From Oerskovia jenensis (GTDB lineage: Bacteria > Actinomycetota > Actinomycetes > Actinomycetales > Cellulomonadaceae), in assembly GCF_016907235.1 (NCBI RefSeq), contig NZ_JAFBBO010000001.1, forward strand, positions 1,302,001-1,366,000: a stretch of DNA of 64,000 nt, given 5' to 3'. The notes beneath the pieces are model-generated. The model was not told the origin of the DNA and did not search any database. It saw only the letters and a list, made by a program, of their open reading frames with translations. Numbering within the stretch: the stretch's first letter is position 1; every line of letters starts with the position of its first letter. Positions 1-64,000 of this stretch are shown in pieces. Made by a program: the position numbers and the translations under genes.

Positions 1-1058
1 CTGCCGAGGTCGACGCCGACGTCGCGGCCGAGGCCGAGTCGCTGCGCATCTTCTGCGTGAGCGCGGGCGACGCCGGGGCCGGGACCGCGTGGGTGCCCGC
101 GGTGGCGCGGGTGACCGTCGACGACGTCTCCCCCGTTGGGGATCGCGACGGCACGACGGCCGAGCCCCCGACCGGGGGCACAGCCACCGGCGCGACCTCC
201 GCGACCGAGGTCGTCGTCGCCGTGAACGCGGGCCGCGACCCGCGCCGCGCCCAGCACGTGCGGGACGCGATCGACGCCCTGCTCGCGACGGGCGAGCTGC
301 CCCTGCGGCGGGTCCGGCCCGCCGCTCCGGGCGGGACCGGGACGGTTGCCCTCGTGGGCGGCGGACCCGGCGACGCGGGGCTCATCACCGCACGAGGACG
401 GCGACTGCTCGCGCAGGCCGAGGTCGTGGTGACCGATCGCCTGGGCCCACGAGCGCTGCTCGACGAGCTCGCGGACGACGTCGTCGTGATCGACGTGGGC
501 AAGACCCCGGGCTTCCACCCGGTCCCGCAGGAGGAGATCAACGCGCTGCTGGTCGAGCACGCGCTCGCCGGGCGTCGTGTTGTACGACTCAAGGGTGGCG
601 ACCCGTACGTGTTCGGCCGCGGGGGCGAGGAGCTCATCGCGTGCGAGGAGCACGGCATCCCCGTCGAGGTCGTCCCCGGTGTGACGAGCGCGGTCTCGGT
701 GCCCGCAGCCGTGGGGATCCCGGTCACGCATCGTGGCTGGTCCCGTGGCTTCACCGTCCTGACCGGGCACGAGGACATCGGCAAGGTCCCCGCTGCCGCG
801 GACCACACCGTCATCCTGCTCATGGGGGTCTCGCGGCTGCGCGACTCCGCCGCCGCGCTCGTGGCCTCGGGCCGCTCGCCCGAGACGCCCGTCGCCGTGG
901 TCGAGGACGGCTACGGTCCGCGACAGCGGTCGACCGTCGGGACGCTCGCGACCATCGCCGACGTCGCCGCCGCCGCGGGAGTCCGGGCGCCGGCCGTGAC
1001 CGTGATCGGCGACGTGGTGCGGGTGAGCCCGGCGTGGCGGGCGGCCGGGCTCGGCTGA
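1..1058 (+). CDS. cysG: Siroheme synthase, uroporphyrinogen-III C-methyltransferase part (5' truncated)
   Basis: The reading frame is open to the left edge (codons begin at base 3), so the gene starts outside the window. The first ~100 codons resemble the tail of a precorrin-2 dehydrogenase domain (FCVSAGDAGAGTAW, then VNAGRDPRRAQHVRD). From about base 340 follows a complete SUMT domain with GGGPGDAGL, TDRLG, RLKGGDPYVFGRGGEE, VPGVTSA, PVTHRG and LTGHE. SUMT methylates uroporphyrinogen III with S-adenosylmethionine to precorrin-2; the dehydrogenase part oxidises it towards sirohydrochlorin for siroheme of sulfite or nitrite reductase. Domain order here is dehydrogenase then SUMT, as in CysG. 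A GTG at 57 is only an internal codon. If the unseen N-terminus lacks the NAD-binding core, cobA would be the better name. Confidence 0.88.
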   Translation, partial: AEVDADVAAEAESLRIFCVSAGDAGAGTAWVPAVARVTVDDVSPVGDRDGTTAEPPTGGTATGATSATEVVVAVNAGRDPRRAQHVRDAIDALLATGELPLRRVRPAAPGGTGTVALVGGGPGDAGLITARGRRLLAQAEVVVTDRLGPRALLDELADDVVVIDVGKTPGFHPVPQEEINALLVEHALAGRRVVRLKGGDPYVFGRGGEELIACEEHGIPVEVVPGVTSAVSVPAAVGIPVTHRGWSRGFTVLTGHEDIGKVPAAADHTVILLMGVSRLRDSAAALVASGRSPETPVAVVEDGYGPRQRSTVGTLATIADVAAAAGVRAPAVTVIGDVVRVSPAWRAAGLG

Positions 1059-1095
1059 CAGCCTCGACCGGTCGAGCCGCAGGCCTGAGAACGGC

Positions 1096-1150
1096 CGAGA
1101 ACGTGCTGGGGGCCGTCATCCGGTGGATGACGGCCCCCAGCACGTTCTCG
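1096..1150. terminator. Bidirectional hairpin terminator between cysG and fdxA
   Basis: A perfect inverted repeat with 25-bp arms (1096-1120 and 1126-1150) and a 5-nt loop lies between convergent genes. No U tract follows on either side. Placement supports termination in both directions. Confidence 0.75.
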
Positions 1151-1210
1151 ACAGCCGGCCTGCGCCGCGCGGTGAGTGGCGAGTGGCGCGTGGCGTGTGG
1201 CGCGCGCCGC

Positions 1211-1528
1211 TCAGGCCTGCGGGGACAGGGCCGCGATCATCGGGTCGTCCTTCTCGATCAGGCCCATCTTCGCCGCACCACCCGGCGACCCCAGATCATC
1301 GAAGAACTCCACGTTCGCCCGGTAGTAGTCGCTCCACTCCGAGGGCACGTCGTCCTCGTAGTAGATCGCCTCCACCGGACACACCGGCTCGCACGCACCA
1401 CAGTCCACGCACTCGTCGGGATGGATGTACAACGACCGCTTGCCCTCGTAGATGCAGTCCACCGGACACTCCTCGATGCACGCCTTGTCCTTCACGTCCA
1501 CACAAGGCTGAGCAATCACGTACGTCAC
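1211..1528 (-). CDS. fdxA: Ferredoxin, 7Fe-8S type
   Basis: A 105-residue ferredoxin beginning at GTG. The cysteine pattern (C9, C17 and C21 near the N-terminus, then CVDCGACEPVCP) matches actinobacterial FdxA proteins, which carry one [3Fe-4S] and one [4Fe-4S] cluster and pass electrons to partners such as cytochromes P450. The C-terminal ~45 residues are the usual acidic extension of the family. It is monocistronic, facing cysG across a long hairpin. A ferredoxin next to siroheme synthase would fit supply of electrons to sulfite reductase, but that is inference. Confidence 0.92.
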   Translation of the reverse strand: MTYVIAQPCVDVKDKACIEECPVDCIYEGKRSLYIHPDECVDCGACEPVCPVEAIYYEDDVPSEWSDYYRANVEFFDDLGSPGGAAKMGLIEKDDPMIAALSPQA

Positions 1529-1675
1529 GGCGGAGGGTCCTTTTCGTCGGGCCGGAGGGCTTCACCCGGCTGCCTCCAGGCTATCGCCCCGACGTGGTGC
1601 GCGAACCCTCCTTCTCACCTGGCAATACGGCGACATCTCGCGGCCTGCGAGGCACCGGGACCGGCCCGCCCGGCC

Positions 1676-2368
1676 CTACAGGAGCCGTCGAGCGGCCGCC
1701 CAGCGCGTGAGCTCGTGCCGCGAGGAGAGCTGGAGCTTGCGCAGCACCGACGAGACGTGGGTCTCGACCGTCTTGACGGAGATGAAGAGCTCCGAGGCGA
1801 CCTCGCGGTAGGCGTACCCGCGGGCGATGAGCCGCATGACCTCCTGCTCCCGCGCCGAGAGACGGTCGAGCTCGTCGTCGGCCACGGCCACGTCCGCCTG
1901 ACCCGTGCCGAACGCGTCGAGCACGAAGCCCGCGAGGCGCGGCGAGAAGACCGCGTCGCCGCTCGCGACCTGCACCACGGCCCCCGCCAGGTCCGGTCCG
2001 GAGATCGCCTTGGTCACGTAGCCCCGGGCGCCCGCACGGATCACGGCCACGACGTCCTCGGCCGCGTCGGACACCGACAGCGCGAGGAACCGCGTCGAGC
2101 CCAGGAGGTCCGAGCAGCGCGTGATGACCTCTGCCCCACCGCCACCGTTGCCCCCGGGGAGGTGCACGTCGAGGAGCACGACCGGCGGGTGCAGCGCCCG
2201 GATCGCCTCGACGGCGCCGTCGACGCTGTCGGCCTCCCCGACGATGTCGACCCGTCCGTCCAGGCTGGCTCGCACGCCCGCACGGAACATGTGGTGATCG
2301 TCGACGAGCACGACCGGGACCGGCGCACCGGGGACCGTGCTCGGCGTGGGGCTGGGGATGGTGGTCAC
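1676..2368 (-). CDS. NarL/LuxR-family response regulator
   Basis: A 230-residue two-domain regulator. The receiver domain occupies about residues 17-140, with acidic DD at 23-24 and the predicted phospho-acceptor D67 in LLDVHLPG. A LuxR-type helix-turn-helix follows at about 165-228 (LSAREQEVMRLIARG, then KTVETHVSSVLRKL). The GTG start overlaps the stop of the upstream histidine kinase gene by 4 bp, so the two are translationally coupled and form a cognate pair. Probable targets are the divergent PspC gene and the pair itself; see the repeat array at 3931-3969. The signal is unknown, but PspC-linked systems usually sense envelope stress. Confidence 0.93.
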   Translation of the reverse strand: MTTIPSPTPSTVPGAPVPVVLVDDHHMFRAGVRASLDGRVDIVGEADSVDGAVEAIRALHPPVVLLDVHLPGGNGGGGAEVITRCSDLLGSTRFLALSVSDAAEDVVAVIRAGARGYVTKAISGPDLAGAVVQVASGDAVFSPRLAGFVLDAFGTGQADVAVADDELDRLSAREQEVMRLIARGYAYREVASELFISVKTVETHVSSVLRKLQLSSRHELTRWAAARRLL

Positions 2369-3858
2369 AAACGCTCCTGGGTCGATCGGGCGGGCTGGCC
2401 GGGCCGCTGCGCGGTGGCAGGGACCGGGCCCGGCGGGGGCGACGTCACCGGCTCCTCGTGCCCGGCGGGTGTCGCGGCCTCGTCGGGCTCCACCGGCATC
2501 CTAGGTCCGGGCACCGGTCCCGCCGCGGTCTCGGCGGCGCGGTGCACCTTGAGCCGCACCTCGGTCCCCCACCCCGGCCGTGAGACGACCTCGGCGCTGC
2601 CTCCCTTGCGCGTGACTCGTCCGATGATCGACTCGCGCACCCCGAAACGGTCCTGGGCGATGTCCTTCATCTCGAAGCCGTCCCCGCGATCGCGGACGAA
2701 CACCTCGACCGCGTCGCCCGAGACCTCGAGGTAGACCGAGACGGGTGGGCACCCATGGGCCACGGCGTTCACGAGGGCCTCGCGGGTGGCCTGGAGCAGC
2801 GCGGTGGTCTCGTCGGTCGGGGCGCAGTCCCCGACCACGACGACGTCGACGACGACGGCCGCCGTCCCCGCCGATCCCCCGTCTCCGACGGTTCCTGCCG
2901 CGCTGACCCCCGCGGCAGGCGCCGCGGCCCCCGCCGCGAGCCGCCAGCTCTGCCGGTCCTCGACCTCTCCCACGAGCGTGCGGAGCTCGGCCGCCAGCGA
3001 TGTACCAGGAGCAGGTCGGTCGTTGTACAACCACTCGCGGAGCTCTCGCTCCTGCGCGCGGGCGAGCCGCGCGACGGTGTCGGCATCCGCCGCGCTCGCC
3101 CGGATGAGGGCCAGGGTCTGGAGCACCGAGTCGTGCAGGTGCGCCGCGATGTCGGCCCGCTCGGCCTCGCGCGCACGGGCGGCCCGCTCGTCGCCCAGCT
3201 CCCGCACGAGGCGCAACCACCACGGGGCGAGTACGATCGCCGCCCCCGCGAGGACCGCGAGGGACGCGACGGTCGCCCGCACCATCACGGCGGCGGACGA
3301 GTCCTGTCCCACCAGGAGCAGCACCCCCACGAGCACCAGCACGAGACCACCCGCGAGCCGCACCACCCCGGCCGGGGTGCGGCCCCCCGCCCTCGACAAC
3401 CACCGCCCCCGCTGGGCTGCGTCGAGCTGGGACCAGGCCAGCGCCGTGCCCGCGAGGGCGATGAGGACCGGCAGGACCCAGGAGACCTCGATGTTCACGC
3501 CGGCCCGCGAGGCCAGGAGCACGGCCGCCCCGCTCAGCAGGACGACCCCGATCGCGACGTCACGCACCGGCAGCTTGCGCACCCGCCCCTGGAGCCGAGG
3601 TGCGATGCGCCGCAGCGACGCGGGACGCTCCTCGTCGGCCACCTGTGCCGGGTCGCCCGCGGGCACCGTGACCCAGAGGAACACGTACAGCACGATGCCC
3701 GCGCCACCCGCGAGCGCCAGGAGACCCATCACGAGTCGTACCGCACCCACGGGAAGGTCGAGGTGCAGGCTGAGCCCACGACAGACCCCACCGACCCAGC
3801 GCCCCTGCTCGGGGCGCCGGAGCGGAAGTCTCCTGGCTGGTCGCGCGTTCCGTGTCAC
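2365..3858 (-). CDS. PspC-domain sensor histidine kinase
   Basis: A 497-residue membrane kinase. A PspC domain spans about residues 13-70 (RWVGGVCRGLSLHLDLPV then a membrane segment). Further membrane segments lie at about 100-116, 126-142, 166-185 and 193-213. The dimerisation helix carries the predicted phosphorylated H242 in AHLHDSVLQTL, the HisKA_3 class used with NarL regulators. The ATPase domain shows EALVNAVAHG (N box), DRGDGF (G1) and GVRESIIGR. A Gly/Ala/Val-rich insert breaks the ATPase region at about 320-345. The tail after about 455 is Pro-rich. The GTG start has no clear Shine-Dalgarno. The kinase is coupled to the response regulator and divergent from another PspC protein. Confidence 0.93.
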   Translation of the reverse strand: MTRNARPARRLPLRRPEQGRWVGGVCRGLSLHLDLPVGAVRLVMGLLALAGGAGIVLYVFLWVTVPAGDPAQVADEERPASLRRIAPRLQGRVRKLPVRDVAIGVVLLSGAAVLLASRAGVNIEVSWVLPVLIALAGTALAWSQLDAAQRGRWLSRAGGRTPAGVVRLAGGLVLVLVGVLLLVGQDSSAAVMVRATVASLAVLAGAAIVLAPWWLRLVRELGDERAARAREAERADIAAHLHDSVLQTLALIRASAADADTVARLARAQERELREWLYNDRPAPGTSLAAELRTLVGEVEDRQSWRLAAGAAAPAAGVSAAGTVGDGGSAGTAAVVVDVVVVGDCAPTDETTALLQATREALVNAVAHGCPPVSVYLEVSGDAVEVFVRDRGDGFEMKDIAQDRFGVRESIIGRVTRKGGSAEVVSRPGWGTEVRLKVHRAAETAAGPVPGPRMPVEPDEAATPAGHEEPVTSPPPGPVPATAQRPGQPARSTQERL

Positions 3859-3930
3859 CCTCTGATGGTCACACGCCGCGGCGGCTCCTCCGGGCGGAAC
3901 GCCCCCTTCGTGCCCCCTCGGTCCGAAAGT

Positions 3931-3969
3931 TCAGGGTCGACCAGCCGCAGGATCAGGGTCGGATCAGGG
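3931..3969. promoter_or_regulatory. Phased TCAGGG repeats between divergent PspC genes
   Basis: TCAGGG occurs at 3931, 3953 and 3964, spaced 22 and 11 bp apart (two turns and one turn of helix), in the 157-bp divergent region. The first two copies extend to TCAGGGTCG. Candidate binding sites for the adjacent LuxR-type response regulator. Confidence 0.4.
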
Positions 3970-4015
3970 GATCACCCGATACCGTCCGGACGTCCTCGCG
4001 GGCCAGGCTGGAGCC

Positions 4016-5722
4016 ATGAGCACCGAGGACACCTCCCCAGAACCCCCGGCCGGGAGCTCCGCACCGACCGGGGCGCCCCAGCAGCACGCCGGGCCCTACC
4101 CGACGAACGGCCCGAACGGCCCGTCCCCGAGCGGCGCCGGCACGCCTGGCGGCCCCGGCCAGCCCGGTACCCCCGGCAGCACGCCCCCCGAGCCCGCCGC
4201 CCAGGCCGGCGGCATGGACGGCTTCTTCGACACCGTGCGGCGCATCGGCATCTCCCGGTCCGAGGACCGCTGGGTCGGCGGCGTCGCGGGCGGGATCGGG
4301 GAGCGGTTCGGGATCGACCCTCTGATCGTGCGCGGCATCCTCGTCGTCTCGGTGTTCCTCGGCGGGGCCGGTCTCGTCCTGTACGGCCTCGCGTGGGCCC
4401 TGCTCCCCGAGGCCCGCGACGGGCGCATCCACCTCCAGCAGGCGATCCGCGGCGACTTCGACGTGGCCATGCTCGGCGCCGCGGCGACGACCATCGTCGG
4501 GCTGAGCTGGAACAGCGGCTGGCTCTCGTGGTGGCACTTCGCCGGTCTCGAGTGGCTCAACGGCCTGCTGTGGATCGCGGCCGTGATCGTCGTGGTCGTC
4601 CTGCTCGTCAACCGGCGCAGCGAGTACCGCAGGTACGCCGCGGGCCGGGGGCAGCAGCCCGGCGGCCCTGCGTTCCAGGGCGCTCCCGTACCGCCCAAGC
4701 AGCCCTACCCCGCCCAGCCCTTCACGGGCGCTCCCGCGCAGCAGGGCCCGCCCCCGCAGGGCTGGCAGCAGCCGCGCCCGCCCTACGGGGCTCCTGCCCC
4801 CGGCGCGCAGCCCGTGCCCGGGGCGACGTACCCCGCGCCTCCCGCGGCGCCGTCGGGCCCGTACGGCGCCTCGGCACCCGTCCCGCCGCAGGGCTACCCC
4901 GCCCAGCGGCCCGTCCCGCCGCAGGCGTACGCGGCCCAGCAGCAGGCCGCTGCACACCAGGCGGCCCGCGCCCACGACCACGCCCGCCGCCGGGCCGAGC
5001 GCGAGACCGAGCGCCTGCGACGCGTCGAGGAGCAGCGCGAGCGCGCGGCGCGACGTCCCCGCGGCCCCGGGACCGCGGTCGTCGGGACCACGCTCGGCGT
5101 GAGCCTCCTCGGTGCCGCGGTGCTCCTGCTCCTCGAGCGTCGCGACGTGATCGACGTCCCGTTCTTCTACACGTGGATCGGCGCGACGATCGTCCTGCTC
5201 GGGCTCGGCGTCATCGTCTCCGGTCTGCGGGGGCGCACGAGCGGCGCCCTGGGCGGCCTCGCGATCGTCACCACGATCATCGCGCTGCCGATCGCCGGCC
5301 TGAACAGCAGCATCGACAGCATCGACGCCGACCTCACGGCCCGCGTCTCCGACGCCACGTACACCGTGACCTCGATCCAGGACGCCGAGAACGGCTTCGC
5401 CTTCACGTTCGGCGACCCGGTGGTCGACCTCAGCCAGCTCGACCTGAGCGCCGTCGGGGAGGACCCGGTGGTCGTCCCGATCGACCTGAGCGCCGGGGAC
5501 CTCACCGTGATCGTCCCGGCCGACACCCCCGTCGAGGCCGAGGTCCGCGTCCTCGCGGGCAACGCGACCTGGACGGTCGACGGCGAGCGTCGCTCGATCA
5601 ACGGCGTCAACACCCGCCCGCACACCTTCGTCACCGACTCCGTCTCCGACGGCGTCGGCCCCGTGCTCCTGCTCGAGGTCGACGTCTCCGCCGGCGACGT
5701 GACCATCCGGGAGGAATCATGA
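4016..5722 (+). CDS. PspC-domain membrane protein with C-terminal beta-rich domain
   Basis: A 568-residue protein preceded by GGAG. A PspC domain lies at about residues 70-140 (RWVGGVAGGIGERFGIDPLI then a hydrophobic segment). More membrane segments follow near 150-165 and 180-200. A Pro/Gln/Gly-rich cytoplasmic linker (about 205-318) and an Arg/Glu-rich, probably coiled-coil stretch (about 322-350) precede membrane segments near 355-372, 382-400 and 408-426. The remaining ~140 residues are beta-rich and extracytoplasmic, like the toast-rack adhesin-like domains often paired with PspC. It is divergent from the PspC kinase, so it probably belongs to the same envelope-stress circuit. The stop overlaps the next gene by 4 bp. 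Confidence 0.85.
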   Translation: MSTEDTSPEPPAGSSAPTGAPQQHAGPYPTNGPNGPSPSGAGTPGGPGQPGTPGSTPPEPAAQAGGMDGFFDTVRRIGISRSEDRWVGGVAGGIGERFGIDPLIVRGILVVSVFLGGAGLVLYGLAWALLPEARDGRIHLQQAIRGDFDVAMLGAAATTIVGLSWNSGWLSWWHFAGLEWLNGLLWIAAVIVVVVLLVNRRSEYRRYAAGRGQQPGGPAFQGAPVPPKQPYPAQPFTGAPAQQGPPPQGWQQPRPPYGAPAPGAQPVPGATYPAPPAAPSGPYGASAPVPPQGYPAQRPVPPQAYAAQQQAAAHQAARAHDHARRRAERETERLRRVEEQRERAARRPRGPGTAVVGTTLGVSLLGAAVLLLLERRDVIDVPFFYTWIGATIVLLGLGVIVSGLRGRTSGALGGLAIVTTIIALPIAGLNSSIDSIDADLTARVSDATYTVTSIQDAENGFAFTFGDPVVDLSQLDLSAVGEDPVVVPIDLSAGDLTVIVPADTPVEAEVRVLAGNATWTVDGERRSINGVNTRPHTFVTDSVSDGVGPVLLLEVDVSAGDVTIREES

Positions 5723-6540
5723 CCACCGAGAAGAACCCCTACGAGTCCGACGACACGCGCGAGACCCAGGCACTCCCGCCGGTCGACCCCACGATCGAGC
5801 TGCCCGTCACGTCGGACGAGGTCGCCGTGGACGAGGTCGCCGCGGACGAGCACGTCGAGGAGGACACCGACGACGAGGCCCCCGCCGAGGGTGGGGCGAC
5901 CGAGCGCACCGACGAGGCGCTCACCGAGGCTGGCACCGACGACGACCCCGACGCGACGCAGGTCCTCGGGACCGGCCCTGCGCACGAGGCCGACCTCGCG
6001 GACGAGATCTTCCGGGGCGAGCCGACCCAGGCGCTGCCGGTCGCCGACCCCACGCTCGCCCTGCCGGTCGTTCCCCCGACCCAGGCCCTGCCCGTCCAGG
6101 CTGCACCGACCCACGTGCTGCCGGTCGGCGAGCCCGCCCCGACGCACACCCAGGCGTACCCGGTGCAGGACGCCCCCGTCGAGCCCGAGCCGGTCGTCAC
6201 GCAGGCTCCGGCACCCTCCGCACCGGCACCGGGTCCCGCTCCCGCACCCCTGGTCGACCCGGCCGCGCAGTGGAACGCCACGGCGCAGCAGAAGGCACAG
6301 GCCGCGGGATCCTCGGCCGCGGGCGACGACCCGCGCGACCGCGGCCTGCGGGTCGGGACCGTCGTGTGGGGATTCGTCATCGTCGCGGTCGGGGCCGGCA
6401 TCCTCGCGCTGGCCCTCGGCGCGACGTACGACCTCGACCTCGCGCTCATCGCGCTGCTGAGCGTCGCGGGCCTCGTGCTCGTGGTGAGCTCGATCGTGTC
6501 GAGCAGCCGCCGCAGCGCCCGCGAGCGCGCCAGGCGCTGA
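5719..6540 (+). CDS. Acidic, repeat-rich membrane protein of unknown function
   Basis: A 273-residue protein whose ATG overlaps the upstream stop (ATGA). The N-terminal ~120 residues are strongly acidic. At about residues 96-155 imperfect repeats built on TQALPV recur (TQALPVAD, TLALPVVP, TQALPVQ, THVLPVG, TQAYPVQ). A Pro/Ala linker follows, then two membrane segments near 213-233 and 236-258, and a basic tail. I do not recognise the family. Tight coupling to the PspC gene suggests a membrane accessory of the same system. TQxLP-type repeats occur in actinobacterial proteins as possible phosphorylation or protein-binding sites, but no such role can be shown here. Confidence 0.8.
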   Translation: MTTEKNPYESDDTRETQALPPVDPTIELPVTSDEVAVDEVAADEHVEEDTDDEAPAEGGATERTDEALTEAGTDDDPDATQVLGTGPAHEADLADEIFRGEPTQALPVADPTLALPVVPPTQALPVQAAPTHVLPVGEPAPTHTQAYPVQDAPVEPEPVVTQAPAPSAPAPGPAPAPLVDPAAQWNATAQQKAQAAGSSAAGDDPRDRGLRVGTVVWGFVIVAVGAGILALALGATYDLDLALIALLSVAGLVLVVSSIVSSSRRSARERARR

Positions 6541-6550
6541 GGACGGGCCC

Positions 6551-6607
6551 TGAGTGCGTGGTTCGGCCGCGACTCGCCGGGCGTGTCGCAGCCGAACCGC
6601 GCACTCA
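6551..6607. terminator. Hairpin downstream of the PspC operon
   Basis: Arms 6551-6567 and 6591-6607 pair over 17 bp with one mismatch, and a small inner stem lies in the loop. It sits just after the stop at 6540, between convergent genes. Confidence 0.65.
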
Positions 6608-6622
6608 CGGCGCACGGGGTGA

Positions 6623-6670
6623 GCACGACGGCGGCGCACCGGTCCAGGGACCGGTGCGCCGCCGTCGTGC
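6623..6670. terminator. Second hairpin between convergent genes
   Basis: A perfect inverted repeat with 23-bp arms (6623-6645 and 6648-6670) ends 15 bp before the stop of the leftward gene at 6686. It likely terminates that gene. Confidence 0.7.
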
Positions 6671-6685
6671 ACCTGGAGCAGTACC

Positions 6686-7489
6686 TCAGCGCGGGGGCGT
6701 GTCCCCCGCGGGGGGCGTGGCCGGAGGCGTGTCCGTCCCGGTGGGCGGGACGCCCGGGCTCTTGGGCTCCACGAGCGGGTCGGTGTGCGTCGTCGGGACG
6801 CCCGGGCTCTTGGGCTCCACGAGCGGGTCGGTGTGCGTCGTCGGGACGCCCGGGCTCTTGGGCTCCTCGACGGGGGCCGCGTGGGTCGACGTGCGGGTCG
6901 GGGGCGTGACCGGCGGGGTCGTCGGCGTCGTCGGGGCGGGGGTGGTCGGGGCCGGCGTGACGGGTGCCGCGTGGGCCGGGGTGTGCGTCGCCGGGACCGG
7001 GGCCGCCGACAGGTTGCCGTCCGAGGAGTACCCGCCCGCGGTCTCGACCGCGACGGCCGGGCCGCTCGCGATCCGCCGCAGCGCGATCCCGATGAGGATG
7101 AACAGGATGCCCAGGCCGATGACGAGGGCCGAGACGCCGTAGGCGACGACCGACGTGAACAGCGACGCGCGCAGGAACGAGGCGTTCATGACCGTGGCGC
7201 GCCGCTCGTCGTCCTGCGGGAGCTCGGCGTAGGTCTGGCCGTCGCTGATCTCGAGCGCGTGCTTGTTGATGACCTCCGCCTGGGCGTAGGCGGTGAACGG
7301 ACCGTTGACGTGACGTCCGGCGAGGAAGTCCGCGTCGTCGGACACCGTGATGTCCTCGGCCGAGAGCTGCGAGGTGACGACACCCCACGTGACGCCACCG
7401 GCGATGATCATGACTATCCCGGCGATGACGGTGAGGATCCCGATGACCCCTACGCCCTTCGCCGGCCGAACCGTGACAGTGCTGGACAT
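6686..7489 (-). CDS. Two-TM membrane protein with Pro/Thr repeat tail (relatives are named 'LigA' in databases, doubtful)
   Basis: A 267-residue protein starting at ATG behind GGGGAGGG. Membrane segments lie at about residues 13-37 and 111-136. The ~70 residues between them are probably extracytoplasmic and contain NKHALEISDGQTYAEL. The C-terminal half is Pro/Thr/Ala-rich and ends in a tandem 16-residue repeat containing EPKSPGVPTTHTDPLV. Close relatives in actinobacteria are, from memory, often labelled aromatic ring-opening dioxygenase LigA; nothing in the sequence supports an enzyme. I infer an envelope protein of unknown function. It is divergent from a glycosyltransferase gene. Confidence 0.82.
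   Translation of the reverse strand: MSSTVTVRPAKGVGVIGILTVIAGIVMIIAGGVTWGVVTSQLSAEDITVSDDADFLAGRHVNGPFTAYAQAEVINKHALEISDGQTYAELPQDDERRATVMNASFLRASLFTSVVAYGVSALVIGLGILFILIGIALRRIASGPAVAVETAGGYSSDGNLSAAPVPATHTPAHAAPVTPAPTTPAPTTPTTPPVTPPTRTSTHAAPVEEPKSPGVPTTHTDPLVEPKSPGVPTTHTDPLVEPKSPGVPPTGTDTPPATPPAGDTPPR
6747..6866. repeat. 48-bp tandem repeat, 2.5 copies
   Basis: Copies begin at 6747, 6795 and 6843. The first 24 bp are identical in all three and the third copy is partial. The unit is 16 codons, so copy-number change keeps the frame of the leftward gene. Confidence 0.92.
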
Positions 7490-7531
7490 TGCGATATCCC
7501 TCCCCGAGCCGATTCTTTGATGTCAACGTAG

Positions 7532-7569
7532 CGACGATTCGTCGTTTCCGCCGGACGAACGGTCCGTTC
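7532..7569. promoter_or_regulatory. Two 13-bp odd palindromes in a divergent promoter region
   Basis: CGACGATTCGTCG (7532-7544) and GAACGGTCCGTTC (7557-7569) are each perfect 6-1-6 palindromes. They lie between the leftward two-TM gene (start 7489) and the rightward glycosyltransferase (start 7629). Reading leftward, GGAAA and CGTT with about 17 nt between them flank the first palindrome, resembling an ECF sigma-factor promoter. Confidence 0.4.
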
Positions 7570-7628
7570 ACTCCCGAAACAGACCACCCGGGCACGGGAC
7601 GTGGACGCGTCGATGGGAGAATCCCGGG

Positions 7629-8792
7629 GTGAGGATCACCCATGTGACGGACTGCTACCTGCCGCTGCTCGGCGGCATCGAGACCCAGGTGAGCCGACTC
7701 GCGGCCCAGCAGGCCGCGGCCGGCCAGCACGTCGAGGTGGTCACCACGACGCCCGCGGCGCCGGGCGAGCACGGCGTGAGCCGCGAGGTGCACGACGGCG
7801 TCACGATCCACCGCGTCGCGGCCCGGATCCCCGGTGGCTACCCCGTGCACCCGCGCGCGGCCCACCACGTGACGCGCATCCTGCGGGACGCGCGACCCGA
7901 CGTCGTGCACCTGCACATGGGCGTCCTGACGCCGTCGGTGCAGGCGTCGCTCAAGCCCGTCGCCCGCCTCGGTCTGCCCGCGGTCCTGACCGTGCACAGC
8001 GTGTGGGGCTCGGCCGAACGCTGGTTCGCCGCGCTCGACCGCGTGACGCACTGGTCACGGCTGCCGATCCTGCTGTCGGCCGTGAGCGAGCTGACCGCGG
8101 CCCCGCTGCGGCGCATCGCCGGGCCCGACGTGCCCGTCGAGATCCTGCACAACGGCCTCGACCTCGACGAGTGGGCCGTGCCGCGCGTCGAGCGCGACGC
8201 GCGCGGCGAGGGCAAGGCCGTGCACGTCGTCGCCGCGACCCGGTTCGCGCCGCGCAAGCGGGTCCTGCCCCTGCTCGAGTCGATCCGGCAGGCCGTCGAG
8301 CGCCTCCCCCACGACGCGCTGTTCGCGACGATCGCGGGCGAGGGCCCCGAGCTCGACGCGGCCCGCCGCTTCGTCAAGGAGCACGGGCTCTCGTCGACGG
8401 TCAGCCTCCCGGGGCGCCTCGGCGCGCACGAGCTCAAGCGCCTCTACTCGCGCGCCGACGTGTTCGCGGCCCCCGCGGTCCAGGAGTCGTTCGGGATCGC
8501 GGCCCTCGAGGCGCAGGCCGCGGGCCTGGTCGTCGTGACGCGCGCGGAGTCGGGCGTGGCCGAGCGCCTGACGGACGGGGTCGACGGCCTGCTCGCCGCC
8601 GACGACGCCGCGATGACCGACCAGATCGTGCGCCTCGTGGAGCAGGACGGCCTGCTCGACCGCATCGTCGCGCACAACCGCGCGGTCCGGCCGTCGAGCG
8701 GGTGGCCGAGCGTGCTGGCGGACGTCGAGAAGGCCTACGAGAAGGCGGCTGAGTACCGCGAGGAACTCGCCGCCCGTACCACGCGGGGCTGA
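7629..8792 (+). CDS. Glycosyltransferase family 4 (GT-B fold)
   Basis: A 387-residue protein beginning at GTG. The N-terminal Rossmann domain opens MRITHVTDCYLPLLGGIE, the usual GT4 acceptor-side start. HNGLDLDEW and RFAPRKRVLPLLE mark the donor domain. QESFGIAALEAQAAGL carries the conserved EX7E-type motif that binds the nucleotide-sugar donor. It transfers a sugar from a nucleotide or GDP donor, substrate unknown; mannosyl transfer in cell-envelope glycolipid is typical of actinobacterial members. The hexamer GAGAAT ends 6 nt before the GTG and no Shine-Dalgarno is seen, so the message may be leaderless. Confidence 0.9.
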   Translation: MRITHVTDCYLPLLGGIETQVSRLAAQQAAAGQHVEVVTTTPAAPGEHGVSREVHDGVTIHRVAARIPGGYPVHPRAAHHVTRILRDARPDVVHLHMGVLTPSVQASLKPVARLGLPAVLTVHSVWGSAERWFAALDRVTHWSRLPILLSAVSELTAAPLRRIAGPDVPVEILHNGLDLDEWAVPRVERDARGEGKAVHVVAATRFAPRKRVLPLLESIRQAVERLPHDALFATIAGEGPELDAARRFVKEHGLSSTVSLPGRLGAHELKRLYSRADVFAAPAVQESFGIAALEAQAAGLVVVTRAESGVAERLTDGVDGLLAADDAAMTDQIVRLVEQDGLLDRIVAHNRAVRPSSGWPSVLADVEKAYEKAAEYREELAARTTRG

Positions 8793-8796
8793 TCGC

Positions 8797-9489
8797 TCAG
8801 CCCGGGGGACGGTCGTCGAGGTCCAGGACGTGCCGACGTTCGAAGGCGACCCGGTCCCCCGCGAGCAGGCCCGTGATGCCTGCCGGGTCGTTGTCGAGCG
8901 CGCCGACCATGCGGTCACCGTCCACCTCGGTCACGAGCACCCACATGCGTTCCCCGATGCCCTCGTCGGGGAGGAACACGAGCTTGACGAGGGTGCCGGG
9001 GACCACGCCCGAGGTGTCCTCAGGGATCGGGTAGGTCTCGGGGTGCTGCGCGTTCCAGGCGACGACGTCGCGGAGCGACCACGGCTCGGGTTCCGGCCGC
9101 TGCCCGGGGCTGCCGTCCTCCGGCAGGTCCCGCAGCATCCCGTCCTGCTTGCGGTCGAGCGTGCCGTCGTCGAGCATCTGCTCCACGGTCCGGGAGGTGT
9201 ACGGCCCGAGGACGGTCCACGGACCCACCGTCTCAGCGTGCACGGCCCGGATCGCGATCTGTCCCCGGCGCAGCGGGGCCCTCGCGAGCCCGGGGTCGAG
9301 CATCAGCACGTCGTGGAAGTGCACGAGCACCGGCTGGGACTCGGGTGCCTCGACCGCCGAGACATACGTCCAGCCATCCGCCCACCGCAGGACCCTGGTC
9401 ACGGGCTGGCCCTGCTCCAGGACCTCGACGCTCGAGACCACGAGCTCGTCGAGCGCGGGCACCTGCGCGCGCCGGGAGCGGCCGAACAT
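8797..9489 (-). CDS. DUF2314-like uncharacterised protein
   Basis: A 230-residue soluble protein. ATG at 9489 is chosen because GGGGA lies 6 nt upstream; a TTG three bases earlier is the alternative. The C-terminal ~60 residues (GERMWVLVTEVDGDRMVGAL, then a GD-V-F pattern) resemble DUF2314, a small beta-rich domain of unknown role. The central part (about 65-150) has no motif I recognise. It ends 4 bp from the convergent glycosyltransferase and has no obvious operon partner. No function can be assigned. Confidence 0.72.
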   Translation of the reverse strand: MFGRSRRAQVPALDELVVSSVEVLEQGQPVTRVLRWADGWTYVSAVEAPESQPVLVHFHDVLMLDPGLARAPLRRGQIAIRAVHAETVGPWTVLGPYTSRTVEQMLDDGTLDRKQDGMLRDLPEDGSPGQRPEPEPWSLRDVVAWNAQHPETYPIPEDTSGVVPGTLVKLVFLPDEGIGERMWVLVTEVDGDRMVGALDNDPAGITGLLAGDRVAFERRHVLDLDDRPPG

Positions 9490-9632
9490 CAACTTTCCCC
9501 GGAGAAGCAGGGGCGAGCAGCACGGCGTTCCATGACGGGAAGGTACCGCAGAGCCGCCGAGGCCGTCCGCAGGCGGTGCGCTCCGCCGTCGGGCCTGCGG
9601 GTGCGGCCCGACCCCGCACCACCCCGAACGCC

Positions 9633-9676
9633 GACGGGCCGGCCCCCGCAGATCGCTCTGCGGGGGCCGGCCCGTC
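9633..9676 (-). terminator. guaA terminator hairpin
   Basis: Perfect 20-bp arms (9633-9652 and 9657-9676) with a TCGC loop lie 16 bp after the guaA stop. Confidence 0.8.
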
Positions 9677-9691
9677 TGGCTCAGCGGGAGG

Positions 9692-11269
9692 TCACTCCCA
9701 CTCGATGGTGCCCGGCGGCTTGCTCGTCACGTCGAGCACGACACGGTTGACGTCCTTGACCTCGTTCGTGATGCGCGTCGAGATGATCGCGAGGACGTCG
9801 TACGGCAGACGGGTCCAGTCCGCGGTCATGGCGTCCTCCGAGGAGACGGGGCGCAGCACGATCGGGTGACCGTAGGTGCGGCCGTCGCCCTGGACGCCGA
9901 CCGAGCGGACGTCGGCCAGGAGCACCACGGGGCACTGCCAGATCTCGTCGTCCAGCCCGGCCTTCGTGAGCTCCTCGCGCGCGATCGCGTCCGCTGCGCG
10001 CAGGATCTCCAGGCGCTCGGCCGTGACCTCGCCGACGATGCGGATGCCGAGCCCGGGGCCGGGGAACGGCTGACGGGCCACGATGACCTCGGGCACGCCG
10101 AGCTCGCGGCCCACGGCGCGGACCTCGTCCTTGAACAGGGCCCGCAGCGGCTCGACGAGCGAGAACTGCAGGTCGTCGGGCAGGCCGCCCACGTTGTGGT
10201 GGCTCTTGATGTTCGCGGTGCCCTCGCCGCCGCCGGACTCGACGACGTCCGGGTACAGGGTGCCCTGCACGAGGAACTTGACCTCACCACCGTGCTCGCC
10301 CGCGTCCGCGACGATGTCGCGCGCCGCCTGCTCGAACGCGCGGATGAACTCGCGGCCGATGATCTTGCGCTTGGTCTCCGGGTCCGAGTGGCCCGCGAGC
10401 GCCGAGAGGAAGCGCTGCTTCTCGTCCATGACGACGAGCTTGACGCCCGTGGCCGCGACGAAGTCGCGCTCGACCTGCTCGACCTCGCCCGCGCGCAGCA
10501 GGCCGTGGTCGACGAACACGCACGTGAGCTGGTCGCCCACGGCCTGCTGGACGAGTGCCGCGGCGACAGAGGAGTCGACGCCGCCGGACAGGCCGCAGAT
10601 GACGCGGGAGTCCCCGACCTGCTCGCGGATGAGCGCGATCTGGTCGGCGATGACGTTGCCCGGGGTCCAGTCGCCGGCGAGGCCGGCGCCCTGGTAGAGG
10701 AAGTTCTCGAGGGCCTTCTGGCCCAGCGGGGAGTGCTTGACCTCGGGGTGCCACTGCACGCCGTAGAGGCGGCGGCCCGTGTCCTCGAAGGCCGCGACCG
10801 GGGAGCCGGCCGAGGTCGCGAGGACCTCGAAGCCCTCGGGGGCCGCGTGCACGGCGTCGCCGTGGCTCATCCAGGCGGTCTGCTGGTCGGGCGAGCCCGC
10901 GAGGAGGGCACCGGCCTGGCAGACCTCGACGGCCGTGCCGCCGTACTCGCTGAGGCCGGTCTGCGCGACCGTCCCACCGAGCGCCTTGGCCATGGCCTGG
11001 AAGCCGTAGCAGATGCCCAGGACGGGCACGCCGGCCTCGAACAGCGCGGGGTCCACGAAGGGCGCGCCCTGCGCGTACACGGACGACGGACCGCCGGACA
11101 GGATGATCGCTGCCGGGTCCTTGGCGAGCATCTGCTCGACGGTGAAGGTGTGAGGGACGATCTCCGAGTACACCTTGGCCTCACGCACGCGACGCGCGAT
11201 CAGCTGGGCGTACTGTGCGCCGAAGTCGACGACCAATACGGGCCGGGGGGCTGAGGGGGTGGGTGTCAC
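9692..11269 (-). CDS. guaA: GMP synthase (glutamine-hydrolysing)
   Basis: A 525-residue enzyme converting XMP, ATP and glutamine to GMP. The N-terminal class I glutamine amidotransferase domain starts [20 protein letters not shown] and carries the nucleophile context GICYGFQAM and the histidine in QWHPEV. The ATP-pyrophosphatase domain has the P-loop [17 protein letters not shown]. The dimerisation domain ends [11 protein letters not shown], the conserved GuaA C-terminus. GTG at 11269 is chosen because TATCCT ends exactly 6 nt upstream and no Shine-Dalgarno is present; an adjacent GTG at 11272 is possible. Expected partners guaB and guaB3 are 23-30 kb away in this window. Confidence 0.97.
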
Positions 11270-11275
11270 CACCTC

Positions 11276-11281
11276 AGGATA
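11276..11281 (-). promoter_or_regulatory. guaA -10 element (leaderless)
   Basis: On the minus strand TATCCT is followed by 6 nt and then GTG. Confidence 0.6.
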
Positions 11282-11342
11282 GTTGGCCCGGCGCCTATCC
11301 CCGGCATCGGTCCAGCACGTGCGACGGGGATCACTGCGCGCG

Positions 11343-12074
11343 TCAGGCGGGCAGCCGCTCGCGCAGCCCGCGCGCGGCCCGCTCGGGGTCGGTGGCACCC
11401 GTGATCGCGCGGACCACGACGATGCGCTCGGCCCCCGCGTCGAGCACCTGGTCGAGCCTGTCGGCGTCGATGCCGCCGATCGCGAACCACGGCGTCGTCG
11501 GCCGGGTCTCCGCGACCTGCCGCAGCAGGTCGAGCCCGACGGCGTCGCGCCCCGGCTTGGTCGGCGTCGCCCAGAGCGGTCCCACGCAGAAGTAGTCGAC
11601 CTCGGGATCCGCCTCGGCGGCCGTGGCCTGGGCGAGCGAGTGCGTCGAGCGGCCCAGCAGCGGGCCCGCACCCAGGAGCGACCGCACCGCGGGCACGGGC
11701 AGGTCGCCCTGACCCATGTGCACCACCGGGGCTCCCGTCAGGAGGGCGACATCGGCCCGGTCGTTGACCGCCCACAGCGCCCCGTGCTCGGTCGCGACGC
11801 GCGCGACGACCTCCTGCAGCTCGAGCTCGCGCGCGACGTCGAGACCCTTGTCGCGGAGCTGGACCACGTCGACCCCGCCCGCGAGCGCCGCGTGCAGGAA
11901 GTCCTCGAGGTCGCCGCGCTCCTCGCGCGCGTCGGTGCACAGGTACAGCCGGGCCGCGCGCAGACGCTCGACCGCGGCCTGGCGGGTCACGTGGGTGGCG
12001 TCGCGGACGTCGGAGAGGTGGCGGGGCGCGGGGTGCGGTCGGCGCTCGGCGTCGCCGGTCGGGGCGGTGGTCAC
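11343..12074 (-). CDS. thiE: Thiamine-phosphate synthase
   Basis: A 243-residue TIM-barrel enzyme joining HMP pyrophosphate and thiazole phosphate to thiamine phosphate. Diagnostic motifs are [55 protein letters not shown] and [18 protein letters not shown]. The GTG start is set by TATCCT ending 7 nt upstream. About 30 N-terminal residues precede the usual ThiE start. It is divergent from thiO and lies outside the riboswitch-controlled transcript. Confidence 0.95.
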
Positions 12075-12081
12075 GGCGCCC

Positions 12082-12087
12082 AGGATA
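12082..12087 (-). promoter_or_regulatory. thiE -10 element (leaderless)
   Basis: TATCCT on the minus strand, 7 nt before the GTG start. Confidence 0.55.
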
Positions 12088-12158
12088 GGCACGGCCCGTG
12101 CGGCGCGCGGTCGTGGCGCACCTCGTGGTCGCTCCGCGGCCCGACCCCGGCCGCGTTG

Positions 12159-12164
12159 TAGGGT
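12159..12164 (+). promoter_or_regulatory. -10 element of the thiO-thiS-thiG transcript
   Basis: TAGGGT places transcription start near 12171, at the 5' edge of the TPP riboswitch. No good -35 is visible. Confidence 0.5.
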
Positions 12165-12170
12165 GGCCGC

Positions 12171-12252
12171 GAAGCACGGGAGCCCCGCACGGGGCTGAGA
12201 GGGCGAGAGCCGACCGTCGAACCTGATCTGGGTCATGCCAGCGAAGGGAGCG
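12171..12252 (+). ncRNA. TPP (THI element) riboswitch
   Basis: The thi box is present in order: CACGGGAG, a short GC stem, GGGGCTGAGAGGG, then ACCTGATCTGGGTCATGCC and GCGAAGGGAG. These are the conserved P2-P3 pyrimidine-sensor and P4-P5 pyrophosphate-sensor segments. The 3' conserved GAAGGGAG also forms the Shine-Dalgarno of thiO (GGAG, 7 nt before the ATG), so TPP binding probably blocks translation initiation. No separate terminator is seen before thiO. Confidence 0.95.
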
Positions 12253-12257
12253 AGCGC

Positions 12258-13595
12258 ATGAGCGCAGCCCTGTCCACCGATCGTCCTGCCGCCCCCGCGC
12301 GCCCACCGGGGCGCGGCGAGAGCCCGGGGCACGCGGCGCCGTCGGGCCGCGCGAGCGAGAGAAGCCGTCCGGCGAGCGCCGACGACGAGCCCGAGGACGC
12401 CACGGACGTCCTCGTGGTGGGCGGGGGCGTCATCGGGCTCACCGCGGCGTGGCGGGCCTCGCGTGCCGGCCTGCGTGTGACCGTCCTGGACCCCTCCCCG
12501 GGGGACGGCGCGACGCATGCCGCGGCCGGGATGCTCGCGCCCGTGACCGAGGCCGACTTCGGCGAGGAGGCCGCGCTGCGCCTGGGTGCCGACTCCGCGG
12601 CGCGCTGGCCCGCGTTCGCGGCCGAGCTCGAGGCCGACTCGGGACTCGACGTGGGGCTGCGGGCCACGGGCACGCTCACCCTGGCCTACGACGGCGACGA
12701 CCTGACCCTCGGGCGGCGCGTGCGCGCGCTGCAGGAGGAGTGGGGGCTCGACTCGACCGAGATCTCGGTCGCGGCCGCCCGGGAGCGCGAGCCGCTCGTG
12801 GGACAGCGGGTCGCCGGGGCGTTCTGGGCACCGGGTGACCACCAGGTCGACCCGCGGGCCGTGCACCGCGCCCTGACCTCCGCCCTCGCACGCGACCCGC
12901 GCGCCGCCGTCGTGCGCCGCCGGGCCGGCCGGCTGCTGCGGGCCGCCGGTCCCAGCGCACCGGGACCCGGCTCCCCCGTGACGGGCGCGCTCGACGACGC
13001 GGGCGTCGAGCACCGCGCCGGGACCGTGGTCCTCGCGGCCGGGGCCGACTCGGGGAGCCTGCTCGCGGGCGTCCCCGAGGTGCGCGCCCCGACCCGTCCG
13101 GTGAAAGGGCAGACGCTGCGGCTCGACGCCCCGCCCTGGTTCACGCTCGACCACGTGGTGCGCGGGATCGTGCAAGGGCGTCCGGTGTACGTCGTACCCC
13201 GTACGCCCGGGCCGGACGGGCACCGCGAGGTCGTGGTCGGCGCGACGAGCGAGGAGCATCCCGACGACCGGCGTGCGACCGCGGGCGGTGTCTTCGCGCT
13301 CCTGCGCGACGCGCGCGCGCTCCTGCCCGGCCTCGACGAGCTGGCCCTGGTCGAGGTCACCCCTCGCGTGCGCCCGGGCACGCCCGACAACCTGCCGTTC
13401 CTGGGGCCCACCACCGTCCCCGGCCTGGTCCTCGCGACGGGCCACTACCGCAACGGGGTCCTGCTCGCCCCGGTCACGGGGGCCGCGGTCGACGCACTCC
13501 TGGCCGGGGCCCCGTTGCCCCCCACGGTCGCGGCGATCGACCCGATGCGCTTCTCCCCCGCCCCCGCTCCTGCCCCGTCGAGCTCCTCGAGATAG
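12258..13595 (+). CDS. thiO: Glycine oxidase ThiO
   Basis: A 445-residue FAD-dependent amine oxidase supplying dehydroglycine for thiazole synthesis. The N-terminal ~48 residues are a disordered Pro/Ala/Ser extension. The FAD-binding motif is [15 protein letters not shown] at about 50-64, followed by [13 protein letters not shown], typical of ThiO, and a C-terminal [11 protein letters not shown] that closes over FAD. It is first in the thiO-thiS-thiG operon under the TPP riboswitch, whose 3' end carries its ribosome site. The hydroxymethylpyrimidine genes thiC and thiD are not in the window. Confidence 0.95.
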
Positions 13596-13631
13596 AGGGC
13601 TCGCGTCGAGCGAGAGCGTCCGAGCCCTCTA
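13593..13631 (+). other. Hairpin between thiO and thiS
   Basis: 11-bp arms 13593-13603 and 13621-13631 pair perfectly; the left arm includes the thiO stop codon. It could attenuate the operon or protect mRNA ends. Related GGTAGAGG words recur near 13650 and downstream of thiG. Confidence 0.45.
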
Positions 13632-13680
13632 CCCCGACGACATCCCTCTACCTCGTCACCCCTACCTCCCGGAGGACCCC

Positions 13681-14797
<1,117 letters not shown>

Positions 14798-14804
14798 CCA
14801 GTTC

Positions 14805-14876
14805 GCCGAGGTAGAGGCTTCTCGTCGAGGCAGAGGCTTCCGGCCCTCTCCCTCGACGGCAGGCCTCTCCCTCGGC
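14805..14876. terminator. Nested hairpins between thiG and moeZ
   Basis: Outer arms 14805-14820 and 14861-14876 and inner arms 14823-14837 and 14843-14858 each pair with about one mismatch. All four arms carry the word GAGG(G/T/C)AGAGG or its complement. The position between convergent genes fits a bidirectional terminator. Confidence 0.6.
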
Positions 14877-14882
14877 AGACGG

Positions 14883-16334
14883 TCAGTACGTCGGGCGTCC
14901 CGGCTCGACGTCCCGCACCCACGCCAGGATCCCGCCCTCGACGTTGCGCGCGTCCACGCCCGCGGTCCGGGCCAGGGCCGCGACCCGGTCGGACCGGCCT
15001 CCGACCTTGCACAGCACCGCCACGGTCCGGTCGCGCGGAAGGTCCGCGAGCGCCGCAGCCGCGCCGGGCCCCGCGTAGACCCCGCTCGGGACGACGAGCG
15101 CGCCGTCGATCGCGACGATCTGCGTCTCCCAGTCCTCGCGCACGTCGAGCAGCAGCACCTCGTCGTGGGGGTCGGCGAGGCGCGCGGCGAGCTCCCGGGC
15201 CGTCAGGCTCGTGGGCGCTACCGCGACGGGGTGGGTCCCCGGCGACGTCAGGCCGTCGCCCGCTCGCTCGCTCGTCGAGGTGCTGCCCGACGGCGCCGCT
15301 CCCGTCCCCGGGACCGGCCCGCCCGCCGCGTCGCTCGTGGCAGGCTCGGGGCGTCCGCGCGCAGCGGCTGCCCCCGCCCCGCCCGGCTCCCCCGCCACCC
15401 GGGCGAGGTCGACCGCGAGGCGAGCGTCCGCCGTCGGGCCGGAGAAGAGACCCGACCCGGAGGAGACGGCCGCCGCCGCCCCGGCCCCCGCCGGGGCGAC
15501 CCCGCAGAACGCCTCGTAGGCGTGGTCCCCTGCCAGGAGCTGGGTCACGGGGACGCGGGCCGGGTCGGCGCGGATCGTGAGGTGGCGCCACGTGAGCTCG
15601 AGCGAGTCGTAGACCGCGAGACGGCCCAGGAGCGTGCGGCCGGCCCCCGTGATCAGCTTGATCGCCTCGGTCGCCATGACCGAGCCGACCGTCCCGCACA
15701 TGGCACCCAGGACGCCGCCCGTCGCGCAGTCGGGCACCGTGCCGGGCGGCGGCGGCTCGGGGAAGACGTCACGGTAGACGACGCCCTCCCCGACCGGAGG
15801 CGCCGACCAGAAGACGCTGACCTGGCCCTGGAAGCGGAAGATCGAGCCCCACACGCACGGGATGCCCGCGATCTCGGCGGCATCGCCCACGAGGTAGCGG
15901 GTCGCGAAGTTGTCGGTCCCGTCCAGGACGACGTCGTAGCCGTCCAGGACGTCCAGGACGTTGCCCGCGTCGAGACGCTGCTCGTGCACCCGGACGCTCA
16001 CGTGCGGGTTGACCTCGGCGATCGCGTCCCGCGCGGAGGCGACCTTGGGCCGCCCCACGTCCGATCCGCCGTGGATCACCTGGCGCTGGAGGTTGGAGAC
16101 CTCGACGCGGTCGTCGTCGACGATGCCGATCGTCCCGACGCCGGCCGCCGCGAGGTAGAGCAGCGCCGGGCTGCCCAGCCCGCCCGCGCCCACGACCAGC
16201 ACGCGCGCGGCACGCAGCCGCTGCTGCCCCTCGACCCCGATCCCCGGCAGGGCCAGGTGCCGCGAGTAGCGGGCCAGCTCCTCAGGGCCGAGCGGCTCGG
16301 TCGAGGGAGCGACCAGCGGCGGCAGCGAGGTCAT
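14883..16334 (-). CDS. moeZ: MoeZ-type adenylyltransferase/sulfurtransferase
   Basis: A 483-residue fusion of a ThiF/MoeB-type E1-like domain (about 15-265) and a rhodanese domain (about 385-483). ATP-binding VLVVGAGGLGSPALLYLAAA and the nucleotide Asp in IVDDDRVEVSNLQRQVIH are present. As in mycobacterial MoeZ, the MoeB zinc pair is absent (VVYRDVFPEPPPPG where MoeB has CYRC). The rhodanese loop has Cys in AVLCKVGGRSD. It adenylates and sulfurates small carriers such as ThiS, MoaD or CysO. A Gly/Ala/Ser-rich linker of ~110 residues joins the domains, much longer than usual. The ATG overlaps the DUF3817 stop. Confidence 0.93.
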   Translation of the reverse strand: MTSLPPLVAPSTEPLGPEELARYSRHLALPGIGVEGQQRLRAARVLVVGAGGLGSPALLYLAAAGVGTIGIVDDDRVEVSNLQRQVIHGGSDVGRPKVASARDAIAEVNPHVSVRVHEQRLDAGNVLDVLDGYDVVLDGTDNFATRYLVGDAAEIAGIPCVWGSIFRFQGQVSVFWSAPPVGEGVVYRDVFPEPPPPGTVPDCATGGVLGAMCGTVGSVMATEAIKLITGAGRTLLGRLAVYDSLELTWRHLTIRADPARVPVTQLLAGDHAYEAFCGVAPAGAGAAAAVSSGSGLFSGPTADARLAVDLARVAGEPGGAGAAAARGRPEPATSDAAGGPVPGTGAAPSGSTSTSERAGDGLTSPGTHPVAVAPTSLTARELAARLADPHDEVLLLDVREDWETQIVAIDGALVVPSGVYAGPGAAAALADLPRDRTVAVLCKVGGRSDRVAALARTAGVDARNVEGGILAWVRDVEPGRPTY

Positions 16335-16768
16335 CGCGCGTACTGGGCGACGAGGGCGTCGAGCTTGGCCTCGGCCTCGCGGTGGACCTTCTTCTCCAGG
16401 ATGAACGACATGACGGGCACGACGCCCGCGAAGACCATGGTGGCCAGACGGCCCCAGCTCCAGCGCATCTTGGACCACAGGTCCAGGACCGTCACGAGGT
16501 AGACCACGTAGACCCAGCCGTGCGCGAACGGGATCCAGCCCACGAAGCGCATCACGCCGTCGACGTCGACGAACTGGCCGACGCCGTACTTGACGATCAT
16601 CTCGACGCACAGGATCAGGAGCATCACACCGGTGATGAGGGCCATCACGCGGTAGCGCTGGAGCGCGCCGCGGGCCTTGCGGACGGCGCGGTCCACGACC
16701 TCCTGCGACGGGGCGTCCGCCACGGCGTCGGAGGTCTTCTGCGAGCCGGCGGGGTCGGGCGTGGTCAT
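16331..16768 (-). CDS. DUF3817 membrane protein
   Basis: A 145-residue inner-membrane protein with three predicted membrane segments (about residues 41-62, 78-96 and 107-124). HGWVYVVYLVTVLDLW and the surrounding spacing fit DUF3817, small actinobacterial membrane proteins of unknown role sometimes labelled YdgH- or YdzA-related. It is translationally coupled to moeZ (4-bp overlap). Divergent from the ABC exporter genes across 64 bp. Function unknown. Confidence 0.85.
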   Translation of the reverse strand: MTTPDPAGSQKTSDAVADAPSQEVVDRAVRKARGALQRYRVMALITGVMLLILCVEMIVKYGVGQFVDVDGVMRFVGWIPFAHGWVYVVYLVTVLDLWSKMRWSWGRLATMVFAGVVPVMSFILEKKVHREAEAKLDALVAQYAR

Positions 16769-16832
16769 GGGAAGGTTTCCTTACGCTGAGCGAAAATCCG
16801 TGGCCCGGTGTCGGTGGCCACACCTAATGTTA

Positions 16833-18694
<1,862 letters not shown>

Positions 18695-18698
<4 letters not shown>

Positions 18699-20428
18699 AG
18701 CTCCCCATCGCCGACGCCTCCCAGGTCCGCCAGCACACCGCCTACCTCGTCCGTGAGCACCGACGGCCGCTCATCGGGCTCGCGGTCCTGCACACCGTCG
18801 CGGCGATCGCCGGGCTCGCGGGCCCGTGGATCCTGGGGCGGCTCGTCGACGCGGTCGCCCAGGGCACCACGTCGGCCTACGTGAACCAGGTCATCGCGAT
18901 CGGCGTGGCCGCGGTGCTCGTCCAGGCCGTGCTCATCCGCTACGCCCAGAAGTCGTCGATGATCTTCGGGGAGACGGTCTTCGCCGAGCTGCGCGAGGAC
19001 TTCCTGGAGACGGTCACGACGCTGCCGCTGTCGACCGTCGAGCGGGCCGGCACGGGCGACCTCGTGGCGCGCACGACCAACGACGTCAACCGTATCCAGC
19101 ACGCCGTGCGCTTCGGGGTGCCCCGTCTCATCGTCGCGGTCGTCACGATCGCACTCACGGTCGTCGCGAGCATGCTGACCTCGCCGCTCGTGGCCGTGTC
19201 GCTGTTCGTGGGGGTCCCGCTGCTGGTCGTCGTCTCGCGCTGGTACCTGCGCCGGGCCTCGCCCGGCTACCAGCGTGAGTCCGCCGCCTACGCCGCGCTC
19301 AACGGCACCATCACCGAGTCCGTCGAGGGGGCCCGGACGGTCGACGCGCTGCGCCTGGGTGCCCGTCGCCGGGGCCGTGTCGAGGCGGACCTGCGCGAGG
19401 CGTTCGCGGCCGAGAAGTACACGCTGAACCTGCGCACCGTCCTGTTCCCCGCGGTCGACCTCACGTTCGTCCTCGCGCCCGTCGCGGTCATCGTGTGGGG
19501 CGGCTACCTGCTCTCGACGGGGCACGCGACGATCGGCGCCGTGACGACCATCGCCATGTACGCGTTCCAGCTCGCGGGCCCGGTGTGGGAGCTCATCTTC
19601 TGGCTCGACGAGATCCAGGTCGCCGCGACCTCGCTCGCCCGGATCGTGGGCGTCAAGCTCGTCGAGGGCGACCGCGAGGCCGGGGACGAGGTGCCCTCCG
19701 ACGAGCACGTCGTGGCGAGGGACGTCGAGTACGCGTACCGCGAGGGGCACAACGTGCTGCACGGGATCGACCTCGACCTCGCGGTGGGCGAGCGCCTCGC
19801 GGTCGTCGGCCCGTCCGGCGCGGGCAAGTCGACGCTCGGGCGCATGCTCGCCGGCATCCACCCGCCCACGGGCGGGTCGGTCACGGTCGGCGGTGTCGAG
19901 CTGGTCGACCTCCCGCTCGACGACCTGCGCCGTCACGTCGCCCTGGTCACGCAGGAGCACCACGTGTTCGTCGGCTCGCTCGCGGACAACCTCCGCCTGG
20001 CCGACGAGCACGCCGACGACGACGCGCTGCGCGCCGCGCTGACCGCGGTCGACGCCCGGGACTGGGTCGAGGCGCTGCCCGACGGGCTCGCGACCGAGGT
20101 CGGCTCGGGTGGGCACGTGCTCACGCCTGCGCAGGCCCAGCAGGTCGCCCTCGCGCGGCTCGTGCTGCTCGACCCGCACACCCTGATCCTCGACGAGGCG
20201 ACGTCCCTCCTGGACCCGCGCGCGGCCCGGCACCTCGAGCGTTCGCTCAACGCGGTCCTCGAGGGACGCACGGTCGTCGCGATCGCGCACCGCCTGCACA
20301 CCGCGCACGACGCCGACCGGGTCGCCGTCGTGGACGGCGGGCGCATCACCGAGATCGGGCCGCACGACGAGCTGGTCGCGGCGGGCGGGGACTACGCGCG
20401 CCTGTGGAGCTCCTGGCAGCAGGAGTAG
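18695..20428 (+). CDS. ABC exporter half-transporter, catalytic partner
   Basis: A 577-residue permease-ATPase whose ATG overlaps the previous stop (ATGA). Six membrane helices lie in about residues 20-310. The nucleotide-binding domain has a consensus Walker A VGPSGAGKSTLGRML (about 371), Q-loop VTQEHHVFVGSL, Walker B LILDEATSLLD and switch His in AIAHRLH. Its signature is degenerate, LTPAQAQQVALAR (about 475), where LSGGQ is expected. This is complementary to the upstream partner, so the heterodimer has one competent ATP site made from this Walker A/B and the partner's LSGGQ. Confidence 0.93.
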
Positions 20429-20450
20429 CCCGTCCCCTCGCGGGGGACCA

Positions 20451-20485
20451 TTCAGGGCGTGGCCGGACACCGGCCACGCCCTGAA
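20451..20485 (+). terminator. Terminator of the ABC exporter operon
   Basis: Perfect 16-bp arms (20451-20466 and 20470-20485) with an ACA loop lie 22 bp after the stop. A smaller stem (GTCCC / GGGAC, 20432-20448) precedes it. Confidence 0.75.
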
Positions 20486-20652
20486 CGCTGTCCCGCGACG
20501 CCCTGACCTGCCGGTACGCTCGCGCCGTCCCGACGTGTCCCGGCGCAGCCCGACGACCCGCCGGGACGACGAGGTCCTCGGCACACACCCGGATGCACAG
20601 CAGACATGACGCCCTGCTTCCAGGCATTCCCCAGGAAGAGCCCTCAGGATTG

Positions 20653-20666
20653 GTTGAACGTTCAAC
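20653..20666. promoter_or_regulatory. 14-bp palindrome upstream of yceI-like gene
   Basis: GTTGAACGTTCAAC is a perfect palindrome ending 16 nt before the ATG. It contains TTGA-N4-TCAA, a form typical of MarR-family operators, and recurs upstream of the nitroreductase at 47165. Confidence 0.55.
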
Positions 20667-20682
20667 GAGGATGCGAGGGGCC

Positions 20683-21387
20683 ATGAAGAAGACGATCGCG
20701 CTGACCGTCGGGATCGCGATGCTGTGCGCGCTGCTCCTGCTCGGAGGGACGTGGGTCTATGCCCGCTCGCAGGCCGGCACCGAGGCCGCTCCCCTGTCGA
20801 TCGGCTCGGCAGCGCCCAGCGACGACGCCTCGGCCGCCTCGGGCTCGTCGGGCGCGTCCGTCGACGGCGTCCAGGACGGCGTCTACGCCGTGGACATCGA
20901 GTCCCAGGCGGGCTACCGCGTCGACGAGGTGCTCTCCGGGCAGGACGTGACCGTGGTCGGCCGCACGAGCGACGTGCGCGGCGAGGTCACCGTCGAGGGC
21001 GGCGTCCTCACCGCGGCGAGCATCGAGGTCGACATGACGACCATCGAGACCGACGACTCGGGCCGCGACCGGCAGTTCCTGCGCATCCTCGACACCGGCG
21101 AGCACCCGACCGCGACCTTCGTCCTCACGGCTCCCGTCGACCTCTCCGGTCTGGCGACCGGCAGCGCGACGGTCCAGGCGTCCGGCACGCTCACGATCAA
21201 GGGCGTCTCGCACGAGGTGACCGCGACGCTCGAGGCCCGGACCACGGGCGGCGGGGCGCAGGTCAGCGGCTCGATCCCCGTGACGTTCTCCGACTACGGT
21301 GTCGCCGCGCCGAACCTCGGCTTCGTCCAGGTCGAGGACGCGGGGACCGTCGAGATGCTGCTCGAGCTCACACCGTCGGACGGCTGA
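20683..21387 (+). CDS. YceI family lipid-binding protein, membrane-anchored
   Basis: A 234-residue protein with an N-terminal membrane segment (about residues 5-27), a Ser/Ala linker and a YceI lipocalin-like domain (about 55-234) containing YAVDIESQAGY, GEVTVEGGVLTAASIEVDM, DRQFLRILDTGEHPTATF, ASGTLTIKGVSHEV and PVTFSDYGV. YceI domains bind isoprenoid-type lipids; some are stress-induced. The start MKKTIA is chosen over an in-frame ATG at 20671 because GAGGGG sits just before it. The 3' end overlaps the convergent SURF1 gene by 20 bp. The palindromic operator upstream suggests MarR-type control. Confidence 0.9.
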   Translation: MKKTIALTVGIAMLCALLLLGGTWVYARSQAGTEAAPLSIGSAAPSDDASAASGSSGASVDGVQDGVYAVDIESQAGYRVDEVLSGQDVTVVGRTSDVRGEVTVEGGVLTAASIEVDMTTIETDDSGRDRQFLRILDTGEHPTATFVLTAPVDLSGLATGSATVQASGTLTIKGVSHEVTATLEARTTGGGAQVSGSIPVTFSDYGVAAPNLGFVQVEDAGTVEMLLELTPSDG

Positions 21388-22420
21388 CCGGGTCGCCGCT
21401 CGACGCGGCCCCGCCGGTCGCGCCGGACCCGCCGGTCGCGCCGGACCCGCCGGTCGCGCCGGCCTGCCCGGTCCCACCGGCCTGCGCGGTCCCACCGCCC
21501 TGCCCGGTCCCACCGTCCTGCGCGGTCCCACCGGTCCCGGGGCCCTCGCCGCGCGGCGAGGGCGGCAGGTCGGGCAGTCCCGCGATCCCGCCGCCGACGC
21601 CGTCCGAGCGCTTGCGACCGCCTGCGGCCTCGTCGCGCACGAGACGGACCCAGAGCGCCACGGCGAACAGCCCGAAGATCCACCACTGGAGCGCGTAGAA
21701 CGCGTTCTGGACGTTGACCCCGTTGCCGCCCTCGATGGTCGGCCGGGGCAGGAGGTGAGGGCCGCCGTCGGCCGCCGAGACCTGCGCCGGGTCCGACTCC
21801 ATGAGCACGAGGTACCCGCCGTAGATCGGGTTGCCCCACGCGTTGGCGAGCGCCGCCGAGGAGATCGAGTCGGTCTGCCCCTCGGGCAGCCCGCCCGTCC
21901 CTGCGGCCTCGGAGGCCTGCAGGTACGCGGTGAGCCGCACCTCTCCGGACGGGACCTCGAGGGCCGGGCCGTCCGCCGTCGGGACCCAGCCACGGACGAC
22001 CGGGACCACGGGCGGGCCGGACAGGTCGGCCCACGACGCTCCCCCCGTGCCGTCGTCGCTCACGCGCAGGGGCGTCAGGACCAGGTAGCCCGTGCGACCG
22101 TCGAGCGCGCGTCCCGCGACCAGGAGCTGCCCCTCGGGCTCGTACTCGCCCTCGACCCAGGCCTGACGGCCCACGAGCTCCCCCGGGAAGGTCGACTGCG
22201 GGGGAAGCAGCACGCCGAGCCCCTCGGGGCCCGCTGCCTCGGCCTCGGCGACCTCGTGCTGCTCGGCGAGCTCGGCCCGCTCGTAGGCACGGTCGAGCTG
22301 CCACACCCCGAGGCGGCCGCACACGCCCGCCGCCAGGAGGAAGAGCAGCAGGAAGCCGATCATGCGGGGGCTGCGGGCGACAGCCCAGAAGCCGGGGCGA
22401 GAGGGGGCCTGGTCGGACAC
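21368..22420 (-). CDS. SURF1 family protein
   Basis: A 350-residue membrane protein with helices at about 20-38 and 241-261 flanking a large extracytoplasmic domain, the Surf1/Shy1 layout; LGVWQLDRAYERAEL, PVVRGWVP and NAFYALQWWIFGLFA are characteristic. Surf1 helps assemble cytochrome c oxidase, probably by heme a handling. The ~90-residue cytoplasmic tail is unusual: it ends in Gly-rich repeats (GGTAQD, GGTGQG, then GATGGS) encoded by 18-bp tandem repeats. GTG at 22420 is fixed by TACCGT ending 6 nt upstream. Confidence 0.93.
   Translation of the reverse strand: MSDQAPSRPGFWAVARSPRMIGFLLLFLLAAGVCGRLGVWQLDRAYERAELAEQHEVAEAEAAGPEGLGVLLPPQSTFPGELVGRQAWVEGEYEPEGQLLVAGRALDGRTGYLVLTPLRVSDDGTGGASWADLSGPPVVPVVRGWVPTADGPALEVPSGEVRLTAYLQASEAAGTGGLPEGQTDSISSAALANAWGNPIYGGYLVLMESDPAQVSAADGGPHLLPRPTIEGGNGVNVQNAFYALQWWIFGLFAVALWVRLVRDEAAGGRKRSDGVGGGIAGLPDLPPSPRGEGPGTGGTAQDGGTGQGGGTAQAGGTGQAGATGGSGATGGSGATGGAASSGDPVSRPTV
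21412..21534. repeat. Two adjacent 18-bp tandem repeat families in the SURF1 gene
   Basis: Units of 18 bp: about 2.8 copies at 21412-21462 and four copies at 21463-21534, alternating CCTGCCCGGTCCCACC and CCTGCGCGGTCCCACC cores. The unit is six codons, so copy changes stay in frame. Confidence 0.88.
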
Positions 22421-22426
22421 GACTCC

Positions 22427-22432
22427 ACGGTA
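22427..22432 (-). promoter_or_regulatory. SURF1 gene -10 element (leaderless)
   Basis: TACCGT on the minus strand, 6 nt before the GTG. Confidence 0.55.
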
Positions 22433-22662
22433 GCCGGGCCGGGGTGACCCGAGAGAATCCTCGACCCTCGACGTGACCCAGCCCACTCCCGGCGGCCCGC
22501 ACCGCCCGTCCGGGACCTCCAGGCGACCCCGTCGGGACCTTCGTCCTTTTCTGCTCGACCGGACGCACCTCACATCCCGCGGGGCCGTCGAAACCATGCG
22601 TTGCCCCCATGAATGAGGTTGTATGAAGGTGCCACCATTCCCCGGTACAGCTGGAGCGTGCG

Positions 22663-25158
22663 ATGACTACGACCACCTCGCGTCCGACAGAAGGAAGCCC
22701 TTGGCGATCCGCCGAGGTCGCCCCCCTCTCCGAGGAGACGCTCGCCCGCGTCGACGGGTGGTGGCGGGCCGCCAACTACCTCTCGGTCGGCCAGATCTAC
22801 CTGCTGGCGAACCCCCTGCTGCGTGAGCCGCTCACCCGGGACGACGTCAAGCCACGCCTGCTCGGGCACTGGGGCACGACGCCCGGCCTGAACTTCCTCT
22901 ACGCGCACCTGAACCGTGCGATCGTCGAGCGCGAGCAGTCGACCATCTACATCACGGGCCCCGGCCACGGCGGCCCAGGACTCGTCGCGAACTCCTACCT
23001 CGAGGGCACGTACTCCGAGGTCTACTCGGACATCACCCAGGACACCGAGGGCCTGCGGCGCCTGTTCCGCCAGTTCTCGTTCCCGGGCGGGATCCCCTCG
23101 CACGTCGCCCCCGAGACGCCCGGCTCGATCCACGAGGGCGGCGAGCTCGGCTACGCCCTCTCGCACGCGTACGGTGCCGCGTTCGACAACCCGGACCTGC
23201 TGGTCGCCGCGGTCGTGGGCGACGGCGAGGCCGAGACAGGCCCCCTGGCCACGAGCTGGCACTCGAACAAGTTCGTCAACCCGGTCAACGACGGCGTCGT
23301 CCTGCCGATCCTGCACCTCAACGGGTACAAGATCGCGAACCCGACGATCCTCGCGCGCATCAGCGACGACGAGCTGCGCGACCTCATGATCGGCTACGGC
23401 CACACCCCGTACTTCTTCACGGGCGGGTTCGACGACGAGGACCACGACGAGGTCCACCGCCGCTTCGCGGTCCTGCTCGACGAGGTGCTCAACCACATCG
23501 CCCAGATCAAGGCCGACGCCGCGGCGGGCGACGACGAGCGCCCGGCCTGGCCCATGATCGTCTTCCGCACGCCCAAGGGGTGGACGGGACCCAAGTCGAT
23601 CGACGGCAAGAAGACCGAGGACTCGTGGCGCTCGCACCAGGTGCCGCTCGCGAGCGCGCGCGACACCCCCGAGCACCTGCAGGACCTCAAGGACTGGCTC
23701 GACTCCTACCGCGTCCACGAGCTGTTCGACGACAAGGGCCACCTCGACGCGGACATCGCCCGCCTGGCACCACGCGGCACGCTGCGCATGAGCGACAACC
23801 CGCACACCAACGGCGGCCTGCTGCTCAAGGACCTGCGCCTGCCCGACTTCCGCGACTACGCGGTCGAGGTCAGCTCGCCCGGTGGGGGTCTGTCCGAGGC
23901 GACCCGGGTCCTGGGCCAGTGGCTCACGGACGTCGTGCGCCTCAACCCGGACAACTTCCGGATCTTCGGCCCCGACGAGACCGCGTCGAACCGCCTCCAG
24001 GCGGTGTACGAGGTCACGGACAAGCAGTGGAACGCGGACTTCTTCGGGCCCGACGTCGACGAGCACCTCGCGCGCGCGGGTCGCGTCATGGAGATGCTCT
24101 CCGAGCACCAGTGCCAGGGGTGGCTCGAGGGCTACCTGCTGACGGGCCGCCACGGCCTGTTCTCGTGCTACGAGGCGTTCATCCACATCATCGACTCGAT
24201 GTTCAACCAGCACGCCAAGTGGCTCAAGATCACCAACGACATCCCGTGGCGCCGCCCGATCGCGAGCCTCAACTACCTGCTCTCGAGCCACGTGTGGCGC
24301 CAGGACCACAACGGCTTCAGCCACCAGGACCCGGGCTTCATCGACCACGTCGTGAACAAGAAGGCCGAGATCGTCCGCGTCTACCTGCCGCCGGACGCCA
24401 ACACCCTGCTCTCGACGTACGACCACGTCCTGCGCTCGCGCCAGTACGTGAACGTCGTGGTCGCGGGCAAGCAGCCGGCACCGAACTTCCTCACCATGGA
24501 CCAGGCGATCGCGCACTGCACGCGAGGGCTGGGGATCTGGGAGTGGGCCGGCACCGAGGTCCCGGGCGAGGACCCCGACGTGGTGCTCGGCTGTGCGGGC
24601 GACGTCCCGACCCTGGAGACGCTCGCCGCGGCCGACCTGCTGCGTCAGCACCTGCCCGAGCTCAAGGTGCGCGTCGTCAACGTCGTGGACCTCATGCGCC
24701 TGCAGGACGAGAAGGAGCACCCGCACGGGCTCTCCGACCGCGACTTCGACACGCTCTTCACCACGGACAAGCCCGTGGTCTTCGCCTACCACGGCTACCC
24801 GTGGCTCATCCACCGCCTGACCTACCGCCGCAACGGGCACGAGAACATCCACGTGCGCGGCTACAAGGAGGAGGGCACGACCACCACGCCGTTCGACATG
24901 GTCATGCTCAACGACCTCGACCGGTTCCACCTGGTGATCGACGTCATCGACCGCGTGCCCTCGCTGCGCTCGAAGGCCGCCGGTCTGCGCCAGAAGATGG
25001 TCGACGCCCGGCTCGAGGCGCGGCAGTACACGAGAGAGCACGGCGAGGACATCCCCTCGGTCCGTGACTGGGTGTGGCCCGACGCGGGCGACACCGCGAC
25101 AGAAGGGAGCGGCCCGTCGTACGACGCGGCCGCCGCTACCGGAGGCGACAACGAGTGA
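22663..25158 (+). CDS. xfp: Phosphoketolase (xylulose-5-phosphate/fructose-6-phosphate)
   Basis: An 831-residue thiamine-diphosphate enzyme, full length for the family. It cleaves xylulose 5-phosphate or fructose 6-phosphate with phosphate to acetyl-phosphate. Diagnostic segments include [68 protein letters not shown] and [24 protein letters not shown] lies 8 nt before the ATG. It heads xfp-pta-ackA; the pta start overlaps its stop. Dual versus single substrate use cannot be told from the sequence. The upstream 242 bp contain no gene, and I see no clean -10/-35 there. Confidence 0.96.
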
Positions 25159-27359
25159 CCAGCACCGCCCGATCCATCTACCTCGCCTCACCCGAGGGCG
25201 AGACGGGGAAGTCCACGATCGCACTGGGCGTCCTCGACCTGCTGACCCGCCGGGTCCAGCGGGTCGGGGTCTTCCGGCCCGTGACGAGGACCGCCCCGAG
25301 CTCCGTCGCGGGGGCCACCGCCCCCGTCGACGGGGAAGGTTCCGCCGCCGCACCCGGCTCCGCGGACCGTGACTACGTGCTCGAGCTGCTGCTCGCGCAC
25401 GACGGCGTCGACCTGACCTACGAGGAGGCCATGGGCGTCACGTACGACGACGTCCACGCCGACCCCGAGGCCGCCCTGGCCCAGATCGTCGCCCGGTACC
25501 ACGAGGTCGCCAAGCAGTGCGACTTCGTGGTGATCGTCGGGACCGACTACACGGACGTCGCGGGACCGACCGAGCTCGCGTTCAACGCGCGCATCGCGGC
25601 CAACCTGGGCGCCCCGGTGCTCCTGGTCGTCTCGGGACGTGACCGCACGCCCGAGGCCATCGCGAACCTGACCGAGGTCAGCGTCAACGAGCTGCGCTCG
25701 AACCACGCCCAGCCGATCGCGGTCGTCGCCAACCGGTGCCGCCCCGAGAGCATCGACGCCGTGCGTGCCCAGCTCAGCGCGATCACCCCGGAGGTCCCGG
25801 GGGCCCACCCGTCGTCGGGCTCGCTGACCGGGTGGGCCATCCCGGAGGACCCCTTCCTCAACGCGCCGACCGTGGCCGCGATCATGGAGGCCGTGGGCGG
25901 TCACCTCGCGCTCGGCGACCCCGAGCTGCTGGGCCGCGAGGTCCTCGACCTGCTGGTCGGGGCCATGTCGCTCGAGCACCTGCTCGAGAAGCTCGTCGAC
26001 GGCGCCGTGGTCATCACGCCCGGGGACCGCAGCGACATCCTCATCGGCCTGCTCGCCGCTCACCAGGCGCGCAACTTCCCGTCGCTCGCGGGCATCGTCC
26101 TCAACGGCGGGTTCTACCCGACGGACTCGACCGGTCGCCTGGTCGAGGCTCTCGACCCGAGCCTGCCGATCATCCGCACGGACCTCGGGACGTTCCGCTC
26201 GGCGAGCGCCGCGTCGCGGGTCAAGGGCCGGGTGTCCAAGGAGTCGCAGCGCAAGGTCGACACGGCGCTCGCGCTGTTCGAGCAGAACGTCGACGGCGCC
26301 GCGCTCCTCGCGGGGCTCGAGGTGCCCCGCCCCGAGGTCGTCACGCCGCTCATGTTCGAGTACGAGCTGCTCTCGCGGGCTCGCGCGGACCGCAAGAACA
26401 TCGTGCTGCCCGAGGGCGACGACGACCGCATCCTGCGCGCGGCCTCGACCCTGCTGGGCCGTCAGGTCGCGGACCTGACGATCCTGGGCGACGAGCAGTC
26501 GATCCGTACGCGCGCGACCGAGCTCGGCCTGGACATCGACGCGGCGACCGTGATCGACCCGCACGACCCCGAGCTCGTCGAGCGCTTCGCCGAGGAGTAC
26601 ACGAAGCTGCGGGCCCACAAGGGCATGACGGTCGAGCGCGCCCGGGAGATCGTCCCGGACGTGTCGTACTTCGGCACCATGATGGTCCACCTGGGCCTGG
26701 CCGACGGCATGGTCTCGGGGGCCCGGCACACGACCGCGCACACCATCAAGCCGTCGTTCGAGATCATCAAGACCGTGCCGGGTGTCTCGGTCGTGTCCTC
26801 GGTGTTCCTCATGTGCCTCGAGGACCGTGTCCTGGTCTACGGCGACTGCGCCGTCAACCCGGACCCGACCGACACGCAGCTCGCCGACATCGCGATCTCG
26901 TCGGCCGCGACCGCGCTCCAGTTCGGGATCGACCAGCGCGTGGCGATGCTGTCCTACTCGACGGGCGAGTCGGGCTCGGGCGTGGACGTGGACAAGGTGC
27001 GTTCGGCGACCGAGCTGGTCCGCAGCCGCCGCCCCGACCTGTTCGTCGAGGGCCCCATCCAGTACGACGCCGCGGTCGACGCGTCCGTGGCGGCGTCCAA
27101 GATGCCGGGCTCGGACGTCGCGGGCAAGGCGACGGTCTTCATCTTCCCCGACCTCAACACGGGCAACAACACCTACAAGGCGGTCCAGCGCTCGGCGGGC
27201 GCCATCGCGGTGGGCCCGGTCCTCCAGGGCCTCAACAAGCCCGTGAACGACCTCTCGCGCGGTGCCCTGGTCCAGGACATCGTCAACACCGTGGCCATCA
27301 CGGCCATCCAGGCACAGGCGGGCTCGACCGAGCCCGGCACGAACGGAGCACCCGCATGA
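25155..27359 (+). CDS. pta: Phosphate acetyltransferase (long form)
   Basis: A 734-residue enzyme interconverting acetyl-phosphate and acetyl-CoA. The N-terminal P-loop domain has [19 protein letters not shown]; the central region is a DRTGG domain (about 225-345); the C-terminal PTA_PTB catalytic domain starts near [17 protein letters not shown] and contains [19 protein letters not shown] and [14 protein letters not shown] at 25155 overlaps the xfp stop (GTGA), and its stop overlaps ackA, so the three proteins are made from one coupled message. The N-terminal domain is regulatory in long-form Pta enzymes. Confidence 0.96.
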
Positions 27360-28699
27360 CCGTCCTCCCGGAGCACGAGCGCTCGAACCCGTACTCGGCG
27401 TACGGGGCGCACGGCTCGGTCCTCGTGATGAACTCGGGGTCGTCCTCGCTCAAGTACCAGCTCGTCAACCCGGTCGGCGGCGAGGCCATCGCCGCCGGGA
27501 CCATCGAGCGCATCGGTGAGTCGAACGGCGTCATCAAGCACCGTTTCGCGGGCAACACGACCACGCGCGAGGAGCCCGTCCGCGACCACGCCGAGGCGCT
27601 GCGCATCGCGCTCTCGCTGTTCGACGAGGTCGGGCCGCGGCTCGCGGACGCCAACGTCTACGCGGTGGGTCACCGCGTCGTCCACGGCGGTGCCCTGTTC
27701 TCCCGTCCCGTGCTCGTGGACGACGAGGTCGAGCGCCAGATCCTGGACCTGGCGCCCCTCGCGCCGCTGCACAACCCGGCGAACGTCACGGGCATCTCGG
27801 TCGCCCGCGAGCTCCTGCCGGACGTCCCGCACGTCGCGGTGTTCGACACGGCGTTCTTCTCGTCGCTGCCCGAGGCCGCCTCGACGTACGCCCTGGAGAA
27901 GGAGACCGCGAAGAAGTACGGCGTGCGCCGGTACGGCTTCCACGGCACGAGCCACCACTACGTGTCGGGCAAGGTCGCGCGCGTCCTGGGCCGCCGCCTG
28001 CAGGACCTCAACATCATCGTGCTGCACCTCGGCAACGGCGCGTCGGCCTCGGCCGTGCGCGGCGGTGTCGCGGTCGACACGTCGATGGGCCTGACCCCGC
28101 TCGAGGGCCTGGTCATGGGGACCCGCACCGGGGACATCGACCCCGCGGTGATCTTCCACCTCGCCCGCAACGCGAACATGTCGATCGACGAGCTCGACGA
28201 CCTGTTCAACAAGCGCTCGGGCATCAAGGGGCTCGCGGGCGAGAACGACTTCCGCGCCCTGCACGAGCTGATCGCCGCGGGCGACGAGGACGCGAAGCTC
28301 GCGCTCGACGTGTACATCCACCGCCTGCGCAAGTACATCGGCGCGTACATGGCCGTGCTGGGCCGCATCGACGTCATCGCGTTCACGGCCGGCGTGGGCG
28401 AGAACGACGACATCGTGCGCGCCCAGGTCGTCGAGGGCCTCGCGGGCCTGGGCATCGCGGTCGACCCGGAGCGCAACGCGGTCCGCAGCAAGGAGCCGCG
28501 CGTCATCTCGCCCGACTGGACGAGCACGCTGGTCATGGTCGTGCCGACCATGGAGGAGCTCGCGATCGCCCGCCTGAGCGTGGAGATCGTGGAGGAGACC
28601 GAGAAGGCCGGCAAGCCCGTCACGTTCCCGCCGGCGGCGTCGGCACCCACCTCCGCGCCCGAGGCGCCGCAGGAGACCGAGGCCCCCCAGGAGTCCTGA
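27356..28699 (+). CDS. ackA: Acetate kinase
   Basis: A 447-residue ASKHA kinase making ATP and acetate from acetyl-phosphate. Motifs: NSGSSSLKYQLV, GHRVVHGG (substrate Arg/His), FDTAFFSSLP (catalytic Asp), YGFHGTSHHYVS, HLGNGAS and GRIDVIAFTAGVGEN. The ATG overlaps the pta stop. The last ~35 residues form a Pro/Glu/Ala-rich tail not usual in AckA. With Xfp it gives one ATP per cleaved sugar phosphate. Confidence 0.97.
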   Translation: MTVLPEHERSNPYSAYGAHGSVLVMNSGSSSLKYQLVNPVGGEAIAAGTIERIGESNGVIKHRFAGNTTTREEPVRDHAEALRIALSLFDEVGPRLADANVYAVGHRVVHGGALFSRPVLVDDEVERQILDLAPLAPLHNPANVTGISVARELLPDVPHVAVFDTAFFSSLPEAASTYALEKETAKKYGVRRYGFHGTSHHYVSGKVARVLGRRLQDLNIIVLHLGNGASASAVRGGVAVDTSMGLTPLEGLVMGTRTGDIDPAVIFHLARNANMSIDELDDLFNKRSGIKGLAGENDFRALHELIAAGDEDAKLALDVYIHRLRKYIGAYMAVLGRIDVIAFTAGVGENDDIVRAQVVEGLAGLGIAVDPERNAVRSKEPRVISPDWTSTLVMVVPTMEELAIARLSVEIVEETEKAGKPVTFPPAASAPTSAPEAPQETEAPQES

Positions 28700-28713
28700 C
28701 CTCCCCCGCACGT

Positions 28714-28772
28714 CGTCGCGCACCGAGCACCGCGCGACGCCACCGTGCGCGGGCACGGCACTGCCCGCGCAC
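28714..28772 (+). terminator. Two hairpins after ackA
   Basis: Stem 28714-28721/28732-28739 (8 bp) and stem 28745-28755/28762-28772 (11 bp, perfect) follow the ackA stop. A third, longer palindrome at 28778-28815 completes the array. Confidence 0.6.
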
Positions 28773-28777
28773 GCCCC

Positions 28778-28815
28778 GAGCCACGCCTCGACCCTCTAGG
28801 GTCGAGGCGTGGCTC
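28778..28815. other. 38-bp perfect palindrome spanning promoter and start codon
   Basis: 18-bp arms (28778-28795, 28798-28815) separated by CT. The right arm contains most of the -10 hexamer TAGGGT (28797-28802) and the GTG start at 28809 of the next gene. Confidence 0.75.
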
Positions 28816-29825
28816 TTCTCATCGACCCGCCGACCTGGCCGGCCCACGGCACCCTCTGGTCCCACCTCGTCTCGGACTCCTCGCTCGACGAGCTGCACGA
28901 CTTCGCGCAGCGGCTGGGGCTGGGGCGGCGCGCGTTCGACCTCGACCACTACGACGTCCCGGCCGAGCGCCATGCGGACTGCGTCGCCGCCGGGGCGAGC
29001 GACGTGTCGGGGCGCGAGCTCATCGTGCGCCTGCGGGCCTCGGGTCTGCGCGTCCCGGCGAGCGAGCGTGGCGCTGCCAAGGCCGCGGCCCTGCTGGCAC
29101 GGTGGGACGCCCTGCTGCCAGGGCTCCCGGGCGCGCACGAGGTGGGCGAGGACCTGGTCGCTCGCTGGCACGAGCCGCACCGCGCCTATCACGGGCCCGC
29201 GCACCTGGTCCACGTGCTCGACTCCCTCGCGGTCCTGGAGGGCCGCTCGCCGGGCGTGCCCTCCCCCGCCGAGCCTGCGCCGTCGGGCACGTCGTCGCAC
29301 GCACAGCTCGCGCTGTGGTTCCACGACGCGGTCCACGAGGGCGTGGCGGGCGAGGACGAGGAGGCGTCGGCCGCGCTCGCGGTCGCCCGCCTGTCCCCTC
29401 TCGTCCCCCGCCCGACGACGCCGCTCACCGGAGGCCGACCGCTCGCCCCGGGCGGGGCGCACCTCACGTCCGACGACGTCGCGGAGGTCGCGCGCCTCGT
29501 CCGGCTCACGGCGACGCACGACCCGGACCCCGACGACGTGGTGGGTGCCCTCGTGTGCGACGCCGATCTCGCGATCCTCGGCAGCATGCCCGACCGGTAC
29601 GCCCGCTACGTCCGGCAGGTCCGCGCGGAGTACGCCCACGTGCCCGACGAGCAGTTCGTGGCGGGTCGTGCCGCGGTCCTCGAGCAGCTGCTCGCGCTCC
29701 CCTCGCTCTTCCGGACCCCGCTGGGGCGCGACCGCTGGCAGGAGCGCGCCGAGCACAACCTGCGGACCGAGCTCGCGGGCCTCGTCGCGCGCGGCCTCGC
29801 GCCGGGCGGCGACCGGCGCCACTAG
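28809..29825 (+). CDS. DUF4031-HD domain fusion protein (predicted metal-dependent hydrolase)
   Basis: A 338-residue protein. Residues about 1-80 (LLIDPPTWPAHGTLWSHLVS, then LDHYDVPAERH) are a DUF4031 domain, normally a small stand-alone protein. Residues about 110-335 form an HD-type phosphohydrolase-like domain with RAYHGPAHLVHVLDSL and LWFHDAVHEG; the H, HD and a distal D in CDADLAILG could bind a metal. The substrate is unknown. GTG start follows TAGGGT by 6 nt, so the mRNA is probably leaderless. It has its own promoter inside the ackA terminator region. Confidence 0.85.
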   Translation: MALLIDPPTWPAHGTLWSHLVSDSSLDELHDFAQRLGLGRRAFDLDHYDVPAERHADCVAAGASDVSGRELIVRLRASGLRVPASERGAAKAAALLARWDALLPGLPGAHEVGEDLVARWHEPHRAYHGPAHLVHVLDSLAVLEGRSPGVPSPAEPAPSGTSSHAQLALWFHDAVHEGVAGEDEEASAALAVARLSPLVPRPTTPLTGGRPLAPGGAHLTSDDVAEVARLVRLTATHDPDPDDVVGALVCDADLAILGSMPDRYARYVRQVRAEYAHVPDEQFVAGRAAVLEQLLALPSLFRTPLGRDRWQERAEHNLRTELAGLVARGLAPGGDRRH

Positions 29826-29835
29826 GCTCGCCCGC

Positions 29836-30651
29836 ATGAGCGAGCAGGGGACCGACCGGGCGACGCCCCGGGAGACGACGACCGGCACGACGCGCAGGCC
29901 CGGCACGGCCACGGAGAGCCCCGCAGGTCCCGACGGGGACCACCGACCGGTCCCGTCGTGGCTGCGCGGCCGCCGCGGGCGCGCCGTGGTCGTCGGGGCC
30001 GCCGTGCTCGCCCTCGCGCTCGCCGCCCCCGTCACGTGGGTCCAGGTGAGCGGCCGGCTGCGCGTGCAGCCCGGTGTCGAGGACGTCCCCGCGCGCCCCG
30101 TGGCGCTCGTCCTCGGCGCGGGCCTGCGCCCCGACGGCACGCCCTCGACCTACCTGACCCGGCGCCTCGACGCCGCGCGTGAGCTGTACGAGCGCGGCAC
30201 GGTCGAGGTGATCCTCGTGAGCGGGGACAACTCCCGCGAGGACTACGACGAGCCGACCGCGATGCTCGACTGGCTCGTGGGGCACGGCGTGCCCGCAGAT
30301 CGCGTGGTGCGCGACTTCGCGGGCTTCGACACCCACGACACGTGCGTGCGTGCCCGTGAGGTCTTCGGCGTCACCGAGGCCGTGGTCCTCACACAGGACT
30401 ACCACCTGCCCCGCGCGCTGTTCTCGTGCGCGCAGGCCGGGATCGACGCCGTGGGTGTCGGGGTGTCCGCCGAGAGCGTCGAGCCCGCGAAGGCGGTCGT
30501 GTACCGGGTCCGCGAGGTGCCGGCCTCGCTCAAGGCGGCGTGGGACGCCGTGACCGGCCGGGAGCCCGTGCACCTGGGCGCGCGCGAGACCGGGGTCACG
30601 GACGTCCTGGACTCCCTCTCGGCCGCTACGGCAGCCGCAGCTTCTTCATGA
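29836..30651 (+). CDS. SanA/YdcF-like DUF218 membrane protein
   Basis: A 271-residue protein with a disordered N-terminus, a membrane segment at about 48-67 and a DUF218 domain (about 78-235). Motifs VALVLGAGLRPDGTPS, RLDAARELYERG, ILVSGDNSREDYDEP, FDTHDTCVRA and LTQDYHLPRAL are typical of SanA/ElyC-type proteins, linked to envelope barrier function and vancomycin sensitivity in Enterobacteria. It starts 10 bp after the HD gene and probably shares its transcript. Its 3' end overlaps the convergent aldehyde dehydrogenase gene by 26 bp. Confidence 0.9.
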   Translation: MSEQGTDRATPRETTTGTTRRPGTATESPAGPDGDHRPVPSWLRGRRGRAVVVGAAVLALALAAPVTWVQVSGRLRVQPGVEDVPARPVALVLGAGLRPDGTPSTYLTRRLDAARELYERGTVEVILVSGDNSREDYDEPTAMLDWLVGHGVPADRVVRDFAGFDTHDTCVRAREVFGVTEAVVLTQDYHLPRALFSCAQAGIDAVGVGVSAESVEPAKAVVYRVREVPASLKAAWDAVTGREPVHLGARETGVTDVLDSLSAATAAAASS

Positions 30652-32263
30652 CCCCGAAGGCCGTCGTGAGCAGGCGGCTGGCCCGGTCGGCGGGCTGCGC
30701 GTAGAGCGTGTCGAAGCTCAGTCCGCGCGAGACCCCGCGCTGGACCACGATCGTCTGCGCCTCGGTGAGCGCCTCGATCCCCTCGCGCCCGTGCCGACGG
30801 CCCTGCCCCGAGGACTTGAACCCACCCATGGGCGCCGCGACCGAGCCGAACGCTGCGGCGTACCCGTCGTTGATGTTGACGGCGCCGGCCTCGACCTGCG
30901 CCGCGAGGCGACGTCCGCGCGCGGTGTCCTGCGTCCAGATGCTCGCGCTGAGCCCCAGGTCCGAGTCGTTCATGACGCGGATCGCGGCCGCGTCGTCGGG
31001 CACCCTCGTCACCGTGACGACCGGGCCGAACGTCTCCTCGTGTGAGCACGCGGCCGTGGGCGGCACGTGGTCGAGCACCGTGGGCGCGTAGAAGAACGGG
31101 CCGATGTCCGCACGGTGCACCCCGCCTGCGAGCACCCGAGCTCCCTGGGACAGCGCGTCGTCGACGTGCGCGACCACACGGTCGAGCTGCGCCTGGGACG
31201 TGAGCGAGCCCATGTCGACCGAGTAGTCGAGCGCGGTGCCGAGCCTGAGCTCGCGCACGAGCGGGACGAACGCGTCCAGGAACTCGTCGGCGATGTCCTC
31301 GTGCAGGATCAGCCGCTCGATCGAGACGCAGAGCTGGCCGCTGTTGGAGAAGCACGCACGTACGGCACCCTGGGCCGCGGACGGGACGTGCGCGTCCGCC
31401 GCGACGTACAGCGGGTTCTTGCCGCCCAGCTCGAGCGTGGTGCCGATGAGCCGCTCGCCTGCCTGCGCGGCGACCTTGCGCCCGGTCGCGGTCGAGCCCG
31501 TGAACGCGATGTGGTCGACGAGCCCCGTCAGGGCCGCGCCGATCTCCCCACCGCCGGCCACGACGAGCAGGAGGTCACCGGGCAGCCCGGCCTCCTCCAG
31601 GACCTCGGCGGCCCAGAGGGCCGTCAAGGTCGTCTGGGGGTCCGGCTTGACCACCACGGCGTTGCCCGCGACCAGGGCGGGCAGGGCCTCGGCGAGGGCG
31701 AGCGTGAGGGGGTAGTTCCAGGGGGCGATCGCTCCGACGACGCCGACGGGGCGGCGGTGCACGCTCGCGCGCGTCAGGACGGGCAGCATCCCGCCCACGC
31801 GACGCTCGGCGAGGTAGTGCGCGGCCCGCACGCCGTAGTGGCGCGTGACCTGGGCGATGTCGCCGACCTCCTCGAACGCGCTACGACGGGACTTGCCCGT
31901 CTCCATCTGGAGCAGGTCCAGGATCTCGGTCTGACGCTCCAGGACCAGGTCGTGGAAGCGCAGGAGCACCGCGGAGCGCTCGGCGACCGTGGTGTGCGCC
32001 CAGGAGCGCTGCGCCCGGCGCGCGCGCTCGACAGCGACCGCGACGTCCTCGACCGAGGACAGGGGGATCGACGCGAGGGGCGCCCCGGTGAACGGCAGGA
32101 CCGAACGGTGCTCCCCCGCCGTGTGGGAGGTGACGACGCGGGCCACGAGGGGAGCGACGACGTCGGGCTCCAGGACGTAGGTGGCGGAAGGGTGCTCCGG
32201 GTCGAGAAGGCCGTCGATGGCGGCGCTGCCGCCCTGGCTGCCGTCCGATGTTTCGCTTGCCAT
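30626..32263 (-). CDS. Aldehyde dehydrogenase, succinic-semialdehyde dehydrogenase-like
   Basis: A 545-residue NAD(P)-dependent dehydrogenase. Motifs: PWNYPLTLALAEALPAL, catalytic Glu in LELGGKNP and catalytic Cys in FSNSGQLCVSIERL. It is closest in pattern to GabD2-type succinic-semialdehyde dehydrogenases of actinobacteria, but substrate range cannot be fixed. The ~40-residue N-terminal extension is longer than usual. ATG at 32263 is supported by TAACCT ending 7 nt upstream; an upstream GTG-type start is less likely. No gabT is nearby. Confidence 0.9.
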   Translation of the reverse strand: MASETSDGSQGGSAAIDGLLDPEHPSATYVLEPDVVAPLVARVVTSHTAGEHRSVLPFTGAPLASIPLSSVEDVAVAVERARRAQRSWAHTTVAERSAVLLRFHDLVLERQTEILDLLQMETGKSRRSAFEEVGDIAQVTRHYGVRAAHYLAERRVGGMLPVLTRASVHRRPVGVVGAIAPWNYPLTLALAEALPALVAGNAVVVKPDPQTTLTALWAAEVLEEAGLPGDLLLVVAGGGEIGAALTGLVDHIAFTGSTATGRKVAAQAGERLIGTTLELGGKNPLYVAADAHVPSAAQGAVRACFSNSGQLCVSIERLILHEDIADEFLDAFVPLVRELRLGTALDYSVDMGSLTSQAQLDRVVAHVDDALSQGARVLAGGVHRADIGPFFYAPTVLDHVPPTAACSHEETFGPVVTVTRVPDDAAAIRVMNDSDLGLSASIWTQDTARGRRLAAQVEAGAVNINDGYAAAFGSVAAPMGGFKSSGQGRRHGREGIEALTEAQTIVVQRGVSRGLSFDTLYAQPADRASRLLTTAFGVMKKLRLP

Positions 32264-32270
32264 GCGTGAC

Positions 32271-32276
32271 AGGTTA
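32271..32276 (-). promoter_or_regulatory. Aldehyde dehydrogenase -10 element (leaderless)
   Basis: TAACCT on the minus strand, 7 nt before ATG. Confidence 0.55.
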
Positions 32277-32389
32277 CGCGGCAGTACCCCCGGGCAGAAC
32301 ATCCTTCACACAATCCCCTTTGGTACGTCTCGCCCGGGCGCAGGACGCGGCGACGGGGGCAGCGTGGCCGTCCTGTCCAACCCGCCCGG

Positions 32390-33010
32390 TCACTCCCGGT
32401 CCTGCGCCACCCAGGTGCGCGCGCCGTCGAGCAGGTGTGACAGCGCCTCGTCGACGACCTCGGCAGGGTCGCGATCCGGAGCGCTCTGCGCCCACCAGAC
32501 GAGGGCCGCGAAGTTCGCCGCGGAGCATGCGGCCGCGAGCGACTGCGCGCGCAGCGACGGTTCGAGCTGCCCTTCGGCGCGGGCCAGGAACTCCCCGACG
32601 AGCGCGGCCGAGGTCCCGATGCTCGACGTGCCCCAGGCGAGGAGCTCGTCGTCGGCCGCGATGAGGGACAGGCGCTGGCGCGTGATCTCGAGCGCTGCGG
32701 CCGGGAAGGTCGAGGACGCCACGAAGGCGACCCGCACCACGTCGAGGGCCTCGGCCGGGCTCGCGGGACTGCTCGCGCCCAGCACCTCGGTGATGGCGTC
32801 GCGCGCCTCCCCCGAGCCGCCCCAGACCATCGCGGCCTTGGACGGGAAGAGTCGGAAGAGGGTCCGACGCCCGACGCCGCACGCGCTCGCGACGTCGTCC
32901 ATCGTGACGTTGCCGAAGCCCCGCTCGGTGAAGAGGCGTAGAGCCGTGGCGGCGACGCGCGCCGGGTCGACCGTGGCAGGTCGGCCCCGGCGTGCGGGTG
33001 TCTGCGACAT
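32390..33010 (-). CDS. TetR family transcriptional regulator
   Basis: A 206-residue regulator. The N-terminal helix-turn-helix is VAATALRLFTERGFGNVTMD followed by VASACGVGRRTLFRLFPSK (about residues 17-60). The SKAAMVWGG end of the DNA-binding domain resembles MftR-type regulators, but no mycofactocin genes are in the window. The ligand-binding domain is Ala-rich and non-diagnostic. AGGAG lies 5 nt before the ATG. It is divergent from an SDR gene, its most likely target. Confidence 0.92.
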   Translation of the reverse strand: MSQTPARRGRPATVDPARVAATALRLFTERGFGNVTMDDVASACGVGRRTLFRLFPSKAAMVWGGSGEARDAITEVLGASSPASPAEALDVVRVAFVASSTFPAAALEITRQRLSLIAADDELLAWGTSSIGTSAALVGEFLARAEGQLEPSLRAQSLAAACSAANFAALVWWAQSAPDRDPAEVVDEALSHLLDGARTWVAQDRE

Positions 33011-33038
33011 CACATCTCCTCGCGAAACATATTTATGG

Positions 33039-33047
33039 CACTGAGTG
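33039..33047. promoter_or_regulatory. Possible operator between TetR and SDR genes
   Basis: CACTGAGTG (4-1-4 palindrome) lies in an AT-richer patch of the 95-bp divergent region, 29 bp from the TetR start. Short, so only tentative. Confidence 0.3.
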
Positions 33048-33105
33048 TTAGAAAGGTACCAGGAGCCACATCCAGGCACCTCGACCCGGCGGAAGGACCC
33101 CCATC

Positions 33106-33867
33106 ATGAGCACGTCGACCATCCCGAACCGATTCTCCGGCGCGACCGTCGTCGTCACCGGCGCAGGTTCCGGCATCGGCAAGGCCACCGCGACACGGCT
33201 GCTCGCCGAGGGGGCGCGCGTCATCGCGAGCGACCTCGACGCCGACCGCCTCGAGACCCTCGCCACCGAGAGCGGCGAGGCCCCGCTCCTGACCGTCGTC
33301 GGCGACGTGTCCGACGACGCCGTGATCGCGCGCATCGTCGAGGCCGGCGAAGGGCGCATCACGGGACTCGTCAACAACGCGGGGATCATGGACTCGTTCG
33401 TCCCCACGGCCGAGATCGACGACGCCCTCTGGGAGCGCGTCCTGCGCATCAACGTGACCGCACCCATGAAGCTCATGCGCGCCGTGCTGCCCGCGATGGT
33501 CGAGGCCGGTCACGGCCGGATCGTCAACGTCGCGAGCGAGGCCAGCATCCGCGCGGGCGCCTCGGGCACGCCCTACGCCACCTCGAAGCACGCGGTCGTG
33601 GGCCTGACCAAGAGCACCGCGCTCTTCTACGGCCCGGCCGGCGTGCGCGTCAACGCCGTGGCTCCGGGCGCGGTCGCGACCAACATCGAGGCACCGTTCC
33701 GCTCCGAGCTCGGCGCCCGGCGCCTCGGTCCGATCATGCAGGCGACCGTCCCGGAACCTGCCACGGCCGAGCAGCTCGCGGCCTCGATCACGTGGCTGCT
33801 CTCCGAGGACTCGGCCAACGTGAACGGCGTGCTCCTCATGTCGGACGGCGGCTGGTCGACGATCTGA
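33106..33867 (+). CDS. Short-chain dehydrogenase/reductase
   Basis: A 253-residue Rossmann-fold oxidoreductase. Cofactor motif TGAGSGIGKA; ASDLD after beta-2 favours NAD(H); structural NNAG; catalytic Asn, Ser, Tyr and Lys in NVT, NVASEAS and YATSKH; C-terminal GGWSTI. GGAAGGA precedes the ATG. The mycofactocin-type insertion is absent. The substrate is unknown. Divergent TetR regulator suggests induction by substrate. Confidence 0.93.
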   Translation: MSTSTIPNRFSGATVVVTGAGSGIGKATATRLLAEGARVIASDLDADRLETLATESGEAPLLTVVGDVSDDAVIARIVEAGEGRITGLVNNAGIMDSFVPTAEIDDALWERVLRINVTAPMKLMRAVLPAMVEAGHGRIVNVASEASIRAGASGTPYATSKHAVVGLTKSTALFYGPAGVRVNAVAPGAVATNIEAPFRSELGARRLGPIMQATVPEPATAEQLAASITWLLSEDSANVNGVLLMSDGGWSTI

Positions 33868-33878
33868 TCCCCCCGGGG

Positions 33879-33945
33879 GTGCCGACCCGAGGTCGGTCAG
33901 GCAGCTGCGACGAGCTGCTGCCTGACCGACCTCGGGTCTCGGCAC
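33879..33945. terminator. Bidirectional terminator between SDR and GNAT genes
   Basis: Arms 33879-33905 and 33917-33945 pair over 27 bp with a 2-nt bulge; loop of 11 nt. Confidence 0.75.
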
Positions 33946-33955
33946 CTGCGCCGGC

Positions 33956-34549
33956 TCAGAGGAGGTCGCGGCCGAGGACCGTGCACTCGGCGTCGACGTA
34001 CCCGAGCCCCTCGTAGAAGCCCAGGACCTGCGTGTTGGTCGTGCGCACCATGAGGCGCACCTTGCGCACGCCCTGCGACGCGAGCCACGCCTCCGCGGCG
34101 ACCACCGCGTCGCGGCCGAGCCCCGTACCCTGCAGCTCGGGCGCCACGGCGACGTAGTAGATCCAGCCGCGGTGCCCGTCGAACCCGGCCATCGCCGTCG
34201 CGACGACGGCGCCCGCCCCGCTCGCCGGAGCGTCCGGGGCACCCGCGTGCGCGACGAGGATCGTCGAGGACCCTGCCGTCCGGGCGTCCGCCACGTCGAG
34301 GTGGGGGTCGTTCCACGGCCGGGCGAGACCGCACGCCTCCCACAGGACCACGACCTGCTCGACGTCGGCGTCGGTGATCTCCCGGAAGTCGACACCACCC
34401 ACGGAGAACGGGCCGACGGCGCCGTCCCGCACCGGCTCGACCGCGCCCTCAGGGGCGGTCTGCGCGGGTCCAGGCTCGCCGCCGGTGGGCGCACCCGCGC
34501 CGAGGGCGTTCGTCAGCCCGACCCCGTCGCGGATGCGGCCCGGAGCCAT
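33956..34549 (-). CDS. GNAT family N-acetyltransferase
   Basis: A 197-residue protein. An unstructured N-terminal ~45 residues precede a GNAT fold with the acetyl-CoA loop VAVAPELQGTGLGRDAVVAAE and ending TTNTQVLGFYEGLGYVDAE. The pattern resembles YpeA-type acetyltransferases. The substrate is unknown. The ATG shares one base with the guaB3 stop (TGATG), so translation is coupled to guaB3. Confidence 0.9.
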   Translation of the reverse strand: MAPGRIRDGVGLTNALGAGAPTGGEPGPAQTAPEGAVEPVRDGAVGPFSVGGVDFREITDADVEQVVVLWEACGLARPWNDPHLDVADARTAGSSTILVAHAGAPDAPASGAGAVVATAMAGFDGHRGWIYYVAVAPELQGTGLGRDAVVAAEAWLASQGVRKVRLMVRTTNTQVLGFYEGLGYVDAECTVLGRDLL

Positions 34550-35673
34550 CAGCGCGGCTGGTACGGCGAGACGACGACCTCGACGCGCTGGAACTCCTTG
34601 AGGTCCGAGTAGCCCGTCGTGGCCATCGCGCGCTTGAGCGCGCCCACCAGGTTGAGCGTGCCGTCGGCCTGACGACCCGGGCCGAACAGGATCTCGTCGA
34701 GCGAGCCCGCGGTGCCGACGCTCACGCGCTCGCCACGAGGAAGCTGCGGGTGGTGCGCCTCGGAGCCCCAGTGCCAGCCCTTGCCGGGCGCCTCGGTGGC
34801 ACGCGCCAGGGCGGCGCCGAGCATCACCGCGTCCGCACCGCACGCGACGGCCTTGACCAGGTCGCCCGAGCGCCCCACGCCACCGTCGGCGATGACGTGC
34901 ACGTACCGGCCGCCCGACTCGTCCAGGTAGTCACGACGCGCCGCCGCGACGTCCGCGACGGCCGTCGCCATGGGTGCGTGGATGCCGAGGCTCACACGCG
35001 TCGTGTGCGCCGCGCCGCCGCCGAAGCCCACGAGGACGCCGGCCGCACCCGTACGCATGAGGTGCAGGGCCGCGGTGTAGGTCGAGGCGCCGCCGACGAT
35101 GACCGGGACGTCGAGCTCGTAGATGAAGCGCTTGAGGTTGAGCGGCTCCGCGTTGCCCGAGACGTGCTCGGCCGAGACCGTGGTGCCGCGGATGACGAAC
35201 AGGTCCACCCCGGCGTCGACGACGGTCTTGTAGAACTCCTGCGTGCGCTGCGGCGACAGGGCGCCCGCGACCGTGACGCCGGACTCCCGGATCTCCTTGA
35301 GGCGCTGGGTGATCAGCTCGGCCTTGATGGGCTCGGCGTACACCTCCTGCATGCGACGCGTCGCGCTCGGGGCGTCGAGCGTCGCGATCTCCGCGAGGAT
35401 CGGCTCCGGGTTCTCGTAGCGCGTCCACAGCCCCTCGAGGTCCAGGACGCCCAGGCCGCCCGCGTTGCCCAGGGCGACCGCGGTCGACGGGCTCATCACC
35501 GAGTCCATGGGGGCGGCCAGGATCGGCAGGTCGAAGTGATAGGCGTCGATCTGCCACCCGACCGACACGTCCTCCGGGTCACGCGTACGCCGGGAGGGGA
35601 CCACGGCGATGTCGTCGAAGGAGAAGGCGCGCCGTCCGCGCTTGCCACGACCGATCTCGATCTCGTTGCTCAC
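34549..35673 (-). CDS. guaB3: GuaB3 family IMP dehydrogenase-related protein
   Basis: A 374-residue IMPDH/GMPR-barrel protein without CBS domains, as in the actinobacterial GuaB3 family. FSFDDIAVVPSRRTRDPEDV replaces the usual IMPDH start, followed by LPILAAPMDSVMSPSTAVAL, VIADGGVGRSGDLVKA and GADAVMLGAAL. I see no canonical GxGSxCxTR catalytic loop; GFGGGAAHTTR stands there instead, so IMPDH activity is doubtful; some GuaB3 proteins act as GMP reductase. GTG start follows TATCCT by 6 nt. Confidence 0.92.
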   Translation of the reverse strand: MSNEIEIGRGKRGRRAFSFDDIAVVPSRRTRDPEDVSVGWQIDAYHFDLPILAAPMDSVMSPSTAVALGNAGGLGVLDLEGLWTRYENPEPILAEIATLDAPSATRRMQEVYAEPIKAELITQRLKEIRESGVTVAGALSPQRTQEFYKTVVDAGVDLFVIRGTTVSAEHVSGNAEPLNLKRFIYELDVPVIVGGASTYTAALHLMRTGAAGVLVGFGGGAAHTTRVSLGIHAPMATAVADVAAARRDYLDESGGRYVHVIADGGVGRSGDLVKAVACGADAVMLGAALARATEAPGKGWHWGSEAHHPQLPRGERVSVGTAGSLDEILFGPGRQADGTLNLVGALKRAMATTGYSDLKEFQRVEVVVSPYQPR

Positions 35674-35679
35674 CCGACG

Positions 35680-35685
35680 AGGATA
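35680..35685 (-). promoter_or_regulatory. guaB3 -10 element (leaderless)
   Basis: TATCCT on the minus strand, 6 nt before GTG. Confidence 0.6.
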
Positions 35686-35753
35686 CCGGCCCCGGGCACG
35701 GGCACGCCCTCGCGCGCCACGCGATGGACCATGGCGTCCCAGCAGCACCACCC

Positions 35754-35803
35754 GTCAGGGCTGTCAGGGCTGTCAGGGCTGTCAGGGCTGTCAGGGCTGT
35801 CAG
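35754..35803. repeat. 9-bp tandem repeat, 5.5 copies
   Basis: GTCAGGGCT is repeated five times exactly plus GTCAG, in the divergent region between guaB3 and the exonuclease gene. It ends 97 bp before the exonuclease start and begins 80 bp upstream of the guaB3 start. Confidence 0.95.
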
Positions 35804-35900
35804 TGGCCGCTGGCATGCTCACCAGCAGAGACCAGGGACGGTCGCGCACGGCGAGGACCGCCGGGCCACCACCCACAGGACGACCGCAAGGAGCACGACG

Positions 35901-36599
35901 ATGAGCTGGACGACCGGACCGCTGCTGGGCTTCGACACCGAGACCACCGGGGTCGACGTCACGAACGACCGCATCGTGACCGCCGCGCTCGTGCGGCGCG
36001 TCCCGGGGCGCAGCACCGAGGTCCGGACCTGGCTCGTCGACCCCGGCGTCCCCATCCCCGCGGAGGCCGCCGCGATCCACGGCATCTCGACCGAGCACGC
36101 GGTCCAGCACGGCGTGGCTCCCGGACCGGCCCTCGAGGAGATCGCGACGATCATCGCCGCGGACCTCGCGATCGGCGTGCCCGTGGTCGCGTTCAACGCG
36201 GCGTTCGACCTGTCGCTGCTCGACGCCGAGCTCGCGCGCCACGCACTGCCGACGCTGGGCGAGCGCCTGGGCCGCGAGGTCACGCCCGTGATCGACCCGC
36301 TCGTCCTCGACCGTTCGCTCGACCGCTTCCGCAAGGGCAAGCGCAAGCTCGGCGACCTGTGCGTCCACTACGGCGTGACCGACGGCGGCAACCTGCACAC
36401 CGCGGACGTCGACGTCCTCGCGACGCTCGACGTGCTCGAGGCCATGACCCGCGCCTTCCCCGAGCTCGCCGAGCAGGACCTCGACTCGCTGCACCGCCAG
36501 CAGATCACGGCTCACCGGGCCTGGGCCGAGAACTTCAACACCTGGCGCGCCGGCCAGGGATACGTCGGCGCGGGGGCCAGCACCACGTGGCCGTCGTGA
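35901..36599 (+). CDS. 3'-5' exonuclease, DnaQ-like (DEDDh)
   Basis: A 232-residue exonuclease. Exo I FDTETTG (D and E), Exo II VVAFNAAFDLSLLDAEL (D) and Exo III HTADVDV (H and D) are intact, giving a complete DEDDh active site. IPAEAAAIHGIS is typical of DNA polymerase III epsilon-like domains. It is stand-alone, as in stress or repair exonucleases. ATG at 35901 is set by AAGGAG 7 nt upstream. Confidence 0.93.
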   Translation: MSWTTGPLLGFDTETTGVDVTNDRIVTAALVRRVPGRSTEVRTWLVDPGVPIPAEAAAIHGISTEHAVQHGVAPGPALEEIATIIAADLAIGVPVVAFNAAFDLSLLDAELARHALPTLGERLGREVTPVIDPLVLDRSLDRFRKGKRKLGDLCVHYGVTDGGNLHTADVDVLATLDVLEAMTRAFPELAEQDLDSLHRQQITAHRAWAENFNTWRAGQGYVGAGASTTWPS

Positions 36600-36741
36600 G
36601 CCGCTCCGACTGACAGACAGACCGGCAGACAGACCAGGGCCACCCCCAGGCCCGTCGCCCGTGAAACCTCATAGAACATATGGGCCGCTCGTGATGATCC
36701 CGTGAAATCGGGCCGCCACCCCAAGATCACCGCGCCAATAT

Positions 36742-36753
36742 CTCATCGATGAG
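36742..36753. promoter_or_regulatory. 12-bp palindrome over the XRE-MurA promoter
   Basis: CTCATCGATGAG is a perfect palindrome ending 1 bp before the -10 hexamer TACCGT (36755-36760). A protein bound here would block the core promoter; the obvious candidate is the HTH domain encoded by the same gene. Confidence 0.5.
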
Positions 36754-36754
36754 T

Positions 36755-36760
36755 TACCGT
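36755..36760 (+). promoter_or_regulatory. XRE-MurA gene -10 element (leaderless)
   Basis: TACCGT, 6 nt before ATG 36767. Confidence 0.5.
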
Positions 36761-36766
36761 CGGCTC

Positions 36767-38308
36767 ATGACCATGGTCGACGAAGCACCCCAGCACCTCG
36801 CACAGGTCGCCGCACTCATCCGCGGCGCACGCCAGAACAAGGGCCTCACCCAGGCTCAGCTCGCCGAGCGCCTCGGGACGAGCCAGAGCGCGATCCATCG
36901 GATCGAGCAGGGCTCGCAGAACGTGAGCCTCGACATGCTCGCCCGGATCAGCGCGGCGCTCGACTCGGAGATCATCTCGTTCGGGGCTCCCAAGCACTCC
37001 CACCTGCGGGTCAGCGGCGGCCACGAGCTCTCCGGTCGCATCGAGGTCAACTCGTCGAAGAACGGCGCCGTCGCGCTGCTCTGCGCCTCGCTCCTCAACC
37101 GTGGCCGCACCACCCTGCGCCGCGTCGCGCGCATCGTGGAGGTCGACCGCATCGTCGACGTCCTGCGGAGCATCGGCGTCCAGGCGGTCTGGTCCGCCGA
37201 CGGTCGTGACCTCGAGATCGTCGTGCCCGCGCAGCTCGACCTCGCGTCGATCGACGTCGACGCCGCGCGCCGCACCCGCTCGATCATCATGTTCCTCGGT
37301 CCCCTGCTCGGTCTCCAGGACGAGTTCTCCCTCCCCTACGCGGGCGGCTGCGACCTGGGCACGCGGACCGTCGAGCCCCACATGATCGCGCTGCGCCCGT
37401 TCGGGCTGTCGGTCACCGCGGCCTCGGGCAACTACGAGGCGATCGTCGCAGCCCCCGGCACCCACGACCTGAGCGTCGTCCTCACCGAGCGTGGCGACAC
37501 CGTCACCGAGAACGCGATCATGGCCGCCGCCTCGCGCGACGGCGTGACCACGATCCGCAACGCGAGCCCCAACTACATGGTCCAGGACCTCTGCTTCTAC
37601 CTCGAGCTCCTGGGCGTGCGCATCGAGGGCATCGGCACCACGACGCTGCGCATCCACGGTCGCACCGACATCGACGCCGACGTGGAGTACGCGGTCTCGG
37701 AGGACCCGGTCGAGGCCATGAGCCTCCTGACCGCCGGGATCGTCACGGGCTCGGAGATCACGGTCGCGCGCGTACCCATCGAGTTCATGGAGATCGAGCT
37801 CGCGACCCTGTCCGAGATGGGACTGCGCTACTCGCTCTCTCCCGAGTACCTGGCGCTCAACGGACGCACCCGTCTGGTCGACGTCACGGTCCACCCGAGC
37901 GAGCTGCACGCACCCATCGACAAGATCCACCCCATGCCGTTCCCGGGGCTCAACATCGACAACCTCCCGTTCTTCGCCGTCATCGCGGCGTGCGCGAGCG
38001 GGCACACCCTCATCCACGACTGGGTGTACGAGGGCCGGGCCATCCACCTGAGCGACCTCACGCGCCTCGGCGCCGACGTCCGGCTGCTCGACTCGCACCG
38101 GCTCGACATCACGGGCCCGACCCACTGGTCGGGCGCCGAGGTGAGCTGCCCGCCCGCGCTGCGGCCCGCCGTCGTGATCCTGCTCGCGATGCTCGCGGCG
38201 AAGGGCACCTCGGTGCTGCGCAACGTCGACATCATCTCGCGCGGATACGAGCAGCTCCAGGAGCGGCTCATCGAGCTCGGCGCGCGGATCGAGACCTTCC
38301 GCGACTGA
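36767..38308 (+). CDS. MurA-like enolpyruvyl transferase fused to an XRE-type HTH domain
   Basis: A 513-residue fusion. Residues about 12-72 are an XRE/Cro helix-turn-helix (IRGARQNKGLTQAQLAERLG, then QSAIHRIEQG). Residues about 78-513 are an EPSP/MurA-fold domain like UDP-GlcNAc 1-carboxyvinyltransferase. MurA residues kept: K98 and N99 (E. coli K22/N23) in SSKNGAVALL, C195 and R200 (C115/R120) in AGGCDLGTRTV, and Arg in SRGYEQL (R397). The D305 region is altered (FPGLNIDNLPFF). So either a DNA-binding enzyme or a regulator using a MurA fold to sense a cell-wall precursor. ATG at 36767 is preferred; ATGs at 36749 and 36773 are alternatives. Confidence 0.9.
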   Translation: MTMVDEAPQHLAQVAALIRGARQNKGLTQAQLAERLGTSQSAIHRIEQGSQNVSLDMLARISAALDSEIISFGAPKHSHLRVSGGHELSGRIEVNSSKNGAVALLCASLLNRGRTTLRRVARIVEVDRIVDVLRSIGVQAVWSADGRDLEIVVPAQLDLASIDVDAARRTRSIIMFLGPLLGLQDEFSLPYAGGCDLGTRTVEPHMIALRPFGLSVTAASGNYEAIVAAPGTHDLSVVLTERGDTVTENAIMAAASRDGVTTIRNASPNYMVQDLCFYLELLGVRIEGIGTTTLRIHGRTDIDADVEYAVSEDPVEAMSLLTAGIVTGSEITVARVPIEFMEIELATLSEMGLRYSLSPEYLALNGRTRLVDVTVHPSELHAPIDKIHPMPFPGLNIDNLPFFAVIAACASGHTLIHDWVYEGRAIHLSDLTRLGADVRLLDSHRLDITGPTHWSGAEVSCPPALRPAVVILLAMLAAKGTSVLRNVDIISRGYEQLQERLIELGARIETFRD

Positions 38309-38317
38309 GCTCGACAA

Positions 38318-38375
38318 GACGGACGACAGGACGGGCGCGACCCTCGTGGGGGTCGCGCCCGTCCTGTCGTCCGTC
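38318..38375. terminator. Bidirectional terminator between XRE-MurA and guaB
   Basis: Perfect 26-bp arms (38318-38343 and 38350-38375), 6-nt loop, between convergent genes. Confidence 0.8.
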
Positions 38376-38442
38376 TCGTCGGGTCCCGGGGCAGGACCGG
38401 GCCGCGTGGAGCGGCGCGGGGCCGGCCTGGAGGCCCGTGCGG

Positions 38443-39978
<1,536 letters not shown>

Positions 39979-40000
39979 CGCTCAGGGCCTCCGGCATATT

Positions 40001-40030
40001 CCCGGCCGTCCCGCCACTGGGACGGCCGGG
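40001..40030 (-). terminator. Hairpin after the MerR gene
   Basis: 12-bp perfect arms (40001-40012 and 40019-40030) with GCCACT loop. It follows the leftward MerR gene and precedes the guaB promoter. Its right arm on the + strand is the first unit of the 11-bp repeat. Confidence 0.6.
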
Positions 40031-40073
40031 GGACGGCCGGGTGACGGCCGGGGGACGGCCGGGGGACGGCCGG
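40021..40073. repeat. 11-bp tandem repeat, 4.8 copies
   Basis: GACGGCCGGGG-type units begin at 40021, 40032, 40043, 40054 and 40065; one unit has T at its last position. Each copy can pair with the single left arm 40001-40012. Confidence 0.9.
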
Positions 40074-40105
40074 CAGGCTGCCGGACGGGCTGCGCGTGGC
40101 GCAGG

Positions 40106-41245
40106 TCACCGCACGACGGCGAGCGCCTCGTGGAGCAGTCCCGTGAAGCTGCGCACGCGCTGGACGGTCGAGGCGTACGGCAGGCTCGCCGCGGCCTCGT
40201 CGTTCGCGAGCCCGACGAAGATGGGCAGGTCCGGGTTGGCCTCGTGGAGCGTGTGCACGACGTCGAGCACCGGCCGGGGCTGCATGGTCACCACCGCGAT
40301 GGCCGCAGGGCGGACCATGGTGACGAGCTCGAGCGAACGGTGCGCCGTGGCCGAGCCCGTGACGATGCGCGCCATGGCCCCCTGGGCGCCGAGCGCCGCG
40401 GCGAGTGCGTGCGCCGCGAGCGGCACCTGCTCTCCCGGCGCGGCGAAGATCAGGACGATCCGGCGCATGCGGCTCGGGTGGTTGGGCGGCGGGCCGCCTC
40501 CCGCGACGAGCGCCTCCTCGGACGCGTGCGTGTACTCGCGCAGGGCGGCCAGGGTCGCGTTGGAGAACACGACCTCGGGCATCTCTCCCGGGGACGCGAG
40601 GAACGTCCGCTCGGCGATGCGGTGCAGCGCGGGCTCCACGAGCGTCGACCACCAGTGCCCGGGGTCGGCGCCGGGGGCGATGCGCAGGAGCTGGTCGCAC
40701 TTCTTCTGGTCGAACGCGATGGCGGCGTCCACGACGTCGGACACGCTCGTCGGGCGCGGCGCACCGAGCCGCACGGGCTCGTCGTCGGCCGATCGTGGCA
40801 CCGAGCGCAGGAGCCGCACCCCGCCGGGCGCGCTGTCGGCCGGAGGGGCCGAGGCGCCGGGCTCCTGCTCGGAGCCCTCTTCCTCGGGTTCGTCCGCACC
40901 GTCGGCATGATCGCCGTCGTCCGCGTCGCCGTCCCCGATCTCGCTCTCGAGGGCCAGCTCGGCCTCGTCGGCGTCGAGGGCGGCTCGCGCGGCGTCGACG
41001 GGCGCGACCCCTTCGAGCGTCAGGCGACGCATGATGACGAGGCGCGCGACGTCGTCGGCGGTGTAGCGCCGGTGCGAACCGGCGGTGTGCTCAGAGGGCC
41101 CGAGACCGTAGCGACGGTCCCAGGTGCGGAGGGTGGCCGGGGCGACGCCCAGCCTCTTGGCGACGGCCGCGACGGCGAGAGCGGGTGCCTCGGTCGCCTT
41201 CCGTCGGGGCCCGCCGGGGTTCGGGGCGGACCGGAGTGAAGTCAT
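40106..41245 (-). CDS. MerR family regulator with degenerate B12-binding-like domain
   Basis: A 379-residue regulator. The MerR helix-turn-helix is at about 25-95 ([21 protein letters not shown], then [14 protein letters not shown]). An acidic Asp/Glu-rich linker (about 95-140) joins a C-terminal region (about 165-379) resembling the cobalamin-binding domain of CarH/LitR photoreceptors. The cobalamin ligand motif DxHxxG is not present: the equivalent position reads [10 protein letters not shown]. So B12 binding is unlikely and the domain may have another ligand or only a structural role. CAGAAT ends 7 nt before the ATG. Divergent from the whiD-like gene. Confidence 0.88.
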
Positions 41246-41420
41246 GCACCCGATTCTGCCGACCGGTTCAGTCGCTCGCCACTTCGGACGCGGCGTGTCT
41301 CAGTCCGTGATGCCCGAATCGGCTGAACCACCTCTGAAACGAGTGCGGTTCGCGCCACCTCGGACGCAAATCGATGCAGACCGCCAAGAACCGGTTCACG
41401 AACTTCCTCACGTCAGCCAC

Positions 41421-41449
41421 TTGAACAACTTCTGCAACGCTTGTAGGTT
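41421..41449 (+). promoter_or_regulatory. Promoter of the whiD-like gene
   Basis: -35 TTGAAC (41421-41426), 17-bp spacer, -10 TAGGTT (41444-41449), then 7 nt to ATG. The strongest promoter match in the window. Confidence 0.75.
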
Positions 41450-41456
41450 GTCCTGC

Positions 41457-41744
41457 ATGACAGAGATCTCGAGGCTCCCCGGACCGGTCATGGAACTGTG
41501 GGAATGGCAGTACCAGGGCTCGTGCCGCGACCAGGACGACACCCTCTTCTTCCACCCGGAGGGCGAGCGAGGCTCGACCCGACGACGACGTGCCGAGGCC
41601 GCCAAGGCGATCTGCGCCTCGTGCCCCGTCATGCTGCAGTGCCGTGAGCAGTCCCTCAAGGTCCGCGAGCCCTACGGGGTCTGGGGCGGCCTCAGCGAGG
41701 ACGAGCGCGCCGCCATCCTGGCCGGCGCCGCGAAGACCGGCTGA
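41457..41744 (+). CDS. whiD: WhiB-family iron-sulfur regulator, WhiB3/WhiD type
   Basis: A 95-residue Wbl protein. Four cysteines in the Wbl arrangement (SCRDQD, then AICASCPVMLQC) bind a [4Fe-4S] cluster. GVWGGLSEDER is the beta-turn motif that contacts sigma-A. The start LPGPVMELWEWQYQGSC and FFHPEGERG match the WhiB3 (Mycobacterium)/WhiD (Streptomyces) subgroup, involved in redox sensing and sporulation-type maturation. A leaderless start at 41457 is set by the promoter. Confidence 0.92.
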   Translation: MTEISRLPGPVMELWEWQYQGSCRDQDDTLFFHPEGERGSTRRRRAEAAKAICASCPVMLQCREQSLKVREPYGVWGGLSEDERAAILAGAAKTG

Positions 41745-41894
41745 CCGACCGCACCGCGGACCGTGCGACGGTCCGCACCGCGAAGGCCGGGAGCCCCGCT
41801 CGCGCCCGCGAGCAGCGCACGGCCCCGCGCCGCAGCAACGCAGCCACACGTCCCGGCGCCCGCGCCGACCTCGAGATCAGCCGGCACCGGACAG

Positions 41895-41936
41895 GACGAA
41901 GGGCCCCGCAACCGACAGGTTGCGGGGCCCTTCGTC
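41895..41936. terminator. Bidirectional terminator between whiD and groES
   Basis: Perfect 19-bp arms (41895-41913, 41918-41936) with GACA loop between convergent genes. Confidence 0.85.
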
Positions 41937-41975
41937 ACCAGCAGAGCTGCTGGACGTCAGCCTGTGATCAGAGGA

Positions 41976-42272
41976 TCAGGAGACGACCACGGCGAGGATG
42001 TCGCGCGCGGAGAGCACCAGGTACTCCTGGCCCCCGTACTTGACCTCGGTGCCGCCGTACTTGCTGTAGATGACCTTGTCGCCGACGACGACGTCCAACG
42101 GGACGCGGTTGCCGTTGTCGTCGATACGACCCGGACCAACTGCCAGGACCTCGCCCTCCTGGGGCTTCTCCTTGGCGGTGTCCGGAATGACCAGGCCGGA
42201 TGCGGTCGTGGTCTCGGCCTCGAGGGCCTTCACGACGATCCGGTCCTCGAGCGGCTTGATGGGGACCGACAC
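41976..42272 (-). CDS. groES: Co-chaperonin GroES
   Basis: A 98-residue GroES with [16 protein letters not shown], the mobile-loop region [20 protein letters not shown] and the C-terminal [18 protein letters not shown] lies 6 nt before the GTG. The gene is single: a terminator and the convergent whiD follow, and no groEL is in the window. A sigma-A-type promoter with CIRCE lies 135-175 bp upstream, so HrcA control of heat induction is expected. Confidence 0.97.
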
Positions 42273-42406
42273 GTCGGACCTCCGTTTCGCTGTGAGAACT
42301 GCAACGGGTAGGTGTCGAGCGCAGCCTGCCGTCCGTCGTCGCGGGTGCCGGACCGGCGGGAGTCGCTCTCGTCGCCCTCACCCGAGGGTGCGAACGACCT
42401 ACGCTC

Positions 42407-42435
42407 AATCTAGGTCCGCATTAGCACTCGGTCAA
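42407..42435 (-). promoter_or_regulatory. groES promoter
   Basis: On the minus strand -35 TTGACC (42435-42430), 17-bp spacer, -10 TAGATT (42412-42407). The -35 lies inside the CIRCE spacer. Confidence 0.8.
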
Positions 42436-42447
42436 GGCGAGTGCCAA
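42421..42447. promoter_or_regulatory. CIRCE element (HrcA operator)
   Basis: TTAGCACTC, 9-nt spacer, GAGTGCCAA; consensus is TTAGCACTC-N9-GAGTGCTAA, one mismatch. It overlaps the groES -35. Confidence 0.92.
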
Positions 42448-42475
42448 CGCGCGCCGGGCGTGGAAAGATCGACGC

Positions 42476-43774
42476 ATGGACGCGTCGGCACTGACCAAGC
42501 TGCTCAGCCCGGCGGGATGGTCGCTCCTGAGCGCGCTCCCGCCCTACGACGAGCGCCAGGCCATGGTGCTCGCGACCGGCCTGCGCGCCCAGGGCGTCGA
42601 CCCCGAGCTCGCCGCGGCGGCCCTGACCCAGTCCCGCCTGCGCGCCAAGGCCCACCTCAAGTTCGACGCGTTCGCGGACGGCATGCTCTTCACCCAGGAC
42701 GGTCTCGAGCAGGCGACCCGGCTCGTGGTCGCGGCCCACCACGCGCAGCGCTACCACGCGGCCGGCGTCACCAAGGTGGCCGACCTGACGTGCGGCATCG
42801 GCGCGGACTCCATGACCTTCGCCGGGACGGGGCTGCAGGTCCTCGCGACCGACATCGACGAGGTCACGGCCTCGATCGCGACGGTCAACCTGCGTCACTT
42901 CCCCGAGGCCGAGGTCCGCCACACGGACGGCCTGAGCATCGACCTGGTCGCCGAGGGCGTCGACGGCGTGTTCGCCGACCCGGCCCGGCGCACCCGCTCG
43001 GGCACGCGCATCTTCGACCCGCGCTCCTACGCTCCCCCGCTCGACGACGTCTGGGCGTTGCGCTCGGTCGTGCCCGCGGTCGGGATCAAGGTGGGGCCCG
43101 GCATCCCGCACGCGGGCCTGCCCACCGACGCCGAGACCCAGTGGGTCTCGGTCGACGGCGACGTCGTGGAGGCCGCGCTGTGGTTCGGCCCCCTCGCCCC
43201 GGACGGGCCGGGGCGCACGGCCCTCGTGCTGCGCAGCACGACCGACGCCGAGGGCAACCGGCGCACGACGTCACGCACCCTGCGCCACGACCAGGGCGAC
43301 GACGAGCCCGTACCGGACGTGGGCGCCGTCGGGCACTACCTGTACGAGCCCGACGGCGCGATCATCCGCGCCGGGCTCGTGGCCCACGCCGCCGCCGAGC
43401 TCGGCGGGCGGCTGCTCGACCGGACCATCGCGTACGTCACGACCGACCACCCCGCGCCGCGCACGGTCGTGGGCAGCGCGGACAGTGCTGACCTTGCCAC
43501 CGGGTACCGCGTCCTGGACGTCATGCCCTTCAGCCTCAAGAAGCTCAAGGCGTACCTGCGAGAGCGGGGCGTCGGGCGGCTGACCATCAAGAAGCGGGGC
43601 ACGGCCGTCGTGCCGGAACAGCTCCGCAAGCAGCTCGACCTGCGCGGCACCGCGGAGGCGACCGTCGTCCTGACCAGGATCGGCGGATCGCAGCAGGTCC
43701 TGGTCGTCGAGCCGTTGACCCGGCCCGACGGCACGAGCGTGCTCGACTCCCCCACGCCTGGAGAAAGGGGCTGA
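42476..43774 (+). CDS. Class I SAM-dependent methyltransferase with THUMP-like domain
   Basis: A 432-residue protein. The SAM-binding motif I is VADLTCGIGADSMTF, followed by TDIDEVTASIA (acidic motif II) and FADPARRTRSGTRIF, resembling the DPP-type catalytic motif of RNA or N6 methyltransferases. The C-terminal ~80 residues (KKLKAYLRERGVGRLTIKK, then QLDLRGTAEATVVLTR) form the THUMP-like domain found in these actinobacterial proteins. Probably an RNA-modifying enzyme, target unknown. It starts 29 bp beyond CIRCE, divergent from groES, and may share heat control. Confidence 0.87.
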   Translation: MDASALTKLLSPAGWSLLSALPPYDERQAMVLATGLRAQGVDPELAAAALTQSRLRAKAHLKFDAFADGMLFTQDGLEQATRLVVAAHHAQRYHAAGVTKVADLTCGIGADSMTFAGTGLQVLATDIDEVTASIATVNLRHFPEAEVRHTDGLSIDLVAEGVDGVFADPARRTRSGTRIFDPRSYAPPLDDVWALRSVVPAVGIKVGPGIPHAGLPTDAETQWVSVDGDVVEAALWFGPLAPDGPGRTALVLRSTTDAEGNRRTTSRTLRHDQGDDEPVPDVGAVGHYLYEPDGAIIRAGLVAHAAAELGGRLLDRTIAYVTTDHPAPRTVVGSADSADLATGYRVLDVMPFSLKKLKAYLRERGVGRLTIKKRGTAVVPEQLRKQLDLRGTAEATVVLTRIGGSQQVLVVEPLTRPDGTSVLDSPTPGERG

Positions 43775-43777
43775 TCG

Positions 43778-44914
43778 GTGCACCTTCCCTTCGCCCGGTC
43801 CGAACGCTCGTCCGTCGGCATCGAGTGGGAGCTCGCGCTCGTCGACAAGGACTCGGGCGACCTGCGCCAGGTCGCCCAGACCGTGCTCGACGCGGTCGAG
43901 CCCGCCGACGGCTCGCAGCACCCGCACATCCGCCAGGAGCTGCTCCTCAACACCGTCGAGGTCGTGAGCGGCGTGTGCCGCACGGTCGGCGACGCCGGCC
44001 GCGACCTCGAGGCCGCGATCGAGGAGATCCGCGTCCTGACCGACCCGCTGCGCGTCGAGCTCATGAGCGCGGGCACGCACCCCTTCGCACGCTGGGCCCA
44101 GCAGAAGGTCACGGACAAGGAGCGCTACGCGACCCTCATCGACCGCACGCAGTGGTGGGGGCGGCAGATGCTCATCTACGGCGTGCACGTGCACGTCGGG
44201 ATCGAGGACCGCGCCAAGGTGCTGCCGATCTCGCGCGCGATGCTCGGCTACTTCGCGCACCTGCAGTCGCTCTCGGCGTCGTCGCCCTTCTGGGGCGGCA
44301 AGGACACGGGCTACGCGTCGAACCGCGCGCTCATGTTCCAGCAGCTCCCGACCGCGGGACTGGGCTTCCAGTTCGAGACGTGGGAACAGCTCGAGGGCTA
44401 CGTGGGCGACATGATGCACACGGGCGTGATCGACCAGTTCGACGAGGTCCGCTGGGACCTGCGGCCGTCCCCACGCTTCGGGACGCTCGAGACGCGCATC
44501 TGCGACGGCGCGACCAACCTGACCGAGGTCCTCGCGCTCGCGGCGCTCAACCACTGCCTGGTCGAGCACCTGTCGACGCTGCTCGACCAGGGCAAGGAGC
44601 TCCCCACGATCCCGGCCTGGTTCGCGCAGGAGAACAAGTGGCGCTCGGCGCGGTACGGCATGGACGCGATCATCATCCTCGACCGTGCGGGCAACGAGGA
44701 GCTCGTGACCGAGGCCGTGAGCAAGCTGCTCGTCGAGCTCGAGCCGGTCGCCGCGCGTCTCGGGTGCCTCGCCGAGCTCGACGACGTACGCCTCATCCTG
44801 CGCCGGGGCGCCTCCTACCAGCGGCAGCGGGCCGTGGCGCGGCGCAACGGCGGCGAGCTCGACGCCGTCGTGCGGGCGCTCGTCGCGGAGATGCGGGCGG
44901 GCCGCCCGCTCTGA
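43778..44914 (+). CDS. Carboxylate-amine ligase, glutamate-cysteine ligase family 2 (YbdK-like)
   Basis: A 378-residue ATP-grasp-like ligase of the GCS2 family. SSVGIEWELALVD, LLLNTVEVVSGVC, AGTHPFARW, GVHVHVGIEDRAK, SSPFWGGKDTGYASNRALM and RPSPRFGTLETRICDG are characteristic. YbdK-type enzymes have weak glutamate-cysteine ligase activity and their true substrate is often unknown; EgtA of ergothioneine synthesis is a relative, but no egtB-egtD genes are nearby. GTG 3 bp after the methyltransferase stop, with AAAGGGG upstream, indicates an operon. Confidence 0.9.
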   Translation: MHLPFARSERSSVGIEWELALVDKDSGDLRQVAQTVLDAVEPADGSQHPHIRQELLLNTVEVVSGVCRTVGDAGRDLEAAIEEIRVLTDPLRVELMSAGTHPFARWAQQKVTDKERYATLIDRTQWWGRQMLIYGVHVHVGIEDRAKVLPISRAMLGYFAHLQSLSASSPFWGGKDTGYASNRALMFQQLPTAGLGFQFETWEQLEGYVGDMMHTGVIDQFDEVRWDLRPSPRFGTLETRICDGATNLTEVLALAALNHCLVEHLSTLLDQGKELPTIPAWFAQENKWRSARYGMDAIIILDRAGNEELVTEAVSKLLVELEPVAARLGCLAELDDVRLILRRGASYQRQRAVARRNGGELDAVVRALVAEMRAGRPL

Positions 44915-45057
44915 CGGGGCCCGACGGCGGGGCGCGGGCACCGCAGGTCGCCACGGCGCCCGCTCGGGTCGCCGGCCACGCCCGTGTCCAGGAGGTCCCG
45001 CAGCGCCCCGCGCGCCGGTCCGGATATTGCGTTGCCCCTGCTGAGACCATGGGACGC

Positions 45058-45807
45058 ATGGATCCTGCGGACTTCTACACGGGCATCGTCGCCGAGCTCT
45101 ACGCTCCCCTGAAGTCGGGCTACGAGGATCCGGAGCGCTACGCACGCTTCGTGCTCGACTCGGGCGAGCCCGCGCTGGAGCTCGGCTGCGGCGACGGGGA
45201 CCCGCTCCTGGTCCTGCGCTCGCTGGGGCTCGACGTCGAGGGGGTGGACTCGTCGGCCGACATGCTCGAACGCTGCCGCTCGCTCGCAGCCGTCCAGGGG
45301 CTCGACGTCACGGTCCACCACCAGCGCATGGAGTCCCTCGACCTGCCGCACACGTACCGCTCGATCTACCTCGCAGGGCCCACGTTCTGTCTCCTGCCCG
45401 ACGACGACACCGCGCTCGCGGCCCTGCGGGGCATCCGCTCCCACCTGACCGACGACGGGACCGCGCTCGTCCCGCTCTTCGTCCCGTCCCCCACGCCCCC
45501 CGAGGTCGTGGGGGTCTCTCGTGAGACGACGCGTGAGGACGGCGCCCTCCTGCGGGTCGGGGTCGTGGCCGAGGAGCGCGACGAGCTCGCGCGGACCCAG
45601 CGCAGCGCGCTGCGCTACGAGCGGGTCCTCGACGGGGCGAGCACCGTCGAGGAGCGGCTCTGGACGATCCACTGGTACACGCAGGACGGGTTCCGGGCCC
45701 TCGCCACGGCGGCCGGCCTGGAGACGGTCGAGGTCCAGGACGAGGACGGGCACCACGTCGCGCCGGACGCCGACGAGTTCACGTTCCTGCTGCGCCCGGC
45801 CCGCTGA
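45058..45807 (+). CDS. Class I SAM-dependent methyltransferase
   Basis: A 249-residue small-molecule-type methyltransferase. Motif I is ALELGCGDGDPLLVLRSLG, motif II VEGVDSSADMLERCR and motif post-I IYLAGPTFCLLPDDD. The target cannot be told. ATG at 45058 is chosen; ATG at 45049 is in frame and possible. It lies 143 bp after the GCS2-like gene, in a region with no gene and no clear terminator. Confidence 0.85.
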   Translation: MDPADFYTGIVAELYAPLKSGYEDPERYARFVLDSGEPALELGCGDGDPLLVLRSLGLDVEGVDSSADMLERCRSLAAVQGLDVTVHHQRMESLDLPHTYRSIYLAGPTFCLLPDDDTALAALRGIRSHLTDDGTALVPLFVPSPTPPEVVGVSRETTREDGALLRVGVVAEERDELARTQRSALRYERVLDGASTVEERLWTIHWYTQDGFRALATAAGLETVEVQDEDGHHVAPDADEFTFLLRPAR

Positions 45808-45851
45808 GCCGCTGCCCGCTGTCGCGGGCCGCACGGCCGCGGGCCGCGCGA

Positions 45852-45906
45852 CGAGAACGGGATCGAGGTCGTCGTCGAGGAGACGGCGACCTCGATCCCG
45901 TTCTCG
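45852..45906. terminator. Bidirectional terminator between methyltransferase and tsaD
   Basis: Perfect 20-bp arms (45852-45871 and 45887-45906), 15-nt loop, between convergent genes. Confidence 0.75.
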
Positions 45907-45924
45907 AGCGCTGCTCGCCCCGGC

Positions 45925-46995
<1,071 letters not shown>

Positions 46996-47002
46996 GGTTC
47001 CC

Positions 47003-47008
47003 AGGGTA
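47003..47008 (-). promoter_or_regulatory. tsaD -10 element (leaderless)
   Basis: TACCCT on the minus strand, 7 nt before ATG. Confidence 0.55.
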
Positions 47009-47137
47009 GTCGCGTGGCGACGGTCGTCGAGCGCACCGCTCGTCCGGGTGGCGCGACGAGGACGGGCCGTGACGGGCCCTCGACCGAGACCGTCGGAGTC
47101 GGTGTGTCGCACGTCACGGCGCCCACCGGGAAGGGTG

Positions 47138-47157
47138 ATTGATCCTTCAACTGTTGA
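47138..47157. promoter_or_regulatory. Overlapping TTGA/TCAA half-sites upstream of nitroreductase
   Basis: TTGATCCTTCAACTGTTGA contains TTGA-N4-TCAA and the 5-1-5 palindrome TCAACTGTTGA, ending 7 nt before the ATG. It is similar to the palindrome at 20653. Confidence 0.5.
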
Positions 47158-47164
47158 CCGAGGC

Positions 47165-47806
47165 ATGAGCACAGAGACCTTCACCCCCATCGACGCCGCC
47201 TTCGACGACCTCCTCGAGATCGACGCCTCGACCGCCGACCTCCTGTTCCGCGAGGCCCGCACCGTCCACGCGTTCGAGGACGAGGCCGTCCCCGACGAGA
47301 AGATCCAGGCCGCCTACGACCTGGTCCGCTGGGGCCCGACCGCCATGAACACCGTGCCGCTGCGCCTCCTCGTGGTCCGCGACCCCGAGGCCCGTGCGCG
47401 CCTCGTCGAGCACATGGCCGACGGCAACAAGGCCAAGACCCTCGCCGCGCCGCTCACGATCGTCGCCGCGGCCGACACCAACTTCCACGAGTACCTCCCG
47501 GTCCTCGCCCCGCACATGGAAGGCGCCAAGGAGAACCTCGAGGCGGCCGGCGTCGAGACCCGCGCGGGCATGTCCCGCACGTCCGCGCTGATCCAGGTCG
47601 GCTACTTCATCGTGGGCCTGCGCGCCGCCGGTCTGCACGTCGGACCCATGGGCGGGTTCGACGCCGCAGGCATCGACGCCGAGTTCTTCGGCGAGAACGG
47701 CTGGAAGTCGCTCGTCGTCATCAACGTCGGCACCCCGGCCGGCGAGGGCGCGACCTACCCGCGCCAGACGCGCCTCACGTTCGACCAGGCCTCCGAGACT
47801 CTCTGA
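47165..47806 (+). CDS. Nitroreductase family protein, malonic-semialdehyde reductase-like
   Basis: A 213-residue flavoprotein. [54 protein letters not shown] and [15 protein letters not shown] match RutE/HadB-like nitroreductases, which use FMN and NAD(P)H. RutE reduces 3-oxopropanoate in pyrimidine breakdown, but no rut genes are here, so the substrate is open. GAGG lies 4 nt before the ATG. The overlapping palindromes just upstream would repress by blocking the ribosome-site-proximal promoter. Confidence 0.9.
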
Positions 47807-47942
47807 GACCCTCTGAGGTTCGCAGCGCACAGGACCGTCGAAGGCGCTGGGACCCCCGAGGCGCCGCGCGGCACGGCGTCACCCGTGCTCTGACGCCCCG
47901 CTCGTCGCGGCCACCCTCAGCACGACCCCCAGACCCGTCCGG

Positions 47943-48800
47943 TCAGGCCCCCGTGGCCACCGGGCGGGTCTCGTCGTTCGACCACTGCGACCACGATCCC
48001 GCGTACAGCGCGGCGTCGACGCCGATCGTCGCGAGGGCCGCGACCTCGTGCGCGGCCGTGACGCCCGAGCCGCAGTACACGCCGACCTGACGGCTCGCGG
48101 CGCCCTCCACGCCCAGTCCCGCGAAACGCTCGCGGAGCGCCGCCTCGTCGAGGAAGCGCCCGTCGGGTCCCAGGTTGCCGGTCGTCGGCGCGCTCACCGC
48201 GCCCGGTACGTGCCCCGCACGCGGGTCCACGGGCTCGACCTCGCCCCGGAAGCGTTCGCCTGCCCGGGCGTCCAGGAGCAGCCCGTCGCCCGACGACGCC
48301 AGGTGGGCCGCGTCGTCGGGCGTGAGCGTGGGGAGCGCGCCCTGGGACAGCACGACGTCCCCTGGGGCCGTCGCCACCTCCCCCGTCTCGACGGCGAAGC
48401 CCTCGCCCGTCCACGCGCCCAGGCCGCCGTCGAGCAGGCGGACGTCCGCGAGGCCCGCCCAGCGCAGCAGCCACCACGCGCGCGCGGCCGACGTGGCCCC
48501 CACGGCGTCGTACGCGACCACGCGCGACCCCGCGCGCACGCCCCAGCGACGAGCCGCCGCCTGGAGGTCGGCGAGGTCCGGCAGGGGGTGCCGCCCACGC
48601 GCGGGTGACGCCGGCGCGGCGAGCTCGGCCTCGAGGTCCACGAACACCGCGCCCGGCAGGTGCCCCGCGAGGTACTGCTCGTGGCCGTCGGTCACGCCGA
48701 GCGCCCAGCGGACGTCGAGCAGGACCAGGTCGCCCGCGCCCGCGGCGATCTCGTCGTGCAGCGCCCGCGCCGAGACGAGCACCGCGTCGCGAGCGCTCAC
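47943..48800 (-). CDS. sseA: Sulfurtransferase, two rhodanese domains
   Basis: A 285-residue tandem rhodanese. The N-terminal domain (about 1-130) is inactive in such proteins; the C-terminal domain (about 150-285) has the active Cys243 in YCGSGVTAAHE, whose CGSGVTA loop is that of 3-mercaptopyruvate sulfurtransferases. It transfers sulfane sulfur to cyanide, thiols or proteins. GTG overlaps the rimI stop (GTGA), so it is the last gene of the coupled alr-tsaE-tsaB-rimI-sseA chain. A short stem (47875-47899, 7 bp) might end it. Confidence 0.93.
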   Translation of the reverse strand: MSARDAVLVSARALHDEIAAGAGDLVLLDVRWALGVTDGHEQYLAGHLPGAVFVDLEAELAAPASPARGRHPLPDLADLQAAARRWGVRAGSRVVAYDAVGATSAARAWWLLRWAGLADVRLLDGGLGAWTGEGFAVETGEVATAPGDVVLSQGALPTLTPDDAAHLASSGDGLLLDARAGERFRGEVEPVDPRAGHVPGAVSAPTTGNLGPDGRFLDEAALRERFAGLGVEGAASRQVGVYCGSGVTAAHEVAALATIGVDAALYAGSWSQWSNDETRPVATGA

Positions 48801-49345
48801 GCGACGCCCGGCTCGTCGGGCAGGACGTCACCCTCGCCGGCCGCGGGAGCGGGCTCGGCGGAGTCGTCGGACAGCTCGAGGCGCATGGTGTAGGCGTCGA
48901 CGTCCTCGGGCTGGTAGTACCGCTTGCGGATGCCGAGCTGCTCGAACCCGAACTTGCCGTACATGGCCAGCGCCGCGTCGTTGTCGACCGCGACCTCGAG
49001 CAGGACCGCGCTCGCCCCGACCTGACGCGACCGGTCGATCAGCGCCGTCAGGAGCACCGACCCGATGCCCAGGTGGTGGTACTGCGGGTCCACCCCGATC
49101 GTCATGATCTGCGTGACGTCGCCGTCGAACCACAGCCCCGCATAGCCGACGAGCTCCTGCGGGCCCGCCGCATAGATGCGCACGGGCTCGGCCGCGACGT
49201 ACCAGCGGCCCAGCGCACCGAGCTCGTCGGCCAGCATCCCGTACGTCCAGGCGCTCGGGCCGAACAGCTCCTGCTCGAGGCGCACGACGCGCGGCAGGTC
49301 CGCCGCGCGCAGCGGCCGCAGCTTGACCTCGTAGTGCGCGCTCAC
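48797..49345 (-). CDS. rimI: Ribosomal-protein-alanine N-acetyltransferase RimI-like
   Basis: A 182-residue GNAT. The acetyl-CoA loop follows TIGVDPQYHHLGIGSVLL, and LLEVAVDNDAALAMYGKFGFEQLGIRKRYYQPEDVDAYTMRL is the usual RimI ending in full (residues noted by pattern). RimI acetylates the N-terminus of S18; the tsa neighbourhood is conserved. GTG overlaps the tsaB stop by 4 bp. About 25 acidic/Pro residues extend the C-terminus. Confidence 0.92.
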   Translation of the reverse strand: MSAHYEVKLRPLRAADLPRVVRLEQELFGPSAWTYGMLADELGALGRWYVAAEPVRIYAAGPQELVGYAGLWFDGDVTQIMTIGVDPQYHHLGIGSVLLTALIDRSRQVGASAVLLEVAVDNDAALAMYGKFGFEQLGIRKRYYQPEDVDAYTMRLELSDDSAEPAPAAGEGDVLPDEPGVA

Positions 49346-50073
49346 GCCCCGCTCGCCTTCGGGCCGGTCACGGGCGCGTCGGTCGCGCGCTTGCGGGCCG
49401 CGGGCTCCTGGACGTCGGGGCGGCGCAGGTACAGCGGCTCGGTGGGCTGCTCGACGTCCGCGTCGCGGCGCGCGATCGCGAGCCGCGCCAGCACGACCGC
49501 GTCGGGGACGAGCGGGGCGTCCTCGGCGAGCGGCAGGTGCTCCGGGTAGAGCGACGCCCCCTCCCCCACGACCACGGCGCCCGCGACCTGGTCGGCCAGT
49601 CCCGCGGCCGGACCCACGTCCGGACCGGCCACGAGCTCGACGACGGGCGTCGCGTGCGGCCCCTCGTGCGCGACCACGCGGTAGCGCGCCCAATACACCT
49701 CGCGGCGCCGGGCGTCGGCCGTCGCGAGGACCTCGTCGCCCGGCGTCAGGCCCAGGTCGCTCACGGCCTGCGCCGCGATCGCGTCGAGCCCGGAGACCCC
49801 GAGCGCCGGGATGCCCAGCGAGAGCGCGAGCGTGCGCGCCGTGACCAGACCGACCCGCAGGCCCGTGAACGGGGCCGGGCCCGTGCCCGCGACGACCGCG
49901 GTCAGCGCGGTCCGGTCCACCCCGGCCTCGGCGAGCACCTCGCTGATGAGCGGGGCGAGGGTCTCGGCGTGCCGACGGCGCTCGTCCGCCGAGCGCACAG
50001 CGAGCCGTTCACCGCCGTCCCCGACGAGGGCGACCGCGACGGCGGCTGACGTATCGAGCGCGAGAACTGCCAC
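49342..50073 (-). CDS. tsaB: tRNA threonylcarbamoyladenosine biosynthesis protein TsaB
   Basis: A 243-residue ASKHA-fold scaffold of the t6A complex. VLALDTSAAVAVALV, HAETLAPLISEVLAEAG, VVAGTGPAPFTGLRVGL and TARTLALSLGIPALGVS are diagnostic. It lacks the TsaD metal motif, as expected. A 9-bp gap separates it from tsaE, and TAGGCT ends 6 nt before its GTG, sharing TAG with the tsaE stop; an internal leaderless promoter is possible as well as read-through. Confidence 0.95.
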   Translation of the reverse strand: MAVLALDTSAAVAVALVGDGGERLAVRSADERRRHAETLAPLISEVLAEAGVDRTALTAVVAGTGPAPFTGLRVGLVTARTLALSLGIPALGVSGLDAIAAQAVSDLGLTPGDEVLATADARRREVYWARYRVVAHEGPHATPVVELVAGPDVGPAAGLADQVAGAVVVGEGASLYPEHLPLAEDAPLVPDAVVLARLAIARRDADVEQPTEPLYLRRPDVQEPAARKRATDAPVTGPKASGA

Positions 50074-50079
50074 GGTCCC

Positions 50080-50085
50080 AGCCTA
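50080..50085 (-). promoter_or_regulatory. Possible internal tsaB -10 element
   Basis: TAGGCT on the minus strand, 6 nt before GTG, overlapping the tsaE stop codon. Confidence 0.35.
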
Positions 50086-50742
50086 CTTTTCCGCAGGCCG
50101 GTTCGCGGCCAGGTCCTGGTCGGCCGGCCCGCCGGCGGCCGGGTCCGCTGCGGCGTGCTCCGCCTCGACCGCCGTGCGCAGCCCGTCCGCGAGCCGGTCG
50201 ACGTCGGCCCACCGGTCACCCAGGGCGCGCACGGTCACGTGCCGGACGCCGGCCTCGGGCGACTCGGTCTCGTCGTCGGGGTCGACCGGCTCGCCGTCGG
50301 TCTCGCCGGACCGGGACGTCCCCGCCGTGGCGGACGTGTCGACGCCGCCGCGCGGACGCTCGATCGTGATCTCCAGGCGGTCCTCCGCGAGCGACTCCAC
50401 GAGGTCCTGCCCCCACTCGACGACCGTGACCGACTCGTCGAGGCTCGCGTCGAGGTCGAGGGCCTCGACCTCGTCGAGCGAACCGAGGCGGTAGGCGTCG
50501 ACGTGGACCAGGTACGGGCCGTCCGCGAGCGGCGGGTGGACGCGCGCGATGATGAAGGTCGGCGACGCGACCTGGCCCCGCACCCCCAGCCCCGCGCCGA
50601 TGCCCTGCGTCAGGGTCGTCTTGCCCGCGCCCAGGTCACCCGTGAGCATCACGAGGTCGCCCGCGCGCAGCTCGCGCGCCAGGGCCAGGCCGAACGCGCG
50701 GGTCGCGTCCGCGTCGGGCAGGTCGAAGGTCAGGTCGGTCAT
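50083..50742 (-). CDS. tsaE: tRNA threonylcarbamoyladenosine biosynthesis ATPase TsaE
   Basis: A 219-residue P-loop ATPase driving the t6A cycle. Walker A GDLGAGKTTLTQGIG, then SPTFII, HVDAYRLGS and TVVEWGQDLVE are conserved. ATG at 50742 overlaps the alr stop and has AGGAG 8 nt upstream; a GTG nine bases earlier is less likely. The C-terminal ~90 residues, with an acidic insert (about 135-165), exceed the usual ~155-residue family length. Confidence 0.95.
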   Translation of the reverse strand: MTDLTFDLPDADATRAFGLALARELRAGDLVMLTGDLGAGKTTLTQGIGAGLGVRGQVASPTFIIARVHPPLADGPYLVHVDAYRLGSLDEVEALDLDASLDESVTVVEWGQDLVESLAEDRLEITIERPRGGVDTSATAGTSRSGETDGEPVDPDDETESPEAGVRHVTVRALGDRWADVDRLADGLRTAVEAEHAAADPAAGGPADQDLAANRPAEK

Positions 50743-52169
50743 GACAGCCACTCCTGGTCGTCGTGCGTGCGGTCACGCAGCGTGTGGTCCTGTGCGCGGT
50801 CCGCCCGCGCCGGGGCGGGCCCGCCGAGAGCGGCGTCACCGCCCGTGGTGGGCTCCGCCGTCGGGCCCGACGCGTCGCCGCCGTCCCGATAGACGCGCGG
50901 CACGCGGGCTCCCAGCCGCGTCGTGATCTCGTAGCTGATGGTGCCGGCGGCCAGCGCCCAGTCCTCCGCGGTCGGGGCCCCGCCGCGCGCGAGGCCCGCA
51001 CCGGGGCCGAACAGCGTCACGACGTCGCCCGCCCGCTCGGCGGCGTACGGGCCCAGGTCGAGCACGAACTGGTCCATGCAGACCCGCCCCGCGACGTGCA
51101 GGACGCGGCCCGTGCCGTCGATCCCGCCCGTCTCGTCGATCGGCCCGCCGACCAGCACGGGCCCACCGGGCCGCTCGGGCAGGGCACCCGACGCGTGCCG
51201 TGGGATGCCGTCGGCATAGCCGAGCGGGACCACACCGAGGATCGTCGCGTGCGACGTCGTGTAGGCGTGCGCGTAGGACACGCCCTGTCCCTCCGGGACG
51301 TGCTTGACCGTCGCGAGCTCGGCCTCGAGCGTCATGGCCGGGGTCAGACCGAAGTCGTCGGGCGTCCCGAGCTGCGGGACCGGCGAGAGCCCGTAGACGG
51401 CCAGACCCGGGCGGACCAGGTCGTAGTGGACGCGGGGGTTCGTGAGCGTCGCGGCCGAGTTCGCGAGGTGACGCACCTCGAGCCGCACCCCCGCGGCCTC
51501 GGCCGTGCGGACCGCGTCGTCGAAGACCTCGGCCTGGTGCAGGACGGTCGGGTGCTCGGGCTCGTCCGCGAACGCGAAGTGCGACCAGATCCCGACGACG
51601 CTCAGGACCCCTTCCGACTCCGCGCGCCGGGCCGCGTCGAGCACGGCCGGGAGCTGGTCGGGCACGATCCCGTTGCGACCGAGCCCCGTGTCGATCTTGA
51701 GGTGCACGCGCGCCGGGCGGCCGGCCGCGCGACCCGCCGCAGCGACCTCGTCGAGGGCCCAGGGCGCGGCGACCGAGACGTCGATCTCCGCCTCGACCAG
51801 TGCCCGCAGCGGCGCCCCGGGGGCGTAGAGCCACGTGAGGACCCGCGCCCGGTCCGGGCCGATCCCCGCGGCGCGCAGTGCGAGCGCCTCCGAGACCTGG
51901 GCCGTGCCGAGCCACGTCGCACCGCCCGCGAGCGCCGCACGCGCGCTGGGCAGCAGGCCGTGGCCGTACGCGTCGGCCTTGACGACGGCCATGACCTGCG
52001 CGGTGCTCGCACGGGACGCGAGCGACTCGACGTTCGAGCGGATCGCGTCCAGGTCGATCACGGCACGCGCCGGGTAGTAGTCGGCGGGATGCACGGCACC
52101 GGCCGCCGTGAGGGGGGTGAAGTCGTCCGCGGATCCGTGCCTGGGGTCGCTGAAGGGGCTCACGGTCAC
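50739..52169 (-). CDS. alr: Alanine racemase
   Basis: A 476-residue PLP enzyme making D-alanine for peptidoglycan. The PLP lysine is in VMAVVKADAYGHGLLP, the catalytic Tyr in GVSYAHAYTT context, and GYADGIPRHASG, GRVCMDQFVLDLG and YEITTRLGARVPRVY follow. A ~60-residue polar tail beyond the usual end runs into tsaE. GTG at 52169 or 52163 is the start; GAGAAT upstream favours a short or absent leader. Confidence 0.95.
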   Translation of the reverse strand: MTVSPFSDPRHGSADDFTPLTAAGAVHPADYYPARAVIDLDAIRSNVESLASRASTAQVMAVVKADAYGHGLLPSARAALAGGATWLGTAQVSEALALRAAGIGPDRARVLTWLYAPGAPLRALVEAEIDVSVAAPWALDEVAAAGRAAGRPARVHLKIDTGLGRNGIVPDQLPAVLDAARRAESEGVLSVVGIWSHFAFADEPEHPTVLHQAEVFDDAVRTAEAAGVRLEVRHLANSAATLTNPRVHYDLVRPGLAVYGLSPVPQLGTPDDFGLTPAMTLEAELATVKHVPEGQGVSYAHAYTTSHATILGVVPLGYADGIPRHASGALPERPGGPVLVGGPIDETGGIDGTGRVLHVAGRVCMDQFVLDLGPYAAERAGDVVTLFGPGAGLARGGAPTAEDWALAAGTISYEITTRLGARVPRVYRDGGDASGPTAEPTTGGDAALGGPAPARADRAQDHTLRDRTHDDQEWLS

Positions 52170-52258
52170 CGATTCTCTCACCGGAACGCCCGGCCGGGGG
52201 TGAGCGGTCCCCGCCCCGGAGGAGACGGGCGCTCCCGACGACGGTGACGCCGTCGGGC

Positions 52259-53236
52259 CTAGGACCACTCCTGGAGGGGCCGCGTCGTCTCGAACCGTCG
52301 TGCCTCGCCGCTGAGCGGGTCGACGAACTCGATCGAGCGAGAGACGAGCTGGAGCGGGCGGCCGAAGTCGTCGGGGCGCACGTCGTAGAACGTCGGGTAG
52401 AAGTTGTCGTGCAGGATCGGCAGGCCGAGCGAGTTCATGTGCAGCCGGAGCTGGTGGGTCTTGCCGGTGTGCGGCGTCAGGCGGTAGAGGCCGAGCGTGC
52501 CGGCCACGGCCTCCCGGGTGTCCACGAGCTCGACGAGGCTCTCGGAGTTCGGCTCGCCGGGAACCTCGAAGGCGCGCATGACGCCGCGCTCCTTGTGGAT
52601 GCGGCTGCGCACGACGCGCGGGAGGTCGAGCGCAGGGTCGACACGAGCCACGGCCTCGTAGACCTTGGTCACGCGGCGCTCGGCGAAGAGCGTCTGGTAC
52701 GGGCCGCGGACCTCGGGTCGTACGGTCAGGACGAGCACCCCGGCCGTGACCCTGTCGAGCCGGTGCGCGGGCGAGAGCTCGGGCAGGTCGAGGTCTCGGC
52801 GCAACCGCACGAGCGCCGACTCGGCGATGAACGCCCCCCGGGGGATGCTCGCGAGGAAGTGCGGCTTGTCGACCACGACGAGGTCGTCGTCCCGGTACAG
52901 GATCTCGATCTCGAAAGGCACGCGCGTCTCGACGGGCGGGTCCCGGTAGAGGAACACGCGCGCGTGCTGCGCGAAAGGGGTCTGCGCCGTGACCGGCCGA
53001 CCCAGGTGGTCGACGACCTCGCCCGCGGCGACCTTCTCGCGCAGGCGCGGCTCGTCGTCGGGGAAGCGATGGACGAGATGGTCCAGCACGGTCTCCCAGC
53101 GCGGGGACCCCTCGCCCCCGTCCCCGTTCGCGGGCAGGACGACGCGCGTGGCGTTGAGCCCGTCCCGCACGGGCAGCGGCTGGGACGGGGCACGCCGACG
53201 GCGCGGCGGGACGTGAGAGGTCGTGGGGGGCGGCAC
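52259..53236 (-). CDS. RluA-family pseudouridine synthase
   Basis: A 325-residue rRNA or tRNA pseudouridine synthase. The catalytic Asp lies in AHRLDRVTAGVLVL (about residue 158), with LVVVDKPHFLASIP upstream and PHTGKTHQLRLHMNSLGLPI downstream. An N-terminal ~40-residue basic/Pro extension precedes a probable S4-like region. The specific uridine is unknown. GTG at 53236 is fixed by TACCGT ending 6 nt upstream. Confidence 0.92.
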   Translation of the reverse strand: MPPPTTSHVPPRRRRAPSQPLPVRDGLNATRVVLPANGDGGEGSPRWETVLDHLVHRFPDDEPRLREKVAAGEVVDHLGRPVTAQTPFAQHARVFLYRDPPVETRVPFEIEILYRDDDLVVVDKPHFLASIPRGAFIAESALVRLRRDLDLPELSPAHRLDRVTAGVLVLTVRPEVRGPYQTLFAERRVTKVYEAVARVDPALDLPRVVRSRIHKERGVMRAFEVPGEPNSESLVELVDTREAVAGTLGLYRLTPHTGKTHQLRLHMNSLGLPILHDNFYPTFYDVRPDDFGRPLQLVSRSIEFVDPLSGEARRFETTRPLQEWS

Positions 53237-53242
53237 GCCACC

Positions 53243-53248
53243 ACGGTA
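53243..53248 (-). promoter_or_regulatory. -10 element of the pseudouridine synthase gene (leaderless)
   Basis: TACCGT on the minus strand, 6 nt before GTG. Confidence 0.5.
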
Positions 53249-53288
53249 GCCGCTGCCCCACGACGGTCCGCTCCGGACGGCGAGGCGC

Positions 53289-54071
53289 TCACGCACGCAC
53301 GACGACGTCGGCCCGGCCCCGCGTCGAGGCCACCAGCCGGGCGTTGGTCTCGTCCGGGCCGAGCACCCACTCGCGCGCCACGGCGGGCGGCCTGCCGTGA
53401 CGGACGTGCCGTGCGACGAGGCGTTCGACGCGGGTCGCGTCGGGAAGGTCGACGAACCACGTCTCGTCGAGAAGGTCCCGGACCGGGCTCCAGCGCCCGT
53501 CGTCGTGCCCGTCGCCGAGCAGGAGGTAGTTGCCCTCGGTCAGGACGAGCTCGACCTCCGGCCCCACCGGTATCGAGCCGGCCACGGGCTCCTCGATCTC
53601 GCGGTCGAACGCGGGGGCGTAGACCGTGACTCCCCGGCGTGGCGCCCGGAGCCGTTCGAGAAGGGCCACGAAGCCGTGCGCGTCGAACGTGTCGGGCGCT
53701 CCCTTGCGGTCCCGGCGCCCGAGGCGTGCGAGCTCGACGTCCGCGAGGTGGAACCCGTCCATGGGCACGACGACGGCGCGCACCCCGGTCGACCCGACCG
53801 GAGGCGGGCGGTGGTCGCGCACGTCCGGCGCCTCCTCGACCGCTCCGGCGTCGGCGCCACCCGGTACCGTCCCGCCCACGAGCTCCGCCAGGACGTCGGC
53901 GGCGAGCGTCGACTTGCCCGCTCCGGGTGCCCCGGCGATCCCGACGAGCACCCTCACGCGGCCCTGCGACCCCTGCGTGTGCCGGGCCGTCGCGACGAGC
54001 GACCGACATCGCGCCACGAGGGCAGCCCTGACGTCCCCCTCGACCACGACCTGGTCACCCTCGATCGGCAT
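53289..54071 (-). CDS. Nucleoside/nucleotide kinase family protein
   Basis: A 260-residue P-loop kinase. Walker A GIAGAPGAGKSTLAADVL, then VVPMDGFHLADVELARLGRR, the lid-side TFDAHGFVALLERL and VLTEGNYLLL are the pattern of YggC/FrcK-like kinases related to uridine and pantothenate kinases. The phosphorylated substrate is unknown; fructose has been assigned to some relatives. It starts 42 bp downstream of the NAD(P)H-hydrate repair gene on the same strand and may be cotranscribed. Confidence 0.88.
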   Translation of the reverse strand: MPIEGDQVVVEGDVRAALVARCRSLVATARHTQGSQGRVRVLVGIAGAPGAGKSTLAADVLAELVGGTVPGGADAGAVEEAPDVRDHRPPPVGSTGVRAVVVPMDGFHLADVELARLGRRDRKGAPDTFDAHGFVALLERLRAPRRGVTVYAPAFDREIEEPVAGSIPVGPEVELVLTEGNYLLLGDGHDDGRWSPVRDLLDETWFVDLPDATRVERLVARHVRHGRPPAVAREWVLGPDETNARLVASTRGRADVVVRA

Positions 54072-54113
54072 CTGTCACCCTCGGTCCCTCGTCTCGTCCC
54101 CTCGGCGGGTGGG

Positions 54114-55823
54114 TCACCGTCGGTGGCGGGTGCCGTCGCCCTCGTGGAGCAGGGCCGCGACCACCCCTGGCAGCGCCTCGGCCACGTCCAGCGCCGCGAC
54201 CGGGCCTCCCGGGTTCGCACGGGTGCCCGCCAGCCCGTGGACCAGCGCGGCCGCTGCGGCGAGCTCGGCGGCCGCCCCGGGCTCGTGCACCACGCGCTCG
54301 CCGTGCGCGGCCAGGAGGGCCCCCAGGAGCCCCGTGAGGACGTCCCCCGACCCGGCGGTGGCCAGCCACGCGGGGCCGTCCGCCTGCGACCACGTCACCT
54401 CCGGCCCCACCACGACCGTCGCCGATCCCTTGAGCAGGACCGTCGCGCCCGTGAGGTCGTGCGCTCTGCGCGCCCACCGCAGCGGTCGGGCCTCGACGTC
54501 CTCCCGGTCGACCTCGTCACCCCGGGCACGCAGGAGCCCCGCGAGCTCGCCCGCGTGGGGAGTCAGGACCACCGACGGCGGGCAGCGCTCCGGGAGCAGC
54601 GACAAGGCGCCCGCGTCGACCACGGCCGGGACCCTCGGCCCGGCCACGTCCTCGGCCAGCACCCCGCACGCGACCGCGAGCGCGTACCTGATCCGCTCGT
54701 GCTGCCCCGCCTCGGCGCTCCGCACGCCACCCCCGTCCCGCAGGGCCGCTCGTTCCTCCGCTGCCGGGACTCCCGACCCGAGCGCCCACGCCTGCACCCT
54801 GCCCTCGGCGGGCACGGCCTCGGGGCGGGCCGAGACGACGACGCGCGCGACGTCGTCGGGCCCCCGGTAGCGGACCATCCCCACGCCCGCCCGGACCGCC
54901 GCCGAGACGGCGAGGACCGCCGCACCCGGGAACGTGGGCGTGCCCGCGACGACCCCCAGGACCCCGCGCGTGTACTTCTGGTCGGTCGACCCGGGGACGG
55001 GCCACAGCCGGGCCACGTCGGCACGTTCGAGGCGCCGCACCGCCGCGCCGACGGGGCCGACGGGCTCGATCGGGCCGCTGCCCGCACCGCCCACGCCCGC
55101 CAGCCCGAGGTCGAGGTCGAGGTCGACGAGCGTCACGACCCCCGCGAGGTGGGTCGCGGGGGGCAGCAGCAGACCGGGCTTGTGCGCACCGAAGGTGACG
55201 GTCCGGTCGGCGGGCAGGACGGGCCCGGGGACGGAGCCGTCGTCGACGCCGATGCCGCTCGGGGTGTCGACCGCGACGACCCACGGGAGCCCGGCCCTCG
55301 ACCCAGCCCGTGCGGCCCGCCCCGCGAGCTCGTCCGCGAGCGCCGCGACCAGGTCGCCCGCCACCCCCCGCAGCGCCCCGGTCGCCCCGATCCCGACCAG
55401 TCCGTCGAGGACCACGTCGGCCGCGAGGACCGTGTCCACGACGTGCGACCAGCGGGCGAGCTCGGCCGGGGCCGTGAGATCGAGCACCCGCCCGCCCGCG
55501 CGACGCAGCGCGCTCAGCCCGTCGGCGTGCGGGCGCCCGCTCGTGCAGACCGCCTGGACCGCGACGCCCCGCCTGGCCAGGTACGCCCCCGCGAACAGGG
55601 CGTCGCCCCCGTTGTTGCCCGAGCCCACGAGCAGCACCGCTCGGGCTCCTGCCAGACGCCGGGCAGGCGCACCGCCGTCGGACCCGCCGCGGCGCCCCCG
55701 CCGCAGGTCCTGCACCACGACCGTCGCGAGAGCGAACGCCGCACGCTCCATGAGCGGGGCCCCTCGGGCGAGCAGCGGCTCCTCGGCGGCGCGGACCTGG
55801 GCGGCGGTGAACGCTTCGATCAT
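54114..55823 (-). CDS. nnr: Bifunctional NAD(P)H-hydrate epimerase/ADP-dependent dehydratase
   Basis: A 569-residue repair enzyme that restores hydrated NADH and NADPH. The N-terminal epimerase domain (about 1-235) has VLLVGSGNNGGDALFAGAYL and AVDTPSGIGVDDG. The C-terminal ribokinase-like dehydratase (about 270-565) has TRGVLGVVAGTPTFPGAAVL, VLTPHAGELAGLL, LLKGSATVVVGP and ATAGSGDVLTGLLGALLA. CAGGAT ends 6 nt before the ATG. In many actinobacteria it sits between acpS and alr; here inserted genes enlarge that interval. Confidence 0.95.
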   Translation of the reverse strand: MIEAFTAAQVRAAEEPLLARGAPLMERAAFALATVVVQDLRRGRRGGSDGGAPARRLAGARAVLLVGSGNNGGDALFAGAYLARRGVAVQAVCTSGRPHADGLSALRRAGGRVLDLTAPAELARWSHVVDTVLAADVVLDGLVGIGATGALRGVAGDLVAALADELAGRAARAGSRAGLPWVVAVDTPSGIGVDDGSVPGPVLPADRTVTFGAHKPGLLLPPATHLAGVVTLVDLDLDLGLAGVGGAGSGPIEPVGPVGAAVRRLERADVARLWPVPGSTDQKYTRGVLGVVAGTPTFPGAAVLAVSAAVRAGVGMVRYRGPDDVARVVVSARPEAVPAEGRVQAWALGSGVPAAEERAALRDGGGVRSAEAGQHERIRYALAVACGVLAEDVAGPRVPAVVDAGALSLLPERCPPSVVLTPHAGELAGLLRARGDEVDREDVEARPLRWARRAHDLTGATVLLKGSATVVVGPEVTWSQADGPAWLATAGSGDVLTGLLGALLAAHGERVVHEPGAAAELAAAAALVHGLAGTRANPGGPVAALDVAEALPGVVAALLHEGDGTRHRR

Positions 55824-55978
55824 GGGGCCATCCTGCCCCGCGCGGGCGCGGGGCGCTGAGAGAGCCCGCGGTCCGCCCGTCCGGAATTCACCCGGCCGCG
55901 TCCTGAGATTCGACCCACCGGTCTCGGTCCAGCCAGTACGGTTCTGGCACTTTCGTCCCTCTCCGTGAGCAGGTTGCC

Positions 55979-57181
55979 GTGACCGATTCCCCGCAGAACT
56001 CCTACCGCGTCGGCGACGTGGTCAACGGTTGGCGCCTGGCTCCCGACGGGACCTGGGTCCCCGCCTCGTCGCCTCCCCCGCCGCAGGGCCCCGTCCAGGG
56101 GGTCCCCACCTCGGCCGAGGCGATGGCCCACGACGCCGGACGCGCGGCGGCGTGGCCCTCCGGCCACGACCCCTCCGCGACCGCCGCGCCGTACGGCTGG
56201 ACCGGGCAGGGCGCAGCGCCCTCACCGGGCGGGTGGGTCCCTCCCACCAAGAACACCCCCGCGACCCTGAGCCTGACCGCCGGGATCGTCGCGGCCCTGG
56301 CGAACCTGTTCTTCCTCCCCGGGATCGCCGCGATCGTGCTGGGGATCGTCGGACTGCGTCGCGCGGGCCGGTCGACCCCCGCCGTGGGGAGGGCGCGGTC
56401 GATCTGGGGCATCGCGCTCGCGCTCGTCGGCACCGTCTCCGGCGTCCTGCTCCTGATCGCGATCCTGGACGACTCCCCGGAGGCCGCGAGCCCCGACCGC
56501 TCCACGGTCGGCACGTCGCCCGAGGGCGGGTCGACGCAGGACGTGGACCTCACGTCGTTCACGGCGGTCGACGCGGCCGCCTGGGCGCAGATCGCCAAGG
56601 ACCCGGAGGCCTACGTCGGCGACAAGATCGTCCTCTACGCCGAGGTCACACAGTTCGACGCCGCCACCGGTTCGGACTCGTTCCGCGCCGGCACCGGAGC
56701 CGAGCAGCCGTCGTCCCCCTTCGAGCTCGACGTCAACACGCTGCTCTCCGGCGACCGCTCGATCCTGGCCGACGTCACCGTGGGCGACGTCCTGAAGGTC
56801 CACGCGATCGTCGAGGGCGCGACGACGTACGACACCGTGATGGGCGGCGGCATGACCGCACCGGTGCTCGAGGTCGCCGCGGTCGAGGACGTCGGCTTCA
56901 AGGACCTCAGCGGGGACGTCGCGCTCGGGGCTCCGGTCGCCCAGGAGTACGGCGGCGTGACGCTCGCGCTCACGGTGACGAACAGCAGCACGGTGCAGAT
57001 GACCTACTCCGTGGAGATCGTCGCCGAGAGCCCCGACGGAACTTCCCAGCTCGGCACCGCGAGCGCCTACGCCGAGAACCTCGGCCCGGGCCAGTCGGCA
57101 GCGGTGACCGCCGACTTCTACGAGGACCTTCCGCCCGACGCGGTCTTCCGCATCGCCTCGGTCGATCGGTTCGACTACTAG
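55979..57181 (+). CDS. Membrane protein with DUF4190-like region and extracytoplasmic domain
   Basis: A 400-residue protein. The N-terminal ~90 residues are Pro/Gly/Trp-rich with GWRLAPDGTWVP, a short motif common near actinobacterial membrane proteins. Two membrane segments (about 97-124 and 141-163) with GIVGLRRAGRS between them fit a DUF4190-type hairpin. The extracytoplasmic part (about 165-400) has two beta-rich halves: one OB-like (DPEAYVGDKIVLYAEV), the other DUF4352/5067-like (YGGVTLALTVTNSSTVQMTY). No enzyme motif. Function unknown. Confidence 0.82.
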   Translation: MTDSPQNSYRVGDVVNGWRLAPDGTWVPASSPPPPQGPVQGVPTSAEAMAHDAGRAAAWPSGHDPSATAAPYGWTGQGAAPSPGGWVPPTKNTPATLSLTAGIVAALANLFFLPGIAAIVLGIVGLRRAGRSTPAVGRARSIWGIALALVGTVSGVLLLIAILDDSPEAASPDRSTVGTSPEGGSTQDVDLTSFTAVDAAAWAQIAKDPEAYVGDKIVLYAEVTQFDAATGSDSFRAGTGAEQPSSPFELDVNTLLSGDRSILADVTVGDVLKVHAIVEGATTYDTVMGGGMTAPVLEVAAVEDVGFKDLSGDVALGAPVAQEYGGVTLALTVTNSSTVQMTYSVEIVAESPDGTSQLGTASAYAENLGPGQSAAVTADFYEDLPPDAVFRIASVDRFDY

Positions 57182-57271
57182 GACCCGCCGTCCGCGCGCG
57201 CAGGCCGGGGCAGGAGCGCAGTCCCGGTCGACGCGTGCGGACGGTCCCCGACCCCCCGGGCCGGGCCGGGC

Positions 57272-57277
57272 TAGATT
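57272..57277 (+). promoter_or_regulatory. LLM oxidoreductase -10 element (leaderless)
   Basis: TAGATT, 7 nt before ATG. Confidence 0.6.
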
Positions 57278-57284
57278 GGCGACC

Positions 57285-58337
57285 ATGCGATTCGGACTCT
57301 TCATCCCGCAAGGCTGGCGTCAGGACCTCGTCGGCATCGACCCTTCCGAGCAGTGGGAGACCATGCGGTCCCTCGCGCGCCACGCGGACACCGCGCTGGC
57401 CGGCGAGCGCCTCCCGGGCGCGCGCCACGCGTGGGAGTCGGCGTGGGTCTACGACCACTTCCACACCGTGCCCGAGCCCACGGGCGAGGCCACGCACGAG
57501 GCGTGGACGCTCATGGCCGCGTTCGCCGCCTCGACCGAGCGCGTGCGCCTGGGCCAGATGTGCACGTGCATCGCGTACCGCAACCCCGCCTACCTCGCGA
57601 AGGTCGCCGCGACGGTCGACATCGTGAGCGGCGGCCGCACCGAGATGGGCATCGGCGCCGGCTGGTACGAGCACGAGTGGCGCGCCTACGGCTACGGCTT
57701 CCCGGGTGCCGGTGCGCGCCTGGGCGCGCTCGACGAGGGCGTGCAGGTCATGGAGCAGATGTGGCGCACGGGCTCGGCGACGCTCGACGGCACGTACTTC
57801 CAGGTCGACGGCGCGCTGTGCCACCCGCAGCCGCTCCAGGTCCTCGACGGGGTCGGGCCCGACGGCGCCGGTGCTCCCAGCATCCCGCTGTGGATCGCGG
57901 GCGGCGGCGAGAAGAAGACGCTGCGCATCGCGGCCCAGCACGCGCAGTACACGAACTTCGACGGCCGGCTCGAGGGCTTCACGCACAAGTCGGAGGTGCT
58001 GCGCGGGCACTGCGAGGCGATCGGGCGCCCGTTCGAGGAGATCACGCGCTCGTCCAACTACAACGTGGTCATCGGGGCGACCGAGGCCGACGTCGAGGAC
58101 CGCCTGCGCTGGATCGGCGAGCACTACGCCAAGACCGTCCCGGCGAAGGCCGAGGAGACCGTGGCCGACTTCCGCTCGGGACCGCTCGTGGGAACCCCCG
58201 AGCAGATCGTCGAGAACCTCCAGAAGCTCGAGGGCGCGGGCATGACGTACGCGATCACGTACTTCGCGGAGGCCGCGTACGACCGCAGCGGGCTCGAGCT
58301 GTTCGAGCGCGAGGTCATCCCGGCCCTGCAGGGCTGA
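57285..58337 (+). CDS. LLM class oxidoreductase, probably F420-dependent
   Basis: A 350-residue luciferase-like TIM barrel. RFGLFIPQGW at the start, ESAWVYDHFHTVPEP, AFAASTERVRLGQMCTC, RNPAYLAKVAATVDIVSGGR and GIGAGWYEHEWRAYGYGFP match actinobacterial F420-dependent LLM enzymes. Cofactor use (F420 versus FMN) is inferred from the subfamily. The substrate is unknown. ATG at 57285 is favoured over TTG 57276, which would overlap the -10 hexamer. Confidence 0.9.
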   Translation: MRFGLFIPQGWRQDLVGIDPSEQWETMRSLARHADTALAGERLPGARHAWESAWVYDHFHTVPEPTGEATHEAWTLMAAFAASTERVRLGQMCTCIAYRNPAYLAKVAATVDIVSGGRTEMGIGAGWYEHEWRAYGYGFPGAGARLGALDEGVQVMEQMWRTGSATLDGTYFQVDGALCHPQPLQVLDGVGPDGAGAPSIPLWIAGGGEKKTLRIAAQHAQYTNFDGRLEGFTHKSEVLRGHCEAIGRPFEEITRSSNYNVVIGATEADVEDRLRWIGEHYAKTVPAKAEETVADFRSGPLVGTPEQIVENLQKLEGAGMTYAITYFAEAAYDRSGLELFEREVIPALQG

Positions 58338-58388
58338 CCGCTCGGCGGTCCGGGGAGCCGGTCCCGGAGCCGGTGCCGGTGCCGGTGC

Positions 58389-58443
58389 CGAGCACGAGGT
58401 TGCGGTCGTTCTGAGGTCGAGAACGACCGCAACCTCGTGCTCG
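58389..58443. terminator. Bidirectional terminator between LLM gene and acpS
   Basis: Perfect 24-bp arms (58389-58412, 58420-58443) with a 7-nt loop between convergent genes. Confidence 0.8.
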
Positions 58444-58460
58444 ACGGCCGCTCACGGCCC

Positions 58461-58811
58461 TCAGCCCTCCGCGACCACCATGGCCGACGCGATCCCGGCG
58501 TCGTGCGAGATCGACAGGTGGAACGTCGCGATCCCCAGCTCGGTCGCCCGCGCCTGGACCGTCCCGGTGATCTCGACCTGGGGCGCTCCCCCGACGACCC
58601 GGTGGACCGTCGCGTCCTGCCAGCGCATGCCGCCAGGCGCACCGAGCGCCTTCGCGATCGCCTCCTTGGCTGCGAACCGGGCCGCGAGGGACGAGGCCGG
58701 CAGGTCCCGCTCGGCCGGGGTGAAGAGCTTCTCGCGCAGACGCGGCGTCCGCTCGAGCGTGTCCATGAACCGCGCGACGTCGACCACGTCGATACCCACC
58801 CCGATGATCAT
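58461..58811 (-). CDS. acpS: Holo-[acyl-carrier-protein] synthase
   Basis: A 116-residue phosphopantetheinyl transferase. [12 protein letters not shown] (metal Asp) and [15 protein letters not shown] (metal Glu) are intact, with [17 protein letters not shown] at the end. It moves phosphopantetheine from CoA to acyl carrier protein. ATG follows TAGGGT by 6 nt. glmS lies upstream on the same strand beyond a terminator. Confidence 0.96.
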
Positions 58812-58817
58812 GCGCTC

Positions 58818-58823
58818 ACCCTA
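58818..58823 (-). promoter_or_regulatory. acpS -10 element (leaderless)
   Basis: TAGGGT on the minus strand, 6 nt before ATG. Confidence 0.55.
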
Positions 58824-58947
58824 TGCGCCCTGGGGTTCGGGCCGCGGCGTGGCCCGGCACGCGGCCCGGCCCGCGCCGGTCCACGGCCGGCACGGGGCGC
58901 TCGCCGGCTGCTCGCAGTCCACGGCCCCGGGCCCCGGCCCCGACGAC

Positions 58948-58982
58948 GGCCCCCGGCCCCCGGCCCCCGGCCCCCGGCCCCC
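58948..58982. repeat. 7-bp tandem repeat, 5 copies
   Basis: GGCCCCC is repeated five times, flanked on both sides by GACGACGG, between glmS and acpS. Confidence 0.9.
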
Positions 58983-58987
58983 GACGA

Positions 58988-59023
58988 CGGAAGCCCACCG
59001 TCCGAGGGGACGGCGGGCTTCCG
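58988..59023 (-). terminator. glmS terminator
   Basis: 16-bp arms (58988-59003, 59008-59023) with one mismatch and a GAGG loop, 19 bp after the glmS stop. Confidence 0.7.
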
Positions 59024-59042
59024 GGATGTGCGGGGTGGTCGG

Positions 59043-60908
59043 CTACTCGACCGTGACCGACTTCGCGAGGTTGCGCGGCTGGTCGACGTCGAGCCCCTTG
59101 GCCGTGGCGAGAGCCATGGCGAAGATCTGCAGCGGGACGACCGCGAGCAGCGGCGACATGAGGGTCGGCGACTGCGGGATCCAGAAGATCTCGTCGGCGT
59201 AGGGCAGCACCGCGTCGTCGCCGTCCTCGGCGATCACGAGGGTGCGTGCGCCGCGGGCGCGGATCTCCTGGATGTTGGAGACGACCTTCGAGTGCAGCGA
59301 GTCGCGACCGCGCGGGGACGGCACGACGACGAAGACCGGCTGCCCCTCGTCGATGAGCGCGATGGGCCCGTGCTTGAGCTCGCCCGCGGCGAAGCCCTCG
59401 GCGTGGATGTAGGCGAGCTCCTTGAGCTTGAGCGCTCCCTCGAGCGCGACGGGGAACCCGACGTGGCGCCCCAGGAAGAGCACCGACGTCGCGTCCTTCA
59501 TGGAGCGGGCCACGGCGCTGACGTACTCGCCCCGCTCGATGACCGTCTGGATCTTGCGCGGCATCTCGCGCAGGTCGTCGAGGATCTCGCGGATCTCGTC
59601 GGGGAACTTGTTCCCGCGCAGCTGGGCGAGGTAGAGGCCCAGGAGGTAGGCGGCGGTGATCTGCGAGAGGAACGCCTTGGTCGAGGCGACGGCGATCTCG
59701 GGTCCTGCGTGCGTGTACAGGACGGCGTCGGACTCGCGCGGGATGGTCGACCCGTGCGTGTTGACGATCGAGATGACCTTGGCGCCCTGCTCGCGCGCGT
59801 GGCGCACGGCCATGAGGGTGTCCATGGTCTCGCCCGACTGCGTGACGGCGACGACGAGCGTCTTCTCGTCGACGATCGGGTCGCGGTAGCGGAACTCGTG
59901 CGCGAGCTCGACCTCGACGGGGATGCGGCACCAGTGCTCGATCGCGTACTTGGCGACGTGCCCCGAGTAGGCGGCCGTGCCGCAGGCCACGACGATGATC
60001 TTGTCGACGGTGCGCAGCACCGCCTCGTCGATGCGCAGGTCGTCGAGGACGAGCCGCCCGTCGGCGTCGGTGCGTCCGAGCAGGGTGTCGGCGACCGCGT
60101 GCGGCTGGTCGTGGATCTCCTTGTCCATGAAGGACGAGAAGCCACCCTTCTCGGCTGCGGCGGCGTCCCAGTCGACCGTGAAGCGGGTGGCCTCGGCGGG
60201 CTTGCCGTGGAAGTCGACGACCTCGACGCTGTCCGGGGTGATGGTCACGATCTGGTCCTGGCCGAGCTCGAGCGCGTCCTTGGTCGACGCGATGAACGCG
60301 GCGACGTCGGAGCCGAGGAAGTTCTCGCCGTCCCCGAGCCCGACGACGAGCGGGGAGTCGTGCCGGGCGCCGACGACGGTGGTCGGGGCGTCCGCGTGGA
60401 CGGCGAGCAGGGTGAACGTGCCTTCGAGCTGGCGCGCGACGTAGGCCATCGCCTCGGTCAGGTCCCCGGTGCGTCGGTACGCGCGGGCGAGGAGCTGGGC
60501 CGCGACCTCGGTGTCGGTCTCGGAGAGGAAGGTCGCGCCGTCGGCGAGAAGCTCCTCCTTGAGGACGGCAAAGTTCTCGACGATCCCGTTGTGGATCACG
60601 GCGAGGCGGCCGTCGTCCGCTACGTGCGGGTGCGCGTTGGTGTCGTTGGGCGCGCCGTGCGTCGCCCACCGGGTGTGCCCGATCGCCGCGGAGGCCGCGG
60701 GCAGGGGGTGGGCCTGGAGCTCGTCGACGAGCTTGACGAGCTTTCCGGACTTCTTGGCCGTCGCGACCCCCGCCTGGTCGGGCGCGACGAGCGCGACCCC
60801 GGCCGAGTCGTAGCCGCGGTACTCGAGCCTGCCGAGTCCTTCGAGGACGACGTCGAGGGGTCGCCCCGACGCTTCAAGGGGGCCTGCGTAACCCACGATT
60901 CCACACAT
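59043..60908 (-). CDS. glmS: Glutamine-fructose-6-phosphate aminotransferase
   Basis: A 621-residue enzyme making glucosamine 6-phosphate for peptidoglycan. Cys2 of MCGIVGYAG is the glutaminase nucleophile; HTRWATHGAPN, HNGIVENF and FLSETDTEV follow. Two SIS domains (about 300-600) carry VACGTAAYSGHVAKY, TQSGETMDTL and PHR-type contacts; it ends NLAKSVTVE. ATG at 60908 is required for Cys2. TAGACT ends 8 nt upstream, so the leader is 0-2 nt. No glmS ribozyme is seen. Confidence 0.97.
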   Translation of the reverse strand: MCGIVGYAGPLEASGRPLDVVLEGLGRLEYRGYDSAGVALVAPDQAGVATAKKSGKLVKLVDELQAHPLPAASAAIGHTRWATHGAPNDTNAHPHVADDGRLAVIHNGIVENFAVLKEELLADGATFLSETDTEVAAQLLARAYRRTGDLTEAMAYVARQLEGTFTLLAVHADAPTTVVGARHDSPLVVGLGDGENFLGSDVAAFIASTKDALELGQDQIVTITPDSVEVVDFHGKPAEATRFTVDWDAAAAEKGGFSSFMDKEIHDQPHAVADTLLGRTDADGRLVLDDLRIDEAVLRTVDKIIVVACGTAAYSGHVAKYAIEHWCRIPVEVELAHEFRYRDPIVDEKTLVVAVTQSGETMDTLMAVRHAREQGAKVISIVNTHGSTIPRESDAVLYTHAGPEIAVASTKAFLSQITAAYLLGLYLAQLRGNKFPDEIREILDDLREMPRKIQTVIERGEYVSAVARSMKDATSVLFLGRHVGFPVALEGALKLKELAYIHAEGFAAGELKHGPIALIDEGQPVFVVVPSPRGRDSLHSKVVSNIQEIRARGARTLVIAEDGDDAVLPYADEIFWIPQSPTLMSPLLAVVPLQIFAMALATAKGLDVDQPRNLAKSVTVE

Positions 60909-60916
60909 GGTCTCGG

Positions 60917-60922
60917 AGTCTA
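60917..60922 (-). promoter_or_regulatory. glmS -10 element
   Basis: TAGACT on the minus strand, 8 nt before ATG. Confidence 0.5.
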
Positions 60923-61023
60923 GCCCGACGCCCAGGGGGCGTCGCAGCCGCGACATCTCGCGGTTCTTTGTTAGCGGTCCAGCCTCTTCGTGTTCATGAT
61001 CGGGCCGGACGTCCGGCAGAATC

Positions 61024-62061
61024 GTGCGAGTGGTTCCTTCCTCCGACCTGCCCGTCACTCCGCTCGAGGGTGTTCCCGCGACCGACCAGGACTCCGCGTC
61101 CGGTTCCGGACGCCTACCGGATCTCTCGACGGCGTCCCCGTACGTCGACCTGGATCGTGCGGCGTGGAGCAGGCTCTCCGAGTCGACGCCGCTGCCGCTG
61201 ACGGATGCCGACGTCGTCAAGCTCCGCGGGCTGGGTGACCCCATCGACCTGGCGGAGGTGGACGCGATCTACCGCCCCATCTCGCGGCTGCTCAACCTGT
61301 ACGTGACGGCCACGAGCGGGCTGCACGAGGCCACCTCGACGTTCCTGCGCGAGAACTCGACCCGCACGCCGTACGTGATCGGGGTCGCGGGATCGGTCGC
61401 GGTCGGCAAGTCGACGACGTCGCGCATCCTGCGCGAGATGCTCGCGCGCTGGCCGGAGACGCCCCGGGTCGAGCTCATCACGACGGACGGATTCCTCTAC
61501 CCGAACGCCGAGCTCGCACGCCGCGGGCTCATGGAGCGCAAGGGGTTCCCCGAGTCGTACGACCGTCGCGCCCTGATCCGCTTCCTGTCCCGGGTGAAGG
61601 CAGGCGTGCCCGAGGTCCGCAGCCCGGTCTACGACCACCTGACCTACGACATCGTCCCGGGGGCCGAGACCGTCGTCCGCAGACCGGACGTCCTGATCGT
61701 GGAGGGCCTCAACGTCCTCCAGCCTGCCCGACCGGGCCCGTCCGACGACCAGGCCGTGGCGGTGAGCGACTTCTTCGACTTCTCGATCTACGTCGACGCG
61801 CGCACGCGCAACATCCGGCAGTGGTACGTGGACCGGTTCCTGTCGCTGCGCCGGACCGCGTTCGCGCGCCCCGAGTCGTACTTCAAGCGCTACGCGACCC
61901 TCACGGACGAGGAGGCCATCGAGAAGGCCAAGTCGATCTGGGACTCGATCAACGCGCCGAACCTCGAGGAGAACATCCTGCCGACGCGGGGTCGCGCGAC
62001 GCTCGTGCTCACGAAGGGCTCGGACCACTCGGTCCAGCGGGCACGTCTGCGCAAGGTCTGA
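61024..62061 (+). CDS. coaA: Pantothenate kinase, type I
   Basis: A 345-residue type I PanK, the first step to CoA. Walker [18 protein letters not shown] (about residue 120), [39 protein letters not shown] and [11 protein letters not shown] are diagnostic. The ~40-residue Ser/Pro-rich N-terminus is longer than usual. GTG at 61024 or 61030 is the start; CAGAAT (61017-61022) is 7 nt before 61030, which favours that codon. Divergent from glmS across 115 bp. Confidence 0.95.
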
Positions 62062-62082
62062 TCGGGGCGGGCGGGCCGCAGG

Positions 62083-62838
62083 TCAGGAGGCGCGGCGGAC
62101 CGCGCCCTGGTCGCCCTCGACGCCCGACGACGTCGCGGTCGTCGAGTCTGTCGGCTCACCGTGGATCGGGGTCGCCCCGGCGGTGTCGTGGCCGGCCTCC
62201 CGCGCCGCCTCTCGGGCTCGACGCCTGCGCGCCATGCTGTTCATGACGCGGTCGACGACCACGCCGGACAGGACGCCCATGAAGACGCCGATCACCATCG
62301 CGAGGAGCGGCTGGTGCCCGAGCCACTGCGCTGCGACGAGACCGATGAGCACCGAGTAGAGGGCCCAGGTGACGGCCGCCAGGCCCGAGTACGCCATGAA
62401 GCGGCGGCGAGGATAGCCCACGGCGCCCGCGGTCATGTTGACCGCGACACGGCCGATGGGGACGTAGCGCGCCGCCAGGATGAAGGCTGCGCCGCGCGCC
62501 TTGAGCGCCTGGTCGGCCCAGGCGACGGCCTTGCGTCCGCGCACGGTGCGCAGGAAGCGGATGCGTTCGGTCCCGATCCCACGGCCCAACGAGTAGGCGA
62601 TCTGGTCGCCCGTCCAGGCGCCTGCGGCAGCGATGACCAGGACGAGCACGAGGTTCGGGTTCCCCGACGCGCTGGCCGCGACGGCGAGCGTGATGACGAC
62701 CGACTCGCTCGGGATCGGCGGGAAGAAGCCGTCGATCGTCGCGAAGGCGTACAGGGCGGGGTAGATCCATGCGGACGCCGCGAGTGCGAGGACCCAGATC
62801 TCCAGGTTCTCCAAGAAGGTCGAAACGGCCTCGATCAC
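62083..62838 (-). CDS. DedA family membrane protein
   Basis: A 251-residue protein of the DedA/VTT family. FATIDGFFPPIPSESVVI, GAWTGDQIAYSLGRGIG, ARYVPIGRVAVNMTAG and the Gly-rich helices are characteristic. Four to six membrane segments lie in residues 10-200. DedA proteins take part in membrane phospholipid or undecaprenyl-phosphate handling. The Arg/Glu tail (about 200-251) is cytoplasmic. AGAGGA precedes the GTG. It is convergent with coaA, 21 bp apart. Confidence 0.92.
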   Translation of the reverse strand: MIEAVSTFLENLEIWVLALAASAWIYPALYAFATIDGFFPPIPSESVVITLAVAASASGNPNLVLVLVIAAAGAWTGDQIAYSLGRGIGTERIRFLRTVRGRKAVAWADQALKARGAAFILAARYVPIGRVAVNMTAGAVGYPRRRFMAYSGLAAVTWALYSVLIGLVAAQWLGHQPLLAMVIGVFMGVLSGVVVDRVMNSMARRRRAREAAREAGHDTAGATPIHGEPTDSTTATSSGVEGDQGAVRRAS

Positions 62839-63179
62839 GGGTCCTCTGTTCGTCGGCTGGCGGGGCGGACCAGGCTGGTCACGGACGTCGGTTCGACGCC
62901 TGTGACCAGCCTACGGATACGGAGGCCCGACACCATCGGGGAAACCCCCCCAGTCTGCCCTGATGTCGACCCCCACCTTCCGAGGACGATTCTGCCGGAC
63001 CGCGCGGCCCGGTACGTCATCCTCCGGAAGGAGATCCACCCAGAGGGAGGTCCCCCGCAGGGATGCCGTGACGTCCTCCGGACGATGTGTTCCGGCGATC
63101 CGGTCGATCCGGTCGATCTGCCCGTCCCGCGGGACCGCGGGACCGACGGAACGGCGCGACCGCAGGACTCTCAGGGCGC
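62839..63179. other. 341-bp intergenic region between def and the DedA gene
   Basis: No gene is recognised. It holds one perfect hairpin (62872-62882/62902-62912), probably the end of the def transcript, and a short direct repeat GGTCGATCC near 63101-63117. The rest shows no conserved motif. Confidence 0.5.
62872..62912 (-). terminator. Hairpin after def, upstream of DedA gene
   Basis: Perfect 11-bp arms with a 19-nt loop. It could also lie in the DedA gene leader. Confidence 0.45.
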
Positions 63180-63866
63180 TCAGGGCAGCCGGAAGCCCAG
63201 CGCCTCGGACGCCTCGGTGGGGTCCGGGGTGCCGCCCCAGAACCGCAGCATGCTGTCGTTCGAGGCGAGCGACCGCAGCTCGGCGTGGTCGAGGTACAGC
63301 TCGCCCGCCAGGTGGTCGGTCTCGTGCTGGACGATCCGCGCGGGCCATCCGGTCAGGACGTCGTCGACGGGCGCACCGTGCTCGTCCTGCCCCGTGAGGC
63401 GCACGGACCGGTGCCTGGCGACGACCGCCTGCCACCCGCTCACGCTCAGGCACCCCTCGAAGAAGGCCCGCTGCTCGTCGTCCACCTGCGTGTAGGAGGG
63501 GTTGACGAGCACCCGGAACGGCACGGGACGCCGCTCCCGCAGGTCCGCGTCCTCGGGGTCGGTGACGCCCGCGTCCTGGATCACGGCGACGGCGAGCCCG
63601 AGCCCGATCTGGGGCGCTGCGAGCCCGACGCCGGGGGCCGCGTGCATGGTCGTGCGCATCGCCTCGACGAGCCGGGGGAAGAGGTCTCCGAGCTGCCCGG
63701 TGTAGGGCGCGGCCGGACGACGCAGGACGGGGTGCCCGGCCTGCACGATGGGGAGCACGCCGTCCTCGTGCCGTGCGAGGTGCGCGGCGACCTGGTCCCT
63801 CAGCGACTCGTCGACGGGCCCGGCGAACCCGGCTCCCGTCCCGGCAGCGGCAGGTTGCGCCGTCAC
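63180..63866 (-). CDS. def: Peptide deformylase
   Basis: A 228-residue metalloenzyme removing formyl from new N-termini. The three motifs are [16 protein letters not shown] (metal Cys) and HETDHL (metal His pair and Glu). The N-terminal ~35 residues and the C-terminal tail extend the core. GTG overlaps the glmM stop by 4 bp, so it is coupled to glmM. Confidence 0.96.
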
Positions 63867-64000
63867 AGGGCCAGCCGGTCCCGGACGACACCCGCGAGCG
63901 ACTCGGCCACGGCGTCGGCCGTGGCCTGGGTCGCGGCCTCGACCATGACCCGCACGAGCGGCTCGGTGCCCGAGGAGCGCAGGACGACGCGCCCGGTCTC
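63863..64000 (-). CDS. glmM: Phosphoglucosamine mutase, C-terminal end (partial)
   Basis: The frame is open to the right edge; 45 residues are seen. [20 protein letters not shown] is the phosphate-binding loop of the C-terminal domain of GlmM-type phosphohexomutases. GlmM isomerises glucosamine 6-phosphate to the 1-phosphate, the step after GlmS. Closeness to glmS and acpS supports glmM over a generic phosphomannomutase. Confidence 0.9.

Follow-up and report, generated by a model that had tools for sequence, protein, structure and literature searches.

A MurA-type enzyme of Actinomycetes with a DNA-binding head and a conserved putative operator before its own gene

What does an enzyme of the MurA fold do with a DNA-binding head, and to which DNA would that head bind? 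The question is raised by an open reading frame at 36749-38308 (+) of the window, by which we mean the whole stretch of 64,000 nucleotides analysed here. A sequence-only reading had taken its product for an XRE helix-turn-helix (HTH) joined to a full MurA-like domain, and had seen in it either a regulator that reads UDP-GlcNAc or PEP levels directly or a working second MurA with self-control. Read from ATG 36749, the protein has 519 aa. As this ATG lies inside a palindrome (36739-36756), and as a TAnnnT box ends 6 nt before ATG 36767, we placed the start at the latter, giving the following features:

36767..38308 (+): HTH-MurA2 coding sequence, 513 aa; ATG 36767 is the most likely start, ATG 36773 an alternative
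36818..36967 (+): XRE/HTH_3 DNA-binding domain (profile match; helices in the structure model)
36878..36907 (+): recognition helix TSQSAIHRIE (orthologue alignment; structure model)
37013..38269 (+): MurA-fold (EPSP_synthase) domain (profile match, Foldseek and VIA structure comparison)
37349..37351 (+): catalytic Cys195, equivalent to E. coli Cys115 (orthologue alignment)
37487..37513 (+): rebuilt diphosphate-binding loop ERGDTVTEN (alignment; E. coli S162-V163-G164 replaced by G-D-T in 166/166 rows)

The two-domain fusion is real, and both halves of the proposed architecture were borne out by profile matches and a structure model. On the 519-aa reading, the HTH_3 profile covered residues 24-73 with 51.7 bits (gathering score 23; E 9.2e-14) and EPSP_synthase residues 89-507 with 142.7 bits (gathering score 22.8; E 1.8e-41), while the model, with a mean pLDDT of 88.3, has HTH helices at residues 7-24, 29-36, 40-47 and 55-65. 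Comparison of the model with 1eyn (VIA Z 45.4, rmsd 2.1, 412 residues) identified the MurA fold; MurA structures in general, for which Foldseek was also used, scored a VIA Z of about 45 over about 410 residues, in an alignment spanning model residues 77-513, that is, the chain without its HTH part. NikO (4fqd), an enolpyruvyl transferase of Streptomyces tendae with a MurA-like fold, scored lower (VIA Z 40.5). With canonical MurA, as represented by TIGR01072, the E. coli and actinobacterial enzymes and the MurA1 of the same genome, the protein has the fold, the PEP-site residues and Asp305 in common, but it differs by its N-terminal HTH, by rebuilt diphosphate and uracil loops, by an equivalog score below cut-off and by forming a long-branched clade of its own. 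Its TIGR01072 murA equivalog score was 290.1 against a cut-off of 392.7 bits, and the matches of this family stayed below that cut-off in all 24 fully scored genomes; PRK09369, the NCBIfam subfamily of UDP-GlcNAc 1-carboxyvinyltransferase, gave 303.5 bits, above its cut-off of 297. The HTH was present in all 105 orthologues of a first alignment, whose loci are the best-scoring matches, and homologues with a downstream start and no HTH were not seen among them. Over these 105 unique sequences the commonest residue had a mean share of 0.81 in the HTH and 0.82 in the enzyme domain, so that the two are equally well conserved.

The family corresponds to the actinobacterial "MurA2": from gene content, a nearby aconitase and a BldM-WhiI-like core, we infer that Streptomyces SCO5998 (sven5810 / vnz_28735) is the orthologue. 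The Streptomyces members that we fetched have the HTH-MurA anatomy and the operator described below, as in Oerskovia. Aconitase-matching sequence lies upstream in many Streptomyces loci and is annotated as such in one of them (L111), and in the available part of PMC12161575, SCO5999, which adjoins SCO5998, is an aconitase; the Oerskovia neighbours, unlike these, are IMP dehydrogenase and exonuclease genes. According to the available parts of the respective papers, Streptomyces murA2 is a direct BldM-WhiI target (PMC4125116), has a SigB-dependent promoter (PMC8346170) and is among the predicted targets of DmdR1 (PMC12161575), while its overexpression failed to reproduce the phenotype of whiI overexpression (PMC11005364). 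In these parts, murA2 is treated as one of a pair of UDP-GlcNAc transferases, as a target of BldM-WhiI or SigB, or as a predicted target of DmdR1, and neither the HTH nor an operator of its own is mentioned; in the open-access literature searched, no account of MurA2 was found that covers its HTH, operator or autoregulation. The SigB promoter published for SCO5998 (PMC8346170) was searched by exact sequence patterns near the gene in the Streptomyces loci L076-L113, without a match.

The DNA upstream of the gene offers a candidate for the site bound by the HTH. New here is a conserved palindrome, TATCTCA-N4-TGAGATA, which overlaps a putative -10 box before a leaderless start and is common to the upstream DNA of Oerskovia, Cellulomonas, Geodermatophilus, Nocardioides, Aeromicrobium and Streptomyces. 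In the window, its elements are:

36739..36756 (+): putative operator, the imperfect palindrome TATCTCATCGATGAGTTA, with 1 mismatch to TATCTCA-N4-TGAGATA
36755..36760 (+): putative -10 box TACCGT, which overlaps the operator by its first two bases and ends 6 nt before the presumably leaderless start ATG 36767

We counted 166 distinct proteins in 177 loci with the fusion, with distinctness judged by letters, so that one strain entered twice with different ends (L082 and L157); the operator count omits one row that lacks the anchor residue. In 163 of the remaining 165 rows the operator was found with at most 3 mismatches (0, 1, 2 and 3 mismatches in 44, 81, 24 and 14 rows), as it was in 105/105 orthologues of the first set (23, 55, 15 and 12). 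These counts are not independent, because they include many close relatives, chiefly of Streptomyces and Aeromicrobium, and at least one strain counted twice (L082/L157). When upstream regions were shuffled (2100 in all), the palindrome was matched at best with 2 mismatches in 0.05% of them and with 3 in 0.1%, and never with fewer than 2. The Oerskovia genome of 4.45 Mb contains a single site with at most 2 mismatches, located at the gene's own promoter, and 9 places with at most 3. The eight weaker operator-like sites, each with exactly 3 mismatches, include G000:C1:1213400, 2284803 and 2679232 along with five more. A wider regulon was considered and rejected, as this genome has no other site at 2 mismatches or fewer. 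In the family f34, as read from the rows, exactly one match with at most 1 mismatch was present on each strand in 34/36 genomes. A 17-base form of the site, at no more than 1 mismatch, had some match in 263/394 genomes of the class; chance matches are therefore common also in genomes without the gene.

In 102/105 orthologues a TAnnnT box occupies a fixed place, overlapping the final two bases of the palindrome, and the first in-frame start follows this box by 5-9 nt in 90/105. Of the remaining starts, one lies 2 nt and one 79 nt after the box, and 13 overlap it, because the first in-frame start was always taken. This pattern points to a leaderless promoter whose -10 box is overlapped by an operator. 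At one locus (L177, G209:C24:76058-78824), MurA2 is in two pieces, and operator-like sites occur at both 77644 and 78807, about 1.16 kb from each other.

If the HTH of MurA2 binds this palindrome, changes in one might be mirrored in the other. The recognition helix opens with TSQSA or SSQSA in 160/165 rows. In Aeromicrobium Root495 (L082, and again as L157) a unique helix, TTQSV, goes together with a symmetric operator change, TATCGCATATATGCGATA; among 49 genomes of its genus this sequence occurs without mismatch only in Root495, and one other genome has a 1-mismatch match to it, away from its MurA2 gene. Two rows from a single genus, L171 and L176, have MTGTDI and MTEQDI in place of TSQSAV and have lost the operator (7 mismatches), although they keep a TACGAT box and the start. 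They are the only ones of the 165 rows without an operator and the only ones with a replaced recognition helix. Their sister L159 has a TSQGA helix and a symmetric site, TAACTCATATATGAGTTA. The covariation thus comes down to a symmetric change in a single strain, a second and weaker symmetric variant in L159, and a loss confined to one genus; few as these apparent events are, they tie the HTH of MurA2 to the palindrome. Genomes G273 (L171) and G081 (L176), both of genus g6, showed no MurA besides this one, which lacks operator and recognition helix but keeps the -10 box, as though MurA2 had been converted there to a constitutive housekeeping MurA. In L176 (G081:C1:1261846-1263362), as in L175 (G301:C1:2095131-2096650), MurA2 is split over two frames near residues 381-398; as G081 showed no further MurA, the split may reflect a sequencing error or recoding.

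The distribution of the fusion bears on what the enzyme domain does. Counted from the rows listed, 114/394 genomes of the class contain it. A phylum sample of 246 genomes included 225 outside the class, where the best E-value was 2.1e-60; judged by each genome's best E-value none of these 225 has a close relative, and among the matches listed outside the class identity was at most 36% and nearly all start after the HTH. A more distant fused relative outside the class is possible. In a tree, MurA2 formed one clade with 50/50 sampled members on a long branch (support 0.71). The Oerskovia genome, a single contig whose best segments are 98% identical to those of the closely related Oerskovia rustica and 97% to those of O. 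turbata, encodes two further PF00275 proteins: one at 1055852-1057153, its MurA1, which passes the murA equivalog cut-off, and one at 3746421-3747560, which scores 34 bits, as expected of AroA. In a TIGR01072 search, 8 of the 24 fully scored MurA2 genomes, two of them single-contig (G255 and G211), had no canonical MurA, but only MurA2 and weak AroA-like matches. In a survey of the class that scored at most 4 candidates per genome, 348/394 genomes passed the TIGR01072 cut-off, leaving about 46-47 without canonical MurA. Read from the rows, these comprise 40/114 MurA2 genomes, namely 33/36 in f34, 5 in f4 and 2 in f46. Judging from L082/L157, f34 includes Aeromicrobium, and no canonical MurA was among the matches listed for the 49 genomes of the Aeromicrobium genus. 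These bacteria need peptidoglycan, yet no other MurA was found in these genomes; MurA2 therefore most likely uses UDP-GlcNAc there, and would thus make the peptidoglycan precursor.

The active site is consistent with a working enzyme. The catalytic Cys, Lys/Asn pair, loop Arg and RGYE Arg had been noticed as kept, and this was confirmed, with the Cys at residue 195 counted from ATG 36767. K22, N23, R91, C115, R120, D305, R331, R371 and R397 (E. coli numbering) do not vary in any row that has a letter there, which is 164 or 165 of 166 rows depending on the position; the catalytic Cys, as in E. coli MurA and in the organism's own MurA1, is found in 165/165 such rows. In 20 of 22 comparison MurA sequences (L116-L135), by contrast, the position of Cys115 is Asp; species with both MurA types may differ in their response to fosfomycin. 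The region of Asp305 had been called altered. Asp305 itself (Asp398 here) is retained in all 164 rows that have a letter at this position. The adjacent residue, Thr304, is Thr in 21/22 comparison sequences and Ile in 163/164 MurA2 rows.

The substrate loop, on the other hand, is rebuilt. S162-V163-G164 are identical in all 22 comparison sequences, a narrow set of 20 actinobacterial sequences, E. coli MurA and the organism's own MurA1, compared to G-D-T throughout MurA2. L124P, K160E, V161R and P121T are near-invariant in MurA2, while the comparison set is variable at all four positions, and the position of E. coli D369 is Pro. In the available part of PMC8698320, S162, V163 and G164 form the biphosphate region of MurA, and in that of PMC9842644, a mutational scan of E. 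coli MurA, S162 tolerates only T, G164 nothing and D369 only E. The solved MurA-deposited proteins of Campylobacter and Acinetobacter have Thr at 162, and that of Campylobacter (5ujs) also has Thr at 164, as in MurA2. By itself, the rebuilt UDP-diphosphate loop suggests another acceptor.

The gene neighbourhood is less informative. The sequence-only reading had pointed to glmS, glmM and alr in the same window; in ncbifam scans of 30 other ORFs, a part of those in the window, glmS (within 59043-61244, -) and alr (within 50739-53261, -) were recovered and glmM was not. Across 38 loci compared (ORFs of at least 120 aa, E 1e-15), each neighbour family recurred in 7 at most, so that the nearby glmS and alr carry little weight. 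A gene-cluster function was rejected, as every family above 7/38 loci consisted of the gene itself or of its shadow frames. The exonuclease and MurA2 genes are flanked by two proteins of the IMP dehydrogenase family, at 34549-35751 (-) and 38446-39966 (-). Ahead of the exonuclease domain, at about 35754-35802 of the window, there are short in-frame repeats, VRAVRAVRAVRAV in ORF 35724-36599 and CQGCQG in another frame.

We consider it likely that HTH-MurA2 is a working MurA-type enolpyruvyl transferase and, at the same time, the repressor of its own gene. The earlier idea of a working second MurA with self-control thereby appears well supported, namely by the invariant catalytic residues, the conserved operator in the gene's own promoter and the lineages in which MurA2 is the sole MurA. 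The two-domain anatomy and the covariation of operator and helix lend further support at the level of sequence. In the mechanism that we propose, the N-terminal XRE head, presumably as a dimer, would bind the one palindrome overlapping the -10 box of the leaderless promoter, and once there is sufficient enzyme, bound MurA2 would block transcription. The C-terminal domain would move enolpyruvyl from PEP, beside a canonical MurA in most species and as the only MurA in some lineages. We infer the promoter with its leaderless start, repression over activation, the dimer and the use of UDP-GlcNAc as acceptor through the altered loop. As the palindrome overlaps the putative -10 box, is the single site in the genome at 2 mismatches or fewer and changes together with the recognition helix, the HTH very probably represses its own gene; an enzyme with its own DNA-binding head and a matching, conserved switch at its own gene most likely sets its own supply. 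BirA, NadR and PutA are such enzyme-repressors, or trigger enzymes, of the BirA type, and like them MurA2 has a metabolic enzyme fused to a DNA-binding head, and a putative operator in its own promoter (163/165 rows). It differs from them in its MurA fold and XRE head, and in that its own promoter is the only genomic site at 2 mismatches or fewer. Beyond this, and held with less than even confidence, MurA2 could sense the state of its own active site, with UDP-GlcNAc, PEP, product or fosfomycin closing the enzyme domain and altering the grip of the XRE head.

Other accounts of the locus depart from this reading on either its enzymatic or its regulatory side. MurA2 might retain the PEP chemistry and transfer enolpyruvyl to an acceptor other than UDP-GlcNAc, in which case its name would be wrong. 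NikO acts on UMP, and the invariant G-D-T at 162-164 and Ile at 304 fit such a switch, as do, at positions where the comparison set itself varies, the near-invariant L124P, K160E, V161R and P121T, and as does the place of S162, V163 and G164 in lining the diphosphate site according to the available literature; a plant MurA reported active on shikimate-3-phosphate (available part of PMC11588093) indicates that acceptors can vary in this fold. This was once our leading idea. The 8/24 fully scored genomes with MurA2 but no canonical MurA, and Thr164 in 5ujs, demoted it to an alternative that we now regard as unlikely, the more so as the comparison set is narrow and the solved Campylobacter and Acinetobacter MurAs vary at 162. 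That the enzyme is dead and retained as the ligand sensor of a regulator, for which the HTH fusion and the rebuilt loop could be cited, is highly improbable in view of the catalytic and PEP residues, Cys115 included, which are invariant where present, and of the genomes in which MurA2 is the only MurA found.

On the regulatory side, the palindrome might belong to another regulator, such as BldM, WhiI or DmdR1, with the HTH of MurA2 serving something else. BldM-WhiI binds the Streptomyces murA2 promoter (PMC4125116), and DmdR1 has a predicted site adjacent to it (PMC12161575), both according to the available parts of these papers. The published BldM and BldM-WhiI motifs, as far as the available text gives them, are nevertheless unlike the palindrome, on which grounds BldM/WhiI was rejected as its owner, and the BldM-WhiI-like core, present in 7/38 Streptomyces loci (L076-L113), lies upstream of both palindrome and promoter, 57-58 nt before the start. 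Moreover, the site is kept in Oerskovia, Aeromicrobium and Nocardioides and changes or vanishes with the MurA2 recognition helix, so we give this account little credence. Similarly slim is the chance that MurA2 activates its own promoter. Some XRE proteins are activators, but activator sites usually lie at or upstream of -35, whereas the operator sits just upstream of, and extends into, the putative -10 box, the position of a repressor. This position suggests repression, short of proof.

If the reading of HTH-MurA2 as enzyme and own repressor is correct, it would be a MurA that acts as its own DNA-binding regulator, spread through a large part of the Actinomycetes, and the Streptomyces sporulation gene murA2 would gain a testable mechanism and a defined operator. 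The natural variants, in which operator and helix have changed together or have both been lost, provide ready controls. In the lineages where MurA2 is the only MurA found, a diphosphate loop that E. coli does not tolerate must work. Should the protein also sense its active site, a single protein would match the committed step of peptidoglycan synthesis to precursor supply, and in Aeromicrobium and its family this sensing protein would mostly be the cell's only MurA.
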